From Methylocystis rosea SV97 (GTDB lineage: Bacteria; Pseudomonadota; Alphaproteobacteria; Rhizobiales; Beijerinckiaceae), in the NCBI RefSeq assembly GCF_000372845.1, contig NZ_KB889963.1, positions 3,058,304 to 3,122,303 of the forward strand: a stretch of 64,000 nt of DNA, in the 5' to 3' direction. Below the pieces are notes generated by a model. The model was not told the DNA's origin. It saw only the letters and a list, made by a program, of their open reading frames with translations, and ran no database searches. Positions 1-64,000 of the stretch are shown here, piece by piece. Positions within the stretch are counted from its first letter, which is position 1, and every line of letters begins with the position of its first letter. A program made the translations under genes and the position numbers.

Positions 1-519
1 ATTCATCAGGATATCGTCGACAAGGAAAAGACGTCCGATTTCTTCCTCGACATGACCCGACACGCCGCCCAGGCCGGCCTTAACGTCGCGAAGATCGGCC
101 AGCCGAGCGCGCTCATCACCAAATTCGGGGCGTTTGAGACGGCCGAAATACGGCTCTCGCAAACCGCATCCGAGGGCGTCGCCGCGAGCGAGCGCAGCTG
201 CCTCGCGGCGCGTTTCATCGATGGCAAGCTCGCTCTCGAAATCGCCGGACTGGCATGCGGCGAATCGGCGAAACCGATCGACCGGGTCGCGCTCGGCTGC
301 ATGTTGGACCGCATCAACTACACGGCGAGTCCGGATAATCCGGCGCTGAACGATTTCTTCGCGCAAGCGGCGTCGACGCGCGCCATTGGCTGCGGCAATA
401 TCTCGCGCGATGACCTGACCGCGACCATCCCAGCGCAAAAGAACGCCGCGCGTCCGGCGCAGGGCGCACGCCGCGCGCATGCGCGGACATCGCGCCAAGG
501 CGCACAGATCACGCGCTAG
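1..519 (+). CDS. Hypothetical protein, 5' end outside the window
   Basis: The reading frame is open from the first base and stops with TAG at 517-519, so the true start lies upstream. About 172 residues are visible. I do not recognise a family. The middle holds mixed hydrophobic and polar segments (for example AEIRLSQTASEG and ALEIAGLACGE), there is no signal peptide in the visible part and no membrane segment. The last 40 residues are rich in Ala, Arg and Gln (AARPAQGARRAHARTSRQG), which suggests a disordered basic tail. Codon use is the same GC-rich pattern as the neighbours. No function is assigned. Confidence 0.6.
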   Translation: MHQDIVDKEKTSDFFLDMTRHAAQAGLNVAKIGQPSALITKFGAFETAEIRLSQTASEGVAASERSCLAARFIDGKLALEIAGLACGESAKPIDRVALGCMLDRINYTASPDNPALNDFFAQAASTRAIGCGNISRDDLTATIPAQKNAARPAQGARRAHARTSRQGAQITR

Positions 520-633
520 GCGTTCCGCATTCACCCTGACGGCGGATTGCTGGCGGGAAATCTCGCTTTAATTCGCTTTTGCGAAACGATCCGCTATTAT
601 GAGATACAGCGTTCAGTCCGAAAGGGGATCGTG

Positions 634-972
634 ATGCGCAGGAATAAAGTGCTGTCGGCGGGGCTCGCCTGTCTGGTGTTGTTCGCGGCGGGCGATGCGC
701 TCGCCAAGTCCCGCTATCGCGTAGCCTCGAGCGATGTTTGTTGCGGCCGCGGTCCGATCGACATCCAGCGCCGCAGCTGGCTCGATCCCGGCACCCAGGT
801 GCCGGTCGGCAGCACCAACCGCTACATGGTCCAGCAGACCTACCTCAATCATGATCCCATCGAGCGCAACCAGCGCAGCTGGTATATGCAGGAGACGCTT
901 CCGCAGCGGCCGCCCTACAACGCGAGCATGATCGTGCCTTATGATGAGGGTTTTCCGTTCTGGTGGCCGTAA
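634..972 (+). CDS. Small secreted hypothetical protein
   Basis: 112 residues. I start at ATG 634 because AAAGGGG lies 7 bases upstream; a GTG directly before it at 631 is also possible. The N-terminus (MRRNKVLSAGLACLVLFAAGDALAKS) is a clear Sec signal peptide: two Arg, a hydrophobic core and an ALA-K cleavage site. The mature part is about 85 residues, rich in Arg, Tyr, Pro and Trp, with a Cys pair (VCCGRG) near its start and a WW ending. It looks like a small exported or envelope protein. I know no function, and neighbours give no clue because rpsD downstream has its own promoter. Confidence 0.7.
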   Translation: MRRNKVLSAGLACLVLFAAGDALAKSRYRVASSDVCCGRGPIDIQRRSWLDPGTQVPVGSTNRYMVQQTYLNHDPIERNQRSWYMQETLPQRPPYNASMIVPYDEGFPFWWP

Positions 973-993
973 GTCGGCTTTTCTCCAGAAATC

Positions 994-1022
994 TTGACTT
1001 AGGGAGCGCTTTCCTTTAGCTC
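994..1022 (+). promoter_or_regulatory. Candidate sigma-70 promoter for rpsD
   Basis: TTGACT (994-999), a 17-base spacer, then TAGCTC (1017-1022). The -35 is good and the -10 is weak. It would give an rpsD leader of roughly 220 bases containing hairpins at 1067-1085 (GGCGTTTG/CAAACGCC) and 1171-1192. No gene is seen between 973 and 1251. Confidence 0.4.
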
Positions 1023-1251
1023 CCCACGAGCCTGACGCGGCCCGTTCGCGCCAGGCGAGCACCCGTGGCGTTTGCTGCAAACGCCTGTCGGCCGGTTGAC
1101 GGCAGAGGAGGGCGCGTTCTTGAAGCCCCGGCGCTGGCCGGGGGCGGCGAGAGACGCGAATCTGGACGACGTCCGAGCGCAACGCTCCGGACGCATTTCG
1201 TCTTTCGCCTCTCGCACGCCACAACGCGACCATGAGAGGACGAGAGTCAAA

Positions 1252-1869
1252 GTGACGAAGCGCGCAGAAGCAAAATATAAGCTCGACCGCCGCCTGGGCC
1301 AGAACATCTGGGGCCGCCCGAAGAGCCCCGTTAACCGCCGCGAATATGGCCCCGGACAGCACGGACAGCGGCGCAAGGGCAAGCTCTCCGACTATGGCAC
1401 GCAGCTCAAAGCCAAGCAGAAGCTCAAGGGCTATTACGGCAATATTTCCGAGAAGCAGTTTCGCAAATATTATGCGGAAGCGATCCGCTTGAAGGGCGAC
1501 TCGGGCGATAATCTGATCGGCCTTTTGGAGCGGCGCCTTGACGCCATCGTCTATCGCGCGAAATTCGTTCCGACGGTTTTCGCCGCGCGCCAGTTCGTCA
1601 ATCACGGCCACATCCGCGTCAACGGCAAGCGCGTCAACATTCCATCTTATCAGGTGAAGGTCGGCGACGTGATCGAGGTGAAGGAAGCCTCGAAACAGGC
1701 CGTGACCGTGCTCGAGGCGGTTCAGCTCGCCGAGCGTGACGCGCCGGAATATTACGACGTCGACCACTCCAAGATGACCGCGAAGCTCGTCCGGGTGCCG
1801 CATGCGACGGAGGTGCCCTATCCAGTGCAGATGGAGCCGAACCTCGTCATCGAGTTCTATTCGCGCTAA
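1252..1869 (+). CDS. rpsD: 30S ribosomal protein S4
   Basis: 205 residues, the usual length for alphaproteobacterial S4. The GTG at 1252 is chosen because it gives the family N-terminus ([14 protein letters not shown]) and has GAGAGGA about 11 bases upstream. The frame is open for 60 codons before that, which is only read-through of the leader. The conserved block [19 protein letters not shown] and the S4 RNA-binding domain ([15 protein letters not shown] followed by [17 protein letters not shown], residues about 95-140) are intact. S4 is a primary 16S rRNA binder that nucleates assembly of the 30S body. Here it stands alone, with its own leader and a strong terminator, rather than in the alpha operon. 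The leader could carry autoregulation. Confidence 0.97.
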
Positions 1870-1895
1870 CCTCGACGCGCAGCAATGTGAAGAAG

Positions 1896-1922
1896 ACAGC
1901 CGCGTCGAGCGGCTGTTTTTTT
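1896..1922 (+). terminator. Rho-independent terminator of rpsD
   Basis: Perfect 8-bp stem ACAGCCGC/GCGGCTGT around the 5-base loop GTCGA, followed by a run of T. It sits 26 bases after the rpsD stop. Confidence 0.9.
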
Positions 1923-1962
1923 ATGCCCATTCTTGACTGTGGGACCGCAATCGGAAAGTCTG

Positions 1963-2074
1963 GAGCGCTTCCCGATCACATGGATCCACGGGGTCGATAA
2001 GGAATCGCTCAAAATCAAAATGTTGGAGCAGGTTCTCATCGAAAAAGTCTGTCAACTTTTTCGGAACCTGCTCT
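1963..2074. repeat. Bipartite palindromic repeat, copy 1
   Basis: This 112-bp element recurs at 29095-29200. It contains two tandem palindromes: a left imperfect hairpin (GAGCGCTTCC at 1963 facing GGAATCGCTC near 2001-2010) and a right hairpin with perfect 10-bp arms GAGCAGGTTC (2026-2035) and GAACCTGCTC (2064-2073), with a further AAAAGT/ACTTTT pairing inside. Relative to copy 2 it has 6 extra bases (an ATCAAA duplication). It lies in intergenic sequence. Short ORFs on either strand here are by-products of the repeat. Confidence 0.85.
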
Positions 2075-2149
2075 CGCACCAAAGCGCCGTCATCACTTGC
2101 AAGCAAGCTGAAAGGCGGCCGCGCTAAGGGAACGCAGAAGGAGAGGCAC

Positions 2150-2353
2150 GTGTCCGGGCTATCGAAGAAGCGGCCGGCGGAGAAGGAACGCGGTCAGCGT
2201 CCCCTCTGGATAGCGATCGGCGGCTTGCTGGTCAGCGTTCTAAGCTACACCATGAGGGACCTGATGCTCGGCGACGTCGTTTTCTGGTTCGGCGTCGTGC
2301 TCGCTTTTATCGGCGTGCTTTACTGGTTCATTCGGCCGAAACACGGGCTGTAG
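2150..2353 (+). CDS. Small two-helix inner-membrane protein
   Basis: 67 residues starting at GTG 2150, with an excellent ribosome binding site (AGAAGGAGAGG) ending 4 bases upstream. The N-terminus is basic and cytosolic (SKKRPAEKERGQRP). It is followed by a hydrophobic helix at about residues 20-35 and a second at about 43-60, separated by a short loop, and ends in RPKHGL. This is the layout of small hairpin membrane proteins with both ends inside. No catalytic residue is visible and I cannot name a family. It stands between the repeat and the DsbA-like gene, in the same direction. Confidence 0.7.
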   Translation: MSGLSKKRPAEKERGQRPLWIAIGGLLVSVLSYTMRDLMLGDVVFWFGVVLAFIGVLYWFIRPKHGL

Positions 2354-2452
2354 CGCCCGGTTAGCGGCTCCCCATTCTCCTCGCCAGATTTGATTTGCCA
2401 CAATTGTCGAAGACGATATGGTCTTTGGCGTCGCAACAGTTACGGACCGAAC

Positions 2453-3106
2453 ATGCCCTTCGCTTTTATTATGCCCCGCCGTGGTTTTCTTATCGGCGCC
2501 GCCGGCGCGCTCCTCGCCGCAATGCCCGCCCTCGCCGAAAAGTCTGCTTCGGGCAAGGTCGCAATTGACGAGCTGATGGCGCCGAACGCTCTGCCGGACG
2601 TGGTGGAAGGCGCGGCGGACGCTCCCGTGACGATCGTCGAATATGCTTCGATGACGTGTAGCCACTGCGCGGCGTTCCATCACGACGTGTATCCGGAGCT
2701 GAAGAAGAACTATATCGACACGGGCAAGGCGAAATTCATTTTGCGTGAGTTCCCGCTCGATCCGCTCGCGACGGCCGCTTTCATGCTGGCGCGCGAACTC
2801 GGCGACAAGCGTGACGCGACGGTCGATCTTCTGTTCTCGCAGCAGAAGAATTGGGCCTTTTCCGACAAGCCGCTCGACGGCTTGGCCAATGTCTTGAAAC
2901 AGGCTGGGATCGGCCAGGAGAAGTTCGAGGCCGTCCTAAAGGATCAGACGCTTTACGAGAACGTCAATAAGGTGCGTAATCGCGCCGCCGAGAAATTTGG
3001 CGTCAACTCGACGCCGACCTTCTTCGTCAATGGCGACAAATACACCGGCGAGATCGGCGTTGAGGACTGGGAAAAGATCATCACATCGAAAACCGCAGCG
3101 AAATAA
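2453..3106 (+). CDS. DsbA-family thiol:disulfide protein with Tat-like leader
   Basis: About 217 residues from ATG 2453 (CGGA upstream); ATG 2471 would give 211 and still keep the leader. The leader PRRGFLIGAAGALLAAMPALAEK has twin Arg, a hydrophobic core and an ALA cut site, so export by Tat is likely. The mature protein is a DsbA/BdbD thioredoxin fold: EYASMTCSHCAAFH carries the CxxC site as CSHC, and STPTFFVNG carries the cis-proline. The family oxidises or isomerises cysteines of exported proteins in the periplasm. No DsbB-like partner is adjacent. A DsbD N-terminal-type protein is at 29953 and thioredoxin at 62521. Confidence 0.88.
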   Translation: MPFAFIMPRRGFLIGAAGALLAAMPALAEKSASGKVAIDELMAPNALPDVVEGAADAPVTIVEYASMTCSHCAAFHHDVYPELKKNYIDTGKAKFILREFPLDPLATAAFMLARELGDKRDATVDLLFSQQKNWAFSDKPLDGLANVLKQAGIGQEKFEAVLKDQTLYENVNKVRNRAAEKFGVNSTPTFFVNGDKYTGEIGVEDWEKIITSKTAAK

Positions 3107-3116
3107 TCGCTTCCCG

Positions 3117-3149
3117 CGCTGGATGGCGGCGTCAAGCCAGCCATGACGG
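3117..3149. repeat. Half copy of a palindromic intergenic repeat
   Basis: GCTGGATGGCGGCGTCAAG followed by CCAGCCATGACGG resembles the right half of the repeat at 3799-3908 (GTGGATGGCCGGCTCAAGG then CCGGCCATGACGC). It lies between the convergent DsbA-like and recR genes and could act as a terminator hairpin. Confidence 0.55.
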
Positions 3150-3165
3150 CTCTCAAAAACGTCCT

Positions 3166-3771
3166 CTAGAACGCGGTGCGCCGCTCCAGCGCCGCCGCTA
3201 GCGTTCCCTCATCGAGATAGTCGAGTTCGCCCCCGACCGGCACGCCGTGGGCGAGCCGCGTCACCTTCACGCCGGACGGCGACAGCACATCAGCGATGTA
3301 ATGCGCAGTCGTCTGTCCGTCGACCGTTGCGTTGACCGCAAGCACGACTTCGCGAGTCTCCTCTCCGCGCACACGCGCGACGAGGCTGGCGATGGCGAGA
3401 TCGTCCGGGCCAACGCCGTCAAGCGGCGACAGCACGCCGCCGAGCACGTGATAGCGCGCGTTGAGCAGCCCTGCCCGCTCCAGCGCCCATAGGTCGGCGA
3501 CCGTCTCGACGACAACCAGGATCGACCCGTCGCGGCGCGCGTCGCGGCAGATCGTACACGGATCGCTCGTATCGATATTTCCGCAGACCGAGCAAACGAC
3601 GATGCGCTCCTGCGCGACGCGCATCGCTTCGGCGAGCGGCGCCAGCAGTTCTTCGCGTTTGCGGATGAGATGCAGCGCCGCGCGCCGCGCCGACCGCGGG
3701 CCGAGCCCCGGCAATTTGGCCAGGAGCTGCACGAGTTTTTCGATCTCGGGACCGGCCACCTTTTCCGCCAT
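3166..3771 (-). CDS. recR: Recombination mediator protein RecR
   Basis: 201 residues, the usual RecR length. It has an N-terminal helix-hairpin-helix ([18 protein letters not shown]), a four-Cys zinc site [16 protein letters not shown] at about residues 60-75, and a C-terminal Toprim domain starting with [15 protein letters not shown]. RecR works with RecO and RecF to load RecA onto SSB-coated gaps. It is last in the operon dnaX-ybaB-recR, an arrangement conserved across many bacteria. A 156-base gap separates it from ybaB, and this gap holds a palindromic repeat. Confidence 0.97.
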
Positions 3772-3798
3772 AGCCGGATCAACGCCTCATGTGGTTTC

Positions 3799-3908
3799 GC
3801 GTCATGCCCGCGCTTGTCGCGGGCATCCACGTCAGAATGCTACGTATCATTGGAAGCTTTGGGCGGCGTCATCAGGTGGATGGCCGGCTCAAGGCCGGCC
3901 ATGACGCG
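3799..3908. repeat. Palindromic intergenic repeat (family C) between ybaB and recR
   Basis: It begins GCGTCATGCCCGCGCTTGTC with CGCGGGCATCCACGTC and ends GGCCGGCTCAAGGCCGGCC followed by ATGACGC. The outer ends are inverted (GCGTCATG/CATGACGC) and each half holds its own hairpin (CCCGCGcttgtCGCGGG and GGCCGGctcaaggCCGGCC). This is the style of mosaic intergenic repeat common in Rhizobiales. It interrupts the otherwise tight dnaX-ybaB-recR operon. Confidence 0.75.
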
Positions 3909-3927
3909 GGAATTGCAGCAATACGCA

Positions 3928-4251
3928 TCAAAACGGCAGTTTGAAGCCCGGCGGCAACGGCAGCCCGCCGGTGAGCGCTTTCATTTTTTCAGACATGGCC
4001 TCCTCGGCTTTGGCGCGCGCCTGCATGTGGGCCGTGAGAATCAGGTCTTGAAGAATTTCCTTCTCGTCGGGCGTCAGCAGACTCGGGTCGATGGAGATGC
4101 TTTTCATCCCACCTTTCGCGGTGAGCGCGACCCTCACCATGCCGCCGCCCGCCTCGCCTTCGACGACGGTCTGTTCGAGCTCCAGCTGCGCTTCGGCCAT
4201 CTTGGCCTGCATCTGCTGCGCCTGTTTCATCAGGCCCATGAAGTCCATCAT
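3928..4251 (-). CDS. YbaB/EbfC nucleoid-associated protein
   Basis: 107 residues. It starts MMDFMGLMKQAQQMQAKMAE, the Met/Gln-rich N-terminal helix typical of the family, continues with VEGEAGGGMVRVALTAKGGM, and ends in a Pro/Gly tail (GGLPLPPGFKLPF). Family members are small DNA-binding dimers that coat the chromosome. The ATG overlaps the dnaX stop by 4 bases (ATGA at 4248-4251), so translation is probably coupled. The position between dnaX and recR is the classic one and supports a link to replication and repair. Confidence 0.96.
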   Translation of the reverse strand: MMDFMGLMKQAQQMQAKMAEAQLELEQTVVEGEAGGGMVRVALTAKGGMKSISIDPSLLTPDEKEILQDLILTAHMQARAKAEEAMSEKMKALTGGLPLPPGFKLPF

Positions 4252-6125
4252 TGCGCTTCTCCGTCGTCTTCCTCGATTGGCGACGCCTCATCATAGAGCG
4301 TTTCGGCGGACGCTGCGCCCTCGTCCCTGCCCCGCACGGCGACGATCTGCGCGCCGGGAAAACGCGCAAGCACGCTCGCAACCAGCGGATCCGACTCAAG
4401 CGAGGAGCGGCGTTGGCGCTCTTCGGCATCGCGCTGTTCCTTGAGCGTCGGCGCGCCGCCCGAGGCCACGACCGACACCATCCAGCGCTCGCCGGTCCAA
4501 GCTTGAAGCCTCTGCATCAGAGTCGACGCCAGTTCACGCGCGCCGCCCGGCGCGAGTTCAAACTCGATCCGCCCCTGTTCAAACCGCACCAACCGCACTT
4601 CGGATTCGAGCCCGATCTTGAGGCGCATGTCACGTTTCTGCGCGGCAAGCGCGACAAGCGCATCGAAGCTCTCAATGGTGATTCCTGGCTCCGGCGCCGC
4701 AGATCTTGGCGCCGGCGCCGCAGAGGGCTGAGGCGCGGCGGAGCGCGGCGCCAGCGCGAATCTTTGGCCGCCGCCGAAAGCTTGCGGCGCAGCGCCAGCT
4801 CCGGCGGGCCCTGCGCTTCGCGCCGAGGGCGCCCCGGAGTCGGCGCTCGGCGCGCTCTCGCCAAAACCAAGGCGCCGCAGCGCCTCCGCCGGCGACGGCA
4901 TGTCGGCGGCGTAAGCGAGCCTGACCAGCACCATGTCGGCGGCCGCCAACGGTCGCTGCGAGCCGCGCAATTCATCGACGCCTTTCATCAAGATCTGCCA
5001 GGCGCGCGTGAGCGTGGGAACGGAAAGGCGCGCCGCCGCGTCTTCGCCACGGCGTTTCTCTTCGGGCGTCAGCGCCGCCGAATGGGCGGTCTCCGGCGCA
5101 AGCTTCAGGCGCGTCGCGAGATGCGTGAATTCGGCGAGTTCGAGCAGCACCTGCGCCGGATCGGCGCCGCCATTATACTGATCTTCGAGAATGGCGATCG
5201 CCTTGGCGATATCGCCCGACATCGCCGCTTCGAAAAGATCGATGATTCGCGCCTTGTCGGCGACGCCGAGCATCAGCCGCAGATCCTCGGCGGCGATCGC
5301 GCCGCCCGCAGAATGCGCCGCGCCATAGGCGATCGCCTGATCGAGCAAGGACAGCGCATCGCGGGCCGAGCCTTCCGCGGCGCGCGCGATCATGGCGAGC
5401 GCATCCGGCTCGATGGCGACGCCCTCGGCCTTGCAGACGCCAAACAGATGATTGGCGAGTAACCCCGCGTCGATGCGGCGCAGATCAAAGCGCTGGCAGC
5501 GCGAACGCACCGTCACCGGCACCTTGTCGATCTCGGTCGTCGCGAAGATGAACTTCACATGTTCAGGCGGCTCTTCGAGGGTCTTTAAGAGACCGTTAAA
5601 CGCGGCCTTCGAGAGCATGTGCACTTCGTCGATGATGTAGACTTTGGTCCGCGCCATGACCGGGCGGTAACGGGCGTTGTCGATGATCTCTCGGATGTCG
5701 TCGATGCCCGTGTGCGAAGCGGCGTCCATTTCGAGCACGTCGACATGGCGCGAGTCGATAATCGCCTGACAGTGGACGCCGAGCGCCTCCATATGAATCG
5801 TCGGCTGATTGATCGCGGGCCGCCCGTCTCCCGCCGGCAGTTCATAGTTGAACGCGCGCGCGAGAATGCGCGCGGTCGTCGTCTTGCCGACGCCGCGCAC
5901 GCCCGTCAGCAAATAGGCCTGGTGAATTCGGTTGAGATCGAATGCGTTTTCGAGCGTGCGCACCATCGGCTCTTGGCCGATCAGGTCTACGAAGGTGGTC
6001 GGTCGATATTTGCGCGCCAGCACGCGATAGGCCGACGGCGGCGCCTGATCGGCGCCAAACAGCGAAGGTCCGTCATCGGGCGCCAGCGATGGCCTCGGCG
6101 GATCGTGCTCGTGGTCCATCTGCAT
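4248..6125 (-). CDS. dnaX: DNA polymerase III subunits gamma and tau
   Basis: About 625 residues from the ATG at 6125 (MQMDHEHD); in-frame ATGs at 6170 and 6119 are alternatives, and none has a convincing ribosome binding site. The clamp-loader AAA+ core follows YRVLARKYRPTTFVDLIGQE: Walker A GVRGVGKTTTAR, Walker B YIIDEVHMLS, sensor region LLKTLEEPPEHVKFIFATTE. The zinc module is reduced to a single Cys (LGVHCQAI), as I recall for alphaproteobacterial DnaX. The tail from about residue 400 is Ala/Pro-rich, then a tau-type C-terminal region. DnaX builds the clamp loader that places the sliding clamp on primed DNA. First gene of dnaX-ybaB-recR. Confidence 0.96.
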   Translation of the reverse strand: MQMDHEHDPPRPSLAPDDGPSLFGADQAPPSAYRVLARKYRPTTFVDLIGQEPMVRTLENAFDLNRIHQAYLLTGVRGVGKTTTARILARAFNYELPAGDGRPAINQPTIHMEALGVHCQAIIDSRHVDVLEMDAASHTGIDDIREIIDNARYRPVMARTKVYIIDEVHMLSKAAFNGLLKTLEEPPEHVKFIFATTEIDKVPVTVRSRCQRFDLRRIDAGLLANHLFGVCKAEGVAIEPDALAMIARAAEGSARDALSLLDQAIAYGAAHSAGGAIAAEDLRLMLGVADKARIIDLFEAAMSGDIAKAIAILEDQYNGGADPAQVLLELAEFTHLATRLKLAPETAHSAALTPEEKRRGEDAAARLSVPTLTRAWQILMKGVDELRGSQRPLAAADMVLVRLAYAADMPSPAEALRRLGFGESAPSADSGAPSARSAGPAGAGAAPQAFGGGQRFALAPRSAAPQPSAAPAPRSAAPEPGITIESFDALVALAAQKRDMRLKIGLESEVRLVRFEQGRIEFELAPGGARELASTLMQRLQAWTGERWMVSVVASGGAPTLKEQRDAEERQRRSSLESDPLVASVLARFPGAQIVAVRGRDEGAASAETLYDEASPIEEDDGEAQ

Positions 6126-6195
6126 CCATCCGGCGGCAGACGAGCGACGAACAGCGCAATATTGCGCCACGCCATTCGCTGCTCGCCGAAGAAGG

Positions 6196-6296
6196 TGGGA
6201 GGCTGAACGAAGACCCGCCCAAGCTCGTTAGGGCTGCTTCCTTCCGGACCTGACCCGGTTGGCGAGTGAAGCGTCCACCGCCAACCTCCCGGCCCC
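6196..6296 (-). ncRNA. ffs: Signal recognition particle RNA, small bacterial (4.5S) type
   Basis: Read on the minus strand, the region contains GGTCAGGTCCGGAAGGAAGC followed by AGCC, the nearly invariant SRP RNA domain IV loop that binds Ffh and FtsY. Outside it, GGGAGGTTG near the 5' end (about 6290) pairs with CAGCCTCCC near the 3' end (about 6197), closing a rod of about 100 nucleotides. Ends are estimated from this pairing. The gene sits directly upstream of dnaX in the same direction, a position I recall as common in alphaproteobacteria. The RNA directs ribosomes making membrane proteins to the translocon. Confidence 0.93.
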
Positions 6297-6435
6297 TTAT
6301 TTGGCAGACGAGCGCGCGGGATGCAAGGCTCCGGACCGCGGCCTTTGCTTTGGGGCGTTCACCTTTCGCCCGGAGTAGGGGTGCGCCGGCGCGGCGCACT
6401 TGCTAAAGAGAGCGCAAATTTTGAGGGATTTGCGC

Positions 6436-7581
6436 TTGAACGCCGTCACCGCCACTTCAGCTGAACGAGAAGCTACGAGCCTTGCGGCCATCCTTGCGCA
6501 TTTCGCGCGCGAGGGTTTCGCGCGCTGCGAGCCGCGTCTCCTGCAGCCGGCGCATGTTTTTCTGGATCGTTCAGGAGAGGATTTCCGCGGAAGACTCTAT
6601 CTGACGAGCGATGGCTCCGGCGCGGAATTTTGCCTGCGGCCGGAATATACGATTCCGGTCTGCCTCGATTATCTCGCCTCCGCCCGGGCGGGCGATCCGG
6701 CGGCATATGCTTATGGCGGCTCGATCTTTCGCGCGCCTGAACATGGCGCGACCGGCGACGGCGAATTTCTTCAGGCGGGGCTGGAGAGCTTCGGCCGCCA
6801 GGACCGCGAAGCCGCGGACGCCGAAATTCTCGCCGCTTCCCTCGACGCCGCGGCGGCGGCCGGCGCGACGGCGCTCAAGGTTCTGATCGGCGACGCCGGG
6901 CTCGTCGCCGCCTTCCTCGAACGGCTCGAGATGCCGCCGGTCTGGCGCCGGCGTCTCGCGGCCGGCCACGCGCGCGGCCAAAGGCTATCGGATATTTTTG
7001 CGTCGCCCGAACGCAATGGCGGATCGGAACAGTCGGGCGTGTTGGCGGCGCTGACCAAAGTCGACCCGTCGGATGCGCGCCGTCTCGTCGAGGACTTGCT
7101 GTCCATCGCCGGCATCACCGCCGTCGGCGGCCGCAGCGCGGCTGAAATCGCCGAACGCTTTCTCGATCAGGCGACGCTCGCCGAAGGCGCAGGCGTTACC
7201 AACGAGACGCGCGCGCTGGCGGAGACTTTTTTCAGCATCGAAGGCGCGCCCGAGTCAGCTTCCGCAGCCATGCGCCGGCTAGCCGCCGACGCGCAGCTTG
7301 ACCTCTCCGCCACGCTGGATGCGTTTGACGCGCGCGCCGAGGCCATTAGCGCGCGCGGCCTCACCGTTCACGAGATCCGCTTTTCGGCAAGCTTTGCGCG
7401 GCATCTCGACTATTACACGGGCTTCGTTTTCGAGGCCCGCCACTCCAGCGACGGCGCGCCGGTGATCGGCGGCGGACGCTACGACCGACTGCTCAAAACG
7501 CTCGGCGCGGCGTCGGACATACCGGCTGTCGGCGCCGCGATCTGGATCGACCGTCTTTCCCCGAGCGCGAGAGAAGCATGA
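6436..7581 (+). CDS. hisZ: ATP phosphoribosyltransferase regulatory subunit HisZ
   Basis: About 381 residues. No ATG fits; I choose TTG 6436 because GAGGGA ends 7 bases upstream. TTGs at 6400 and 6421 are alternatives. The protein is a histidyl-tRNA-synthetase paralogue: it keeps class II features ([40 protein letters not shown]) but lacks the anticodon-binding domain. HisZ pairs with the short form of HisG to make a hetero-octamer catalysing the first step of histidine synthesis, and mediates histidine feedback. The stop overlaps the hisG start by 4 bases, so the two are translationally coupled. Confidence 0.93.
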
Positions 7582-8552
7582 TGGCCCCCGCGCAAAAACT
7601 CATCATCGCCTCCCCGTCAAAAGGCCGGCTGCAGGAGAACGCCGCCGCCTTCTTCGCGCGCGCCGGCCTGGAGCTGACGCAAGGCCGCGGCGCGCGGGAC
7701 TATCGCGGGGCCGTCGCCGGAGTCGAAGGCGCGGAAGTCGCCTATCTCTCCGCTTCCGAGATTACGCGCCGGCTGGCCTTGGGCGAAGCCCATCTCGGCG
7801 TCACCGGCGAAGATTTGGTGCGCGAGGAGATCGCCGACGCCGACAAAAAAGTGGAGCTTCTCGCCCCGCTGGGCTTCGGCGCCGCCAATGTCGTCGTCGC
7901 GGTTCCGCAAGCCTGGATCGACGTGCGCTATATGAGCGATCTCGCCGACGTCGCCGATGGATTTCGCGCGCGCCACGGCCGCGGACTGCGCGTCGCGACG
8001 AAATACATCAATACGACGCGGCGCTTCTTTGCCACTCATGACGTATCGGACTACCGCATTGTGGAAAGCTCCGGCGCCACCGAAGGCGCGCCCGCCGCAG
8101 GCTCCGCCGATCTCATCGTCGACATCACGACGACAGGCGCGACACTCGCGGCGAATGCGCTGAAGATCGTCGAGGACGGCGTCATTCTACGCTCGCAGGC
8201 CAATCTCGTCGCCTCGCTAACGGCGCCGTGGAACAGTGCGGCGCGCGAAGCGGCGCGCGTCATTCTCTCCCGCATCGCTGCGGAAGAAGAGGCGCGCACG
8301 ACGCGCGACGTGCGCGCAAGTCTGCCAACGCCGAGCGAACATATCCTGCGAGAAGCGGAAGCGAACTTCGGCGCCGGATTGCGCAACATGGACGACGAGT
8401 CAGCGACGTTTTCCTGCCCGGCGAAAATGGTCGCGGCGCTCGCCGATTGGCTGATCGCCCGAGGCGCCAAAAGCGTCACCAGCGCGCGGCTCGATTATAT
8501 CTTTCAGGCGGAGAACGCCTTGTGGAGCAGGCTGGCGGCGCGGCTTGGGTAA
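7578..8552 (+). CDS. hisG: ATP phosphoribosyltransferase catalytic subunit (HisZ-dependent type)
   Basis: 324 residues. It begins [19 protein letters not shown] and contains the phosphoribosyl-pyrophosphate loop [18 protein letters not shown] at about residues 177-195. The enzyme joins ATP and PRPP to give phosphoribosyl-ATP, the committed step of histidine synthesis. Pairing with hisZ marks it as the HisZ-dependent type, although it is longer than the minimal short form. The first ATG at 7578 overlaps hisZ. A palindromic repeat begins 7 bases after its stop. Confidence 0.95.
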
Positions 8553-8558
8553 TCCGAA

Positions 8559-8672
8559 TGTCATTCCCGACGCTTCGCTTAAAGCGAAGCGATCGGGAAT
8601 CCAGAGTCGCAATAAGCATTTTGGAAGTCGTTCTGGATTCCCGGTCGGACCTACGGTCCGCCGAGAATGACA
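8559..8672. repeat. Palindromic intergenic repeat (family B), copy 1
   Basis: The element runs from TGTCATTCCCGACGCTTCGC to CCGAGAATGACA. Each half is a hairpin: CGCTTCGCTTAAAGCGAAGCG on the left and CGGACCTACGGTCCG on the right. GGGAATCCAGA faces TCTGGATTCCC inside. Other copies are at 19795-19904 (inverted) and 46456-46565. It lies immediately 3' of hisG and may act as a terminator or mRNA stabiliser. Confidence 0.85.
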
Positions 8673-8686
8673 AGCCCCAGATTAAC

Positions 8687-9709
8687 TCACGCTTCCATCA
8701 ATGCGCCGACATGCGCCGCAGCGCTGCGCGCGAGATCTTCTGGTTGATAGCCGCCTTCGAGCAGCGAGACGATGCGTCCCTTGCAGCGGCGCGCGGCGAT
8801 CTCCATCACGCGCAGCGTGACGTCCCTGAAATCTTCTGCGACGAATCTTAGTCCACCGAGCGGATCGTGGAGATGGGCGTCGAAGCCGGCGCAAAGAATA
8901 ATCAGATCGGGCGAGAAGGCGTCGACACGCGGCAGAATGCGAGACGCCAGCGCCTCGCGGAATTGCGCGCCGCCGTCGCCCCTTGCGAGTGGCGCGTTGA
9001 CGATCGTGTCATGCGCGCCGATTTCGCTGACTGCGCCCGTGCCGGGATAGAGCGGCATCTGATGCGTCGACGCGTAAAGCGCGTTTCGATCGCTCCAAAA
9101 AATCTCCTGCACGCCATTGCCGTGGTGCACGTCAAAATCGACGATGGCGACACGCGAGGCGCCATGCGCTGCGCGTGCATGCAAGGCCGCTACGGCGGCG
9201 TTGTTGAAAAAGCAAAAGCCCATCGGCAAGTCGCGCGTCGCATGATGGCCCGGCGGCCGCATGGCGACGAAGGCGTTCTTAGCGTCGCCGCGCATCACCG
9301 CATCGACAGCCGCCAGCGCGCCGCCCGCCGCGCGCAATGCCGCTTCATGCGTGGCGCCGTTCATGGCGACGTCCGGACCAATCCGCGCATAGCCGTCTGC
9401 GGGCGCCAACTTCGCAAGATGCGACAGATGTTCGGGACTATGCGCGCGTAACAACGCCTCCTGCGCCGCTAAAGGCGCCTCGGTGCGCATGAGGCCTGCG
9501 AAGCGCGCGTCGTCAAGAGCGCGCAGAATGGCGCGAAGGCGTTCCGGCCGCTCAACATGCGCCCGCCCCATGTCGTGCGCCAACCCCGCAGGGTGCGTGA
9601 CGAGCAGGGTCGAGGCTGTCGCGGCTCGCGCGCCGAATGCGAGGCATGCGCCAGCGCCGGCGATCGCCGCTCGGCGCGTAAGATTGGCGGCGTGACGTTC
9701 TCCGGCCAT
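8687..9709 (-). CDS. Histone deacetylase superfamily protein with Tat-like leader
   Basis: 340 residues from the ATG at 9709. The frame is open for 189 further codons upstream, but those run antisense to ada. Core motifs of the arginase/deacetylase fold are present: RPPGHHATRD, FCFFNNAAVAA, DFDVHHGNGVQEIFW, and CAGFDAHLHDPLGG, supplying the catalytic His pair and the Asp/His/Asp metal ligands. Bacterial relatives deacetylate polyamines or other acyl-amines, and the substrate here cannot be read. The first 33 residues (NLTRRAAIAGAGACLAFG, then ATAS) look like a Tat signal, so the enzyme may be periplasmic. The ribosome binding site is unconvincing (GGGG too close), which leaves the exact start open. 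Confidence 0.85.
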   Translation of the reverse strand: MAGERHAANLTRRAAIAGAGACLAFGARAATASTLLVTHPAGLAHDMGRAHVERPERLRAILRALDDARFAGLMRTEAPLAAQEALLRAHSPEHLSHLAKLAPADGYARIGPDVAMNGATHEAALRAAGGALAAVDAVMRGDAKNAFVAMRPPGHHATRDLPMGFCFFNNAAVAALHARAAHGASRVAIVDFDVHHGNGVQEIFWSDRNALYASTHQMPLYPGTGAVSEIGAHDTIVNAPLARGDGGAQFREALASRILPRVDAFSPDLIILCAGFDAHLHDPLGGLRFVAEDFRDVTLRVMEIAARRCKGRIVSLLEGGYQPEDLARSAAAHVGALMEA

Positions 9710-9820
9710 TTCCCCGGTCCGTGGCTTCAAACACACACCATAGAATCGCCCAACGGACGTGTCAGCCGGATTTGAATTTGACAGCAAGAAACGCATTGCG
9801 GCGGTCGTCGTAAAAGATGG

Positions 9821-10909
9821 ATGATGCGCGACATGCAGATGAACGACACGACGCAGGCAAATTCGCTCGACCTCGACGAGACGCGCTGGGCGGCGGTTGT
9901 CGCGCGCGATGCGCGCCGCGACGGCGATTTCTACTATTGCGTCGAAACGACTGGCGTCTATTGCCGCCCCTCCTGCCCGTCGCGGCCGGCGAAGCGCGCC
10001 AATGTGCGCTTTTGCGCCACAGCCGCCGAAGCGGAGGCGGCGGGGTTTCGTCCGTGCCGTCGCTGCCGCCCGGAGGGGCCATCTCAGCAAGAGCGGGACG
10101 CGGAGAAGATCGCCCGCGCCTGCCGGATGATCGAAACAGACGAAGTTTCGCCGACGCTTGCGCAGCTGGCGCGCACAGTCGGGCTTAGCCCCTATCATTT
10201 CCACCGACTGTTTTCGCGCATAGCCGGCGTTACGCCCAAAGCCTATGCTCAGGCGCACCGGCGCACGCGTCTGCACAAGGAACTGAAGGAAAGCCGCACC
10301 GTGACCGATGCAATCTATGGCGCGGGCTATAACTCGAGCGCGCGCCTCTATGCGACGGCCGATGAATCGTTGGGCATGACGCCAAGCGCCTATCGCGCCG
10401 GGGCGCCGCGCGAAACGATCCGCTTCGCGATCGGCCAGTCGTCTCTGGGCGCGGTCCTCGTCGCGGCGAGCGTGAAGGGCGTCTGCGCCATTTCGCTGGG
10501 CGACGACGCTGAAGAGCTGCTGCGCGATCTGCAGCGTCGATTTCCGCGCGCGAGCCTCCTCGGCGGCGATGAGTCATTCGAACGCTATGTCGCCGCGGCG
10601 GTGGGCATGGTGGAGCGGCCGCAATCAAATTTCGATCTGCCGCTAGACATGCGCGGCACGGCCTTTCAGCAGCGCGTCTGGGCCGCGTTGCGCAACATTC
10701 CCGCGGGAGAGACGGCAAGCTACGCCGAGATCGCGAAACGCATCGGCGCGCCAAAGGCGACGCGCGCCGTCGCGGGCGCCTGCGCGGCCAATCCGGTGTC
10801 GCTCGCGGTTCCCTGCCATCGCGTCGTGCGCAGCGACGGCGCACTTTCCGGCTACTATTGGGGCGTGGAGCGCAAACGCGAGCTGCTCGAACGTGAACGC
10901 AAGCCGTGA
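9821..10909 (+). CDS. ada: Bifunctional adaptive-response protein Ada (methyltransferase and regulator)
   Basis: 362 residues, close to E. coli Ada. The N-terminal domain carries the four zinc Cys (YYCVETTGVYCRPSC and PCRRC), one of which is the acceptor for phosphotriester methyl groups. An AraC-type helix-turn-helix domain follows (about residues 90-185, LAQLARTVGLSPYHFHRLFS). The C-terminal O6-methylguanine methyltransferase has VAVPCHRVVR with the acceptor Cys and a preceding AEIAKRIGAPKATRAVAGAC block. Ada repairs alkylated DNA and, once methylated, activates repair genes. Several ATGs (9821, 9836, 9842) compete and none has a strong ribosome binding site. It diverges from the deacetylase gene. 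Confidence 0.96.
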   Translation: MMRDMQMNDTTQANSLDLDETRWAAVVARDARRDGDFYYCVETTGVYCRPSCPSRPAKRANVRFCATAAEAEAAGFRPCRRCRPEGPSQQERDAEKIARACRMIETDEVSPTLAQLARTVGLSPYHFHRLFSRIAGVTPKAYAQAHRRTRLHKELKESRTVTDAIYGAGYNSSARLYATADESLGMTPSAYRAGAPRETIRFAIGQSSLGAVLVAASVKGVCAISLGDDAEELLRDLQRRFPRASLLGGDESFERYVAAAVGMVERPQSNFDLPLDMRGTAFQQRVWAALRNIPAGETASYAEIAKRIGAPKATRAVAGACAANPVSLAVPCHRVVRSDGALSGYYWGVERKRELLERERKP

Positions 10910-10918
10910 ACGGGCGCT

Positions 10919-11620
10919 CTATGCGCATCGAAGCGCCGCATGTTCTTCATTGATCGCGTCGTGCAGCTCTTTCCACAACGCATTGATGCGCACGTCCGGC
11001 CCCCAATTGTAGAGCGCCTTGGCGACCTCCGCGATCGTCTCATTAATTGGCTCGCTTTCCCCCTCCTCCAGCTCAAAGGAGAAAAGCTTCGGCGACGCAT
11101 CGCCTTTCCAGGCGTCCCAATGTTCGTTTGAATAGTTGGAGACGCCGCGCTGCGCGGCGAGCAGTTCCGGCGCATATTTGGCGAAGCGTCGATGGAGAGG
11201 GCCGCCCGCCGCCTCCGCGCGATAGGCGTCGCGCACAACGAAATAACGCACATGCTGCAGCTCATGCGCGAGACAGCATCCGAGCCGGGCGTCGCTCATC
11301 TGCGGATCGTAAAAGATTTCGATGCGGCCGTCGGGAAAGGACTGTCCCTCCGAAGTGAAGCTTTGGCCGAGATAGTTGAACGTCTTTTGCTGTGGATTGA
11401 GGGTCACTTTGCTGACGTCGTAGCCGAACTCCGCCACGAGCGCCGCGAGCGTTTGCCGCTTCCTTAAGAAATCGGGCGCGTTTTCGATCTCGCTCACGGT
11501 CTGCGCGGGCGCCGGGTCGGCGAGCGGCATGCGCCGTGCGGCAAGCCTTGAGCGGAGAAAAGACAGCGCGTCAAAACCCCGCCGCTCACGTCCCCGGCGC
11601 ACTTCCGAACGGCTCCTCAT
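10919..11620 (-). CDS. Hypothetical protein with an HExxH metalloprotease-like motif
   Basis: Up to 233 residues from ATG 11620; a shorter form from ATG 11530 (MPLADPAPAQTVSEI) is also possible and would avoid overlap with the gene upstream. I do not recognise a named family. About residue 120 it has CCLAHELQHVRYFVV: a HELQH zinc-binding motif inside a hydrophobic helix, as in zincin peptidases, preceded by GRIEIFYDPQMSD. Further acidic residues (SEPINETIAEVAKALYNWG) could supply a third ligand. There is no signal peptide. It follows and overlaps the unknown 11586-12074 gene, so the two probably form an operon. Confidence 0.65.
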   Translation of the reverse strand: MRSRSEVRRGRERRGFDALSFLRSRLAARRMPLADPAPAQTVSEIENAPDFLRKRQTLAALVAEFGYDVSKVTLNPQQKTFNYLGQSFTSEGQSFPDGRIEIFYDPQMSDARLGCCLAHELQHVRYFVVRDAYRAEAAGGPLHRRFAKYAPELLAAQRGVSNYSNEHWDAWKGDASPKLFSFELEEGESEPINETIAEVAKALYNWGPDVRINALWKELHDAINEEHAALRCA

Positions 11621-12074
11621 GCGTGATCACCCAATCGAATTCGGGATGCGCCGCGGCGACATGCTCCCACCATCGTCGGCCGTCCTGCAAGCGCGGCGAG
11701 AGATCGTTGACCCTGAGCCGCCGGAACGCGCCGGGACGCTCCTTTACCCCGGCGATGACCGCCTCCACCATCGCCCGCCCCAAGCCACGCTGCAAAGAGT
11801 TGATCTGTTCGAAAACCAGTGACGGCGGCTCATACGCGCCGGCGAGCAGGAGCGCGATCCCGGACGCCTCCGTCCCGTCCGGCGTCGTGATCAATTTCGA
11901 GGAGGTCGAAGCTTTGATTTCAAAGAAGCTACGGCCGTATGGCCGCGAATCGACGAAGAGGCCGAGGGCCGCGAGATTGCGGGAGATCGCCTCGCCGATC
12001 ACCAGCATCGCTGGGTCCGGCTGTTGAGCCGCCGACGTCCTCCGCCAGAACCGCAAGACCTCCCAAAACGCCAT
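11586..12074 (-). CDS. Hypothetical protein
   Basis: 162 residues. The ATG at 12074 is preceded by a textbook AGGAGG 5 bases away, so I prefer it to longer forms. The N-terminus (MAFWEVLRFWRRTSAAQQPD) is amphipathic. A central segment (LLLAGAYEPPSLVFEQI) and a Trp-rich end (DGRRWWEHVAAAHPEFDWVI) follow. I see no catalytic motif and no signal peptide. The downstream HExxH gene overlaps it by 35 bases if its long start is used, which suggests co-transcription. It diverges from hemW across about 65 bases. Confidence 0.6.
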   Translation of the reverse strand: MAFWEVLRFWRRTSAAQQPDPAMLVIGEAISRNLAALGLFVDSRPYGRSFFEIKASTSSKLITTPDGTEASGIALLLAGAYEPPSLVFEQINSLQRGLGRAMVEAVIAGVKERPGAFRRLRVNDLSPRLQDGRRWWEHVAAAHPEFDWVITHEEPFGSAPGT

Positions 12075-12139
12075 GTAGCCTCCTAAAAGCGGGGGCCAGA
12101 TCGCCGTGCCCTTCCCGCCATTCCGTGCGATAAAGGACC

Positions 12140-13309
12140 ATGGCGACACCGATTCGCAACGCTTTCGACCCAGGCTTTGGCGTTTATGTCCATTGGCCGT
12201 TTTGCCTGTCGAAATGCCCCTATTGCGACTTCAACAGCCACGTGAGGCGCGGCGACGTCGACGAGGACCGCTTCGTCGAGGCCTTCAGCGCGGAGCTTGT
12301 GCATCGCGCCGCCCTGACGCCCGGGCGCGAAGTCCGGTCGGTCTTCTTTGGCGGCGGCACGCCGTCATTGATGGCGCCTTCGACCGCTCAAGCCATTCTC
12401 TCCCAGATTTCGAGCCACTGGCCCCTCGCCAAGGACTGCGAAATCACGCTCGAAGCCAATCCGACGAGCGTCGAGGCCTCGCGCTTCAAGGGCTTCAAAG
12501 CCGCAGGCGTCAACCGCGTCTCGCTCGGCGTGCAGGCTCTGAACGACATCGACCTGCGCGCCCTCGGGCGGCAGCACTCGGTCGCGGAAGCCCTGATGGC
12601 GCTGGACGTCGCCAATTCGGTCTTCGAGCGCACGTCCTTCGATCTGATCTACGGCCGTTCCGGCCAGACCCCCGCCGCCTGGCGAAAAGAGTTGGAGCTG
12701 GCGCTCACCCGTTCGCCCGAGCATGTTTCGCTCTATCAGCTGACGATCGAGCCGGACACGATGTTCGAGCGCATGGTCAACACCGGCAAGATGGCGTTGC
12801 CCGACGTCGAAACGCAGCGCGCGCTCTGGGACGTCACGCAGGAAGTCACCGCTCGCGCCGGCCTGCCGGCTTACGAAGTCTCCAATCATGCGCGGCCCGG
12901 CGCCGAGTGTCGGCACAATCTGGTGTATTGGCGCTACGGCGAATATGTCGGCGTCGGTCCCGGCGCGCATGGGCGGGTGGTCACGCCGCGCGGACGCCGC
13001 GCCCAGTCTACCGAGCGGCATCCCGAGATGTGGCTGACCTGCGTCGAGACCGAAGGCCACGGCATCATCGAGGACGAATTGCTCTCGTCCGAGCAGGAAG
13101 GCGACGAATTCCTGCTGATGGGGCTGCGGCTGCGCGAAGGCGTCGATCCGCAGCGCTATTTTCTGCTGACCGGCAAACGCCTGTCGCAGTCGCGCATCAG
13201 CGAACTTATCGGCGACGGGCTGGTCGAATTCACCCGCGACAACAGGCTGCGCGTCAGCTCGGAAGGATTCCCGGTGCTCGATGCTGTCGTCGCCGACCTC
13301 GCGGCGTAG
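12140..13309 (+). CDS. hemW: Radical SAM heme chaperone HemW (HemN-like)
   Basis: 389 residues; ATG 12140 follows AAGGA. It begins VYVHWPFCLSKCPYCDFNS, the CxxxCxxC site for the 4Fe-4S cluster. GGGTPS for S-adenosylmethionine binding and the HemW-like VSLYQLTIEPDT block follow, and a C-terminal winged region is present. These proteins were long annotated as oxygen-independent coproporphyrinogen oxidases. The HemW group lacks the extra Cys of HemN and is thought to bind and deliver heme. In most alphaproteobacteria hemW follows rdgB, which is not seen here. Confidence 0.93.
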   Translation: MATPIRNAFDPGFGVYVHWPFCLSKCPYCDFNSHVRRGDVDEDRFVEAFSAELVHRAALTPGREVRSVFFGGGTPSLMAPSTAQAILSQISSHWPLAKDCEITLEANPTSVEASRFKGFKAAGVNRVSLGVQALNDIDLRALGRQHSVAEALMALDVANSVFERTSFDLIYGRSGQTPAAWRKELELALTRSPEHVSLYQLTIEPDTMFERMVNTGKMALPDVETQRALWDVTQEVTARAGLPAYEVSNHARPGAECRHNLVYWRYGEYVGVGPGAHGRVVTPRGRRAQSTERHPEMWLTCVETEGHGIIEDELLSSEQEGDEFLLMGLRLREGVDPQRYFLLTGKRLSQSRISELIGDGLVEFTRDNRLRVSSEGFPVLDAVVADLAA

Positions 13310-13333
13310 CGGCGCTCCGCCGCTCTTGGCGCA

Positions 13334-13849
13334 ATGGCCGCGACAGTGACCTACATCGTAAGGCTCTCCGCTCCCTCTGACGCGGAAGCGGTGAGCGCCC
13401 TTCTGGCGGCGAGCTACTCAACTCTGTTGGCGTCGCATTACGAAAAGGCGCTGCTCGAGCGAGCCTTGCCTTTCATGACAAAGGCCAATCCGACACTCCT
13501 CGCCTCTGGCGCCTTTTACGTCGCGCAGAGCAGCCACGACGAACTCATCGCGTGCGGCGGCTGGTCGCTCGAGCATCCTGGCACTGCAAAGATCGTCCGA
13601 GGGGAAGCGCATATCCGCCATTTCGCCACCCATCCCGACTGGACTCGCTTGGGCGTCGGGCGTTCGATTATGAATCGGTGCCGCATGGACGCCAAGGCTC
13701 GAGACGTAAGCGAACTTCATTGTTGCTCAACGTTCGCCGCCGAAAATTTTTACAAGGCGTTAGGCTTCAGAACTGTAGCGGGGGCGGATATCCCTCTCGA
13801 CTCGGAGGTCTCATTCCCGGCCGTTCTGATGCAGCACGCATTGCCGTGA
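13334..13849 (+). CDS. GNAT-family N-acetyltransferase
   Basis: 171 residues beginning 24 bases after hemW in the same direction. The GNAT core is visible: EAHIRHFATHPDWTRLGVGRSIMNRC supplies strand 4 and the acetyl-CoA pyrophosphate loop (R-LGVG-S). AAENFYKALGFRTVAG is the usual FYxxLGF C-terminal signature. The family moves acetyl groups from acetyl-CoA to amines, and the substrate cannot be deduced. No signal peptide. It may be co-transcribed with hemW, but no functional link is known. A 12-bp hairpin separates it from the convergent pmoC. Confidence 0.88.
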   Translation: MAATVTYIVRLSAPSDAEAVSALLAASYSTLLASHYEKALLERALPFMTKANPTLLASGAFYVAQSSHDELIACGGWSLEHPGTAKIVRGEAHIRHFATHPDWTRLGVGRSIMNRCRMDAKARDVSELHCCSTFAAENFYKALGFRTVAGADIPLDSEVSFPAVLMQHALP

Positions 13850-13909
13850 GCAAGATGTCCGCCGCACGGACGCGTCGGCCTCCGCACATACGCCGAACCT
13901 GAAAATGCA

Positions 13910-13939
13910 GCCGGCGCCGCTTCAACGAGCGGCGCCGGC
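13910..13939. terminator. Strong hairpin between convergent GNAT and pmoC genes
   Basis: Perfect 12-bp arms GCCGGCGCCGCT and AGCGGCGCCGGC around a 6-base loop. On the minus strand it is followed by GCATTTTCAGG, so it could terminate the pmoC transcript. No T-run on the plus strand. Confidence 0.65.
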
Positions 13940-13972
13940 GTCGTAATTATGCGGCTGAAGCGCCGGGCGAAC

Positions 13973-14746
13973 TTAACGTCGATAGAGCTGCTCTAGCGCA
14001 TCCGCGCCGAGGAGTTCGCGAAGACGGCCAAGGATCAGCAGCACGACGCCGAAAGTCGCCAGCGACATCCAGCCGAAAAAGACGAAGCCCCAGTGCAGCG
14101 GACCTGCAAAGCCTTCGTCCATCGCCCAGAATGTGTGACCCCATTCATTGAATCCCACATTCGGGATCGTCATGAAGACGCCAACGACAAGAACCACGAA
14201 GGCGAGAGAATATCCCTTCGCGAAAGTCGGCAGACGCGTTTTCGCATAGAAGAACGCGCCGAGGCCGATGATCGCAAAGAGCGGATACGCAATATAGAAG
14301 GTGATGATATTGCTCGGCGTGAAATCCGTGTCGCGCACGGCGGTCATATGCCAGACAGCCGTCTGCTCCGAAAAGAAGCTTAAGCCCCAAAACAGGGCGA
14401 GCGAGAAAACGAGCAGCCACTGGACGAGATAAACAAGCCGTCGCATTTCGGCTGCGGCTCCTAACTTCGCCAGATCGCGATCGCGCGTGCGCCACAGAAA
14501 GCCGACAAGGCCGATCGCGGCAAAGCTCGAGGCCATAATCGCAAACTGCAACAGGCCCATCCAATAGAGCTGAAACTCGGGGGAGAAGGAATCGAGACCA
14601 AATCTCCAGGCGAAAAGTTGTTCGTAGAGGCGCAGGATAGCCACGAACAACATCAAGGCCGGAACGCCGATAAGAACGGGCCTGGTGTCGATAATTCGTT
14701 CAGCGCTTCGGGCGGCGGAACGGGCCTCTGTTTTTGTCATGCTCAT
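13973..14746 (-). CDS. pmoC: Orphan PmoC/AmoC-family membrane subunit with altered copper ligands
   Basis: 257 residues from ATG 14746, preceded by GGAGAT. It is colinear with the C subunit of particulate methane monooxygenase: LRLYEQLFAWRFGLDSFSPE, FFSEQTAVWHMTAVRDTDF, PNVGFNEWGHTFW and GPLHWGFVFFGWM all match, with about six membrane segments. No pmoA or pmoB is adjacent. Using M. capsulatus (Bath) numbering, which aligns with a constant offset of 27, the CuD ligands Asn227, His231 and His245 are kept (N200, H204, H218). Of the CuC ligands Asp156, His160 and His173, only His160 is kept (H133): Asp is Thr129 and His173 is Asn146. It may not form the usual methane-oxidising complex. Codon and base use match the surroundings. 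Confidence 0.9.
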   Translation of the reverse strand: MSMTKTEARSAARSAERIIDTRPVLIGVPALMLFVAILRLYEQLFAWRFGLDSFSPEFQLYWMGLLQFAIMASSFAAIGLVGFLWRTRDRDLAKLGAAAEMRRLVYLVQWLLVFSLALFWGLSFFSEQTAVWHMTAVRDTDFTPSNIITFYIAYPLFAIIGLGAFFYAKTRLPTFAKGYSLAFVVLVVGVFMTIPNVGFNEWGHTFWAMDEGFAGPLHWGFVFFGWMSLATFGVVLLILGRLRELLGADALEQLYRR

Positions 14747-14944
14747 AAGTCATCTCCGAAAGACTGGTTATGCGGGGCATGAAGCCCCTTCGAATGGTTT
14801 TGATGCGCGCGCGCTCGGCGGTCGCCGCGTCTGCTCTCGCAGCCGTGGCGGCAGGATCCGTTTGAAAGATTTCGCGAACGCGCTCTCGCGGGCATCGCCA
14901 TCGCAAGGATGGCGGCTGCGTTGAATTTCAGCGCAAGAAAAACG

Positions 14945-15352
14945 TCAGCCCTGTCGGGGAGGAGCTCGTGGCGATTGTGGCGCGCGCCGTGGCTCGATGC
15001 GCGGCGCCTGACTGGAAGTGTCCGGCCGAGGCGAATGAGCCTCGGTGGGAAAAATCAGAGCGATCGAAACAACTGGCTTGGAAGGAGGAACGTCCAACGC
15101 GCCACTGTGAAGAACGCAACAGAATCCATGGCGGTGGCGTTCATTCGGGACAAGCGGCGGCTCGCCGTTCACCGCATCCTGCGGCGCACAGATCGTTCCG
15201 AAAGCGACGCCTTCTCCCAGCGCAACGGCGCCCGCGCCCGCGCTCGTGGTCTGCACGAGCATAAGGAAGGCGACGAGCCCCGCAAAAATGCGCGCGCGCT
15301 GACGTGTCCGCTGGAAAATTGGATCCACCGCCGCCTCTCGGGTTCCAAGCAT
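14945..15352 (-). CDS. Small exported Cys/His-rich protein, possibly DUF2946-like
   Basis: 135 residues from ATG 15352. A hydrophobic stretch (IFAGLVAFLMLVQTTSAGAG) at about residues 22-42 looks like a signal anchor or leader. The centre has FGTICAPQ and then NERHRHGFCCVLHSG, a spaced Cys...His-x-His-Gly-x-Cys-Cys...His arrangement reminiscent of DUF2946 proteins, which are often linked to copper handling. The tail is Pro/Arg/Ser-rich. It lies 198 bases upstream of the orphan pmoC in the same direction. The gap between them shows no gene. Family assignment is tentative, and the start has no strong ribosome binding site. Confidence 0.6.
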   Translation of the reverse strand: MLGTREAAVDPIFQRTRQRARIFAGLVAFLMLVQTTSAGAGAVALGEGVAFGTICAPQDAVNGEPPLVPNERHRHGFCCVLHSGALDVPPSKPVVSIALIFPTEAHSPRPDTSSQAPRIEPRRAPQSPRAPPRQG

Positions 15353-15590
15353 CGAACTTAGGTTTCAATCCTGAACGTGGTCAAGCGAAGTGACGAAGAA
15401 CTGCTGTGCGACGAAGCGACGCGTCTATTCTTGAAGCCAGACAAACACATGCGCGGCCGTCTCCAACGTCCAGCTTTGCCGTAACTGTGCGTGAGCGGCT
15501 GCGTCTGAGGCGCAAACTTCGATCGGCCATCCAGGGGCGATTGAGATGTTCCGCCAAGCCGACTCGCCAAGTCGGACGCGCGAACACGCG
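15353..15590. other. Intergenic stretch between the exported Cys/His-rich gene and aroC
   Basis: About 240 bases. I see no convincing coding frame, RNA gene or repeat. It should hold the promoter for the Cys/His-rich gene (minus strand), but no clear -35/-10 pair stands out. Confidence 0.5.
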
Positions 15591-16673
15591 TCACCCCACC
15601 TGCCCGCGATGGCGCAGGAAATGATCGGCGAGCACGCAGGCCATCATCGCTTCACCGACAGGAACCGCGCGAATGCCGACGCAGGGATCGTGACGGCCCT
15701 TGGTGACGATGTCGGTATCCTTGCCAAAGCGATCGATCGTGCGGCGCGGCGTCAGGATTGACGACGTCGGCTTCACCGCGAAGCGCACGACGACTGGCTG
15801 ACCGGTCGAAATGCCGCCGAGCACGCCGCCAGCGTTATTGGACAAAAACTCCGGTCCGTTTGGTCCGGCGCGCATCTCGTCGGCGTTGTCTTCGCCGGTG
15901 AGTTCGGCCGCGGCGAATCCGGCGCCGATCTCGACGCCCTTCACCGCATTGATCGACATCATCGCAGCGGCGAGATCGGCGTCGAGCTTGCCGTAAACCG
16001 GCGCGCCCCAACCAACCGGAACGCCTTCCGCGACAATCTCGATCACCGCGCCGATGGAGGAGCCGTCCTTGCGCACGTCGTCGAGATAGTCCGCCCATAG
16101 TTCCGCCGCGCGCGCGTCGGGACAAAACAGCGGATTGCGCTCCACCTCCGCCCAATCGAAATTCGCGCGATCGATTTTATGCGGGCCAATCTGCACCAGC
16201 GCGCCGCGAATCGTCACGCCGGCGATGACCTTGCGCGCGACAGCGCCGGCGGCGACTCGCGCGGCGGTTTCCCGCGCCGAGGAGCGCCCGCCGCCGCGAT
16301 GGTCCCGCACGCCATATTTCGCATCGTAGACGTAATCGGCATGGCCGGGCCGGTATTTGTCGGCGATCTCTCCATAGTCCTTGGAGCGCTGGTCGGTATT
16401 TTCGATCACGAGCGCGACCGGCGCGCCGGTCGTCACCTGTCGGCCGTCACAGTCGGCAAAAACGCCGGAAAGAATTTTCACCTCATCCGCTTCGCGCCGC
16501 TGCGTGGTGAAGCGCGACTGTCCCGGCTTGCGCTTGTCCAGAAAGCCCTGGATCTCCTGCGCTTCGAGCGGAATTTTCGGCGGACAGCCGTCAACGATCG
16601 CGCCGAGCGCCGGCCCGTGGCTCTCGCCGAAGGTGGTGACGCGGAAAAGATGGCCGAAACTGTTGTGGGACAT
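15591..16673 (-). CDS. aroC: Chorismate synthase
   Basis: 360 residues, the standard length. The N-terminus [20 protein letters not shown] and the later block [23 protein letters not shown] are family signatures, as is [18 protein letters not shown] near the C-terminus. The enzyme converts EPSP to chorismate with reduced FMN, the last common step toward aromatic amino acids and folate. It stands alone, and 94 bases separate it from the divergent polA. Confidence 0.97.
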
Positions 16674-16767
16674 GCGATCTTCTATGCTTGGCGCCGGCGA
16701 GGGTCAAACGGGCGGTTTGAGGCGTCCGCGTCATGACGCGGCGCGCGCGCGCCGCTAAGATAGGCGC

Positions 16768-19761
16768 ATGACCCTCACACATAAGCCCGTCGGCCCCGGG
16801 AGCCACATCTTCCTCGTTGACGGCTCCTCCTTCGTCTTTCGCGCCTATTTCCAGTCGATCCGACAGGATGCGAAATATAACTATCGCTCCGACCGGCTGC
16901 CGACCGGCGCCGTGCGGCTGTTCTGCACGAAGCTGTTGCAGTTCGTGCGCGAAGGCGCGGCCGGCGTGATGCCGACGCATCTCGCCATCATCTTCGACAA
17001 GAGCGAGCACTCCTTCCGAAAAGACCTTTATCCCGACTACAAGGCGCACCGCACCGAGCCGCCGGACGATCTGATTCCGCAATTCCCGCTGATGCGCGCC
17101 GTCGTGCGCGCTTTCGGCCTCACCCCGATCGAACAGGACGTCTACGAGGCCGACGATCTCATCGCCACCTATGCGACGCAGGCGCAGGCCAAGGGCGCGG
17201 ACGTGCTGATCGTCTCGGCCGACAAGGATCTGATGCAGCTCGTCGGTCCCGGCGTCAGAATGTACGACCCCGCCTCGGGGACGGCTGGAACGAAAGGCGC
17301 GCGCGAAGAACGCCTCATCGGCGAAGCCGAAGTCGTCGACTATTTCGGCGTTCCGCCGGACAAGGTCGTCGACGTGCAGGCGCTCGCGGGCGATTCGACT
17401 GACAATGTGCCGGGCGCCAAAGGCATCGGCGTCAAGACCGCCGCTCAGCTCATCAACGAATATGGCGATCTCGAAACGCTGCTCGCACAAGCATCGGGCA
17501 TCAAGCAGCCGAAGCGCCGCGAGGCGCTGACCGAGCCGGATGCGGTTGCGCGCATCCTTCTTTCGCAGAAGCTCTGCGAACTCGTGCGCGACGTCCCTCT
17601 GGACACTCCGCTCGAAGACCTTGGCCTTCATCAACCTGATGCGACGAAGCTCATCGCTTTTCTGCAGGCGATGGAGTTCACGACGATCACCCGCCGCGTC
17701 GCCGAGATGTATGGGGTCCATGCGCAGGATATCGAGCCCGATCCCGGTTTTTTCGGCGCCGCCGGCTGGCGCGGGCGCAACGGCGAATTGTCCGAGGTCG
17801 CGCCGCCCGCTTCTGAAGCGCCGAACCGCGCCGAGAAGCCGACGAGCGACGCGCTCACGCCCGCGAACCTCGTCGCCGCACGTCTCGCCGAAGCGAAGTC
17901 GGTCAAGATCGATCGCTCCAGCTATGAGACGGTGCTCTCGGCGGAGCGTCTGGATGATTGGATCACCGAAGCCGCTGGCGCAGGACTGGTCGCAATCAAT
18001 GTCGAAACGACCTTGCCGGATCCGATGCGTTGCGAACTCATCGGCGTCTCGCTGGCGACGGCGCCGGGACGCGCCTGCTATATCCCGCTACAGCATCGAT
18101 CCGGCGACGCGGCTGACCTTTTTTCCGGCGCCGATTTGGTCGAGGGGCAGATCCCGCTCGACGTGGCCCTCGCACGATTAAAGCCGTTGTTTGAGGACGC
18201 CGCGATCCTCAAGATCGCGCATAATATGAAGCACGATCTGCTGGTTCTTTCGCGCTACGGAATCGACGTCGCGCCGATCGACGACGCCATGCTCATGTCC
18301 TACACGCTGGACTCGGGGCGTGGCGATCATCGTCTCGAAGAGCTGGCGCGCAATTATTGCGGCCATGACGCTCTCACCTTCGCCTCCGTCGCCGGCGCGG
18401 GCCGCAATTTTCTCGGCTTTGCCCGGGCGGCACTCACGGCGGCGACGGAATACGCCGCGGAACAGGCGGACATTTCCCTGCGCCTTTGGCGCGTGCTGAA
18501 GCCGCGGCTCTTGGCCGAGCGCATGACTGCGGTCTACGAGACCTTGGAGCGGCCGATGGTCGCGACGCTCGCGCGCATGGAGCGAAGGGGCGTCATGGTC
18601 GAGCGCGCGACCTTGTCGCGACTCTCCGGCGAATTTGCGCAGGACATGGCGCGTCTCGAGGCCGAGATCTTCGAACTTGCCGGCGAGAGTTTCAACCTTG
18701 GCTCACCCAAGCAGTTGGGCGACATACTTTTCGGCAAGATGGGGTTGCCCGGCGCGAAGAAAACGGCGACCGGCGCCTGGTCAACTTCCGCAAGCGTTCT
18801 CGAAGACCTCGCCGTCGCCGGCAATGATTTTTCGCGCCGCATTCTCGATTGGCGACAGCTCTCCAAGCTCAAGAGCACCTACGCCGACGCCCTGCCCGGC
18901 TATATCAACGCCGAGACCGGTCGCGTGCACACGAGCTATGCGCTCGCCGCCACGACGACGGGGCGGCTCTCTTCATCCGAGCCCAATCTGCAGAACATTC
19001 CCGTACGCAATGAGGCCGGCCGCAAAATCCGCAAGGCCTTTGTCTCGGCGCCCGGCCATGTGCTGATCTCTGCGGATTATTCGCAGATCGAGTTGCGGCT
19101 GCTTGCCCACATCGCAGACATTCCTCAGCTCAGACGCGCCTTCGCCGAAAATCTCGACATTCACGCGATGACGGCGAGCGAAATGTTCAATGTGCCCATC
19201 AAGGACATGCCGCCCGAAACGCGCCGCCGCGCCAAGGCGATCAACTTCGGCATCATCTACGGCATTTCCGCCTTCGGCCTCGCCAATCAGCTGAGCATTC
19301 CGCGCGAAGAGGCGAGCGCCTACATCAAGCGCTATTTCGAGCGCTTTCCCGGCATTCGCGACTACATGGATTCAACGCGCAAGACGGTGCGCGAGAAGGG
19401 CGAAGTCTCAACGATTTTCGGCCGAATCTACCACTTCCCCGGCATCTCATCGGCCAATGCGTCAGACCGCGCCTTCTATGAGCGCGCGGCGATCAACGCG
19501 CCGATCCAGGGCGCCGCCGCGGACATCATCAGACGCGCCATGATACGGATGGATGACGCGCTCTTTCGCGCCGGTCTCTCGGCGCAGATGCTTCTGCAGG
19601 TGCATGACGAGCTTGTGTTCGAAGCGCCGAACGATGAAGCCGAGGCGACGATCGAACTCGCCCGCCGCGTCATGGAACAGGCGCCCGCGCCCGCCGTCCA
19701 TCTCGCCGTGCCGCTGAAAGTCGACGCGCGCGCCGCCGTCAATTGGGACGAAGCCCACTGA
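16768..19761 (+). CDS. polA: DNA polymerase I with a probably inactive proofreading domain
   Basis: 997 residues. Residues 1-300 are the 5'-3' exonuclease (FLVDGSSFVFRAYF, DKSEHSFRK, VYEADDLIATYA, LAGDSTDNVPGAKGIGVKTA). Residues about 385-590 are the 3'-5' exonuclease fold. The rest is the polymerase, with motif A SADYSQIELRLLAHI, the O helix RRRAKAINFGIIYG and motif C LLQVHDELVFEAP. In the proofreading domain the expected DxE is IN-V-E (Asn411 in place of Asp355 of E. coli), and the expected YxxxD is Tyr562...Gln566 in place of Asp501. NMKHD and DDAML are kept. Loss of two of four metal-binding acids suggests no proofreading. Pol I fills gaps and removes RNA primers. Confidence 0.96.
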   Translation: MTLTHKPVGPGSHIFLVDGSSFVFRAYFQSIRQDAKYNYRSDRLPTGAVRLFCTKLLQFVREGAAGVMPTHLAIIFDKSEHSFRKDLYPDYKAHRTEPPDDLIPQFPLMRAVVRAFGLTPIEQDVYEADDLIATYATQAQAKGADVLIVSADKDLMQLVGPGVRMYDPASGTAGTKGAREERLIGEAEVVDYFGVPPDKVVDVQALAGDSTDNVPGAKGIGVKTAAQLINEYGDLETLLAQASGIKQPKRREALTEPDAVARILLSQKLCELVRDVPLDTPLEDLGLHQPDATKLIAFLQAMEFTTITRRVAEMYGVHAQDIEPDPGFFGAAGWRGRNGELSEVAPPASEAPNRAEKPTSDALTPANLVAARLAEAKSVKIDRSSYETVLSAERLDDWITEAAGAGLVAINVETTLPDPMRCELIGVSLATAPGRACYIPLQHRSGDAADLFSGADLVEGQIPLDVALARLKPLFEDAAILKIAHNMKHDLLVLSRYGIDVAPIDDAMLMSYTLDSGRGDHRLEELARNYCGHDALTFASVAGAGRNFLGFARAALTAATEYAAEQADISLRLWRVLKPRLLAERMTAVYETLERPMVATLARMERRGVMVERATLSRLSGEFAQDMARLEAEIFELAGESFNLGSPKQLGDILFGKMGLPGAKKTATGAWSTSASVLEDLAVAGNDFSRRILDWRQLSKLKSTYADALPGYINAETGRVHTSYALAATTTGRLSSSEPNLQNIPVRNEAGRKIRKAFVSAPGHVLISADYSQIELRLLAHIADIPQLRRAFAENLDIHAMTASEMFNVPIKDMPPETRRRAKAINFGIIYGISAFGLANQLSIPREEASAYIKRYFERFPGIRDYMDSTRKTVREKGEVSTIFGRIYHFPGISSANASDRAFYERAAINAPIQGAAADIIRRAMIRMDDALFRAGLSAQMLLQVHDELVFEAPNDEAEATIELARRVMEQAPAPAVHLAVPLKVDARAAVNWDEAH

Positions 19762-19794
19762 CGGCGTGTCCGGCTGATCCGTTCGCTCGGGCCG

Positions 19795-19904
19795 TGTCAT
19801 TCCCGGCAGGCCGAAGGCCTGACCGGGCATCTAGAGCCACAACAAGGATATTGGGCGTCGCTCTGGTTTCCCGATCGCGCGCGTTGCGCGCGTCGGGAAT
19901 GACA
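19795..19904. repeat. Palindromic intergenic repeat (family B), copy 2, inverted
   Basis: It runs TGTCATTCCCGGCAGGCC ... GGAATGACA with hairpins CAGGCCGAAGGCCTG and GCGCGCGTTGCGCGC. Compared with the copies at 8559 and 46456 it is in the opposite orientation. It lies between convergent polA and cysN. Confidence 0.85.
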
Positions 19905-19930
19905 CCCGAGCAGTTCGAACGGATTTCTTA

Positions 19931-21559
19931 TTACAGGCCGGGGTCATCTCGGTCAGGCGCGTCTTCGGTCCCCAGCCCGAAGCTTAATCGCAACCAGAAC
20001 CGCTCGTGAAGATAATAGAGCGCGAAGATCGCGATCATTTCAACGCCGGTGATTTCGGCGGCGAGTGCGGCGCTCTGAACGAAAGCGTAAACGATCAGGA
20101 AGGTCGAAATGCTCGCCGGCAGGAGCCAGGTGAGCGCCTTCATCAGGCTGCGCGTCGGGGTCGGTCGAAACGACTCCCGCGCCAGCGGCAGTCCTTCCAT
20201 CGAGGCGTAGCTGAGCTCCGTCAGCGGCGGCGCGACGCGGCCATTCGATGCGGCGACGGCTTTGACCATGCCGACCGCGACCGTTTCATTGGTGATGCGG
20301 TCGATGAGAATGAATCCGCCGGTTTCGCGGTTGTCGCCATAGGGATCGCAGGCGATCACGGTCTGGAGCGACAGGCGCGCGCCGCCGATCTCGTTGAAGG
20401 CGAGCGTCGACCCATCGGGCAGCGGCTGCGGCAGGCCGGTTTCGATGTCGATGCGCGCATCGACCGCGGTCACGGCGGCCGGCGCAGTCTTCGTCCCGAG
20501 CTTCAAGAGATAGCTCTTGCCGACGACAAGAGGCTCACGCACCAGCCACAACAGCTTCGCTTCGAGACGATCCCCGGTCTTCGCCGGCGAGACCGGCGAA
20601 CACAAGAGATCGCCGCGCGAAATGTCTATCTCTTCGGTGAGCGTGAGGGTCGCCGACTGACCCGAAACGGCGCTATCGAGATCGCCGTCGAAGGTCACGA
20701 TCCTGGCGACGCGCGTGTCGCGCCCCGAAGGCAGAACGCGCACGATGTCGCCCGGCTGAATATTGCCGCCGCTGATGAAGCCAGAGAACCCGCGGAAGTC
20801 AAGATTGGGCCGATTCACCCATTGCACGGGCATGCGGAAGGGCGCGATCCGCGTGGCGTCCTCCACCGCGACGCCCTCAAGATAGGAGAGCAGCGGCGGC
20901 CCATCGTGCCAAGGCATATTGGCGCTGTGGTGGACAAGATTATCGCCGTCCTTGGCGACAAGCGGCGCGACGTAAATGGATGCAAAGCGAAGATGGTCGG
21001 CGAAGGCGTGAAAATCCGCTTCGATCTTGCGGAACACCTCTTCGCTGTAGCCGACAAGATCCATCTTGTTGACGGCGACGACGACATGGCGGACGCCGAA
21101 CATCGAGGTGATGACGCTGTGACGCCGCGTTTGCGGCAGGATGCCCTTGCGCGCGTCGACAAGCAGAATGGCGAGTTCCGCGGTTGAGGCGCCGACGGCC
21201 ATGTTGCGGGTGTATTGCTCGTGGCCAGGCGTGTCAGCGACGATGAACTTGCGCTTGTCGGTCGCGAAATAGCGATAGGCGACGTCGATGGTGATGCCTT
21301 GTTCGCGCTCGGCCGCGAGCCCGTCGACGAGCAAGGCGAAATCCAGCTCTTCGCCCTGAGTGCCGTGCTTTTTCGAGTCGCTTTCCAGCGCCGCGATGAT
21401 GTCGTCCGGCGCAAGATCGGCGTCGTACAGCAGACGACCGATCAGCGTCGACTTGCCGTCGTCGACCGAGCCGCAGGTGATGAACCGCAAGAGCGGCTTT
21501 TCGCCGACCAGGCGCGCTGGCGCGCGCGACGGCGATGCGGCAGCGACGGCGCCGTGCAT
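19931..21559 (-). CDS. cysN: Sulfate adenylyltransferase large subunit CysN fused to a DUF2061 membrane domain
   Basis: 542 residues from ATG 21559, preceded by AGGAAGGA. The translation-GTPase core is complete: GSVDDGKSTLIGRLLYD (P-loop), DTPGHEQYTRNMA, VNKMDLV. Beta-barrel domains follow. The last 70 residues (from about 473, beginning PTRSLMKALTWLLPASISTF) contain one or two hydrophobic helices and end with ALYYLHERFWLRLSFGLG, which matches the DUF2061 family. In many Rhizobiales CysN carries APS kinase (CysC) at this position instead. CysN hydrolyses GTP to drive APS formation by CysD. It is the last gene of the sulfur operon, starting 1 base after cysD. Confidence 0.93.
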   Translation of the reverse strand: MHGAVAAASPSRAPARLVGEKPLLRFITCGSVDDGKSTLIGRLLYDADLAPDDIIAALESDSKKHGTQGEELDFALLVDGLAAEREQGITIDVAYRYFATDKRKFIVADTPGHEQYTRNMAVGASTAELAILLVDARKGILPQTRRHSVITSMFGVRHVVVAVNKMDLVGYSEEVFRKIEADFHAFADHLRFASIYVAPLVAKDGDNLVHHSANMPWHDGPPLLSYLEGVAVEDATRIAPFRMPVQWVNRPNLDFRGFSGFISGGNIQPGDIVRVLPSGRDTRVARIVTFDGDLDSAVSGQSATLTLTEEIDISRGDLLCSPVSPAKTGDRLEAKLLWLVREPLVVGKSYLLKLGTKTAPAAVTAVDARIDIETGLPQPLPDGSTLAFNEIGGARLSLQTVIACDPYGDNRETGGFILIDRITNETVAVGMVKAVAASNGRVAPPLTELSYASMEGLPLARESFRPTPTRSLMKALTWLLPASISTFLIVYAFVQSAALAAEITGVEMIAIFALYYLHERFWLRLSFGLGTEDAPDRDDPGL

Positions 21560-21560
21560 G

Positions 21561-22478
21561 TTAGAAATATCCTTCCTGCTTCTTTTGCTCCATGGAGCTG
21601 GAGCCGTCGTGGTCGATGAGCCGCCCTTGGCGCTCCGAGGAGCGGCTTTCGCGCATCTCCGCAATGATCTCTTCGAGACTGGCCGCATCGCTTTCGATGC
21701 CCCCCGTCAACGGATAGCAGCCGAGCGTACGAAAGCGCACCATCTTATGTTCGATGGATTCTCCAGGCGCGAGCTCCATGCGCGCATCGTCGACCATGAT
21801 GAGCGTGCCGCCGCGGCGCACGACCGGCCGCTCTTTGGCGAAATAGAGGGGAACGACGGGGATGTTCTCGCGCGCGACGTAATCCCAGATGTCCGCCTCG
21901 GTCCAATTCGACATCGGGAAGACGCGCAGACTCTCGCCCGGCGCCTTTCGCGTATTGTAGAGACGCCAGAATTCCGGGCGCTGATTCTTCGGGTCCCAAC
22001 GGTGCTGCGCCGTGCGAAATGACAGCACGCGCTCCTTGGCGCGGGATTTTTCCTCGTCGCGACGCGCCCCGCCAAAAGCGGCGTCGAACTTATACTTGTC
22101 CAACGCCTGCTTCAGCGCCTCGGTCTTCATGATCTCGGTGTGAAGCTTCGAACCATGAACGAAGGGGCTGATGTTCATCTCAATCCCTCTGGGATTGATA
22201 TATTCGATAAGTTCGAGGCCAAGCTCTTTCATGCGACGGTCGCGAAACTCGATCATCTCGCGAAATTTCCAGGTCGTATTGACATGGAGCAGCGGAAACG
22301 GCGGCTTGGAGGGATAAAACGCCTTCATGGCGACGTGCAGCATCGCCGCCGAATCCTTGCCGATCGAATAGAGCATCACCGGCCGTTCGCACTCAGCGAC
22401 GGTCTCGCGCATGATGTGGATGCTCTCGGCCTCGAGTCGATCGAGATGGCCGAGCGGCCGCGTCGCAAGCGCCGTCAT
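21561..22478 (-). CDS. cysD: Sulfate adenylyltransferase small subunit
   Basis: 305 residues from ATG 22478 (AGAGGCGAG upstream; longer forms are open-frame read-through). It is a PAPS-reductase-fold nucleotidyl transferase: [20 protein letters not shown] carries the PP-loop, [16 protein letters not shown] and [15 protein letters not shown] are family blocks. With CysN it makes adenosine 5'-phosphosulfate from sulfate and ATP. The start overlaps the cysH stop by 4 bases, so translation is coupled. Confidence 0.96.
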
Positions 22479-23224
22479 AGGCTCGCCTCTTGCGGCGCGC
22501 CGCGCCGCAACACGCCGTCGTCGCCGACATGAAGGCCGCATTCCTTCTTGTTGTCTTCTTCCCACCACCAGCGTCCGGCGCGTTCGTCTTCGCCGGGCAG
22601 CACCGCGCGCGTGCACGGCGCGCAGCCGATCGATAGAAACCCCTTGGCGTGGAGATCGTTGACCGGCACTGAAAACTCCTCGACCGCGGCGACGACCGCG
22701 TCGCGCGTGTAATCTGCGAGCGGATTGAGCTTGAGCACCCTGTGGGTCTCATCGAAGGCGATGAGCGGCGCCTCGGCGCGCGCCTGAGACTGGTCCGCGC
22801 GAAGCCCCGTCACCCAGCCCGAAACGCCCTCGAGCAACCGCGACAGCGGCTCAACCTTGCGAACATGACAGCAGGCCTTGCGCGCGTCCACGGACTTATA
22901 AAAGCCGTTGATCCCCTGCTCCTCGATGAGCGCTTCGAGCGGCGCCGCCTGGGGGTAAACCGCGCGTATGCGCCGCGCATAGCGCGCTTCGGTGCGCTCC
23001 CACAGCTCGTAGGTTTCGGGAAAGAGCCGGCCGGTGTCGATCGTCGCGACGTCGATATCGAGACCCTGCGTGAAGATCGAATGCGCGATGAACTGATCCT
23101 CGACGCCAAAACTCGTGGTGAAGACGATCCGGCCGGGAATGAACTCGCGCACGAGCAGCAAACGATGATCGAGATCGAGCGGCGCCAGTCGCGGCGCCAG
23201 CGTTTCGGGGATCGAAGGCTTCAT
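22475..23224 (-). CDS. cysH: Adenylyl-sulfate (APS) reductase, assimilatory
   Basis: 249 residues from ATG 23224, which overlaps the DUF934 stop (ATGA). It has the PP-loop-like [17 protein letters not shown] and [14 protein letters not shown], then [12 protein letters not shown] and [12 protein letters not shown]: the two Cys pairs (CC and CxxC) that hold a 4Fe-4S cluster. This marks it as an APS rather than PAPS reductase, in line with a plant-like two-step route without CysC. The C-terminal ECGLHVG carries the redox Cys. It reduces APS to sulfite with thioredoxin, which is encoded at 62521 in this window. Confidence 0.95.
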
Positions 23225-23727
23225 GAACGCACCGCCTTTCGGCGCGCTTCCAGGATCGAGCCGCGCCCGGCGTAGCCACGCTGATAGCTCATCGAATAGG
23301 CGTTGAGCGCGGCGCGCCACTGTTCTTCGTCCTGACGATCGGCGAGATCGTCGGGAATTTCGATCGTATCAAAGCCGCAACCGATCGCGTGAGGATATTG
23401 GTCGGCGACGAGACGCCCGCTGGCGCGCAACTCGCCTTTAAACTGCGCCCGCCGCAACAGGCGCGCCAAAGAGAAGCCGCGACCGTCAGCGAAAGCCGGG
23501 AAAGCGATCGAGATGAGGTCGAGCCGCGGCAAGGCGGCGATGAGCGCCGACGGTTCCGTCGTGTTCGGAACGATCACGCCGAACGTGGCCGTCGGCCCGA
23601 GGACCTCCACGGCATGTTCGAGTCGCGGCAATGACACGATGAACTTGCCGCTTTTCGGCAGCGCTTCCTCGTCGGCAAGTCGGCGCCATGCGTCCTCGAT
23701 GAAGCGGCCGTCAGATATCAGCGCCAT
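23221..23727 (-). CDS. DUF934 protein of the sulfite reductase operon
   Basis: 168 residues from ATG 23727, inside the last 17 bases of cysI. Family blocks: VIVPNTTEPSALIAALPRLD, LISIAFPAFADGRGFSLARL, FKGELRASGRLVADQYPHAI, CGFDTIEI. The final YSMSYQRGY is typical. DUF934 genes almost always accompany cysI and cysH in proteobacteria. The role is not established, but they are presumed to help sulfite reductase or APS reductase assembly. No signal peptide, no membrane segment. Confidence 0.92.
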   Translation of the reverse strand: MALISDGRFIEDAWRRLADEEALPKSGKFIVSLPRLEHAVEVLGPTATFGVIVPNTTEPSALIAALPRLDLISIAFPAFADGRGFSLARLLRRAQFKGELRASGRLVADQYPHAIGCGFDTIEIPDDLADRQDEEQWRAALNAYSMSYQRGYAGRGSILEARRKAVRS

Positions 23728-25435
23728 CTTCGCCCTCCCGACGCAGAACGTCTTTGAACCGCGCATGGCCGATACGGCGCCAGGTGTCGATGAAAGCTTC
23801 GCCCTCCTCGCGTTCAGCGAGATAGTAGTCGACGAGATGTTCGACTACGTCGGGCACCTGCTCGGCGGTGACGCCAGGTCCCAGAATTTCGCCGATCGAC
23901 GCCGAGAAGGTCGGATCGCCGCCAAGCGTAATCTGATAGGATTCCTGGCCCTTCTTCTCCAAGCCGAGAATGCCGATCGCTCCCACGTGATGGTGTCCGC
24001 AGGCGTTGATGCAGCCTGAGATCTTGACGCCGAGCTTGCCGATGCGCCGCTGCCTCGACATGTCGGAGAAGCGCTTCGAGATCGCCTGCGCGATGGGGAT
24101 CGAGCGCGCAGTGGCGAGCGAGCAATAGTCGAGGCCGGGGCACGAGATGATGTCGGAGACGAGACCCGCGTTCGCCGTCGCAAGACTAGCTGCGTCGAGC
24201 ATGCTCCACAGGGCGAAAAGATCGTCCTGCCTCACATGCGGCAGGATGATGTTCTGCTCATGGCTGACACGCAGTTCGCCGAAGCCGAAGCGCTCGCTGG
24301 CGTCGGCCAGCACGCGCATCTGATCGGAGGTGGCGTCGCCGGGGACGCCGCCGATGGGCTTCAATGAAACGGTGACGATGGCGTAGCCGGGGATCTTGTG
24401 CGCGCCGACGTTGACGTCGACGAAATTGGCGAAAGCCGGCGTCTCCAGTTTCGCGGCGCGCAGCAAGGCGGACGTCGCCGGCAGCGACTCGTAAGGCGGC
24501 GGCGCGAAGAAGGCGGCGATGCGCTCGAATTCCTCTGGGTCGTGGGCGAAAACCGAGCGGTCCATCGCCGCGAACTCGGCTTCGACCGCCGCGCGGATTT
24601 CGTCAATTCCCTTCTCGTGGACGAGAATTTTGACTCGCGCCTTGTATTTGTTGTCGCGCCTGCCGAAGCGGTTATAGACGCGCAGGATCGCCTCGAGAAA
24701 GGCGAGCAGATCCTCGCGCGGCACGAAGTCGCCGACGACCTTGCCGATAAAGGGCGAACGGCCGAGTCCGCCGCCTACCACGACCTGATAGCCGATCTCG
24801 CCCTCATCATTCTTCACGATGCGCAGGCCGATGTCATGCACCAGAATCGCGGCGCGATCATGCTCTGCGCCCGTCACCGCAATCTTGAACTTGCGCGGCA
24901 GGAATGAGAACTCCGAATGCAGGCTCGACCATTGGCGGAGAAACTCCGCCGTCGGTCGGGGATCTTCGATCTCGTCCGGCGCGACGCCGGCGAAATGATC
25001 GGCCGTCACATTGCGAATGCAGTTGCCCGACGTCTGGATGGCGTGCATCTCGACGTCCGCCAGCGATTCCAGAATGTCCGGCGTATCGACGAGCTTGGGC
25101 CAATTGTATTGGAGGTTCTGTCGCGTCGTGAAATGGCCGTAGCCCTTGTCCCACTTATCGGCGATATCGGCGAGCCGGCGCATCTGCCGCGCCGTCAGCG
25201 TGCCATAGGGAATGGCGACGCGCAGCATATAGGCGTGAAGCTGCAGATAGAGCCCGTTCATCAGCCGGAAGGGGCGGAACTCCTCTTCGGTCAGCGCGCC
25301 GGAAAGCCGCCGATTGACCTGCTCACGAAACTCCGCCACGCGTTCGCTGACAAAGGCCGCGTCATATTCATCGTAACGATAGGTGGTCATCGGCGCATTG
25401 GGCCGCTGCGCCACACGCAGATCGACCGCCGTCAT
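23711..25435 (-). CDS. cysI: Sulfite reductase, siroheme/4Fe-4S subunit (nitrite/sulfite reductase family)
   Basis: 574 residues. The start at 25435 overlaps the DUF2849 stop by 4 bases. Two ferredoxin-like half domains and two catalytic halves are visible: YGHFTTRQNLQYNWPKL and TSGNCIRNVTADHFAGV near the N-terminus, then CPGLDYCSLATARS and KISGCINACGHHHVGAIG, which together give the C-x5-C and C-x3-C ligands of the 4Fe-4S cluster bridged to siroheme. The family catalyses the six-electron reduction of sulfite to sulfide. No flavoprotein CysJ is adjacent. A 2Fe-2S ferredoxin at the operon head is the likely electron donor. Confidence 0.94.
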   Translation of the reverse strand: MTAVDLRVAQRPNAPMTTYRYDEYDAAFVSERVAEFREQVNRRLSGALTEEEFRPFRLMNGLYLQLHAYMLRVAIPYGTLTARQMRRLADIADKWDKGYGHFTTRQNLQYNWPKLVDTPDILESLADVEMHAIQTSGNCIRNVTADHFAGVAPDEIEDPRPTAEFLRQWSSLHSEFSFLPRKFKIAVTGAEHDRAAILVHDIGLRIVKNDEGEIGYQVVVGGGLGRSPFIGKVVGDFVPREDLLAFLEAILRVYNRFGRRDNKYKARVKILVHEKGIDEIRAAVEAEFAAMDRSVFAHDPEEFERIAAFFAPPPYESLPATSALLRAAKLETPAFANFVDVNVGAHKIPGYAIVTVSLKPIGGVPGDATSDQMRVLADASERFGFGELRVSHEQNIILPHVRQDDLFALWSMLDAASLATANAGLVSDIISCPGLDYCSLATARSIPIAQAISKRFSDMSRQRRIGKLGVKISGCINACGHHHVGAIGILGLEKKGQESYQITLGGDPTFSASIGEILGPGVTAEQVPDVVEHLVDYYLAEREEGEAFIDTWRRIGHARFKDVLRREGEDGADI

Positions 25436-25749
25436 AACGCGCCCTCGCCCGCCTGCTTGCCGAGATCAAGGCGAACGCTCGGTCCCTTCACGCGCATCTT
25501 TTCTCGATAATGTAACGGCGTCGGCGCGCCATCGCTCCCGATCTCGACATCGGCGAGATAAACGTCGACCACGTGATTGGCTGAAATGTCGCGCTTGCCC
25601 AAGGCTTCCAGTGCGGTCGCCTCTTCGGCCTTCCGGGCGACGCGCGCGCGGCGGTGGTCGCGCTCCCAGCCCGAGGAGCCGAGAAACACCACTTCGCCGT
25701 CCGTCAAATTCGAGGCGATCAGGATCTGGGGATGTTTGAAGACGGGCAT
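25432..25749 (-). CDS. DUF2849 protein of the sulfite reductase operon
   Basis: 105 residues. ATG 25749 shares one base with the ferredoxin stop (TGATG); GTG 25752 is one codon earlier. Features are ILIASNLTDGEVVFLGSSG and then ANHVVDVYLADVEIGSDG, ending LHYREKMRVKGPSVRLD. This is the standard DUF2849 pattern, a small soluble protein found directly before cysI in alphaproteobacteria. The function is unknown. Position and tight overlap imply a part in sulfite reduction. Confidence 0.9.
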   Translation of the reverse strand: MPVFKHPQILIASNLTDGEVVFLGSSGWERDHRRARVARKAEEATALEALGKRDISANHVVDVYLADVEIGSDGAPTPLHYREKMRVKGPSVRLDLGKQAGEGAL

Positions 25750-26120
25750 CACGTTTCCTGCGCCAGCTTTAGCCGAAGGCCGCTCATCTCATCGGACCAG
25801 ATGATCTGGCAGGAGAGACGCGAATTTTCGTAAAGCATTGGCAATTCATCGAGCTTTTCGACTTCCTCTTCGCGCGGCGGCGGCACGCGGCGGGCCGATT
25901 CCGCGTCGAGGACGACATGGCATTCCGCACATGCAAGAGCGCCGCCACAGGTGTTGTCCATGCCGACGCCATGGTCGCGCAAGATCTCCATCAGCCGCCA
26001 GCCTTCGACGGCTTCGAGTTCATGGACAACGCCGTTGCGATCCTCGACGTGCAGGGTCGGCAGACTCTGCTGCGACGATTCGGCGGGCCGCCGCGCGACG
26101 ATATTCTCGATATTGCTCAT
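25749..26120 (-). CDS. 2Fe-2S ferredoxin heading the sulfur operon
   Basis: 123 residues from ATG 26120 (AAGG upstream). The adrenodoxin-like core has MDNTCGGALACAECHVVLD and later SRLSCQIIW: four Cys in the C-x5-C-x2-C...C pattern that binds a 2Fe-2S cluster. About 35 residues before it (MSNIENIVARRPAESSQQS) are polar. There is no signal peptide. As the first gene of ferredoxin-DUF2849-cysI-DUF934-cysH-cysD-cysN, it probably passes electrons to CysI. In related genomes this slot is often taken by siroheme synthase, which is absent here. Upstream sequence is AT-rich with two promoter-like pairs. Confidence 0.9.
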   Translation of the reverse strand: MSNIENIVARRPAESSQQSLPTLHVEDRNGVVHELEAVEGWRLMEILRDHGVGMDNTCGGALACAECHVVLDAESARRVPPPREEEVEKLDELPMLYENSRLSCQIIWSDEMSGLRLKLAQET

Positions 26121-26182
26121 GCCTTGACGCGCCGACCTGGTCCGCGCCAGCCAGCAGCCACGGACGTTCTGTATTTCGAACG

Positions 26183-26211
26183 CATAAACCTCCAAACCGC
26201 ACGAATGTCAA
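26183..26211 (-). promoter_or_regulatory. Candidate proximal promoter of the sulfur operon
   Basis: On the minus strand: TTGACA (26211-26206), 17-base spacer, TTTATG (26188-26183). Perfect -35, weak -10. Confidence 0.4.
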
Positions 26212-26248
26212 TTCACGATCATATTGCGGTGCTTGTGTTTAATTACAT

Positions 26249-26278
26249 ATTTTATCTGTTGTTTTAAGCGCGTCACAA
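26249..26278 (-). promoter_or_regulatory. Candidate distal promoter of the sulfur operon
   Basis: On the minus strand: TTGTGA (26278-26273), 18-base spacer, TAAAAT (26254-26249). The -10 matches 5 of 6 and the region is the most AT-rich in the window. It would give a leader of about 120 bases before the ferredoxin gene. Confidence 0.5.
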
Positions 26279-26312
26279 TTGGAGCGCCATCCGCAGTTAG
26301 CTGAAACAGAGC

Positions 26313-26353
26313 ATGACAAGCGCTAAAAACCATGTTTGTTGAGCGCTTGTCAT
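26313..26353. promoter_or_regulatory. Perfect 12-bp inverted repeat upstream of the ParA-like gene
   Basis: ATGACAAGCGCT (26313-26324) and AGCGCTTGTCAT (26342-26353) with a 17-base AT-rich spacer. It ends 42 bases before the ATG at 26396. It could be an operator for a dimeric regulator or a leader hairpin. It lies in the divergent region between the sulfur operon and the ParA-like pair, so it may affect either. Confidence 0.65.
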
Positions 26354-26395
26354 TCATAAACAGCGGCGCCAGCGCGACATGCGATAGGAGCACCC

Positions 26396-27232
26396 ATGGT
26401 TAAGAAGCCGGTCAAAATCACCAGGGAAGCGCCCGCGAAACGGGAGCCGGAAAGCCGGCCGCGTAAGGTCGAGGCTCCGGCCGCCGCCGCGAACGCCGCC
26501 GCTCGCCCGGCGGTCATCGTCGTTGGCGCGGACAAGGGCGGCGTCGGCAAAACCACGATCGCCAGAGCCATCCTCGACTTTCTTTCGCTCAATGACATCC
26601 ATACGCGCGCGTTCGACACCGAGACGCCGCGCGGAACGCTTCATCGCTTCCACCCTGACGAGACGATGATCGTCGATCTGACCGAACCCTCGGACCAGAT
26701 GAAGATCATCGACACGCTGAATACGTCGCAGGCCAAGGTCAGCGTCATCGACGTGCGCGCCGGCGGGTTGAGCCCGGCGCTCGGGGCGCTCGACGAAATC
26801 GGCTTCTTCGATGCGGTGAAAGGCGGCGAATTCCGCTTCGTGCTGCTGCATGTGATCGGACCCTCCATCGCTTCGCTGGAGGAGATCGCCGAAATTGCGC
26901 CTTATGTCGCGGACGCCAATTATTTCATGGTGAAGAATCACGTCAACGACACGACCTTCTTCGAATGGGATCCACAAACGCACGCTAAATATTTCGAGCA
27001 CGTCGTCACATCGGGCGAGATCACGATTCCCAAGCTCAGCGAACTTGCCTACGAGCAGGTCGAGCTATCCGGGACGCCGTTTTCGACATTCATCGGCAAT
27101 CAGGACGCGCAGGGTCGCCCGGCGGAGCATTCGTTCGTGTTGCGCGGCTACGTCCGCACATGGCTGGCGCGCGTCGCCGATGAGTTCGAACGGGTCGGCC
27201 TTCTCGATCTTGTTGGCGATAAGAGGCGATAG
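26396..27232 (+). CDS. ParA/MinD-superfamily P-loop ATPase
   Basis: 278 residues. Residues 1-37 are a Lys/Pro/Ala-rich disordered stretch. The ATPase follows: VIVVGADKGGVGKTTIAR at 41-57 is a deviant Walker A with the signature Lys47 and the P-loop Lys52. AFDTETPRG (about 71-79) is the Asp region, and VSVIDVRAGG the Walker B position. Such ATPases form ATP-bound dimers that position DNA, proteins or machinery in the cell. No ParB or centromere repeats are adjacent, so this is not an ordinary partition locus. The next gene, 38 bases downstream, is a degenerate paralogue. The cargo is unknown. Confidence 0.88.
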   Translation: MVKKPVKITREAPAKREPESRPRKVEAPAAAANAAARPAVIVVGADKGGVGKTTIARAILDFLSLNDIHTRAFDTETPRGTLHRFHPDETMIVDLTEPSDQMKIIDTLNTSQAKVSVIDVRAGGLSPALGALDEIGFFDAVKGGEFRFVLLHVIGPSIASLEEIAEIAPYVADANYFMVKNHVNDTTFFEWDPQTHAKYFEHVVTSGEITIPKLSELAYEQVELSGTPFSTFIGNQDAQGRPAEHSFVLRGYVRTWLARVADEFERVGLLDLVGDKRR

Positions 27233-27270
27233 AGGGTCGCGGCGGCGCGCATCGTCTCCGCGAAGACCAC

Positions 27271-27984
27271 ATGGCGCCTCGCACTCTTGCGTTCTTCGTT
27301 TGCTCGCCGCACTCGCGAACAGGCGTGACGACAGCGGCGCGTTTGCTGACCGAATATTATTTGTCGCGCAATGTCGACGTGGAAGGCTTTGACACGGATT
27401 TCCGGGAGCCGCTTTATGCAGTGTTCTTTCCGGAAGCGACGCGCATCGTCGACCTCAGCGAGATCAAGGGACAGATTTCGCTCTTCGACCGCCTCCTCGT
27501 CGCCGACGAGACGCCAAAGATCGTCGACGTCTGGCATCGCTCCTATGAGCGTCTGTTCGCGACCATCGCCGAAATTGGCTTTCTCGAAGAAGCGCGGCGG
27601 CGCGGCGTTGAGCCGATCGTGCTCTTTCAAACGGACGTCACGGAGAGCGCGGCGAACAGCGCGCTCGTCCTCAAGACCACATGGCCGGATCTCATGATGA
27701 ACGTCATCCACAATCGCGGCGCCTCGCCACTCGGCCGCGACTCCTTGGCGATTCTTGCGCGCTATCCAGCGAGCGGCAAATTCGTGATCCCGCGCCTTGA
27801 GGCGCCGATCGCGCGCGCGCTCGACGACGTCGATCTGTCGCTATCCCGCTTCACGAGAGAGCCGCCGCCGGAAATGTCCATCGTGGTTCGCGCGGCGCTC
27901 AAAGCATGGCTGTCGCCAATCTTCACCCAATTTCAAAGCTTCGAATTGCGGCTCGCGCTGCAGTCGAGCGAATGGCTTCGTTAA
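27271..27984 (+). CDS. Degenerate ParA-like paralogue lacking P-loop lysines
   Basis: 237 residues. It aligns along most of its length with the ATPase just upstream (for example VEGFDTDFREPLYAVFFPE against TRAFDTETPRGTLHRFHPD, and PKIVDVWHRS against VSVIDVRAGG). Its P-loop reads CSPHSRTGVTTAARLL: His14 stands at the deviant Lys position and Val19 at the catalytic P-loop Lys, and the GG pair is lost. It is therefore unlikely to hydrolyse ATP. The rest is intact, with no frameshift, so it appears maintained by selection, perhaps as a regulatory partner of the active protein. Spacing of 38 bases suggests one operon. Confidence 0.8.
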   Translation: MAPRTLAFFVCSPHSRTGVTTAARLLTEYYLSRNVDVEGFDTDFREPLYAVFFPEATRIVDLSEIKGQISLFDRLLVADETPKIVDVWHRSYERLFATIAEIGFLEEARRRGVEPIVLFQTDVTESAANSALVLKTTWPDLMMNVIHNRGASPLGRDSLAILARYPASGKFVIPRLEAPIARALDDVDLSLSRFTREPPPEMSIVVRAALKAWLSPIFTQFQSFELRLALQSSEWLR

Positions 27985-27996
27985 AGGACGGGCGCC

Positions 27997-29046
27997 ATGG
28001 AATACCGCAGACTCGGAAACAGCGATCTCTCCGTCTCCGCCATCTGTCTCGGCTCAATGACGTGGGGACAGCAGAACAGCGAAGCCGAAGGCCATGTGCA
28101 ACTAGATTACGCCTTCGATTGCGGCGTCAATTTCATCGACACGGCGGAAATCTATTCCATTCCGCCGAGGCGAGAAACGCAAGGCTCCTCCGAGCGCATC
28201 ATCGGAAGTTGGCTCGCCGCACGTAAGAACCGTGACAAGGCGATCATCGCCACTAAGGTCGCCGGCCGCGGCGACGCCAATTGGTTGCGTCCGGGGCGCG
28301 TGGGAACGGTTCTCGACGCCAAGAATATCGACGCTGCGATCGAGGGATCGCTCAAGCGGCTGCAGACCGATTACATCGATCTCTATCAATTGCATTGGCC
28401 GGATCGTTCGCTACCGCTTTGGGGCGCAGGCGGCACGGTCTATCGACGCCCGACGAAGCGCGACGAAACTCCCATCGAAGAGACGCTGGAAGCGCTAACG
28501 CGGCTCGTCAAAGCCGGCAAGGTTCGGCACATCGGGCTGTCCAATGAAACGCCGTGGGGCGTGGCGCGCTTTCTGCGCGCTGCGGAACTCGGCCTTGGGC
28601 CTCGCGTCGTCTCGATTCAAAACGCCTACAACCTCGTCAACCGTACCTTCGAGATCGGGCTCGCTGAGTTCGCTGAGCGCGAGCGCGTCGGATTGCTCGC
28701 CTATTCGCCGCTCGCGCAAGGATATCTCACCGGGAAATATCAGGGCGGCGCGCGGCCGCCCGGCGCCCGCACGACGCTGTTCGAGCGCGCGCAGCGTTAT
28801 GAGAAGCCGGAAGTCGAAAAAGCGATCGCCGCCTATCTGGCGCTCGCGCAAGATCTTGGAGTCGATCCGGCGCAGTTCGCCATCGCCTTCGTGACGTCCC
28901 GGCCCTTCGTGACGTCGAATATTATTGGCGCGACGACGATGGCGCAGCTCAAAGCCGATCTCGCGTCGGTGGCGTTCAGGATCACGCCTGACATGGAGCG
29001 GCGTATTGACGCCATCCACCATCTCCACAGCAACCCCGCGCCATGA
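27997..29046 (+). CDS. Aldo/keto reductase (Tas-like)
   Basis: 349 residues, ATG 27997 after AAAGGACGG, 12 bases downstream of the ParA-like paralogue. Family features: MEYRRLGNSDLSVSAICLGS, GVNFIDTAEIYS (catalytic Asp and Tyr), IIATKVAG (Lys), YIDLYQLHWPDR (His), IGLSNETPWG, and a C-terminal NADPH-binding IIGATTMAQLKADL. The length and LPLWGAGGTVY insertion fit the Tas subgroup of NADP(H)-dependent reductases. The substrate is unknown. Its closeness to the ParA-like pair suggests co-transcription, but nothing links the functions. Confidence 0.9.
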   Translation: MEYRRLGNSDLSVSAICLGSMTWGQQNSEAEGHVQLDYAFDCGVNFIDTAEIYSIPPRRETQGSSERIIGSWLAARKNRDKAIIATKVAGRGDANWLRPGRVGTVLDAKNIDAAIEGSLKRLQTDYIDLYQLHWPDRSLPLWGAGGTVYRRPTKRDETPIEETLEALTRLVKAGKVRHIGLSNETPWGVARFLRAAELGLGPRVVSIQNAYNLVNRTFEIGLAEFAERERVGLLAYSPLAQGYLTGKYQGGARPPGARTTLFERAQRYEKPEVEKAIAAYLALAQDLGVDPAQFAIAFVTSRPFVTSNIIGATTMAQLKADLASVAFRITPDMERRIDAIHHLHSNPAP

Positions 29047-29094
29047 CCGGAGGCGCGAGTCTTCGCGCGGAGACGCCTCTCAGCTTGGCGCCGA

Positions 29095-29200
29095 GAGAGC
29101 TTCCGGATCGCATGGACTCATTTGATCGATAAGGAATCGCTCAAAATGTTGGAGCAGGTTCTCATCGGAAAAGTCTGTCAACTTTTTCGGAACCTGCTCT
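29095..29200. repeat. Bipartite palindromic repeat, copy 2
   Basis: The 106-bp counterpart of 1963-2074. The first 48 bases align without gaps (GAGAGCTTCC ... AAGGAATCGCTC) and the right palindrome is identical in its arms: GAGCAGGTTC (29152-29161) and GAACCTGCTC (29190-29199). It lies between the convergent aldo/keto reductase and YqgE genes. Confidence 0.85.
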
Positions 29201-29205
29201 AACGC

Positions 29206-29856
29206 TCAGGCGTGTCCCGCATGTGTCGACAGCCGTTGTGGATCGACGCCGATCGAGCGCAGCGCGCGCGCATATTTCGTCTCGAGGTCATGATCGAACA
29301 GCAAGGCGGGATCGGTCGGACAGTTCAGCCAACCGTTGCGCTGAATCTCTTCTTCGAGCTGACCCGGATCCCAACCCGCATAGCCGAGCGCGAGCAGCGC
29401 GCGGTCCGGGCCGCGCCCTGCGGCGATGGCGCGCAGAATGTCGATCGTCGCCGTGAGCGAGACGCCGTCGTCGATCGGCAAGGTGGAATTGTCGAGGAAG
29501 AAGTCCGGCGTATGCAGCACGAAACCGCGGTCGGTCTGCACCGGCCCCCCGGACAGCACCTGGATGTCTTCGGCGCGGCTCGGCAGGCTGATGCGCTCCT
29601 GGGGGGCGATCACTTGCAGCTGCACGAGCAAATCGGGAAAATTGCGCACCCGGGCCGCCTGGTTGACGACGATGCCCATCGCGCCTTCTTCGGAATGGGC
29701 GCATAGATAGATCACCGAGCGCGCGAAACGCTGATCCAACATGCTCGGCATCGCGATCAGCAATTGGCCATCAAGAAAGCGGCGCTCGTCGGGACGCCCG
29801 CTGCGGCGCTCGCTCACCCTCTCCGCGAATTCTTGCTTCTTGTCGCTCGGCCTCAT
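29206..29856 (-). CDS. YqgE/AlgH family (UPF0301) protein
   Basis: 216 residues, somewhat longer than the family because of a polar N-terminal 25 residues. Family blocks: [75 protein letters not shown] and [14 protein letters not shown]. The fold is known from structures but the function is not settled. There is no signal peptide. It is a single gene, followed by the palindromic repeat. Confidence 0.94.
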
Positions 29857-29952
29857 AGGGTCATGCTACGCCCGCCGCGTCCTCAGGACAAGCGGCGCAA
29901 ATCACGTAACTGACTGCCTTGACTGGGGGACCGGGGGCGCCGAAGGGTCACG

Positions 29953-30759
29953 ATGCGCTCAAAATTCTTTCTATTCGCGCCGCTAGCCGTCACGCTGGCG
30001 CAGGTCTTTCCGGCGTCGTCGCTCGCCGAGAACACGGCCTTCGCGTCTGCCGTCGTAAAGGGCGCGGCCTCGAGCGCTCGGCTCTTGTCCGCCGGCCCTC
30101 CGCAGGGCGGGTCTTACCGCGCCGCCGTCGAGATCTCGCTCGCGCCGGAAACCATCACCTATTGGCGCCAGCCCGGCGAGGCGGGCTCGGCGCCCGCGTT
30201 CGATTTTTCAAGATCGGTCAATGTGGCCAAAGTCGAACCCTCCTTTCCCGCGCCGAAACATATCGACGAGGCCGGAACCATGGTGGCTGGCTATGATGCG
30301 CGCGTCGTCCTGCCCTTGAAGGTGACGCCGCGCGATCCCAATGCGCCGGTGACGCTCAATCTCGTGCTCGACTACGCCTCCTGCGGCAAGATCTGCCTGC
30401 CGGCGCGCGCCGATTTGTCTTTGGAGTTGCCGCGCAACGGCGCTTCGCCTCATGCGGCGGCGATCGCCGAAGCCGAACGGCTGGTGCCAAGCAAGCTCAC
30501 CGTGGCCGAGGCCAAAAAGCGCTTTGCGGTTTCGCGGAATAACGCGGACGGGACGTGGCGGCTGCGCTACCTTGGACCCGGCAAAGCCGAGGACGTCTTC
30601 GCCGAAGCGCCTGAGCCGTTCTTCATTGAAAGCACGCGCGCGGGAGAGGGATTCGAGCTTAAGCTTTTTTCCGGAAGCGAAACCGCCAAGGCCGCCGACG
30701 CGACGTTAACGATCGTCACCGACGCCGGCGCTTTCGAGGCCCCGGCGCGGCTGGAGTAA
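29953..30759 (+). CDS. Exported DsbD N-terminal-domain protein
   Basis: 268 residues. Signal peptide MRSKFFLFAPLAVTLAQVFP with an SSLAEN cut site. The mature protein is an immunoglobulin-like domain resembling the periplasmic N-terminal domain of DsbD/ScsB: ETITYWRQPGEAGSAPAFDF, PLKVTPRDPNAPVTLNL, and DYASCGKICLPARADL with the redox Cys pair C-x3-C. The transmembrane and C-terminal thioredoxin parts of DsbD are missing, so it must take electrons from a separate membrane partner. It may serve cytochrome or copper-protein maturation. Start chosen at ATG 29953 with GAAGGG upstream. Confidence 0.85.
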   Translation: MRSKFFLFAPLAVTLAQVFPASSLAENTAFASAVVKGAASSARLLSAGPPQGGSYRAAVEISLAPETITYWRQPGEAGSAPAFDFSRSVNVAKVEPSFPAPKHIDEAGTMVAGYDARVVLPLKVTPRDPNAPVTLNLVLDYASCGKICLPARADLSLELPRNGASPHAAAIAEAERLVPSKLTVAEAKKRFAVSRNNADGTWRLRYLGPGKAEDVFAEAPEPFFIESTRAGEGFELKLFSGSETAKAADATLTIVTDAGAFEAPARLE

Positions 30760-30775
30760 GCGCGACCGCCTTCTC

Positions 30776-32071
30776 CTACTCCACCTCAGCGTCGATGGGC
30801 GTCGCAGCTTCATGGTCGAGCTTGGGCGTGCGCTTGAACGTCGATTTGCGCCCTCGCAAGGTCTGGAGAATCTTCGCGCCGTTAGCGAAGGCGAGATAGA
30901 TCATCAGCGGCGGAATTGACGCGACCGTTTTGACATAGTCGGCGACGGTTCCGCGCTTGAGCGCCAGATAGGGCGGCAGCGTGATGCCGAGCGCCACCAG
31001 GACCGTCATGATTCCGATGATCTCCAACATCCCGGCGAAGGGCGCGAGCGATCCGTGCAGAATCACGCCAAGGAAGAAGGCGATGAGTCCAATAGCGGCG
31101 GTGGGGAAGAAAATCTGATGGGCGATCAGCGAGATCGCCATCACCCGACGCGTCAGGCTCCATGGCGAACGCCAAATCGGCAGGACGGTCTTTTGCGCGA
31201 CCTGCACGAACCCGTTCGACCATCGCCTTTGCTGGCGACGGAAATCGCGGATTCCCTCCGGCACCTGGCCGGGAATCGGCGGCTCCGAGACAAATAGCCC
31301 ATGCCATCCCTGGAGCGCCGCGCGCACGGTGAGGTCGAGGTCCTCGCAGAGCGAATAGTCGGACCAGCCGCCGGCGTCCTCGACCGTCGCGCGTCGCCAA
31401 ATTCCGCCGGTGCCGTTGAATTGAAAGAGCCAGCCGGCATGCGCGCGTGAGCGCTGTTCGACGAGATAATGGCCGTCCTGCACGAGGCCCTGGGCGCGCG
31501 TCAGCCAGTTTTTCTCGAAATTCTGGAACTCGCAGCGCGACTGCACGAAGCCGATGCGATCGTCGGTCAGAAAAAGCGGCACCGTTCGCTTCAGCCAATT
31601 GGGCGGCGGACGAAAGTCGGCGTCGAGCATTGCGACGAAGGGTTCGTCGGTCAGCGTGAGGCCATGCGCGCAGGCGCCCGCCTTGAAACCCGAGCGGTCG
31701 GCGCGACGCACATGGTCGATCACGGCGCCGCCGATGCGAAGCTCCGCCGCCACTGCGTCGGCCCGAGCGCTTGTCTCGTCCGTCGAATCGTCGAGAAGCT
31801 GTATGCGCAGCCTGTCCTTAGGCCAATCGAGGAGCGCGACGCAGCGCAACGACTGCTCGGTGACGAGCGGCTCGTTGAAGACGGGGATTTGCAACAGGAC
31901 TCGCGGCAGATCCGAGTCAGGCGTTGCGGGCGCCTCCGGATCGCGCACGCCGCGCAGCTGGTCGTAACCGAAGCGGCCGATGACGATCAGATAGCCGATT
32001 CCGATCGCCATCAGGATCGAAGCGCAGACCATCGCGACCGAGTCGACGAGGAATTGAAAAAGCCCCAGCAA
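30776..32071 (-). CDS. Membrane GT2 glycosyltransferase (cellulose-synthase-like)
   Basis: 431 residues from TTG 32071, chosen because AGAAGGA lies 7 bases upstream and it follows the previous stop. Residues about 5-30 form a membrane helix, then the GT2 catalytic domain: VLLQIPVFNE, LLDDSTDET (first Asp), AMLDADFRP (DxD-like), CEDLDLTVRA (base region) and RRQQRRWSNGF (Q-x-x-R-W). Three to four further membrane helices follow from about residue 300. This layout fits processive or lipid-linked glycosyltransferases acting at the inner membrane. It is the last gene of the ACP-ketosynthase operon, 5 bases after the GT21-like gene. Sugar and acceptor are unknown. Confidence 0.88.
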   Translation of the reverse strand: MLGLFQFLVDSVAMVCASILMAIGIGYLIVIGRFGYDQLRGVRDPEAPATPDSDLPRVLLQIPVFNEPLVTEQSLRCVALLDWPKDRLRIQLLDDSTDETSARADAVAAELRIGGAVIDHVRRADRSGFKAGACAHGLTLTDEPFVAMLDADFRPPPNWLKRTVPLFLTDDRIGFVQSRCEFQNFEKNWLTRAQGLVQDGHYLVEQRSRAHAGWLFQFNGTGGIWRRATVEDAGGWSDYSLCEDLDLTVRAALQGWHGLFVSEPPIPGQVPEGIRDFRRQQRRWSNGFVQVAQKTVLPIWRSPWSLTRRVMAISLIAHQIFFPTAAIGLIAFFLGVILHGSLAPFAGMLEIIGIMTVLVALGITLPPYLALKRGTVADYVKTVASIPPLMIYLAFANGAKILQTLRGRKSTFKRTPKLDHEAATPIDAEVE

Positions 32072-32076
32072 ACGGC

Positions 32077-33237
32077 CTATCCTTCTTCGTGCGGAACCGG
32101 CGAGGGCTTCGCCCCGGCGCGCGCATTCACGCTGTCCTTCGCCCAAACCACCTGGTCAGTGACCCAGGCGTTCAACCAGACCGCCAGCATCGTCGCCTCG
32201 CGAACCACAAACACCGCGGGCGCGGCCCACGATAACTGCCATCCTTTGGCCACGGAAAGCAATGTCTCAAGCGCAAACCACAGCAGAAGCGTCGCCGACG
32301 CGGCGGCAAGTGGCGCGATCCCGACGAGCGGCGCCGCGAGCGCTGAAGCGATAACTGCTGGAACCGCTTGGCATATTGGCTCGGCAAGGAAGGAGATGAG
32401 CTCATCGCTGCGGCGAACGACGCTCCAGCGCAATTGCCGCTGATAAACATCTTCGAACGCGCGCGCGCCGAGTTCCTGGCGCACAAGCCTGTGGGAAAAG
32501 ACCGCCCGTTTGCCGATCCGCCGCATCGCCTTGGCCAAGGCGTTGTCTTCGCCGACCGTATGGGAAATCGCGTCAAAGCCTCCCGCGCGCAGGAAGTCCG
32601 AACGTCGAAACAACATGATCTTGCCGACGCCATGCCCCTGCCCCAGCGCCGAGGCGAGAAACAGCATGCGGGCGTGCGGACCGTTAATGATCGCTGCCTC
32701 GACTTGCGCGGCGAAATTTTCAAGGCGCGCGCAATAGGGAATGGCGCAGACGAGCCCGACCTCGTCCGTCAGCTGCCTGACGTGCTGCTCCAGCGCGTCC
32801 GGCTCGAGCAGCACATTGGCGTCCTTCATCAGTATGACGTCGTGCGTCGCCTGCATGAACGGCGCATAAAGATTGTCGACCTTCGGACTTACGGCGAACT
32901 TCGCTGTCGAGCGGAGAATGCGCGAAGGCACATTCGGGTGACTCGCGAGAATGGCGCGCATGCGCTCGACTGCCGGCCCCTCGACGTCGGTTGCGGCGAC
33001 GGTCACGTCGAAATCGCCGTAGTGCTGCGTCAGCGCGGACTCTTGCGTGCGATCGAACTGGTCCTCGAGCATCTTGACGGGAAGCACGACCGAGACCGGC
33101 GGCCGGTCTCGTCGCGTGGCGCGGCGCGCGGCGAGCCAGGGCTGCGCGATGGTCGCCGCGACAGAGACGACAAGCAACACGACGGCGATCATCCAATAGG
33201 CGCCTGCGGCCCACGCGAGGATGATGTAGGCCGTCAC
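32077..33237 (-). CDS. GT21-like (ceramide glucosyltransferase or HpnI-like) membrane glycosyltransferase
   Basis: 386 residues from GTG 33237, which overlaps the SDR stop (GTGA). An N-terminal membrane helix (TAYIILAWAAGAYWMIAVVL) is followed by VSVVLPVKMLED, VAATDVEG (D1), VSPKVDNLYAPF and ILMKDANVLL (D2), HTVGEDNALAKAM (D3) and DVYQRQLRWSVVRR, the (Q/R)xxRW motif of GT21. Several C-terminal membrane helices follow. Known relatives add sugars to ceramide or to hopanoids (HpnI). The operon here has neither serine palmitoyltransferase nor hopanoid genes, so the lipid acceptor is open. Confidence 0.87.
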   Translation of the reverse strand: MTAYIILAWAAGAYWMIAVVLLVVSVAATIAQPWLAARRATRRDRPPVSVVLPVKMLEDQFDRTQESALTQHYGDFDVTVAATDVEGPAVERMRAILASHPNVPSRILRSTAKFAVSPKVDNLYAPFMQATHDVILMKDANVLLEPDALEQHVRQLTDEVGLVCAIPYCARLENFAAQVEAAIINGPHARMLFLASALGQGHGVGKIMLFRRSDFLRAGGFDAISHTVGEDNALAKAMRRIGKRAVFSHRLVRQELGARAFEDVYQRQLRWSVVRRSDELISFLAEPICQAVPAVIASALAAPLVGIAPLAAASATLLLWFALETLLSVAKGWQLSWAAPAVFVVREATMLAVWLNAWVTDQVVWAKDSVNARAGAKPSPVPHEEG

Positions 33238-34094
33238 GATATTTCCCGTTCCGGCGTCTCTGGGACTTCGGCGGGAAACTGGCGCATGACGCCGTCGACG
33301 AGCGCCGCCGGCAAGAGGGAGAAGAGGCGCATCGCCCAATACATGTAACGAGGAAAGGCGATGACGTTGCGGCGGCGGTCCAGCCCGTTCTTGATGATGC
33401 GCGCGGCTTCTTTGTCGGAAAGGGCGCCGGGCTGCCAGGATTCGACGCCCGCCGACTCTGGCGTCTTTAGGAGAGCGCGCGCTGAAAAGGGCGTCTTCAC
33501 GATGGTGCGCGCCGACATGGGCGTCTTCACATAACCCGGCACGATCAGCGCGACATGCACGCCATGGGCTGCGAGCTGGGCGCGCAGGCTGTCCGCCCAC
33601 ATGTGCACGCACGCCTTCGCCGCACAATAGGCCGGCGAATGCGGGAGCGCGCGCACGCCGGCCATCGAGCCGACAATGGCGATCCTGCCGCTCTTTCGAG
33701 CGCACATCGGCAGAATTGCGGGTTCGACCGTGTTGAAGACGCCCTCGACATTGATCTTGAGCATTGCTCGGACCGCCTCGGGCGTTTCGAGAAGCTGGCC
33801 GGGCGAAAGGCCCGTCGCGACGCCGGCGTTGGCGACAAGAATGTCGATCGGGCGCTTTTCATACGCAGATTGAACGATGCGCGCCATGGCTTCGCGATCC
33901 CGCACATCGGCAATGTGAGTCTCCGCCTCCTCTGCGCCGGCAGCGAGACAGGCGCGCGCGGCGCCCTCGAGGCGCTCGGCGTCGCGGCCAAGCAAGACAA
34001 GGCTCGCGCCTTCGTGCGCATAGGCGAGCGCCAATGCGCGCCCAATGCCGCTCGAGGCGCCGGTGATAAGAACCCGAACAGCGCTCTTAGCCAT
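33234..34094 (-). CDS. Short-chain dehydrogenase/reductase with an internal tandem repeat
   Basis: 286 residues from ATG 34094 (MAKSAVRV); ATG 34127, adjoining the upstream stop, is an alternative. Classical SDR motifs: VLITGASSGIGRALALAYA, DILVANAGVATG, GSMAGVRALPHSPAYCAAKA with catalytic Ser, Tyr and Lys. In the operon it is the likely 3-oxoacyl reductase or lipid keto-reductase. Oddly, after VPGY it has three tandem 10-residue units (VKTPMSART-I, VKTPFSARA-L, LKTPESAGV), which lie where the substrate-binding loop should be. The C-terminus (YMYWAMRLFSLLPAALVDGV) is hydrophobic and may bind the membrane. Confidence 0.88.
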   Translation of the reverse strand: MAKSAVRVLITGASSGIGRALALAYAHEGASLVLLGRDAERLEGAARACLAAGAEEAETHIADVRDREAMARIVQSAYEKRPIDILVANAGVATGLSPGQLLETPEAVRAMLKINVEGVFNTVEPAILPMCARKSGRIAIVGSMAGVRALPHSPAYCAAKACVHMWADSLRAQLAAHGVHVALIVPGYVKTPMSARTIVKTPFSARALLKTPESAGVESWQPGALSDKEAARIIKNGLDRRRNVIAFPRYMYWAMRLFSLLPAALVDGVMRQFPAEVPETPEREIS

Positions 34095-34127
34095 ACACGC
34101 GCCCTGCCCTACGGCGCCGCCGATCAT

Positions 34128-34532
34128 TCATGTGGCCGGCCCCGGCCGCAAGGTCGCTTCGCCGACGATGCCGGGCGCCCGCGCCGCGCCATAGGCCACC
34201 AGACGGACGAAAATCTCGTTTTCGGTCGCGCGCAGCACGCGGCCCGACAACCTGACGGTCTCGCCGCGCAAGATTGGCTGCACGAACTTCCCGGCAATTG
34301 AAGCGATGACGAGGTCGCCGCGCCACGCCCTCAGCATTGGTTCAAACGCGGCCAGAAGCTTCATGCCATGTACCGGCGGCGCGGCCAGCCCGATCGCCGC
34401 CGCCACGGCGTCGTCGAGATGCAATGGATTTGCGTCCCCCGAGACCTCGGCGTAGCGCTCAAGCGAAGGCGCGTCGAACGGGCCAATGACGCTCTCCGGC
34501 AGTTTGTCGCCGACTTTGATGGGATCGCTCAT
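34128..34532 (-). CDS. MaoC-like hotdog dehydratase/hydratase
   Basis: 134 residues. The sequence FDAPSLERYAEVSGDANPLHLDD carries the hydratase-2 motif (D-x4-H, here DANPLH), and the hotdog helix is AAAIGLAAPPVHGMKLLAAF. The family adds or removes water at enoyl/3-hydroxyacyl thioesters. The start overlaps the upstream hotdog gene by 4 bases. In this operon it would be the dehydratase following the SDR reductase. Confidence 0.9.
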   Translation of the reverse strand: MSDPIKVGDKLPESVIGPFDAPSLERYAEVSGDANPLHLDDAVAAAIGLAAPPVHGMKLLAAFEPMLRAWRGDLVIASIAGKFVQPILRGETVRLSGRVLRATENEIFVRLVAYGAARAPGIVGEATLRPGPAT

Positions 34533-34924
34533 GACGCGCTCCCAAATCCCGCGCGCGGCACGAGCCGCAATATGGTTTCGATCCGAGCGCAGGGCTCGCC
34601 TTGGGGCGTTGCGACTGTCCCGACCATCGTCAGACGCGGCGGCGTTTCCTCGCTGCTCATGGTGACGCTCAAGTCGTAGCTTTCGCCGGCGACGAGGGGC
34701 GCGTCATAGGAGAAGCTCTGCGACTCATGCACCGGCACGACGTCCCGCTGGGCGCAGAGGTCGCGCACAACTGAAAAAAGCGAAGGCTCGGCGAGCCAGA
34801 TCGCCGGATAGGCGAGCGGAACGCTCGCGCCATCGCCGCCGGTCTCGCGCGCATAGGCTGCGGCGCGCGCCGGATCGACGCGCAACCGAAAAGGTCCCAG
34901 CGCAAGCGGCGGGTCAGACGGCAT
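34529..34924 (-). CDS. Hotdog-fold protein, FAS1-type dehydratase-like
   Basis: 131 residues. It resembles the N-terminal half of MaoC-type dehydratases (LRVDPARAAAYARETGGDG, VPLAYPAIWLAEPSLFSVV, VPVHESQSFSYDAPLVAGES) but has no DxxxxH active-site motif. It therefore probably pairs with the catalytic MaoC protein encoded next, as in two-subunit hydroxyacyl dehydratases (HadAB type). Its start lies 11 bases inside the ketosynthase gene and its stop overlaps the MaoC start by 4 bases. Confidence 0.82.
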   Translation of the reverse strand: MPSDPPLALGPFRLRVDPARAAAYARETGGDGASVPLAYPAIWLAEPSLFSVVRDLCAQRDVVPVHESQSFSYDAPLVAGESYDLSVTMSSEETPPRLTMVGTVATPQGEPCARIETILRLVPRAGFGSAS

Positions 34925-36149
34925 GACGCACGATCAACACGGCGTTGATCCCTCCGAAGGCGAAGGAGTTCGACATGGCGGCGTCGATCTTGTGCTTGCG
35001 CGCCGCGTTCGGCACGACATCGAGCGGGCACTTTGGGTCCGGCTCCAGGAAATTGATCGTCGGCGGCGCAATCTGTTCGCGAAGCGCATGTATGGTGATG
35101 GCGAGCTCCAAGCCGCCGCTGGCGCCCAGCGCGTGGCCGTGAATAGGCTTCGTCGACGACACCGGGACGACCCGTCCATAGTCGCCGAACACGCGCAGAA
35201 TCGCTTCGGCTTCGGTGATGTCGTTGGCGTGGGTCGCGGTGCCATGCGCGTTGACGTAATGAATCTCCTGCGGAGCCATTCCCGCGTCTTCGAGCGCCAG
35301 GGCGATCGCGCTCGACGCGCCTTCAAGATCCGGCCGTACGGGGTCCTTGGCGTCGCTCGTCGTGCCGTAGCCGGCGAGTTCGCACAGGGGCGCGTGGCCG
35401 CGCATCCGCGCCGCCTCCTCCGTCTCCAGCACGAAAACCGCCGCGCCTTCGCCAAGCGACATGCCGTTGCGGCCCTTGGAGAAGGGACGGCACAAATTCG
35501 GGCTCAGCACGCGAAGGCCTTCCCACGCGCGGATCGTCGCGTTGATGACGCAGGCCTCGGCGCCGCCGACGATGGCTTTGTCCACGAGGCCCTGTCGGAT
35601 CATCTGCATGCCAAGTCCGATCGACTGCGACGCCGAGGAGCAGGCGCTGCCGATCGAGAATGTCGGGCCGTGGCAGGAATAGCGCATCCCCAGGGTCGCA
35701 GGCGCCGCGCTCGGGATGAGCTTGGGAACGCTCAACATCTCGGGCCGCGTTCCTTCGACATAATAGCGGTAGATGCCGTCCTCGATCGTCGTCATGCCGC
35801 CGATGCCGGAGCCGATGATGACGGCCGTTCTCGGCCCGGCGACGTCCTTGCGTCCGAAACCCGCCTGCGCCACCGCTTCGTCGGCGGCGACGATGCAGAA
35901 CTGCGTAAAGGGATCGCAGAACGGAAGAACATTGGGTTCGATATAATCGGCGGGATTGAAGTCGGGGACCTGCGCCGCGATCTTGATGCGCCCATCATAA
36001 GGGCGCTCCGTCTTGAGCGGACGAATCTGGGCGACGCCGTCGCGCGCCGCTTCCCATAGCTTTTGCGCGCCGACCCCAGAGGCGCACACCGCGCCCATTC
36101 CAGAAATAACGACGCGGCGCCCTTCGGCCCGCGCTCGCGAGAATGCCAT
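34914..36149 (-). CDS. Beta-ketoacyl-ACP synthase (KAS II/FabF type)
   Basis: 411 residues, the family length. Catalytic triad: GSACSSASQS (Cys), YVNAHGTATHAND (His) and STKPIHGHALGASGG (His). N-terminal RRVVISGMGAVCASGVG and C-terminal SFAFGGINAVLIV are standard. It would condense malonyl-ACP with an acyl primer on the ACP encoded directly upstream; the ACP stop and this ATG are adjacent with no gap. The presence of a private ACP argues for a dedicated acyl product, not housekeeping synthesis. Confidence 0.93.
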   Translation of the reverse strand: MAFSRARAEGRRVVISGMGAVCASGVGAQKLWEAARDGVAQIRPLKTERPYDGRIKIAAQVPDFNPADYIEPNVLPFCDPFTQFCIVAADEAVAQAGFGRKDVAGPRTAVIIGSGIGGMTTIEDGIYRYYVEGTRPEMLSVPKLIPSAAPATLGMRYSCHGPTFSIGSACSSASQSIGLGMQMIRQGLVDKAIVGGAEACVINATIRAWEGLRVLSPNLCRPFSKGRNGMSLGEGAAVFVLETEEAARMRGHAPLCELAGYGTTSDAKDPVRPDLEGASSAIALALEDAGMAPQEIHYVNAHGTATHANDITEAEAILRVFGDYGRVVPVSSTKPIHGHALGASGGLELAITIHALREQIAPPTINFLEPDPKCPLDVVPNAARKHKIDAAMSNSFAFGGINAVLIVRHAV

Positions 36150-36425
36150 TTACTGCTTCTCGCGCTCTTTCTGGATGTGGTCCGCGATCGCCTCGATCAG
36201 ACTTTTGACGTCCTTGGCTTCCTGCAGCGACCCGTCCATGGGGATGTAAACGTTGAACTTCTCCTCGAGCGCCGTGAGGATCATAACGATGTCGACGGAT
36301 TTGAGGTCGAGGCTCTCGATTGACGCGTCGGGGGTGATCTTGCTTTTGTCGACCATGCCTTCCGACGCGATCACTTCGATGATCTCGTCGACGAGCTGAT
36401 TCTTGTCCTGCGGATTATCAGTCAC
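36150..36425 (-). CDS. Acyl carrier protein of a dedicated acyl-chain operon
   Basis: 91 residues from GTG 36425, preceded by GGAGGGA; the longer open frame has no such site. The carrier fold shows VDEIIEVIASEGMVDKSKIT, then SIESLDLKSVDIVMILTAL, in which the Ser of LKS is the probable phosphopantetheine site, and FNVYIPMDGSLQEAKDVKSL. It is not AcpP or AcpXL in sequence as I recall them. As first gene of ACP-KAS-hotdog-MaoC-SDR-GT-GT it should carry the growing chain. Confidence 0.88.
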   Translation of the reverse strand: MTDNPQDKNQLVDEIIEVIASEGMVDKSKITPDASIESLDLKSVDIVMILTALEEKFNVYIPMDGSLQEAKDVKSLIEAIADHIQKEREKQ

Positions 36426-36708
36426 GAATCCCTCCGTTTCAGGCTCTGCGCCGCCGACGACAACCAGCGCTCGCGACGCATTGACGCGGCAGCGCCGATC
36501 CGACGCCTTATTCGGGCGCGTGGCCAGAACCGCCCGCCTCTGGCTCTTCCGCTCCAGCGCCCCGTTCCCGCCCTCGGGCGCAGTCGGCACTGGTTAAGGC
36601 GTTTGGCCTCGAAAATAAAGCCCGCCGCGCTCTCGGCGGATTTGCAGTGGCCCGGCGGAGCGCTTCATGCGAAAACGCCGCCCGAAACAACGGAGGGCGA
36701 CAGCGAAC
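36426..36708. other. Divergent intergenic region between the ACP operon and mutA
   Basis: 283 bases that must hold promoters for both directions. It is GC-rich. I find no convincing -35/-10 pair, repeat or RNA gene. An ORF that extends the ACP upstream on the minus strand is only read-through. Confidence 0.5.
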
Positions 36709-38574
36709 ATGACGGGACAGGAGACGGCGCTGGCGGGGGTCTTTCCGCAGGCCACTGACGCGCAGTGGCGCGCCCTTGTTGAGCGGGCGCTCAAAGGCGC
36801 GTCCTTCGAAACGCTCGTCTCTAAGAGCTATGACGGGCTTTCCCTCGAGCCCATCTACGCCCGCGCCGCGTGTTCGCCATTCCCGGTCCTGCGCAAAAAC
36901 CCCGGCCGCTGGGCGATTCTCGCGCGCGTCGACGTGCCGAACGCTGACGCCGCCAACCGCTTGGCGCTGCAGGACCTCGACGGCGGCGCCGACGGACTGC
37001 ATCTCGTCTTCGCCGGCTCGATCGGCGCCTATGGCGGGGGGCTCGTCGGCGATGATGATGATGCGATCGCTCACGCGCTCGCCAATGTTCGCCTCGACTA
37101 TGGCATTCCGCTGACGCTCGACTCGTCGCCGCGCGCGCCAGGCGCCGCGCAGGCGCTCATGCGTTTCGTCGACCGCCAACATATTGAACCGTCGCTCACC
37201 CGCGTCTCGATGGGCTTCGATCCGCTGGGCGCGCAGGCGCGGCACGGATTCGCTGCGGAGCCCTGGGCGCAAGTCTCCAAGGGCTTCGCGCGGGACGTGA
37301 AGGCGGCCGCCGGCGCCGGCTTCGTCTACGCGACCGCGATCGCCGACGCCCGCGTCGTGCATTCGGCGGGCGGGACCGAGTCGCAGGAGCTGGCTTTCGC
37401 GCTCTCGTCAGCGCTCGCCTATTTGCGGGCGCTGGCGGACGCCGGAGTCGACCTCGACGCAGCGCGCGGCCTGATCGCGTTCCGATTCTGCGCGGACGCC
37501 GACGAACTGCTGGGAGTCGCGAAATTCCGCGCCGCGCGGCGCCTTTGGGCGCGCGTTGAAGAGGCCTGCGGCCTCTCTCCCAAGCCAGCGCTGGTCTTCG
37601 CCGAGACGGCGTGGCGGATGATGTCGCGGCGTGACCCGTGGAACAATATTCTGCGCGGGACGCTCGCCGCGTTCTCAGCGGCGATCGGCGGCGCCGACGC
37701 CGTCTCCGTCCTCCCCTTCACTCAGGCGCTCGGCGCCCCCGACGAATTTGCGCGGCGGCTGGCGCGAGACACCCAGCTCGTGCTGCAGGACGAATCGCAT
37801 ATCGACGCCGTCGACGATCCGACGAGCGGCGCGGGCGGCTTCGAGGCGCTGACCGACGCGCTGTGCGCGCGGGCGTGGGGACTTTTTCAGCAGATCGAGG
37901 CCGACGGCGGCCTACCCACAGCATTGGAGACGGGAGTCTTTCAGGCGGGCGTCGCCGAAGCCGCCGCGTTGCGGGCGAAGAACGTCGGGCGCGCCAAGGA
38001 TAAGCTCATCGGCGCGAACCAGTTTCCCGACATTCACGAGGGCGCGCTCGACGTGCTCGCGCCTTATGACGCTGCGGCTGAAACGGTTGAGCCGCCAACG
38101 GGCGCGCGAATGAGCGCTCCGCTCGCGCCGCGCCGTCTCGCCGAGCCTTTCGAGCGGCTGCGTGAAGAGTCGGACGTCAGCCTCGCGCAGTTGGGCGATC
38201 GCCCGAAGATTTTCCTCGCAAATCTCGGGCCCGTCGCCGCATTCACCGCGCGGGCGAATTTCGCCAAGAATTTTTTCGAGGCCGGCGGCGTCGAAGCGGT
38301 TTTTGGACCCGAAACCGAGTCCACGACCGAATTGGTCGACGCCTACCGGGAGTCTGGCGCCAAACTCGCTTGCCTCTGTTCATCCGACAGGATCTACGGA
38401 GACTCGGCGGAAACGGCGGCGCTGGCGCTAAAGGGCGCAGGCGCTGGGCTTTATCTCGCCGGCCGGCCGGGCGAACTCGAGGAGCGTCTGCGCCATGCGG
38501 GCGTGACGGGGTTTATCTACGCGGGTTGCGACATGCACGGCGCGCTGCGGCGCGCGCTTTCGGAGGCCAAATGA
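36709..38574 (+). CDS. mutA: Methylmalonyl-CoA mutase small (beta) subunit
   Basis: 621 residues from ATG 36709; GGAGGG lies about 12 bases upstream. It has the TIM-barrel mutase features (FETLVSKSYDGLSLEPIYAR, FRFCADADELLGVAKFRAAR, RDPWNNILRGTLAAFSAAIGGADAV, VGRAKDKLIGANQFPD) and a C-terminal cobalamin-domain-like fold. No DxHxxG cobalamin motif is seen (only DMHGAL at the end), as expected for the non-catalytic small subunit. With MutB it would turn methylmalonyl-CoA into succinyl-CoA. mutB is not adjacent: the next gene is a small exported protein overlapping by 4 bases. pccB is at 60425. Confidence 0.92.
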   Translation: MTGQETALAGVFPQATDAQWRALVERALKGASFETLVSKSYDGLSLEPIYARAACSPFPVLRKNPGRWAILARVDVPNADAANRLALQDLDGGADGLHLVFAGSIGAYGGGLVGDDDDAIAHALANVRLDYGIPLTLDSSPRAPGAAQALMRFVDRQHIEPSLTRVSMGFDPLGAQARHGFAAEPWAQVSKGFARDVKAAAGAGFVYATAIADARVVHSAGGTESQELAFALSSALAYLRALADAGVDLDAARGLIAFRFCADADELLGVAKFRAARRLWARVEEACGLSPKPALVFAETAWRMMSRRDPWNNILRGTLAAFSAAIGGADAVSVLPFTQALGAPDEFARRLARDTQLVLQDESHIDAVDDPTSGAGGFEALTDALCARAWGLFQQIEADGGLPTALETGVFQAGVAEAAALRAKNVGRAKDKLIGANQFPDIHEGALDVLAPYDAAAETVEPPTGARMSAPLAPRRLAEPFERLREESDVSLAQLGDRPKIFLANLGPVAAFTARANFAKNFFEAGGVEAVFGPETESTTELVDAYRESGAKLACLCSSDRIYGDSAETAALALKGAGAGLYLAGRPGELEERLRHAGVTGFIYAGCDMHGALRRALSEAK

Positions 38575-38993
38575 GAATTTTAGCGTTAGCGCTTGCGCTC
38601 TGCGTGGCGGCCCAGGGAGCGTCCGCCAAGCAGCCGCGGGGCCAAAAGGCGCAGCCGGACAACGAACGAGCCCTGTCCGGCCCGGTCGGCGATCCAAACG
38701 GCAGATGGAACATCGAAGCGACGACGACCGTCGGAGAGTGTCGCAGTCTCATTCCGCCGTCTTTCGACATCGTCGGCAATAAAATCGCCGCAGCGCCGGG
38801 GCCGGCCGCCTCTTTTTGGGGCTATGTCGACGAGGAAGGCACAATCGTCGCGCGATTCACCGGCGACGGCGAGCGGGTCGTGCGCTTCCACGGAACGCTG
38901 CGGGGCGGCAGGGGCGCCGGCCCTTGGTCATCGTCCACCGACCTTTGCGGCGGAACCTGGCGCGCCTCGCGCAGCGCCGCGGCGGCGCAATAG
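38571..38993 (+). CDS. Small exported hypothetical protein
   Basis: 140 residues. ATG 38571 overlaps the mutA stop (ATGA) and GGAGG lies just upstream. Signal peptide MRILALALALCVAAQGASAK. The mature part has NGRWNIEATTTVGECRSLIP and a C-terminal SSSTDLCGGTWRASR. This Trp...Cys...Cys-Gly-x-Trp pattern is familiar from small secreted Rhizobiales proteins of unknown function, probably beta-rich with one disulfide. The link to mutA is only translational coupling. Confidence 0.78.
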   Translation: MRILALALALCVAAQGASAKQPRGQKAQPDNERALSGPVGDPNGRWNIEATTTVGECRSLIPPSFDIVGNKIAAAPGPAASFWGYVDEEGTIVARFTGDGERVVRFHGTLRGGRGAGPWSSSTDLCGGTWRASRSAAAAQ

Positions 38994-39002
38994 GGCCGCA
39001 GT

Positions 39003-40352
39003 TTACCGGGTACGCTCCTCGAAGTAGCTGTCGTCGTCGCTCGGGAACAACCCTTCGCCGCGCACCGGACGCGCCGCCTGCACCACCGTCGGCGCCGGCG
39101 AATCGGCCCCGGCGGACCGCACGCCGAGCCCGTCGCGCTGGTAGATGTCATCGCGGAACTGGGTGACGCCGTCCGGCGCCGCCCATGCCGTAATATAGAC
39201 CCAGTAGACCGGCACGGCGGGCGTGATCTTGACGTCCACGCGTTCGCCGGAGGCGATGACCTGGTCAATATGGTCGCGGTCCCAGCCGGGCGTCTCCTTC
39301 AGGAGCCAGGCGACATAGTCGCGAACGTTCTGAAGCCGGATGCAGCCCGATGAGACGAAGCGGAAGTCATCGCCAAAAACGCCTTTAGCGGGCGTGTCGT
39401 GCATGTAAACGCCGTAGGGATTAGCGATATCGATGCGCACGACTCCAAGCGAGTTGAAGTCGCCGCCAATGTCCTGGCGGAAGCGGAAATTGAGCGCGTC
39501 GAGTGAGCGCCAATTGATCTGCTCGGGCTGCAGCTCCTGATTGTCTTTACTGTAGACGCGGATGTGATTGGCGTTGAGATAGTTTGGATCCGCCTGCATC
39601 TTGGGGATCAAATCCTTGCGGATCACCGACGCCGGCACGGTCCAGAACGGATTGAAATTGACCTGGATCGCCTTGGTCTGCATCACCGGCGACTGGCGGT
39701 CGATCTTGCCGACGCCGGCCATGTGATGGGTGACGACCTCGCCGTTCTCGACTGTCTCCACCGAAGCGGCGGGGATGTTGGCGGTGACGTAGCGGTTGCC
39801 GAGGTCGTGCGAAAAACTGCGCAGACGCACCAAATTGGTCTCGAGCTGCTTCAGCCGGGTCTCAGCCGGCACATTCATCGCCTGAACGGTCTGCTGATTG
39901 ACGACGCCGGTCGATATGATGCCGTGGCGCGCCTGGAACCGGCGCACCGCCGCTTCGACATAGGAGTCGAACACCGGGCTCGCGCCGGTTTCGGCCCCAA
40001 TGTCGCCGGAGACGATCAGCCTGCGGCGTAACGCCGAGACCGCCGGACTGTTCGACCCCAGCCGCAGCTGTTGGCCGCCCGGCACCTGTGGCCAGCCGCC
40101 ATTGGCCGCGATTTCGCGCAAACGCTCGATCGCCGCTTCCGTGGCGGCCACCGTATGAGTGGACAGGATAGGGGTCGTCGAGCGCGATACGGTCAGACGG
40201 GCGTCGGCGTCATAGCGCTGCGCCCACTCTGCCTGTCCGTCCTGGTCCCAGGCGGCTGAGGCAGGCGTGAGGGCCACTGCGGCAAGGACGAGCGCCGCGC
40301 CGCGGGCAAACTGGATAATTGCGGATTCTCGCACAGATCGCTCCAATCGCAT
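39003..40352 (-). CDS. Periplasmic L,D-transpeptidase with peptidoglycan-binding domain
   Basis: 449 residues. An N-terminal hydrophobic stretch (AALVLAAVALTPASAAW) is a signal peptide. LGSNSPAVSALRRRLIVSGD starts a peptidoglycan-binding domain at about residues 95-160. The YkuD catalytic domain follows: NPYGVYMHDTPAKGVFGDD and RFVSSGCIRLQNV with the nucleophile Cys. The C-terminus is longer than average and Pro/Ala-rich. The size and domain order resemble LdtD (YcbB)-type enzymes, which make 3-3 crosslinks in peptidoglycan. Single gene. Confidence 0.92.
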   Translation of the reverse strand: MRLERSVRESAIIQFARGAALVLAAVALTPASAAWDQDGQAEWAQRYDADARLTVSRSTTPILSTHTVAATEAAIERLREIAANGGWPQVPGGQQLRLGSNSPAVSALRRRLIVSGDIGAETGASPVFDSYVEAAVRRFQARHGIISTGVVNQQTVQAMNVPAETRLKQLETNLVRLRSFSHDLGNRYVTANIPAASVETVENGEVVTHHMAGVGKIDRQSPVMQTKAIQVNFNPFWTVPASVIRKDLIPKMQADPNYLNANHIRVYSKDNQELQPEQINWRSLDALNFRFRQDIGGDFNSLGVVRIDIANPYGVYMHDTPAKGVFGDDFRFVSSGCIRLQNVRDYVAWLLKETPGWDRDHIDQVIASGERVDVKITPAVPVYWVYITAWAAPDGVTQFRDDIYQRDGLGVRSAGADSPAPTVVQAARPVRGEGLFPSDDDSYFEERTR

Positions 40353-40531
40353 CGCCGGAGCATGCTCCGGCGGTCAAGCCGAAAGACGACGCCGCCTAGA
40401 GGACCGCGCCGGCTCTTTCGATCGAGTTGTGCATCTTCGGCGTTAACAAGGCGCGAATAGTCCGGCGATTTTGTGGCCTGCCGGCGAGCGGCGAACGGCC
40501 GCCGCCCAGCCTTGGCTCCCACTCCTACCGG

Positions 40532-41263
40532 CTAGCCCACGCGGACCCAGCCGCTCATGCCCAGGCGCTCTTGAGGCAGGAAGCGCGACTTATATTCCAT
40601 TTTGCGCGAACCTTCGACCCAATAGCCAAGGTACACATGCGGCAGACCAAAGGCGCGGGCGCGCTCCGCATGATCCAGAATCATGAAGGCCCCTAGTGAT
40701 CTGTGCTCGAGTTCAGGCTCATAGAAGGAATAGACCATCGACAGCCCGTCCGAGAGCCGGTCGGTCAAGCAGCAGGCGACCAGCGCGCCAATCTCGCCAT
40801 TGCCTTGGGCGAGACGATATTCGACGAGCCGCGTGTCGACGTGGCTGTCTTCGATCATCATCTGATAGTCGATCATGCTCATGTCGGCCATGCCGCCGTC
40901 GGAATGGCGGGCGCTGACGTAGCGGCGAAACAAGGCGTATTGCTCATGCGTCGCCCGCGCCGGCCGTGTTTCGGCGACAAGCTCGGCGTTACGCCGGCGG
41001 ACGCGGCGCATGCCCCGCGACGGCGTGAATTCGTCGATCTTGACTCGCACCGAGACGCAGGCTCGGCACTGCTCGCAAGCGGGGCGGTAGGCGATGGTCT
41101 GCGAGCGACGGAAGCCGGATTGCGTCAGCGTGTCGTTGAGCGCGGGCGCGCGCAGCCCGATCAGATGCGTAAAGACCTTCCGCTCCTCGCGGCCCGGCAA
41201 ATAGGGGCACGGCGCCGGAGAGGTCAGATAGAATTGCGGCGCGTCGCGCGGCTCTTTCGTCAC
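40532..41263 (-). CDS. bpt: Aspartate/glutamate leucyltransferase (Bpt/ATE family)
   Basis: 243 residues. N-terminal Cys-rich block [16 protein letters not shown] and [14 protein letters not shown] are characteristic. [20 protein letters not shown] and [20 protein letters not shown] form the acyl-transfer core. The enzyme attaches Leu from leucyl-tRNA to proteins beginning with Asp or Glu, marking them for ClpAP through the N-end rule. It stands 85 bases upstream of nothing related: the RDD protein gene lies behind it in the same direction. Confidence 0.93.
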
Positions 41264-41348
41264 GCTCTAAGATCCCAGATTCAAAACTAATCTAGAGCGC
41301 CCATGTGGCGTGCGCCAACGGAGATTTGCGGCGTCGAAGTTGCGGATT

Positions 41349-41831
41349 TTAAGACGAGCGCCGTAAAACGATAACGTCCGCGAGCATGTCGTGAAGGCAG
41401 CGCTTGTCGCCTGCAAAAAGCGAAACGAGCAGCAGCGGCGGGAATAGCCAGGTGACATAAAACAGCACGGCATGGACGGCCGCCTGCAGAAACGGCACCG
41501 GCTCTCCTTCCATGGTGCGCATCTCCAGGTCCATGAAGGCCATGCCGGGCGTCGCCATTCTCCGTCCCGACACTGTCAGACCGTTGTAAAAAAAGGCGAC
41601 GATCGGGAACAGAGGCGGCAGGATGAATGCAGACAATCCGGCGCTGAGGATGAAGAGGGCGACGAACAGCGCCGCCGACATGCTGGCGACGAGAATCAAA
41701 TCGAGCGTGACCGCGATGATGCGGCGCGTGCGGACGCCCTCGAGCGCCTGTGGCGGAATGTAAGGCGCGGCGCGCGCCCCGATTGGGGCCATCGGGCGCT
41801 CGCGACTGGAAAAGGGATCCCGCTCGGTCAT
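41349..41831 (-). CDS. RDD-family membrane protein
   Basis: 160 residues from ATG 41831; GAAAGG lies upstream. The cytosolic N-terminus (TERDPFSSRERPMAPIG) is Pro/Arg-rich. RTRRIIAVTLDLILVASMSA begins the first membrane helix and carries the family R...D pair. About four hydrophobic segments follow, with GRRMATPGMAFMDLEMRTMEG between helices two and three and DKRCLHDMLADVIVLRR at the end. The RDD domain occurs in small transporters and stress-related membrane proteins. No specific role can be given. Confidence 0.88.
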   Translation of the reverse strand: MTERDPFSSRERPMAPIGARAAPYIPPQALEGVRTRRIIAVTLDLILVASMSAALFVALFILSAGLSAFILPPLFPIVAFFYNGLTVSGRRMATPGMAFMDLEMRTMEGEPVPFLQAAVHAVLFYVTWLFPPLLLVSLFAGDKRCLHDMLADVIVLRRSS

Positions 41832-41998
41832 CAATTTACGGCCTTTCTGGTGGCCCGCCAAAGATCGGCGACCTTAAGGCCGGTTTCAAGTGCGCCGCTC
41901 GGGGTGGATATCGTGCGAAACACGCGAAACGAGCTTGCCTCTCCTCGCGCCGTGAGCGTAGCTTCTTCCTTGAATTCGCAAAACTTTTGGAGTGGAAT

Positions 41999-44530
41999 AT
42001 GTTTAAGACGATCGTCCTCTTTTCGGACGGAACGGGTAACAGCTCGGCGTCGCCATTTAAGACGAATGTCTTTCGCCTCTATGCCGCGCTCGACATGACG
42101 CCCGACAAAGGTCAAATTGCCTATTACGACGACGGTGTGGGCTCGTCACAGCATCGCTGGCTCGCCGCCCTCGCCGGCGCTTTCGGCTTCGGGCTGAAGC
42201 GCAATGTGCTAGATCTCTACAAATTTCTTACGCGTCATTACCGTGACGCGATGCAGACGCTGGATCTGCCGCCCAGCGAAACGTCTGGCGGAAAACTCTA
42301 TCCCCCTAAGATAGCCTGTTTTGGCTTCAGCCGCGGCGCCTTCACCATCCGCGTGCTCATCGGCCTCGTGGCTTCTGAAGGCCTCCCGGTCAACGCGGAT
42401 TCGGAAGCGGAACTCAATAGGCTGGCCGAGCGCGCCTATCAGCAGTTCCGAGCACAACATTTTCACACCATTCTCAGAATCGAAAATATCTGGCGCTGGT
42501 TTCGCGATAAAGTCGTGATCTCCTTTCTCGACCGCAATGAGGACCGCTACGATCGTGGCAAGAACCGTCAGGTCGACGCGATCGACTTCCTAGGCTTATG
42601 GGATACGGTCGGCGCCTATGGCATGCCGGTCGAAGAGCTGAGGGTCTTCATCGACAAATTCATCTTTCCTCTGACCTTCAGCAGTTATGATCTGCTGCCG
42701 ATTGTCCGTTTCACGCGTCATGCCCTTTCAATCGACGATGAGCGAGACGCATTCACTCCGATCCCTTTCGACGATGCGGACGTGCGTCACGAAGCCGCGC
42801 GTCAGCGCAGTGAGCTCATCGACAAGCTCGTCGAAAGCGGAGTGAGCCGAGAGCAAGCGGAAGACAAGGCTCATCAGGACGTCTGCGAACGCAGCCAGCA
42901 AATCTGGTTCGCCGGCGTTCACGCAAACGTCGGAGGCGGATACCCCGACGATAGCCAAGCCATTCTCCCTCTGCGCTGGATCATGATCGAAGCGGAAAAG
43001 CAGGGCGTGGTTTTTCTCGACGCCTTCAGGAAAGACGTGGTCGCTAAAGCGACCGCCTTTGGACAGAGTTACGATTCGCGCAGCGGGCTAAATGCGCTCT
43101 ACAGGTATAAGCCGCGGGATATACCAGAGATTTTAAAGCAAGCCCGTCAGCTTACGCTAAGAAAACGCCAGAAGGGCTCCGCGGCAATAGCTGCCGTTCC
43201 CCCGCCGCGGCCTTTGATCCATGAGAGTGTGATCTACAGAATGGCGCTGCGGTTTGAAGGCTATGCGCCAATCGCGCTCCCGCAGCAGTTCGATGTCGTC
43301 GACAATACGGGACGCCCTAAGGCGTTTATTGATTTCACGGCGGACGCGGGGTCGCGCCAAGGCAGATTCGCGAATGGCGAACACGCCGGAACACATGCGA
43401 GAATGGCTGGGCTGGCGGAACTTGTGGACAGATTGAAGCCGCCTACACAGGAGGCGCTCGACCTCGTCAAATGCGCGGTCTTCTGGCGACGCGTTTCCTA
43501 TCAGGTCACGATCTTGTCGCTCATCCTACTCTTATTGATGCCCTTGCTTGATCGACGAGAGCCCGACCTGAACAATCCCTTTACAAGGTTTTTCGACTGG
43601 ATCGTTGGCTTTGTGGCCGGCTACCTTCCCGGTTTCCTGTCGCCATGGCTCGACGCTTTTCGACAATACCCGCTGGGCGCGGGCCTGTTGCTTCTGCTGT
43701 TTAGCCTTTCGTTCTGGTGGGGCGGGCGTTTGAGACGCACGATCGCCGATCGTTCCCGCTTTGCGTGGCATATGACAACGCGTGCGTCGCAGGGCGTGCT
43801 GGCCCGTCGGTTTTGGGATCCAATCGCCACTGTCCTTTTGAATTCGAGGCTCGCCAACAGCGCTTGGCGTTTCGCCTCCAATGTCGCGGCGCCCAGCGCT
43901 TTATTCGCAGTCGTCGCTCTCGCCGCTCTCTTTCTCCTCGATCGCCTCTATTTCCATTACCGCGCCTCTCAAGGCGAGGTGTGTCAAGGCTCCCCGACGA
44001 CCGAAGGCCTGTCAAGAGAAGCGACTTTGGACTTTTTTGTTGATCGACCCTGCACCGCCACGGGCCGCATGCTGGAAAAGGGCCGCTATTACGCCGCGAC
44101 TTTCACGATCGAGCAAGACTGGAAAGATGCGACGCTTCCCGCCAATCTGGGCGGCCTCAAGCGCGACGACCTCTCACTCGACCAGAAAATTGGTTTTTTT
44201 CTGATGGGGCTCGGGATCAAACGCGTGATGAGCGAGCCATGGATGAAGCCGATTCTGCAAGTAGGTCCAAGCGGCTTCGATCTTATTCCCGGAGAACCGT
44301 ATTTTCCCTTCGTCAACGGCTCGCCGAGGAATAACATGACCGTGCGCTTCAAGTCGCCAGCGGACGGCGAACTCTTCCTCTATGTCAACGACGCCTACAC
44401 GGGCTTCATTCCGGTTGCGGCGATGTTCGGGCAGAAGAACTCCGACGGCAATCTACGCCACACCTATGGCAATAATGTCGGCAAAGCGCAGATCAAGATT
44501 GAACCCCTGCCTGCGGAATTCGGGGATTAG
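41999..44530 (+). CDS. Large membrane-anchored DUF2235 alpha/beta hydrolase
   Basis: 843 residues from ATG 41999 with GGAGTGGA just upstream; the open frame before it is not coding. The N-terminal half is a DUF2235 hydrolase: VLFSDGTGNSSASPFKTNVF, YYDDGVGSS, and CFGFSRGAFTIRVLIG holding the nucleophile Ser (G-x-S-x-G) at about residue 110, then WDTVGAYGMP and FAGVHANVGGGYPDD (Asp/His region). Hydrophobic helices lie near residues 500-520, 530-546, 556-577 and 628-652. The final 180 residues end with GELFLYVNDAYTGFIP and YGNNVGKAQIKI, resembling PA-IL/LecA-like carbohydrate-binding folds. DUF2235 is known from type VI secretion phospholipases. No such system is nearby, and base use is slightly less GC-rich. 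Confidence 0.85.
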   Translation: MFKTIVLFSDGTGNSSASPFKTNVFRLYAALDMTPDKGQIAYYDDGVGSSQHRWLAALAGAFGFGLKRNVLDLYKFLTRHYRDAMQTLDLPPSETSGGKLYPPKIACFGFSRGAFTIRVLIGLVASEGLPVNADSEAELNRLAERAYQQFRAQHFHTILRIENIWRWFRDKVVISFLDRNEDRYDRGKNRQVDAIDFLGLWDTVGAYGMPVEELRVFIDKFIFPLTFSSYDLLPIVRFTRHALSIDDERDAFTPIPFDDADVRHEAARQRSELIDKLVESGVSREQAEDKAHQDVCERSQQIWFAGVHANVGGGYPDDSQAILPLRWIMIEAEKQGVVFLDAFRKDVVAKATAFGQSYDSRSGLNALYRYKPRDIPEILKQARQLTLRKRQKGSAAIAAVPPPRPLIHESVIYRMALRFEGYAPIALPQQFDVVDNTGRPKAFIDFTADAGSRQGRFANGEHAGTHARMAGLAELVDRLKPPTQEALDLVKCAVFWRRVSYQVTILSLILLLLMPLLDRREPDLNNPFTRFFDWIVGFVAGYLPGFLSPWLDAFRQYPLGAGLLLLLFSLSFWWGGRLRRTIADRSRFAWHMTTRASQGVLARRFWDPIATVLLNSRLANSAWRFASNVAAPSALFAVVALAALFLLDRLYFHYRASQGEVCQGSPTTEGLSREATLDFFVDRPCTATGRMLEKGRYYAATFTIEQDWKDATLPANLGGLKRDDLSLDQKIGFFLMGLGIKRVMSEPWMKPILQVGPSGFDLIPGEPYFPFVNGSPRNNMTVRFKSPADGELFLYVNDAYTGFIPVAAMFGQKNSDGNLRHTYGNNVGKAQIKIEPLPAEFGD

Positions 44531-44625
44531 TGGCCCTGCCGCCTTGACGAGCGCCGCCGGTTTGTCGCAAGGCTCGCCCAGCCGGCGCGCGCCCCGCCCG
44601 CCCGGAGCAGCCTCGGGAATTGCAC

Positions 44626-44868
44626 ATGACCAGCAACGCCGTCGACGGCGGACATTTGCGCGCCTTCATCGAGCGGATCGAGAAGCTCGAGGAGGAAAAG
44701 CGTGCGATCAGCGACGACATCAAGGACGTCTACGCGGAAGCGAAAGGGACCGGGTTCGACCCCAAGGTGATGCGCAAGATCGTATCGCTGCGCCGTCTGG
44801 ATAAACACAAGCGGGAGGAAGAGGAAGAAATCCTCGACCTCTATCTTTCCGCGCTCGGGATGGAATAG
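44626..44868 (+). CDS. gapR: DUF2312 nucleoid protein GapR
   Basis: 80 residues; ATG 44626 chosen (TTG at 44620 is the only earlier option). It is a near-complete coiled coil: [60 protein letters not shown] and [10 protein letters not shown]. These match GapR of Caulobacter, which binds AT-rich and overtwisted DNA ahead of replication and transcription machinery. The family is almost restricted to alphaproteobacteria. It is transcribed in the same direction as its neighbours, without overlap. Confidence 0.93.
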
Positions 44869-44949
44869 GCTCAGTCACTCGCAAAAAGGACTGGCCGCTG
44901 GGGCTCGCCTCATGCGCGGCATCAGCGGACGCAAGTTCGAGACCCCCAC

Positions 44950-46455
44950 ATGGATTTTGGCGCGCAGGATGAAGTCGTGCGCTTTCTCGCCTCGCTCGAG
45001 GGCGGCGCGGAGAGAATCGTCACGACTCACATTTCGGTCGTCGCGCTCTGCGGAACGCACGCCTATAAGCTGAAGAAAGCGGTGCGCTTCCCCTATCTCG
45101 ACTTCTCGACGCCGAGCCGCCGATGGGAGATGTGCGCGCGTGAAGCGGCGCTCAATACAAGCTTCGCGCCCGAACTTTATCTCGGCGCACATCGCGTGAC
45201 CCGCGAGGCGGATGGGCGGCTGGCGCTCGACGGCGCGGGCGAGATGATCGACGCCGTGGTCGTCATGCGGCGCTTCGCCGACCAAGACCTCTTCGAACAG
45301 ATTGCGAAAGACCGCCGCCTGACGCAAGCGATGGTGGAGGCACTTGCGCGTCTAGTCGCCAAGACCCACGACGAAACCAGGCCGAACGATGAAAAGGGCG
45401 GCGCGGCGGCGATGCGCCGGACTCTGGACGATACGGCTTTGAGCTTGCGCAACGCGGCGCCAGCAAGCGCAGAGCAAATCGATGTGCTTGTCGCGCGCCT
45501 CAACGGAGCGCTCGACGCGCAAAGCGCGCTTCTCGACGCTCGAAAGGCGCGGGGCAAGGTGCGCCGCTGCCATGGCGATCTGACGCTCCGCAATATCTGT
45601 CTGTTCGAAGGCGCGCCGACGCTCTTCGACTGCCTAGAGTTCGACGACGAGATCGCAACGATCGACGTGCTGTACGACGTCAGCTTCCTGCTGATGGATC
45701 TCTGGCGCGTCGGCGCATTTGGCTGCGCCAATCTGGCGTTGAACCGCTATCTCGACGCGCGCGACGAAACCGACGGACTGCCGCTGCTTCCCTTCTTCAT
45801 GTCGCTGCGCGCCGCCATCCGCGCGCATGTCGAGGCGTCGCAACACAACGCCGAACGCGCGCGCCTCTACTTCGATCTCGCGATGACGCTGCTCGCGCCG
45901 GCCAAAGCCGCCGTCATTGCAATCGGAGGTCTCAGCGGGTCAGGAAAATCGAGCGTCGCCGCGGCGCTTGCGCCCGTCATCGGATGTCCGCCCGGCGCGC
46001 GCGTCATCAACAGCGATCGCATTCGCAAACGGCTCTTCGGCGTCGCGCCGACCGCGCGTCTTCCGCAGGAGGCCTACGCGAGCGCCGTGTCGGCGCAGGT
46101 CTATGGCGAGATGTTAGATGTCGCGGCGCGAATGGCCGCGCGCGGCTGGCCCGTCATCGTCGACGCCGTCTTCGATCGCTCGCAAGATCGCGAAGCGATA
46201 AGAGCCGCGGCCGAGATTGCGCGCGCGCCGTTTCTTGGCGTCTGGCTCGACCTCGATCTCGACCAACGCGCGGCGCGCGTCGATGCGCGCGTCAACGACG
46301 TGTCGGACGCCACCCGCGACGTGCTCGAAGCGCAGATGGAGAAGCCGACCGGCGAAATCGAATGGTTCAAGATCGACGCGTCGAAAAATGCGGCGACCCT
46401 CGCCGCTGAGATCGAGAATGCTTTGAAGTCGTCGTCGCAAGCCGCCAAACTGTGA
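44950..46455 (+). CDS. Fused phosphotransferase-like and P-loop kinase protein
   Basis: 501 residues. Residues 1-320 resemble an aminoglycoside-phosphotransferase-like kinase: VALCGTHAYKLKKAVRFPYL, ARLVAKTHDETRPND, RRCHGDLTLRNICLFEGAP (catalytic loop with HGD) and LFDCLEFDDEIATIDVLYDV. Residues 325-500 form a separate P-loop domain: VIAIGGLSGSGKSSVAAALA and RVINSDRIRKRLFGVA, then VIVDAVFDRSQDREAIRAAA. This domain pair is widespread in proteobacteria as a gluconate-kinase-like/APH fusion of unsettled substrate. No membrane segment. A family B repeat starts directly after the stop. Confidence 0.87.
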   Translation: MDFGAQDEVVRFLASLEGGAERIVTTHISVVALCGTHAYKLKKAVRFPYLDFSTPSRRWEMCAREAALNTSFAPELYLGAHRVTREADGRLALDGAGEMIDAVVVMRRFADQDLFEQIAKDRRLTQAMVEALARLVAKTHDETRPNDEKGGAAAMRRTLDDTALSLRNAAPASAEQIDVLVARLNGALDAQSALLDARKARGKVRRCHGDLTLRNICLFEGAPTLFDCLEFDDEIATIDVLYDVSFLLMDLWRVGAFGCANLALNRYLDARDETDGLPLLPFFMSLRAAIRAHVEASQHNAERARLYFDLAMTLLAPAKAAVIAIGGLSGSGKSSVAAALAPVIGCPPGARVINSDRIRKRLFGVAPTARLPQEAYASAVSAQVYGEMLDVAARMAARGWPVIVDAVFDRSQDREAIRAAAEIARAPFLGVWLDLDLDQRAARVDARVNDVSDATRDVLEAQMEKPTGEIEWFKIDASKNAATLAAEIENALKSSSQAAKL

Positions 46456-46565
46456 TGTCATTCCCGACGCGCGCCAAGCGCGCGATCGGGAATCCAGAAC
46501 GAAACCCATCACTCATGCCATTGCTCTGGATTCCCGGTCAGGCCTTCGGCCTGCCGGGAATGACA
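46456..46565. repeat. Palindromic intergenic repeat (family B), copy 3
   Basis: It runs TGTCATTCCCGACGCGCGCC to GCCGGGAATGACA in the same orientation as the copy at 8559. Hairpins: GCGCGCCAAGCGCGC and CAGGCCTTCGGCCTG. It begins with the base after the kinase stop codon, so it lies in the 3' untranslated region. Confidence 0.85.
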
Positions 46566-46609
46566 ATCGGCAAACGCCTATCATTGTGGAGCGCGCAAGC
46601 GATCACGGC

Positions 46610-47602
46610 TTACGGAATGAGCACCGCCGCTCCTTGCAGTCGACCTTCGCGCAGATCGGCGAGCGCTTCATTCGCCCGCGCCAGAGGATAGCGCGTCGCA
46701 TGCATGTTCAGCGGAATCGTCGGCGCCAGCGCAAGGAACTCGCGCGCGTCTTCGCGCGTGAGATTGGCGACCGAAAGCAGTCGACGCTCCTCCCAGAGCA
46801 GTGCGTAGGGAAAGCTCGGAATGTCGCTCATGTGAATGCCGCCGCAAACGACCGCGCCGCCTTTTTTCGTGGCGGCGAGCGCGCGCGGGACGAGCGCGCC
46901 GACCGGCGCAAAGATCAGCGCGGCGTCGAGCGGCTCCGGCGAGGGCGCGTTGGAATCCTGCGCCGTCGCGGCGCCAAGCGACAGTGCGAAATCGGCCGCC
47001 GCCTGATCGCCGGGCCGAACGAATGCATGCACGCGCTTGCCTTGGGCGATCGCGACCTGGGCGATGATATGGGCGGCGGCGCCGAAGCCGTAGATGCCGA
47101 TCGCTTCCGCCGGACCCGCCATCTTCAACGTGCGCCAGCCGATGAGGCCCGCGCAGAGCAGCGGCGCGAGCGTCGCCGGATCGCCAGTCTCCGGCAGCGG
47201 GAAGCAGTAAGATGCATCGGCTACGGCGTGAGACGCATAGCCGCCATCGCGCGTGTAGCCGGTGAAGAGCGGATCGTCGCACAGATTTTCGCGGGCGCTC
47301 AGACAGTAGGGGCAATGCCCGCAGGTGTGGCCAAGCCAGGGAACGCCGACCCGCTGTCCAAGCGAGAAACCGGTCACGCCAGGACCGATCGCGTCAACGC
47401 GCCCGACAATTTCGTGGCCCGGAACGATCGGAAGCTTCGGCTGGGTCAGTTCGCCGTCGACGACATGGAGATCAGTGCGGCAAACGCCGCAGGCCTCGAC
47501 CTTGAGCCGCACGTCTCCGGCTCCCGGGCGCGGGAGGGATCGCTCCTCCATGATCAGCGGCGTGTTCGGCCGCCCCAGGATCATCGCCCTCATATTTGTC
47601 AT
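46610..47602 (-). CDS. Zinc-dependent alcohol dehydrogenase (AdhP/AdhA type)
   Basis: 330 residues; ATG 47602 overlaps the GNAT stop by 4 bases. VEACGVCRTDLHVVDGELTQ and VPGHEIVGRVDAIGPGVTGF carry the catalytic zinc ligands. HTCGHCPYCLSARENLCDD carries the four structural zinc Cys. GIYGFGAAAHIIAQVAIAQG is the Rossmann motif for NAD(P). It oxidises alcohols or reduces aldehydes; exact substrate unknown. Coupled to the upstream acetyltransferase gene. Confidence 0.93.
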   Translation of the reverse strand: MTNMRAMILGRPNTPLIMEERSLPRPGAGDVRLKVEACGVCRTDLHVVDGELTQPKLPIVPGHEIVGRVDAIGPGVTGFSLGQRVGVPWLGHTCGHCPYCLSARENLCDDPLFTGYTRDGGYASHAVADASYCFPLPETGDPATLAPLLCAGLIGWRTLKMAGPAEAIGIYGFGAAAHIIAQVAIAQGKRVHAFVRPGDQAAADFALSLGAATAQDSNAPSPEPLDAALIFAPVGALVPRALAATKKGGAVVCGGIHMSDIPSFPYALLWEERRLLSVANLTREDAREFLALAPTIPLNMHATRYPLARANEALADLREGRLQGAAVLIP

Positions 47603-48030
47603 TCCAGCGATTTCCTGAAAAACAGCCGCTGATGTCCAGGCGGAAAACCGACGATCTCGCCCGCGCGCGCAAATCCGATATCTTCATAGAACGCGGCGGC
47701 CTGCGGATCGAATGTGTCGACATAGATGCCGACGCAGCCGCGGTCTTTGGCCAGCCGCTCGGCCTCCGCCATCAGCCGGCGCCCCCAGCCGCGCCCACGT
47801 TGCGGCGCATCAACCCAAAGATGACGAACGTAAAGCCAGCGCCAGTGGCAGACGCCGTTCAGCCCGGCGATGAGGGTCTCCTGCGCGTCACGCGCCGTGA
47901 TGCAGAGGGGCGTTTCGTCGCGCGGGCCGAACTGGCGCGCAATCTCCTCGCCGAGCATTGCCGCAAGCTCGCCCGACTCCGCCGACTCGACCGAAAGGGC
48001 GATCTTCTCAATGTCTTCCTTTTTGATCAT
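47599..48030 (-). CDS. GNAT-family N-acetyltransferase
   Basis: 143 residues. WLYVRHLWVDAPQRGRGWGR is the strand 4 and acetyl-CoA loop (R-GxGxG form), and DTFDPQAAAFYEDIGFARAG is the FYxxxGF signature. The ending VGFPPGHQRLFFRKSL is typical of one GNAT subgroup annotated in Rhizobiales. The substrate is unknown. It precedes and overlaps the alcohol dehydrogenase gene, and diverges from the polysaccharide deacetylase. Confidence 0.9.
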   Translation of the reverse strand: MIKKEDIEKIALSVESAESGELAAMLGEEIARQFGPRDETPLCITARDAQETLIAGLNGVCHWRWLYVRHLWVDAPQRGRGWGRRLMAEAERLAKDRGCVGIYVDTFDPQAAAFYEDIGFARAGEIVGFPPGHQRLFFRKSLE

Positions 48031-48039
48031 GATCGCGCC

Positions 48040-49008
48040 GTGAGACGGGTATTCGGTTTGCTATTGTGGGCGTGCGTCGCCGGCGCCGCAACGGCGCGCG
48101 GCGAAGACAGCGCCTGCGCTCCGGTCGAGATCACGCCCGGAGGTCCGCCGACTCGCGAGCGAGTGCGCGCCTATGCGCCGATTTTCGACCTCTGCGCCAA
48201 AGAGGGGGCGTCGCGGCTGGCCATCCGACAGATGAACGTCGACGGGACGCCCTTGATCCTGACGGTCGACCCGCAATCGCTGCAGACGTCGCTGGAGCGG
48301 GCGGCATGCTGGCGCTGCGAGGAGACGACCGATGCGGCGCAAGCCGGGACTCGCTATCTCAAGGCGCTGCATCCGCCAGATGATCCAACGCGTCCGCCGG
48401 CCCTCGTCAACGCCGGCCTCATTCACGGCGCCGGCGACGGCGCCTTTGTAACCGGCGACCTCTGCCCGAGCCGCAAGCCGCTGGACCGCGCCTTTTTCGA
48501 AGAACTCGCCGCGCAGGGGCCGCGCACGCCCGTGATGCTCGCCGTCTCCGGCGGCTGGATCGCCCGCCACGGCGCCGACTTCGCCTGGCTGCGCGAGAAG
48601 ACGCGCAGCGGCGCGCTCGACATCGCCTGGGCCAACCACTCCTACAGCCATCCCTATGTTCGCCGCCTTCCTGACGGTCGGAATTACTTCCTGCGGCCGG
48701 GCGTGGACGTCGATAGCGAGATTTTCGAGACCGAAAAGCTCATCATCGCCCAAGGCGAAACGCCGTCGGTTTTTTTCCGCTTTCCGGGTCTTGTCGCCGA
48801 CGCCGCGCTGCTGGAGAACGTCCGCAGCCGGCATCTCGTCGCGCTCGGCGCCGATTCCTGGCTGGCGCTCGGCCTAAGGCCCCGCCCCGGCTCGATCGTG
48901 CTCGTGCACCCGAACGGAAATGAGCCGGTGGGCTTAAGGCTGTTTTTGCGGCTGATGCAGACGGGCGTTATGCCGTTGCCCCTACGCCCCATCAATGAGG
49001 CTCCATGA
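48040..49008 (+). CDS. Exported polysaccharide deacetylase (NodB-like fold)
   Basis: 322 residues from GTG 48040 (RRVFGLLLWACVAGAATARG), which gives a proper signal peptide. The longer open frame upstream is antisense to the GNAT gene. The mature part starts with a Cys-rich region (EDSACAPVEI, AACWRCEETTD). The NodB-like deacetylase core then shows GAFVTGDLCPSRKPLDRAFF (metal Asp region), IAWANHSYSHPYVRRL (the H-x-x-x-H metal motif) and SVFFRFPGLVADAALLENV. Such enzymes remove acetyl groups from peptidoglycan or surface glycans in the periplasm. The C-terminus is complete. Confidence 0.87.
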   Translation: MRRVFGLLLWACVAGAATARGEDSACAPVEITPGGPPTRERVRAYAPIFDLCAKEGASRLAIRQMNVDGTPLILTVDPQSLQTSLERAACWRCEETTDAAQAGTRYLKALHPPDDPTRPPALVNAGLIHGAGDGAFVTGDLCPSRKPLDRAFFEELAAQGPRTPVMLAVSGGWIARHGADFAWLREKTRSGALDIAWANHSYSHPYVRRLPDGRNYFLRPGVDVDSEIFETEKLIIAQGETPSVFFRFPGLVADAALLENVRSRHLVALGADSWLALGLRPRPGSIVLVHPNGNEPVGLRLFLRLMQTGVMPLPLRPINEAP

Positions 49009-49012
49009 GCCC

Positions 49013-49429
49013 CTATTTGACGAGGTTGATCGTGTAATTATTGTAGCTGCCGATATATTTCTCGCGGAAGCCGACCGTCCGGCATGTCGGCGAGCAACAG
49101 GTGTTGATGCACCACTCGTAGGCGCTCTGCGGCACGCATGTATTGAAAGGGCCGCTCCACACAGCGCCGTCGTTCGACTCGGCGTACCAATAATAGTAGG
49201 TGTTGACGCTCTGCAGATCTTTGCCAAAGACGGTTTTCGTCTGGCCCGGCTCCAATTTCCACCACCCCTTTTTCGTCCAGTCGCCGCCGTCCGAACAGCC
49301 CGGCGAATACCAAAGAAATGAAACCCACACCGTGGCTTTGGTGGTGTTGCGGAACTTGAACCAGGCCTGAGCGGCGCTGGGTGCACAGACGATGCTGAGC
49401 GTGGCCAATAAGATCAAAAATCTGCGCAT
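49013..49429 (-). CDS. Secreted DUF1036-like protein
   Basis: 138 residues. Signal peptide MRRFLILLATLSIVCAPSAA with QAW cut. The mature part resembles DUF1036: FKFRNTTKATVWVSFLWYSP, GDWTKKGWWKLEPGQTKTVF and YYYWYAESNDGAVWSGPFNT. It has about seven Cys, including CINTCCSPTC, so several disulfides are likely. The role of DUF1036 is unknown. It is convergent with the deacetylase gene, 4 bases apart, with no terminator between. Confidence 0.8.
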   Translation of the reverse strand: MRRFLILLATLSIVCAPSAAQAWFKFRNTTKATVWVSFLWYSPGCSDGGDWTKKGWWKLEPGQTKTVFGKDLQSVNTYYYWYAESNDGAVWSGPFNTCVPQSAYEWCINTCCSPTCRTVGFREKYIGSYNNYTINLVK

Positions 49430-49472
49430 GGTCCCCTCCCCTGCGAAAATGCGCGGGCGCGACTGAAAAGAG

Positions 49473-49766
49473 TTAAGGCTTGGGCGTGGGCTGGGCCGCA
49501 GGGTCGCGGCGAATGGACCGCGCCTTGGTGGGAACTTGCGGCTCTTTGGAAACGTCGCCGACGCCCGGCCGGGCGTCCTCCTCGCCGGAGACGGGCTTCT
49601 TGCTCTGCGGCGCGGCTTCTTCCTTGGGAGGCGCCTTGTCGCCGAAGTGCTCCGTCGGGCTCACACCGGCTTCAGGAGGGGTTCGGCGCTGAGCCTCCGC
49701 CGTCGCGCCGCCAAGAAAAATTGCGGCGCCAAGAGCGGCGAAAAACGTATAATGAGGACGTGCCAA
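49473..49766 (-). CDS. Small exported Pro/Lys/Glu-rich protein
   Basis: 97 residues. Signal peptide ARPHYTFFAALGAAIFLGG then TAEAQ. The mature 70 residues are low-complexity: GDKAPPKEEAAPQSKKPVSG, DVSKEPQVPTKARSIRRDP. The protein is probably disordered in the periplasm. GGAGGT lies 7 bases before the ATG on the minus strand. No family is recognised. Confidence 0.72.
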   Translation of the reverse strand: MARPHYTFFAALGAAIFLGGATAEAQRRTPPEAGVSPTEHFGDKAPPKEEAAPQSKKPVSGEEDARPGVGDVSKEPQVPTKARSIRRDPAAQPTPKP

Positions 49767-50113
49767 TGGGACCTCCTTAATTCTGTTCCGAATATGAACG
49801 CGCGACCATAAAAACGATTGATCAAGCGACGCTAGGCGCAGCGCTGACCGCCGTCAACGTCCGTTTGGCTTACCCTCAGGCGATGGGGGTCAGCCCTGAT
49901 CCACATGGCGTCGCGAGAAAATCCCTTACATTGACAAGGTTTCCGGCGGCTCTTATCTCTCCGGCGGAAAATGCCGCGTCGATCCTGGCGCCCCGCCGTT
50001 GGCGCGATGGCGCAGGCGGATGTTATTCATGCATTATGTGACGTTCCGCCGGCCGCCATTCCCCGGCGCGCCGAGAAGGCGGCAGACGCTGCGCGGGAGA
50101 AAGGTTCGCAAGA
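49767..50113. other. Divergent upstream region of secA
   Basis: About 350 bases without a coding frame that I trust. It holds the sigma-70-like promoter at 49931-49959. No repeat or RNA is seen. Confidence 0.5.
49931..49959 (+). promoter_or_regulatory. Sigma-70-like promoter for secA
   Basis: TTGACA (49931-49936), 17-base spacer, TATCTC (49954-49959). Perfect -35 and fair -10, leaving a leader of about 145 bases before secA. Confidence 0.6.
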
Positions 50114-52936
50114 ATGATCGGCGCACTCGCCAAGAAGATTTTCGGCACGGCGAATGATCGCCGGCTTAAGACCTACGCGCCGAAGGTCAACGCGATCAAC
50201 GCCCTGGAGGCGGACGTCGAAGCGCTGACCGATGATGAGCTACGGGATCGCACCCGCCAGTTCCGCGAAGAGCACGCCGCCGGCAAGTCGCTCGACGATC
50301 TGCTCGTTCCCGCTTTCGCCACGGTGCGCGAGGCGGCCAAGCGCACCCTCGGGCAACGCCATTTCGACGTCCAGCTCATCGGCGGCATGGTGCTGCACGA
50401 AGGCGCGATTTCGGAGATGCGCACGGGCGAAGGCAAGACTCTCGTCGCCACGCTCGCCGTCTATCTCAACGCGCTCGCCGGCAAAGGCGTCCATGTCGTC
50501 ACGGTGAACGACTATCTCGCCAAGCGCGACTCCGAATGGATGGGGCAGATCTACAGATTCCTCGGCATGAGCGTCGGGGTCGTGGTGCATGACCTCATGG
50601 ACGAGGATCGCGCCGCCGCCTACGCTTGCGACATCACCTACGGCACCAACAACGAATTCGGCTTCGACTATCTGCGCGACAATATGAAATATGAGTTCTC
50701 GCAGATGGTTCAGCGCGGACATAATTACGCGATCGTCGACGAAGTCGACTCGATCCTGATCGACGAGGCGCGCACGCCGCTCATCATCTCGGGCGCCATC
50801 GACGACAAATCCGATCTTTACAACACGATCGACAAGCTGGTCCCCAAGCTCAACGCCGACGACTTCGAACTCGACGAGAAGCAGCGCACGGTTCATCTGA
50901 CCGACGCCGGCAATGAGCATATGGAAGAGTTGCTGACCGAGGCCGGCGCGCTGACCGAAGGCGCGCTTTACGAAGCGCACAACGTGACGCTCGTGCATCA
51001 CGTCAATCAGGCGCTGCGCGCGCATAAGCTCTTCCAAAAGGACAAGGATTACATCGTCCGCAAGGGCGAGGTGGTCATCATCGACGAATTCACCGGCCGC
51101 ATGATGCCGGGCCGCCGCTATTCGGAAGGCCTGCATCAGGCCCTCGAGGCGAAGGAGCACGTTCAGGTTCAGCCTGAAAACGTCACACTCGCGTCGATCA
51201 CCTTCCAAAATTACTTTCGTCTCTACGGCAAGCTCGCCGGCATGACCGGCACGGCGGCCACCGAGGCGAATGAATTCGCCGAAATCTACAAGCTGGACGT
51301 CGTCGAAATTCCGACCAACCGCCCGGTCTGCCGTCTCGACGAGGATGATGAGGTCTATCGCACCGCCAAGGAAAAGCTCGGCGCGATCGCCGCCGAGATC
51401 CAGGACGCCAACGGGCGGATGCAGCCGCTTCTGGTCGGCACCACGTCGATCGAGAAGTCGGAGCAGCTTGCGGAATTCCTGCTGACGCAGGGCTACAAGA
51501 TGATCGACTTCGCCGATCCCAAGGGGCTGACGGGACTCTATGCGGCGGCGCGCTCCGGCAAGCCGTCGAAGCTTTTCGCGGTGCTCAATGCGCGCTTCCA
51601 CGAGCAGGAAGCTTATATCGTCGCGGAAGCCGGCGTGCCCGGCGCGATCACCATCGCCACCAATATGGCCGGCCGCGGCACCGACATTCAGCTGGGCGGC
51701 AACGTCGAGATGCGCGTGACGCAGGAATGCGCCGGCCTCGAGGGCGACGAGCGCGCCAAGAAGGAAGCGGAGATTCGCGAGGAAGTCGCGGACTTTAAAG
51801 AGAAGGCGATCGCCGCCGGCGGCCTTTACATCATCGGCACCGAGCGCCACGAGAGCCGGCGCATCGACAATCAGCTGCGCGGCCGTTCCGGACGTCAGGG
51901 CGACCCCGGCCGCTCGAAATTCTTCCTGTCGCTGCAGGACGATCTCATGCGCATCTTCGGCTCCGAGCGCATGGACTCGATGCTGGTGAAGCTCGGCCTG
52001 CAGGAGGGCGAAGCCATCGTCCATCCGTGGATCAACAAGGCGATCGAGAAGGCGCAGCATAAGGTCGAGGCGCGCAACTTCGACATCCGCAAGAACATCC
52101 TCAAGTTCGACAACGTCATGAACGACCAGCGCAAGGTGATCTTCGAGCGCCGGCGCGAAATCATGGATGAGGAGAGCGTCGAGGAGCAGACCGCAGACAT
52201 GCGCGCCGACGTGGTCGACGCGATGGTGTCGCAGCACATTCCGCATGACGCCTACGCCGAGGCCTGGGACGTTAACGGGCTGGCGGAAGACGTCAAAACG
52301 AAGCTCAATCTCGATCTGCCGGTCGCCGACTGGGCGAAGGAAGAAGGCATCGCCGACGAGGAGCTCAAGGAGCGCCTGCTCGAGGCGGCCGACGCCGCTT
52401 ACGCCGAGCGCGTTGAAAAGAACACCGAGCCGCTGATGCGCATGATCGAGAAGCAGGTCGTCCTGCAGTCTCTCGATACGCTGTGGCGCGAACATCTCGT
52501 CGCGCTCGACCACCTTCGTCAGGTGATCGGCTGGCGCGGCCTGGCGCAGCGCGACCCGCTTAACGAGTACAAGTCCGAAGCGCTCGAGCTCTTCAAAGGC
52601 CTGATGACGCGCTGGGACGAAGCGGTGACCACGCAACTGATGCGCGTCGAAGTGTCCTTCGAGGCGCCTCCTTCCGCGCCGCCGGAGCTGCCGCCGATGG
52701 AAATGTCGCATCCAAATCCCGAGGCGCTGATCGGCGGCGGCGCGCAGCTTGCGCTCGATGATCTCAATACGCGTCTCGCGGGGGCCGATTTCTCGGCGCG
52801 CGGGCTCGCGGTCAGCGAGGCGCCCGCTGCACGCGACGCGAACAATCCCGCCACTTGGGGCAAGGTGGGCCGCAATGAGCCCTGCCCTTGCGGCTCGGGT
52901 AAGAAATACAAGCATTGCCACGGCGCTCTTGTCTAA
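50114..52936 (+). CDS. secA: Preprotein translocase ATPase SecA
   Basis: 940 residues. [20 protein letters not shown] is Walker [21 protein letters not shown] the DEVD Walker B region, [19 protein letters not shown] the second nucleotide-binding motif, and [20 protein letters not shown] the conserved helicase VI block. The tail ends [17 protein letters not shown], the SEC-C zinc domain that binds SecB and lipids. SecA drives export of signal-peptide proteins through SecYEG. An adhesin-like exported protein follows within 20 bases. Confidence 0.98.
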
Positions 52937-52955
52937 GCCGAGGATGCGGACAGCG

Positions 52956-53402
52956 ATGTGGAAGATCAGCGTCTCGGCTCTCCTGTCGACGCTGGCGTCT
53001 TCCGCATCGGCCCGCGCCGAGTGGGTGCAGGTCTCCAAGGACGATTTCTCGACCGTCTATATGGACGCCGGCTCGCGACGGACGTCGCCCGATGGGTTCG
53101 TCACGGTCGACGCGCTCACCGATTACAACGCCGCCTCGCCAAAAGCCGCGGCGTTCGGCCTTGCCGAAAAGGGGCTGTCGGAAATCGAGAAAGTGTCGCT
53201 CGATTGCGCCAATCGGAAATACAGGTCCGAGGGCGGCGGCTGGCGGCAGGGTCAGATGGGCGAAGGAAAGATCACCAAGCCCTATCCGCCGAAAGACGAA
53301 TGGTCGCCGGTGCCGCCCTATTACGATGGACTCTTCGCCAAAGTCTGCGCGCGCACGACCTCGGATGAGCGGCCGGATCGATTTGAACCGCCTCACGCCT
53401 GA
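52956..53402 (+). CDS. Small exported protein, surface-adhesin E-like
   Basis: 148 residues from ATG 52956 (MWKISVSALLSTLASSASAR); ATG 52944 is 4 codons earlier. The first 22 residues are a signal peptide with SARAEW cut. The rest has EWVQVSKDDFSTVYMDAGSR and EIEKVSLDCANRKYRSEGGG, which match the small exported family named after Haemophilus surface-adhesin E. The family function outside that species is unclear. Two Cys could pair. It directly follows secA, and may share its transcript. Confidence 0.78.
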   Translation: MWKISVSALLSTLASSASARAEWVQVSKDDFSTVYMDAGSRRTSPDGFVTVDALTDYNAASPKAAAFGLAEKGLSEIEKVSLDCANRKYRSEGGGWRQGQMGEGKITKPYPPKDEWSPVPPYYDGLFAKVCARTTSDERPDRFEPPHA

Positions 53403-53452
53403 GAATATAAGCGCAGCGCGGTTGAAGCGCCGCGGATTTCCAGGAGCTTGTC

Positions 53453-54673
53453 GTGACCGCCATTGATTTTTCTAAAGTGCTCGTCGCTCAGGGCGGCGGC
53501 CCCACCGCCGTCATCAATCAGTCGCTCGTCGGCGCCGTGCTGGAGTCCCGCAAATTTCGCGAGGTCGAGCGGGTTTATGGCGCCTTCCACGGCGTTCGCG
53601 GCATCGTCAACGAGGATTTCGTCGACCTTACGCAGGAGACGACTCATAATCTCGAGCTCGTCGCCTGCACGCCGTCTTCGGCGCTCGGCTCGACGCGCGA
53701 CAAGCCGGATCTCAAATATTGTCAGGAAATCTTCCGCGTCCTGCGCGCGCATGGGGTCGGCTGCTTTTTCTATATCGGCGGCAATGATTCCTCGGACACG
53801 GTGCGCATCGTCTCGCAGGAGGCCCAAAGCGCCGGCTATCCGCTGCGGACGGTGCACATTCCAAAAACCATCGACAACGATCTGATGGTCAATGACCACA
53901 CGCCGGGCTTTCCCTCGGCGGCGCGCTGGGTGGCGCAGGCGTTCGCCGGCGCCAATCTCGACAATTGGGCTCTCCCCGGGGTGTATATCGCCATCGTCAT
54001 GGGCCGGCACGCGGGCTTTTTGACCGCCGCCTCGGCGCTCGGCAAGAAATTCCCCGACGACGGCCCGCATCTCATCTACATCCCTGAGCGCGCCTTCATC
54101 ATCGACAAGTTCCTCGCCGACGTTAAGGCGACGATGACGAAATACGGCCGCTGCGTCGTCGCGGTGTCAGAAGGCGTCTGCGACGAAAACCATACCCCCA
54201 TCGCCGAAAAGCTCGCCAAGGCGGTGGAGCGCGACGATCACGGCAATGTCCATCTTGGCGGCGGCGCGCTGGCCGACGAACTTACCCGCCTCGTGAAGGA
54301 CCGGCTCGGATTCAAGCGGGTGCGGGCCGATACGTTCGGCTATGTGCAAAGGAGCTTCGTCGGCTGCGTTTCCGACGTCGACCAGCGCGAGGCCCGCGAG
54401 GTCGGCGAAAAGGCCGTGCAATACGCCATTTGGGGCGATCGCGACGGCTCGGTGACGATCCACCGGACCGGCTTTTATTCGGTCGATTATCAGTTGACGC
54501 CACTTGAAGAGATCGCCGCGAAGACAAAAGTCATGCCTGACGAATACATTAGCCCCTGCGGCACGGACGTCACCGACGCCTTCCGGATGTATCTGCGCCC
54601 CTTGCTAGGAAGCGGCATGCCGGACGCCTATCGGCTGCGGCTGAATCGGGTTCCCAAGATCCTTACCGCCTGA
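53453..54673 (+). CDS. pfp: Pyrophosphate-type 6-phosphofructokinase
   Basis: 406 residues from GTG 53453 with AGGAG 6 bases upstream. The active-site sequence YIGGNDSSDTVRIVSQEA and HIPKTIDNDLMVNDHTPGFP show PPi rather than ATP as phosphoryl donor: the GGNDS form and the PKTIDND Lys are typical of the PPi enzymes. VMGRHAGFLTAASALG is the fructose-6-phosphate site. PPi-PFK is reversible and is the PFK described in several methanotrophs, where it is tied to sugar-phosphate recycling. No other glycolytic gene is adjacent. Confidence 0.93.
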   Translation: MTAIDFSKVLVAQGGGPTAVINQSLVGAVLESRKFREVERVYGAFHGVRGIVNEDFVDLTQETTHNLELVACTPSSALGSTRDKPDLKYCQEIFRVLRAHGVGCFFYIGGNDSSDTVRIVSQEAQSAGYPLRTVHIPKTIDNDLMVNDHTPGFPSAARWVAQAFAGANLDNWALPGVYIAIVMGRHAGFLTAASALGKKFPDDGPHLIYIPERAFIIDKFLADVKATMTKYGRCVVAVSEGVCDENHTPIAEKLAKAVERDDHGNVHLGGGALADELTRLVKDRLGFKRVRADTFGYVQRSFVGCVSDVDQREAREVGEKAVQYAIWGDRDGSVTIHRTGFYSVDYQLTPLEEIAAKTKVMPDEYISPCGTDVTDAFRMYLRPLLGSGMPDAYRLRLNRVPKILTA

Positions 54674-54904
54674 GCCTGCCGGCGAGGGCGCCTTTCTTGC
54701 TTCGACAGAGTTTCCGGCGAAGGTTGCAATTTGGCCGTCGTGTAAAATACACTAACTAGTCATGGTTCTCGGGCGCTCGTCGCTGACGACCGAAACTGGA
54801 TGGGAACGGGCACGCCAGCCGCTTCCACTTTTTGTTAGTTTGGCGCCGGTTACACAGGTGTTCGGGCCGATTCGCCCGGCAGGCCGGCCCGATAGGAGAG
54901 CAAT

Positions 54905-56170
54905 ATGAGCAAAGTCGGCGGCGGCGATTCCAAGAACACGCTTTACTGCTCCTTTTGCGGCAAGAGCCAGCACGAGGTCCGTAAGCTCATCGCCGGACCG
55001 ACGGTGTTCATCTGCGATGAATGCGTCGAACTGTGCATGGACATCATCCGCGAGGAGAACAAGTCCTCGCTGGTCAAGCAGCGCGACGGCATTCCGACCC
55101 CGCGCGAGATTTGTAAGGTTCTAGACGACTATGTCATCGGCCAGTCGCAAGCCAAGCGCGTGCTCTCGGTGGCGGTCCACAACCATTACAAGCGCCTCAA
55201 CCATGCGACCAAGCATGGCGACGTGGAACTGGCGAAGTCCAACATTCTGCTGATCGGACCGACCGGCGTCGGCAAGACCATGCTGGCGCAGACTCTGGCG
55301 CGCATCCTGGATGTTCCGTTCACCATGGCCGACGCCACGACCCTGACCGAAGCGGGCTACGTCGGCGAGGACGTCGAAAACATCATTCTCAAGCTTCTCC
55401 AGGCGTCGGACTACAACGTCGAGCGCGCCCAGCGCGGCATCGTCTATGTCGACGAAATCGACAAGATTTCGCGCAAGTCCGACAATCCTTCGATCACCCG
55501 CGACGTTTCGGGCGAAGGCGTGCAGCAGGCGCTGTTGAAGATCATGGAGGGCACCGTCGCCTCCGTGCCGCCCCAAGGCGGCCGCAAGCATCCGCAGCAG
55601 GAGTTCCTGCAGGTCGACACGACGAACATCCTGTTCATCTGTGGCGGCGCTTTCGCCGGGCTTGAAAAGATCATCTCCTCCCGCGGACGCAACACCTCGA
55701 TCGGCTTCGCCGCCACCGTGCAGTCGCCCGACGAACGGCGCACCGGCGACATTTTTAGGCAAGTGCAGCCGGAAGACCTGCTGAAATTTGGGCTCATCCC
55801 CGAATTCGTCGGCCGTCTGCCGGTCATTGCGACGCTCGAGGATCTCGACGAGGACGCGCTCAAGCGGATCCTCACCGAGCCCAAGAACGCGCTGGTCAAG
55901 CAGTATCAGCGACTCTTCGAGATGGAAAACGTCGAGCTCACCTTCCAGGACGACGCTCTTTCGTCCGTCGCGCGCAAGGCGATCGAACGCCATACCGGCG
56001 CGCGTGGCCTGCGCTCGATCATGGAAGGAATCTTGCTAGACACGATGTTCGATCTGCCAGGTCTGGAGGGAGTCGAACAGGTTGTGATCGGACCAGAAGT
56101 CGTCGAGGGCAAAGCCCGGCCGCTCTATATTTACGCCGAACGCAGCGAAAAGAGCGGCACGAGCGCCTGA
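54905..56170 (+). CDS. clpX: ATP-dependent Clp protease ATP-binding subunit ClpX
   Basis: 421 residues. ATG 54905 after AGGAGAGCAAT-like sequence. Zinc-binding domain [19 protein letters not shown] followed by [13 protein letters not shown]+ core: [20 protein letters not shown] (Walker A), [13 protein letters not shown] (Walker B), and pore loop [10 protein letters not shown]. The IGF-type loop for ClpP binding is [11 protein letters not shown]. ClpX unfolds tagged proteins for ClpP. clpP is not seen in the window (it usually precedes clpX), while lon and hupB follow in the standard order. Confidence 0.98.
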
Positions 56171-56415
56171 CGCGCGAAGACGAAGCGGCTAGGCGGCGGC
56201 GACGCCGGGCGCAGGTTTATGCTTGGGCGCCGCAGCGCCTTGAATCGATTATTCGCGTAACCATTTGCGTTAACGGGGCCGTCGGGCGCATCCGCCGGCG
56301 GTCTTTAATGGGCGCGAAATCGGCGGGCGACCGTATTCGCGGCCTGAAACCAAAAATCGCCCTGCGGTCTCGCGCCGCCGCTTTAGCGGGACGCGTCAAG
56401 GACAGGACAAAAAGA

Positions 56416-58839
<2,424 letters not shown>

Positions 58840-58862
58840 TCGCAGATCATACAACACACTCA

Positions 58863-58899
58863 AGAGCCCCGCTCCTCCAGAGCGGGGCTCTTTGCTTTT
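58863..58899 (+). terminator. Rho-independent terminator of lon
   Basis: Perfect 11-bp stem AGAGCCCCGCT / AGCGGGGCTCT with a 7-base loop, then TTTGCTTTT. It begins 23 bases after the lon stop. Confidence 0.9.
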
Positions 58900-59116
58900 G
58901 GGCGGCTGGTGCGCGCTGCAGCCCATAGATTGTATGAGCATTTTTGGATGGAGCCGCCATTTCCCCCGGAAAACCAGCGATTCCGGGCCTTTGGCGGCCG
59001 GTAAGCCTTGCTTTTCCTGCGATTCGCGACCAACACTCGCCATCGCTGCGCAATGCCGATTCGAGGTCGCGCATTCTTACGCCGGGCGGCTCGCAGTGAA
59101 GGAGAAGGAAAAAGCC

Positions 59117-59398
59117 ATGAACAAATTGGAACTCGTTGAGCACGTCGCGAGCGAGACGGAGAGCTCGAAAGCGGCGGCGGCCGCCGCCATCGACGCCGTC
59201 ATCGACGGCATCACGAAGGCCCTCAAGAAGGGCGACGAAGTTCGCCTCGTCGGCTTCGGCACTTTTTCGGTCAAGAAACGCGCCGCCGGCAAAGGCCGCA
59301 ATCCGGCGACCGGCGAAGAAATCAAGATTCCCGCGTCGAAGAGCGCCCGCTTCAAGCCCGGCGCGACGCTGAAGACCGCGCTCAACAAAGCCAAGTAG
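59117..59398 (+). CDS. hupB: DNA-binding protein HU
   Basis: 93 residues; ATG 59117 after GGAGAAGGA. The standard HU sequence is clear: MNKLELVEHVASETESSKAA, VRLVGFGTFSVKKRAAGKGR (DNA arm) and NPATGEEIKIPASKSARFKP. HU bends and compacts DNA as a dimer. Located downstream of lon as usual. It has its own terminator. Confidence 0.97.
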   Translation: MNKLELVEHVASETESSKAAAAAAIDAVIDGITKALKKGDEVRLVGFGTFSVKKRAAGKGRNPATGEEIKIPASKSARFKPGATLKTALNKAK

Positions 59399-59449
59399 CT
59401 CAGGGCGCGGAGGCGCTGGCGTCGCAGGCGCTTTTTGAAACTTCGCACG

Positions 59450-59483
59450 ACGGCCGTCGGAGCTCCGGCGGCCGTAGTTTTTG
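59450..59483 (+). terminator. Rho-independent terminator of hupB
   Basis: Stem ACGGCCG / CGGCCGT with further CGG/CCG pairing inside, followed by AGTTTTTG. It lies about 50 bases after hupB. Confidence 0.7.
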
Positions 59484-59541
59484 AACCGGCTTGCCTCCCG
59501 CCGCACCCGCCCTTAAAACCCGGCGGGCGCGAGTCATGTCA

Positions 59542-59617
59542 GGGCGGTTAGCTCAGTTGGTAGAGCATCTCGTTTACACCGAGAGGGTCGGCGGTTCGAG
59601 ACCGTCACCGCCCACCA
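59542..59617 (+). tRNA. tRNA-Val (anticodon UAC)
   Basis: 76 bases including the encoded CCA. Acceptor stem GGGCGGT (59542-59548) pairs with ACCGCCC near the 3' end. D-arm GCTCAGTTGGTAGAGC. Anticodon stem TCTCG/CGAGA around TTTACAC, giving anticodon TAC. T-arm GGTTCGAGACC. All four arms fold without mismatch of note. Confidence 0.97.
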
Positions 59618-59714
59618 CTGGCGCCCTCGAGACGGCACAGGGCTCGCCACGGGAATTGGTGTTCCAAAGCCCAGGATTTCGCTTTAGCTTGCTGGGACAA
59701 AGAAGGCCGCCCGG

Positions 59715-60383
59715 ATGAGATTGATCAAAACCGTTTTCATCGCGCTCTGCGTCGCCGCCCTCGTCCCCGCCTTCGCGCATGCCGAAGATATGAGCTTTCG
59801 CGTCGTCAGCGTGAGTTCCGGCGGCTGCGGCGCAAACTGCCCACAGGTGATCGCGGCGCAAGGCGAAATCGGCCCAGAGACGCCCGACGCCTTCGTCGCC
59901 TTCGTGCGCGAAAATGCTCGCGGCGGCAATCTGCACGGAATTGTGCTGCTCGACTCGCCTGGCGGAAAGGTCGTCGCCTCGATGGAGCTCGGCCAAGCCA
60001 TCCGCAAGCTCGAGATGGCGGTGATCGTCGCCCGTCCCGCGGCGGATCAATCTCGCACGATGGCGCTCGTATCGGGCCGCTGCTATTCGGCCTGCGTCTA
60101 TGCGCTGATGGGCGGCAGGAGGCGCGTGATCCCGCCGCAGAGCAGCGTCGGCATTCACCGCATGTTCAATTATTCGACGAGTTTCGACATCGCCGAGGGC
60201 GGACTCGTGCGCGAGCGAAATTATGACGATGGCGGCATGCTCCAGACGCTTTCCCGCTACGCGGCGATGATGGGCGTGAGCACCGAACTCGTGAAGCTCG
60301 CCGAGCGGACGTCGCCCGATAAGCTTTACGTGCTGACCGGCGCCGACATCGCTCGTTGGCGGCTTGGGTCGCGCAAGCTCTAG
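59715..60383 (+). CDS. Exported ClpP-fold-like protein
   Basis: 222 residues. Signal peptide [20 protein letters not shown] then AHAED. The mature part has [20 protein letters not shown], the ClpP/crotonase-like oxyanion loop, and [20 protein letters not shown] with a candidate Ser-Ala-Cys active region, followed by SSVGIHRMF. The pattern matches periplasmic ClpP-like proteins of unknown function (COG3904-like). It follows the tRNA-Val gene. Confidence 0.8.
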
Positions 60384-60424
60384 ACGCGCCGGATTACAGC
60401 CATAATCAGCAACCAGGGCAGCAC

Positions 60425-61960
60425 ATGAAACATATTTTCGACGGGCTTGAACGGCGGCGCGCGTCCGCGAGGCTTGGCGGCGGCCAAAAGCGCATCGAAG
60501 CGCAGCACGCCCGCGGCAAGCTCACGGCGCGAGAGAGAATCGAACTGCTGCTCGATCACGGCTCGTTCGAAGAATTCGACATGTTCGTGCAGCATCGCTG
60601 CACCGATTTCGGCATGGATCAGGGCGAGAAAATCTCCGGCGACGGCGTCGTCACCGGCTGGGGAACGGTCAACGGCCGCGCCGTCTTCGTCTTCGCCAAG
60701 GACTTCACCGTCTTCGGCGGCTCTCTGTCGGAGACTCACGCGCAAAAGATCACCAAGCTGCAGGATATGGCGCTGAAAAATCGCGCCCCGATCATCGGCC
60801 TGTTCGACGCAGGCGGCGCGCGCATTCAGGAAGGCGTCGCGGCGCTCGGCGGCTATGGCGAAGTCTTCCAGCGCAATGTCATGGCCTCGGGCGTCATTCC
60901 GCAAATCTCGGTGATCATGGGCCCTTGCGCCGGCGGCGACGTGTACTCGCCGGCGATGACCGACTTCATCTTCATGGTGCGCGACACGAGCTATATGTTC
61001 GTGACCGGGCCCGATGTCGTGAAGACGGTGACAAATGAGACCGTCACGGCGGAAGAGCTCGGCGGCGCTTCGGTGCATACGACCAAAAGCTCGATCGCCG
61101 ATCGCGCATACGACAACGACGTCGAAACGCTCCTGCAGATGCGCAGGCTGATCGATTTCCTGCCCTCCTCCAACCAGGAGGAGCCGCCGGAATGGCCCGC
61201 TTTCGACGAGGTGGACCGGCTCGACGAATCGCTCGACACAATTGTTCCGGATAATCCGAACAAGCCGTACGACATCAAGGAGCTCATCCATAAGATTGTC
61301 GACGAGGCTGACTTCTTCGAGATACAAGATGCCCATGCGCGCAATATCGTGATCGGCTTCGGCCGCATCGAAGGGCGCACGGTCGGTTTCGTCGCCAATC
61401 AGCCTCTCGTGCTCGCCGGCGTGCTCGACATCGACGCCTCCAAGAAGGCGGCGCGTTTCGTGCGTTTTTGCGACTGCTTCAACATTCCGATCGTCACCTT
61501 TGTCGACGTGCCGGGATTTCTACCCGGCACGGCGCAGGAATATGGCGGCCTGATCAAGCATGGCGCGAAACTGCTGTTCGCATATGCCGAAGCGACGGTG
61601 CCGAAAGTGACGGTCATCACGCGAAAGGCGTTTGGCGGCGCCTATGACGTTATGGCGTCAAAACATCTTCGCGGCGACGTCAACTACGCCTGGCCGTCGG
61701 CGCAGATCGCCGTCATGGGCGCAAAGGGCGCCGTCGAAATCATCTTCCGCGCCGATCTCGGCGATCCGGAGAAGATCGCTCAGCGCACCAAGGAGTATGA
61801 AGATCGCTTCTTGTCGCCATTTGTCGCGGCGGAGCGCGGTTATATCGACGAAGTGATTACGCCGCGTTCGACCCGCAAACGAATCGCTCGTGCGCTTGCG
61901 CTGCTTCGCCACAAGGAATTGGAGAATCCTTGGAAGAAGCACGACAACATTCCCTTGTAA
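60425..61960 (+). CDS. pccB: Propionyl-CoA carboxylase beta subunit
   Basis: 511 residues, the family length, from ATG 60425 (CAGGGC upstream). It has the carboxyltransferase features [60 protein letters not shown], and C-terminal [20 protein letters not shown] and [19 protein letters not shown]. The enzyme moves the carboxyl group from biotin to propionyl-CoA, giving methylmalonyl-CoA, the substrate of the mutase whose small subunit is encoded at 36709. The alpha subunit is not adjacent in the window. Confidence 0.96.
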
Positions 61961-62088
61961 CGCGGCGCAATAGCGAGCGCGGCGCCGTCGCAAACGTGAT
62001 GGCGTTGCGCCGTTGAGGCTGGGTCCGCGTAATCCGCCTAATTCAGCGGCGCCCGATCACAAAATTCGTCAGACTGCACATTTTTCAA

Positions 62089-62117
62089 GTGACAGTCCGC
62101 CCGTTTTGTCCTAGTGT
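62089..62117 (+). promoter_or_regulatory. Candidate promoter of the unannotated RNA
   Basis: GTGACA (62089-62094), 17-base spacer, TAGTGT (62112-62117). The -35 matches 5 of 6, the -10 only 3 of 6. Confidence 0.35.
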
Positions 62118-62123
62118 TCGCTC

Positions 62124-62366
62124 GCCAGGTTGGTTGGGGTAAAAGCCTAAGCGTCGAATGCGTCGCAGGAATTAGGCCCAGCTACGGTCCAAGTCGGGGA
62201 GGACGCCGAACAGAACGCAGTTCGCCGGGGCTCGCAAGATGAGCCGGCGCGAACGGGCTATCGGAGCGACTTAAGACTTCGGAGCTTGGCGTTTCAGTTT
62301 GGTAAAGGACGGGGTACCAAAGAGCGGGGAGCGGCGGGACGCCATTCCCGCTCTTTGTGTTTTTAT
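62124..62366 (+). ncRNA. Candidate structured non-coding RNA upstream of trxA
   Basis: There is no credible ORF, but the segment has hairpins and ends in a terminator. GCCTAA...TTAGGC close a stem near 62140-62175. A compound hairpin near 62218-62262 has outer arms GTTCGC/GCGAAC and inner arms GGCTC/GAGCC. A short upstream promoter is possible. The length is about 240 bases. It matches none of the RNA families I checked by eye (6S, tmRNA, RNase P, cobalamin or SAM riboswitch). It could be a free sRNA or an attenuated leader of trxA. Confidence 0.5.
62319..62366 (+). terminator. Strong intrinsic terminator upstream of trxA
   Basis: Perfect 10-bp stem AAAGAGCGGG (62319-62328) / CCCGCTCTTT (62347-62356) with an inner GGCG/CGCC stem, followed by GTGTTTTTA. 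It lies 155 bases before trxA and over 350 after pccB, so it ends a separate RNA. Confidence 0.88.
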
Positions 62367-62520
62367 CGACGCGCGACACATTCGCCTGATGAATCGCTAT
62401 CGTCGAAGAATGATTCCGATCGGTCTGAACTGGATCTGCTTGGGACGTCGCCTTGACGGGCGATGACGCGCTTCCTACGTTCCGCGCACGTCTAACGAAA
62501 AGCCCAATGGAAGGCCGGCC

Positions 62521-62841
62521 ATGACCACGCAGAAAATCACTGACGCCACTTTCGAACAGGAAGTGCTCAAATCCGCCGAGCCGGTTGTTGTCGATTTTTG
62601 GGCGGAATGGTGCGGTCCCTGCCGCATGATCGCCCCGGCGCTGGAGGAGATCGCCGCGGAGATGAAGGGCAAGATCAAAGTCGTCAAGCTCAACATCGAC
62701 GAAAACCCCGCCGTGGCGAGCAAGCTCGGCATCCGATCGATTCCGACGCTTATTCTGTTCAAGGACGGCAAGGCCGCCGCACAAAAGGTCGGCGCCGCGC
62801 CCAAGGGCGAATTGTCGCGGTGGATCGCTGCAGCCGTGTGA
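62521..62841 (+). CDS. trxA: Thioredoxin
   Basis: 106 residues; ATG 62521 with GGAAGG upstream. Classic form: [20 protein letters not shown] with the WCGPC site, [20 protein letters not shown] and the cis-Pro in [15 protein letters not shown]. It reduces cytosolic disulfides and feeds APS reductase (cysH here) and ribonucleotide reductase. The gene precedes modA by 81 bases in the same direction. Confidence 0.97.
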
Positions 62842-62922
62842 ACGATTCTTGCAGTTGGGTCCAGCGGCCGGCGCATCGCAACAGGCATGCTCTCGAGCCA
62901 TCAAACCTCGGGAGTTGCATAG

Positions 62923-63705
62923 ATGCGCCGACTACACGATTTTATCGCCGTCTGTTGCCTGATTGTTTTGACGCTCGCGCCGCTCCGCGCGGCGGCAGCC
63001 AGCGAAATCACCATCGCGGCGGCATCCGATCTCAAATTCGTGTTGCAGGAAATCGTCTCCAACTTTCAATCCGCCCATAAGGGCGACAAGGTCGACGTTG
63101 TTTACGGCTCTTCCGGCAAGCTGCAGACGCAGATCCGCGAGGGCGCGCCCTTCGACATTTTCTTTTCGGCCGACATCGCCTATGCGCGCGCGCTGCGCAA
63201 GGACGGCTTCGCGGCGACCGAGCCCACGCCCTACGCGGTCGGCAGGATCGTTTTGTGGAGCGCGACGCGGGACGCGACAAAATTGCGCCTGGAGGATCTC
63301 GCCGATCCCAAGATCGGCAAGATCGCGATCGCCAATCCGGCGCATGCGCCTTACGGCAGATGCGCGGAACAAGTGCTGCGCGCCGCCGGCCTTTGGGACA
63401 AGGTGAAGGACAAGCTTGTGTTCGGCGAGAACATCTCGCAGGCGACGCAATACGCCGAGACCGGCGCCGCCGATGTCGCGATGACCGCTCTTTCGATCGC
63501 TTTGAGCAAAGAGGTCGCCGACAGAGGCGGCTATTCTCTGATTCCAGAGACGCTGCATTCACGACTCGAACAGGCCTATGTCGTGACGCGCCAGGGCGCC
63601 GACAAACCTTTGGCGAAAACCTTTCTCGATTATCTCAAAACCGGACAGTCGCAGGCGATCATGATAAAGTTTGGCTTCGCGCCCCCCGGCCAGGCCGCGC
63701 GGTAG
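62923..63705 (+). CDS. modA: Molybdate ABC transporter substrate-binding protein
   Basis: 260 residues. Signal peptide CCLIVLTLAPLRAAAASEIT. The mature ModA fold shows AAASDLKFVLQEIVSNFQSA, VDVVYGSSGKLQTQIREGAP, FDIFFSADIAYARALRKDGF, ANPAHAPYGRCAEQVLRAAG and TGAADVAMTALSIALS. The SD and SS positions supply anion-binding hydroxyls. ModA delivers molybdate to ModBC; modB starts 105 bases on. ATG 62923 follows GGGAG. Confidence 0.95.
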   Translation: MRRLHDFIAVCCLIVLTLAPLRAAAASEITIAAASDLKFVLQEIVSNFQSAHKGDKVDVVYGSSGKLQTQIREGAPFDIFFSADIAYARALRKDGFAATEPTPYAVGRIVLWSATRDATKLRLEDLADPKIGKIAIANPAHAPYGRCAEQVLRAAGLWDKVKDKLVFGENISQATQYAETGAADVAMTALSIALSKEVADRGGYSLIPETLHSRLEQAYVVTRQGADKPLAKTFLDYLKTGQSQAIMIKFGFAPPGQAAR

Positions 63706-63743
63706 GCCCGTTTCGCCCGTGCACGTATCCGCTAAAATGTGGA

Positions 63744-63773
63744 ACAGGCGGACGTTGACAGTCCTCCGCCTGT
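63744..63773 (+). terminator. Hairpin between modA and modB
   Basis: Perfect 9-bp arms ACAGGCGGA / TCCGCCTGT with a 12-base loop, followed by CTT. The T-run is too short for a strong terminator. It may lower read-through so that ModA is made in excess over ModB. Confidence 0.5.
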
Positions 63774-63810
63774 CTTAACCTCACCGCCGCCGCTCGGCGG
63801 CAGGTCTTGT

Positions 63811-64000
63811 ATGCCGACATCTGAAGATTTCGCGGCGATCTGGCTGACGCTCAAGCTCGCGACGATCGTCACCTTTCTGCTGCTCCTCATTGGCGCGCCA
63901 CTGGCGTGGTGGCTGGCGCGCACGCACTCCTGGATCAAGGGTCCATTGGGCGCGGTCGTGGCGCTGCCGCTGGTTCTGCCGCCGACGGTGCTGGGCTTCT
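63811..64000 (+). CDS. modB: Molybdate ABC transporter permease ModB, 3' end outside the window
   Basis: About 63 residues are visible from ATG 63811 (CAGG upstream). They read [20 protein letters not shown] and then a first membrane helix, [17 protein letters not shown] and [12 protein letters not shown], matching the ModB N-terminus with its [11 protein letters not shown] signature. ModB forms the membrane channel of the molybdate importer with ModC. The frame stays open to the last base. Confidence 0.93.

Follow-up and report, generated by a model that had tools for sequence, protein, structure and literature searches.

An orphan PmoC of Methylocystis without CuC copper ligands, encoded behind a CruR/CutF-like leader ORF

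Small copper-responsive leader proteins of the DUF2946 family have been described in two bacteria. In Bordetella pertussis, copper at the CXXC motif of CruR relieves ribosome arrest at a RAPP motif, the two motifs lying 45 residues apart, after which Rho ends transcription and the operon is off with copper (PMC9426467). In Rhodobacter capsulatus, copper delays the export of CutF and opens a stem-loop over the Shine-Dalgarno (SD) sequence of cutO, which turns this gene on with copper; a survey in the same study found clusters of CutF-type leaders with cysteine, histidine or mixed motifs, most of them followed by less than 100 nt of intergenic sequence, compared with 162 nt for CruR (PMC9973294). 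In these papers, both DUF2946-family proteins are copper-responsive leaders, and the main texts of the CruR, CutF and earlier CutF papers mention neither methane, pmoC nor Methylocystis.

The second background concerns PmoC, whose methane-oxidising copper site is debated. CuC, which has been described as conserved in all pMMOs, is formed by D129/H133/H146 in Rockwell numbering (PMC6572826). In the numbering of Methylococcus capsulatus (Bath), CuC comprises D156/H160/H173 and CuD comprises N227/H231/H245, and the two sites were never jointly occupied in the cryo-EM structures of that study (PMC12576850). Mutation of the PmoC-type metal ligands of a hydrocarbon monooxygenase, those of CuC included, left no activity (Liew 2014 as cited in PMC6572826). 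Stand-alone pmoC genes are known from phages, and Asp156, His160 and His173 are reported to be kept in them (PMC7674155). They are also known from Methylocystis sp. SC2, which carries two pmoCAB1 operons, one pmoCAB2 operon, pmoC1Gs (identical to pmoC1, with ftsH adjoining) and pmoC2Gs, the function of monocistronic pmoC being described as yet to be identified (PMC3794950, PMC9600857). The monocistronic pmoC B1812_06380 of M. bryophila is reported to be up at ambient O2 (PMC12319191).

In the window, by which we mean the whole 64,000-nt stretch of Methylocystis rosea SV97 DNA that was analysed, we found a pmoC gene, designated pmoC*, together with a small leader ORF (Table 1).

Table 1. Features of the leader-pmoC* unit (window positions) and related leaders at sMMO clusters (positions given with the locus).
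Feature	Position	Strand	Basis or remark
Orphan PmoC without CuC ligands (PmoC*)	13973..14746	minus	257 aa; PF04896, T/N clade, SC2 pmoC2Gs orthologue
His218 codon, retained CuD ligand	14093..14095	minus	translation; coordinates by arithmetic
His204 codon, retained CuD ligand	14135..14137	minus	translation; coordinates by arithmetic
Asn200 codon, retained CuD ligand	14147..14149	minus	translation; coordinates by arithmetic
Asn146 codon, replaces CuC His	14309..14311	minus	translation; coordinates by arithmetic
His133 codon, sole CuC ligand retained	14348..14350	minus	translation; coordinates by arithmetic
Thr129 codon, replaces CuC Asp	14360..14362	minus	translation; coordinates by arithmetic
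Leader-pmoC* intergenic region, 198 nt (148-257 nt in relatives)	14747..14944	minus	sequence
GGAGA, likely SD of pmoC*	14753..14757	minus	sequence
Leader ORF, DUF2946-like, CruR/CutF-type, 135 aa, hydrophobic N-terminus	14945..15352	minus	weak PF11162; directly upstream of pmoC*
RAPP arrest-type motif of leader, codons CGA GCT CCT CCC	14957..14968	minus	R and the two P never vary across 25 leaders
C-C-V-L-H putative copper-binding motif (Cys78, Cys79, His82)	15107..15121	minus	CC and H, like a Cys before them, invariant in 25 leaders
sMMO-cluster leaders in L146, L147, L148	~4071-4570	plus	
sMMO-cluster leader in L149	12546-13187	minus	

The PF04896 profile matches the full PmoC* protein (5.9e-90, 301 bits, cut-off 26.7), which falls just under the NCBIfam equivalog cut-offs of TIGR03078 (methane/ammonia monooxygenase subunit C; 276.9 vs 280.6) and NF041641 (subunit C; 302.3 vs 319). 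In phmmer searches, PmoC* aligned with Methylocystis sp. M PmoC (3rfr) ungapped at offset 0, and its residues 5-235 aligned with residues 32-262 of the M. capsulatus Bath PmoC chain (1yew), that is, with the constant offset of 27 given in a preliminary description of this DNA; misalignment at the CuC columns is thereby ruled out. The published ligands therefore map onto positions 129/133/146 and 200/204/218 of PmoC*. That description had read T129/H133/N146 and N200/H204/H218 in a 257-aa orphan PmoC, which our translation reproduced, and had given the CuC and CuD ligands in Bath numbering in agreement with the published ones (PMC12576850). Its central claim, that one PmoC copper site is lost and the other kept, stands accordingly: the CuC ligands are replaced and the CuD ligands are intact. 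Because only one CuC histidine is left, a copper site is unlikely to form there, and the CuC position of PmoC* is very probably without copper. An AlphaFold model (mean pLDDT 71.7) scored below 50 at residues 1-15, 127-142 and 194-210, and was left out of the geometry reasoning because the latter two stretches lie in the metal region.

The M. rosea SV97 genome has seven PmoC-like places, pmoC* included. These comprise three canonical copies of one identical sequence, a further copy whose ligands are canonical but which has no PmoA in its vicinity, a copy on a second contig that adjoins a PmoA, and an N-terminal fragment; PmoC* is ~56% identical to the genome's own canonical copies. The PmoA family PF02461 occurs at three places in the genome, none within the window, in line with the earlier statement that no pmoA lies near pmoC*. 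Compared with canonical Methylocystis PmoC (3rfr, 4phz, 7s4m), PmoC* belongs to the same family and shares the CuD ligands, but it has T/N in place of the CuC D/H pair, no pmoA partner nearby and a leader of its own; it likewise stands alone as the phage PmoC does, but differs from it at the CuC ligands. A truncated pmoC (1450-2127 of L007, 3520324-3520623 of the window's genome) has ~100 N-terminal PmoC-like residues followed by an unrelated reading.

Next, we compared the CuC and CuD columns among PmoC sequences found by tblastn in named-species genomes (best 80 of 376 loci) and in 39 genomes of the genus Methylocystis, a set in which the pmoC* orthologue group spans 59-100% identity. Of the 127 tblastn rows, some of which are one gene fetched twice, 4 miss the CuC site and 123 cover it. 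The results showed T and N at the CuC columns in all 39 orthologue rows covering the site and D and H in all 84 other PmoC rows covering it, while the CuD ligands N200-H204-H218 were present in each row covering those positions. Such a split (39/39 vs 84/84) argues that the ligand change in PmoC* is not due to chance, and the preliminary concern that canonical PmoC might vary freely at these columns found no example, since no D/H row in the set varies. The T/N rows came only from Methylocystis, Methylocystaceae and alphaproteobacterial MAGs (among the best 80 of 376 loci), and an order-level draw of 297 genomes added no new one; gammaproteobacterial sequences are few in the set, and verrucomicrobial and AmoC sequences lie outside it. 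One poor match (L161; 30%, internal stop, reading L/H/A) was set aside.

For the tree, we used 87 distinct proteins (24 T/N and 63 D/H), each spanning at least 226 query positions, and left out L062 (stop), identical copies and fragments. As the mapping of orphan copies proposed in the preliminary description now shows, the 24 T/N proteins form a single clade (support 100/100; 100% of bootstrap trees), which persists with an aLRT of 99 in a quick tree from which all 17 clade-diagnostic columns had been taken out, as had the long Pxm row. This clade joins, through a long stem (0.72), the Methylocystaceae group that contains the genome's canonical PmoC. Its most distant row, L119, has a long branch (program warning), and the placement of L119 itself is less sure. 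Among the 24 T/N proteins, Thr129 is encoded by ACG (18), ACC (4), ACA (1) or ACT (1) and Asn146 by AAT (19) or AAC (5); with four Thr and two Asn codons in use, the amino acids have been conserved despite changes in the bases. The clade is under purifying selection like canonical pmoC: the median dN/dS (Nei-Gojobori) was 0.164 (range 0.045-0.338, 266 of 276 pairs used), against 0.182 for 11 canonical copies (54 of 55 pairs), so that the decay that the preliminary description had wished to check for is not seen.

The T/N group also includes a gene that is already on record. The SC2 genome (G012) contains three pmoC1 genes (one beside ftsH), one pmoC2-like gene and a T/N gene; this inventory matches the published one, and pmoC2Gs (UniProt J7QLZ6) is therefore the T/N gene and the orthologue of pmoC*. 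It is listed without mention of lost ligands or a leader in the accessible parts of PMC3794950 and PMC9600857. By proteomics, SC2 PmoC2Gs was quantified at 4.5e5 (1 mM ammonium) to 2.2e6 (75 mM), compared with 1.8e8 for PmoC1 at 1 mM, and it rises with ammonium (log2 2.3 at 75 mM), the treatments being ammonium levels and not copper (PMC9600857). In the literature searched, we found no data on the expression of pmoC* against copper.

A question raised by the ligand change is whether PmoC* works inside pMMO. Of 99 positions at which the 63 other PmoC proteins show 95% conservation or more, the T/N proteins keep 71, have lost 20 and keep 8 in part. The losses include D129T and H146N as well as three acidic residues, E149T (three residues past H146), E69A and E73S, and 13 of the 20 fall in the metal-ligand stretches 121-160 and 191-225; the 71 kept positions are spread across the whole protein. 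PmoC* might instead be a free-standing membrane protein for copper handling, copper storage or sensing, with the PmoC fold and CuD ligands turned to a new purpose. Such a role would fit the lack of a pmoA nearby in the window's genome and the concentration of changes around the ligands; however, the conservation of 71 positions throughout the protein seemingly exceeds the needs of a metal-site scaffold, and we consider this alternative unlikely. As to partnership with PmoA/PmoB, we regard the chances as even, which is a weaker claim than that of copper sensing made below.

We then examined the DNA upstream of pmoC*, where the preliminary description had overlooked the leader ORF. Its match to PF11162 (DUF2946) is below the cut-off (E 3.4e-4; 21.8 bits, cut-off 23.7), it matches no NCBIfam model, its signal peptide was judged by eye, and its C-terminus reads SPRAPPRQG. 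A leader homologue precedes the T/N gene in each of the 24 distinct loci whose upstream DNA is long enough, but precedes the D/H gene in none of 69 loci; CC..H with R.PP was absent upstream in all 78 D/H rows examined, the comparison leaving out 3 T/N and 6 D/H rows with less than 650 nt upstream. A looser scan (PP near the end plus a Cys motif) gave a few unrelated ORFs near the D/H copies L030, L051, L067 and L074, and its hits at L084 and L093 are artefacts that arose because upstream DNA was missing. Seven longer loci (L029, L126-L130 and L132) have leader and pmoC* as the sole window neighbours found, and in an eighth, L131, polA lies ~5.5 kb away; the two genes thus move as a pair. In G031, they are located at the ends of two different contigs.

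In an alignment of 25 leaders, which includes those of L103 and L104, no variation occurs at A, Q, C, CC, H, P, R, P and P, columns that make up the metal motif, the RAPP motif and little else. R.PP is invariant, with the Ala replaced by Pro or Gly in three leaders, and RAPP follows 44-46 residues after the His, counted from the next position. The leader has no CXXC; it has CC..H, or CC..HC in some relatives, and only this latter subgroup (CCxxHC) holds a CxxxC, the C-terminal PP being present. Its median dN/dS is 0.433 (217 usable of 300 pairs, none >1). The resemblance to CruR-bfrG-bp2921 lies in a small first ORF, a Cys motif and RAPP ~45 residues apart, a long intergenic region and a copper-related downstream gene, but the pmoC* leader has CC..H in place of CXXC and precedes a methane monooxygenase subunit, not a TonB receptor. 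With CutF-CutO the unit shares a DUF2946-like leader before a copper-linked gene and the C-terminal PP; it differs in the longer intergenic region, another Cys/His motif and the lack of an established SD-shielding stem-loop. Judged by its sequence, the leader is CruR/CutF-like, and we do not file it as CruR because it lacks a strict CXXC and scores below the Pfam cut-off. By homology with these systems, we infer copper sensing and ribosome arrest by the leader, which very probably puts pmoC* under copper control. The preliminary description had offered a regulatory or assembly subunit or a subunit of a variant complex, a reading that this sensor-like ORF narrows to a copper-controlled PmoC isoform.

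Related leaders precede other genes as well. At least eight leaders that end in R.PP occur in the window's genome, that of pmoC* included. Three precede TonB-dependent receptors, and behind one of these receptors comes PepSY_TM, the layout of the CruR operon; one precedes ExbB and ExbD, and one precedes MbnP and a di-haem peroxidase. The other two, DUF2946-like with RAPP, stand in tandem with nothing identified after them (~2302734-2303935 of the window's genome; 6735-7178 and 7514-7936 on the plus strand of L144). The genes identified behind these other leaders belong to the uptake type or have a link to it, and they presumably serve copper.

The leader search further revealed a link to soluble methane monooxygenase. 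The sMMO gamma family PF02964 was found in 7 of the 39 genus genomes, of which 6 also carry pmoC*, so that pmoC* does not simply replace an absent sMMO. A leader with CCVLH and PRAPP lies at the sMMO genes in four of the seven genomes (G004, G006, G007 and G022), and the search found none beside sMMO in G001, G005 and G010. The sMMO-side leader precedes a DUF1097 gene, a sigma-54 activator and a GroEL-like gene, the latter two presumably being MmoR and the chaperonin MmoG; in G004, the sMMO structural genes are on the opposite strand from the leader unit. This position suggests posttranscriptional copper control of sMMO. In the leader tree, which likewise includes L103 and L104, the sMMO leaders fall near those of pmoC*, and a fork (92/96, not starred) separates both from eight others, of which seven belong to the window's genome and one to G004. 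L150, L151, L153, L154 and L155, whose leaders have different or unknown neighbours, nevertheless group among those of pmoC*, so such leaders are not confined to pmoC*; many branches are long.

Taken together, these data lead us to a two-gene unit of a CruR/CutF-kind leader and a CuC-less PmoC isoform, probably made at low copper, with a copper-sparing or place-holding function; for this explanation as a whole, the odds seem to us balanced. In this scheme, the nascent leader chain would be exported, copper would bind its CC..H motif, and ribosome arrest at RAPP would set the expression of the next gene, pmoC*. If the leader acts in the CruR direction, PmoC* would be made when copper is scarce; we consider this probable, though less firmly than copper sensing, and the direction is favoured by the uptake-type genes behind the sister leaders, the sMMO leaders and the long intergenic region. 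PmoC*, unable to fill CuC but retaining the CuD ligands and most PmoC-conserved residues, could then sustain PmoA/PmoB assemblies, or copper handling of the CuD type, while CuC stays unloaded. Given the inactive CuC-ligand mutants of the hydrocarbon monooxygenase, a PmoC* complex may well be inactive, and for the same reason the PmoC* sequence is no proof of catalysis by CuD alone.

The same leader-pmoC* unit could also run in the CutF mode, in which copper causes the arrest, the SD structure opens and PmoC* is made at high copper, for example for copper buffering or pMMO modification. CutF works in this way in R. capsulatus (PMC9973294), and some relatives have CCxxHC, that is, the CxxxC of CutF. 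As the motif pattern misses two of the 24 loci (CCVVH in L103 and L104), folds and CTCC counts cover 22. A CTCC complementary to the SD occurs near the arrest motif in 22/22 leaders, at two main codon positions; with a chance of ~0.15-0.27 for each and the leaders being related, it is suggestive only as an SD partner. In the per-sequence folds, the SD is often paired, but its partners differ: it pairs mostly with the leader's last codons in 6 of 22, the window's own (0.13) not among them, and no constant SD-sequestering hairpin was found by this folding of the 22 loci. A sense-strand C-over-G stretch at the 3' end of the leader, reached by 0.6% of 1551 control windows with no correction for choosing the maximum, is only compatible with Rho termination. 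Because the SD partners differ and only 6 of 22 involve mostly leader codons, these folds do not establish a mechanism of either the CutF or the Rho kind. Against the CutF mode, the intergenic region of 148-257 nt resembles that of CruR (162 nt) and not those of most CutF-type leaders (<100 nt), RAPP and the ~45-residue spacing are those of CruR, the sister leaders stand at uptake-type genes and the sMMO regulator, whose functions are expected at low copper, and the SD is not mostly paired with leader codons in 16 of 22 folds. We therefore judge this mode quite unlikely.

pmoC* was counted in 25 of the 39 genus genomes, as an open frame in 23, with a frameshift near residue 52 in G031 and split over contig ends in G016, whose ligand columns were read from L083, taken as the same genome. 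It was not found in the other 14, at least 8 of which are more than 90% complete, so the gene is dispensable in the genus. The frameshift near residue 52 seen in L116/L027 (one genome in two collections) may be lineage decay or a MAG error. A redundant copy drifting to loss with neutral ligand changes could account for this frameshift and for the 14 genomes without the gene, but is highly improbable in view of purifying selection like that on canonical pmoC, T and N that stay invariant despite synonymous change, the leader kept alongside and the protein detected in SC2 (PMC9600857); the dN/dS values, the synonymous changes in codons 129 and 146 and the retained leader rule out the decay of a spare copy.

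It is already known that the gene is listed as a monocistronic pmoC (SC2 pmoC2Gs) and that its protein is detected. The loss of the CuC ligands, its fixation across the genus and the leader are apparently new, as we found none of them reported in the literature searched, which was represented mostly by listed entries. Likewise, among the matches listed, no link of a DUF2946/CruR-type leader to pmoC or sMMO was found, in a search that did not extend to the supplements of Roy 2022 and Ozturk 2023. A genus-wide clade in which CuC is lost and CuD kept, present in culturable strains including SC2, offers a ready test protein for the debate on the catalytic site, and the copper-sensor-like leader with its relatives at the sMMO regulator suggests a posttranscriptional copper layer over the methane monooxygenases. 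More tentatively, and with the chances against it, PmoC* may enter pMMO at low copper as a starvation swap that yields a CuC-free, CuD-only complex, while related leaders control the sMMO regulator. If so, both methane monooxygenases would be adjusted by a single posttranscriptional copper switch, and the exchange of subunits would provide a natural test of which PmoC copper site is important.

Minor observations were also made near the leaders. In L018, a 956-aa ORF that looks by eye like an acyl-activating or acyltransferase protein (2228-5098, minus strand) lies between aroC and the leader; this ORF is absent in the window, and the same position shows a gap of comparable length in several relatives. 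A Cys-rich peptide of 86-87 aa, with a CHTPKNACKG stretch and a signal-like start, follows a leader of the pmoC* kind by ~840 nt in L150 and ~283 nt in L151. The one tested (86 aa) had no Pfam match, and we take these peptides to resemble the BufA type.
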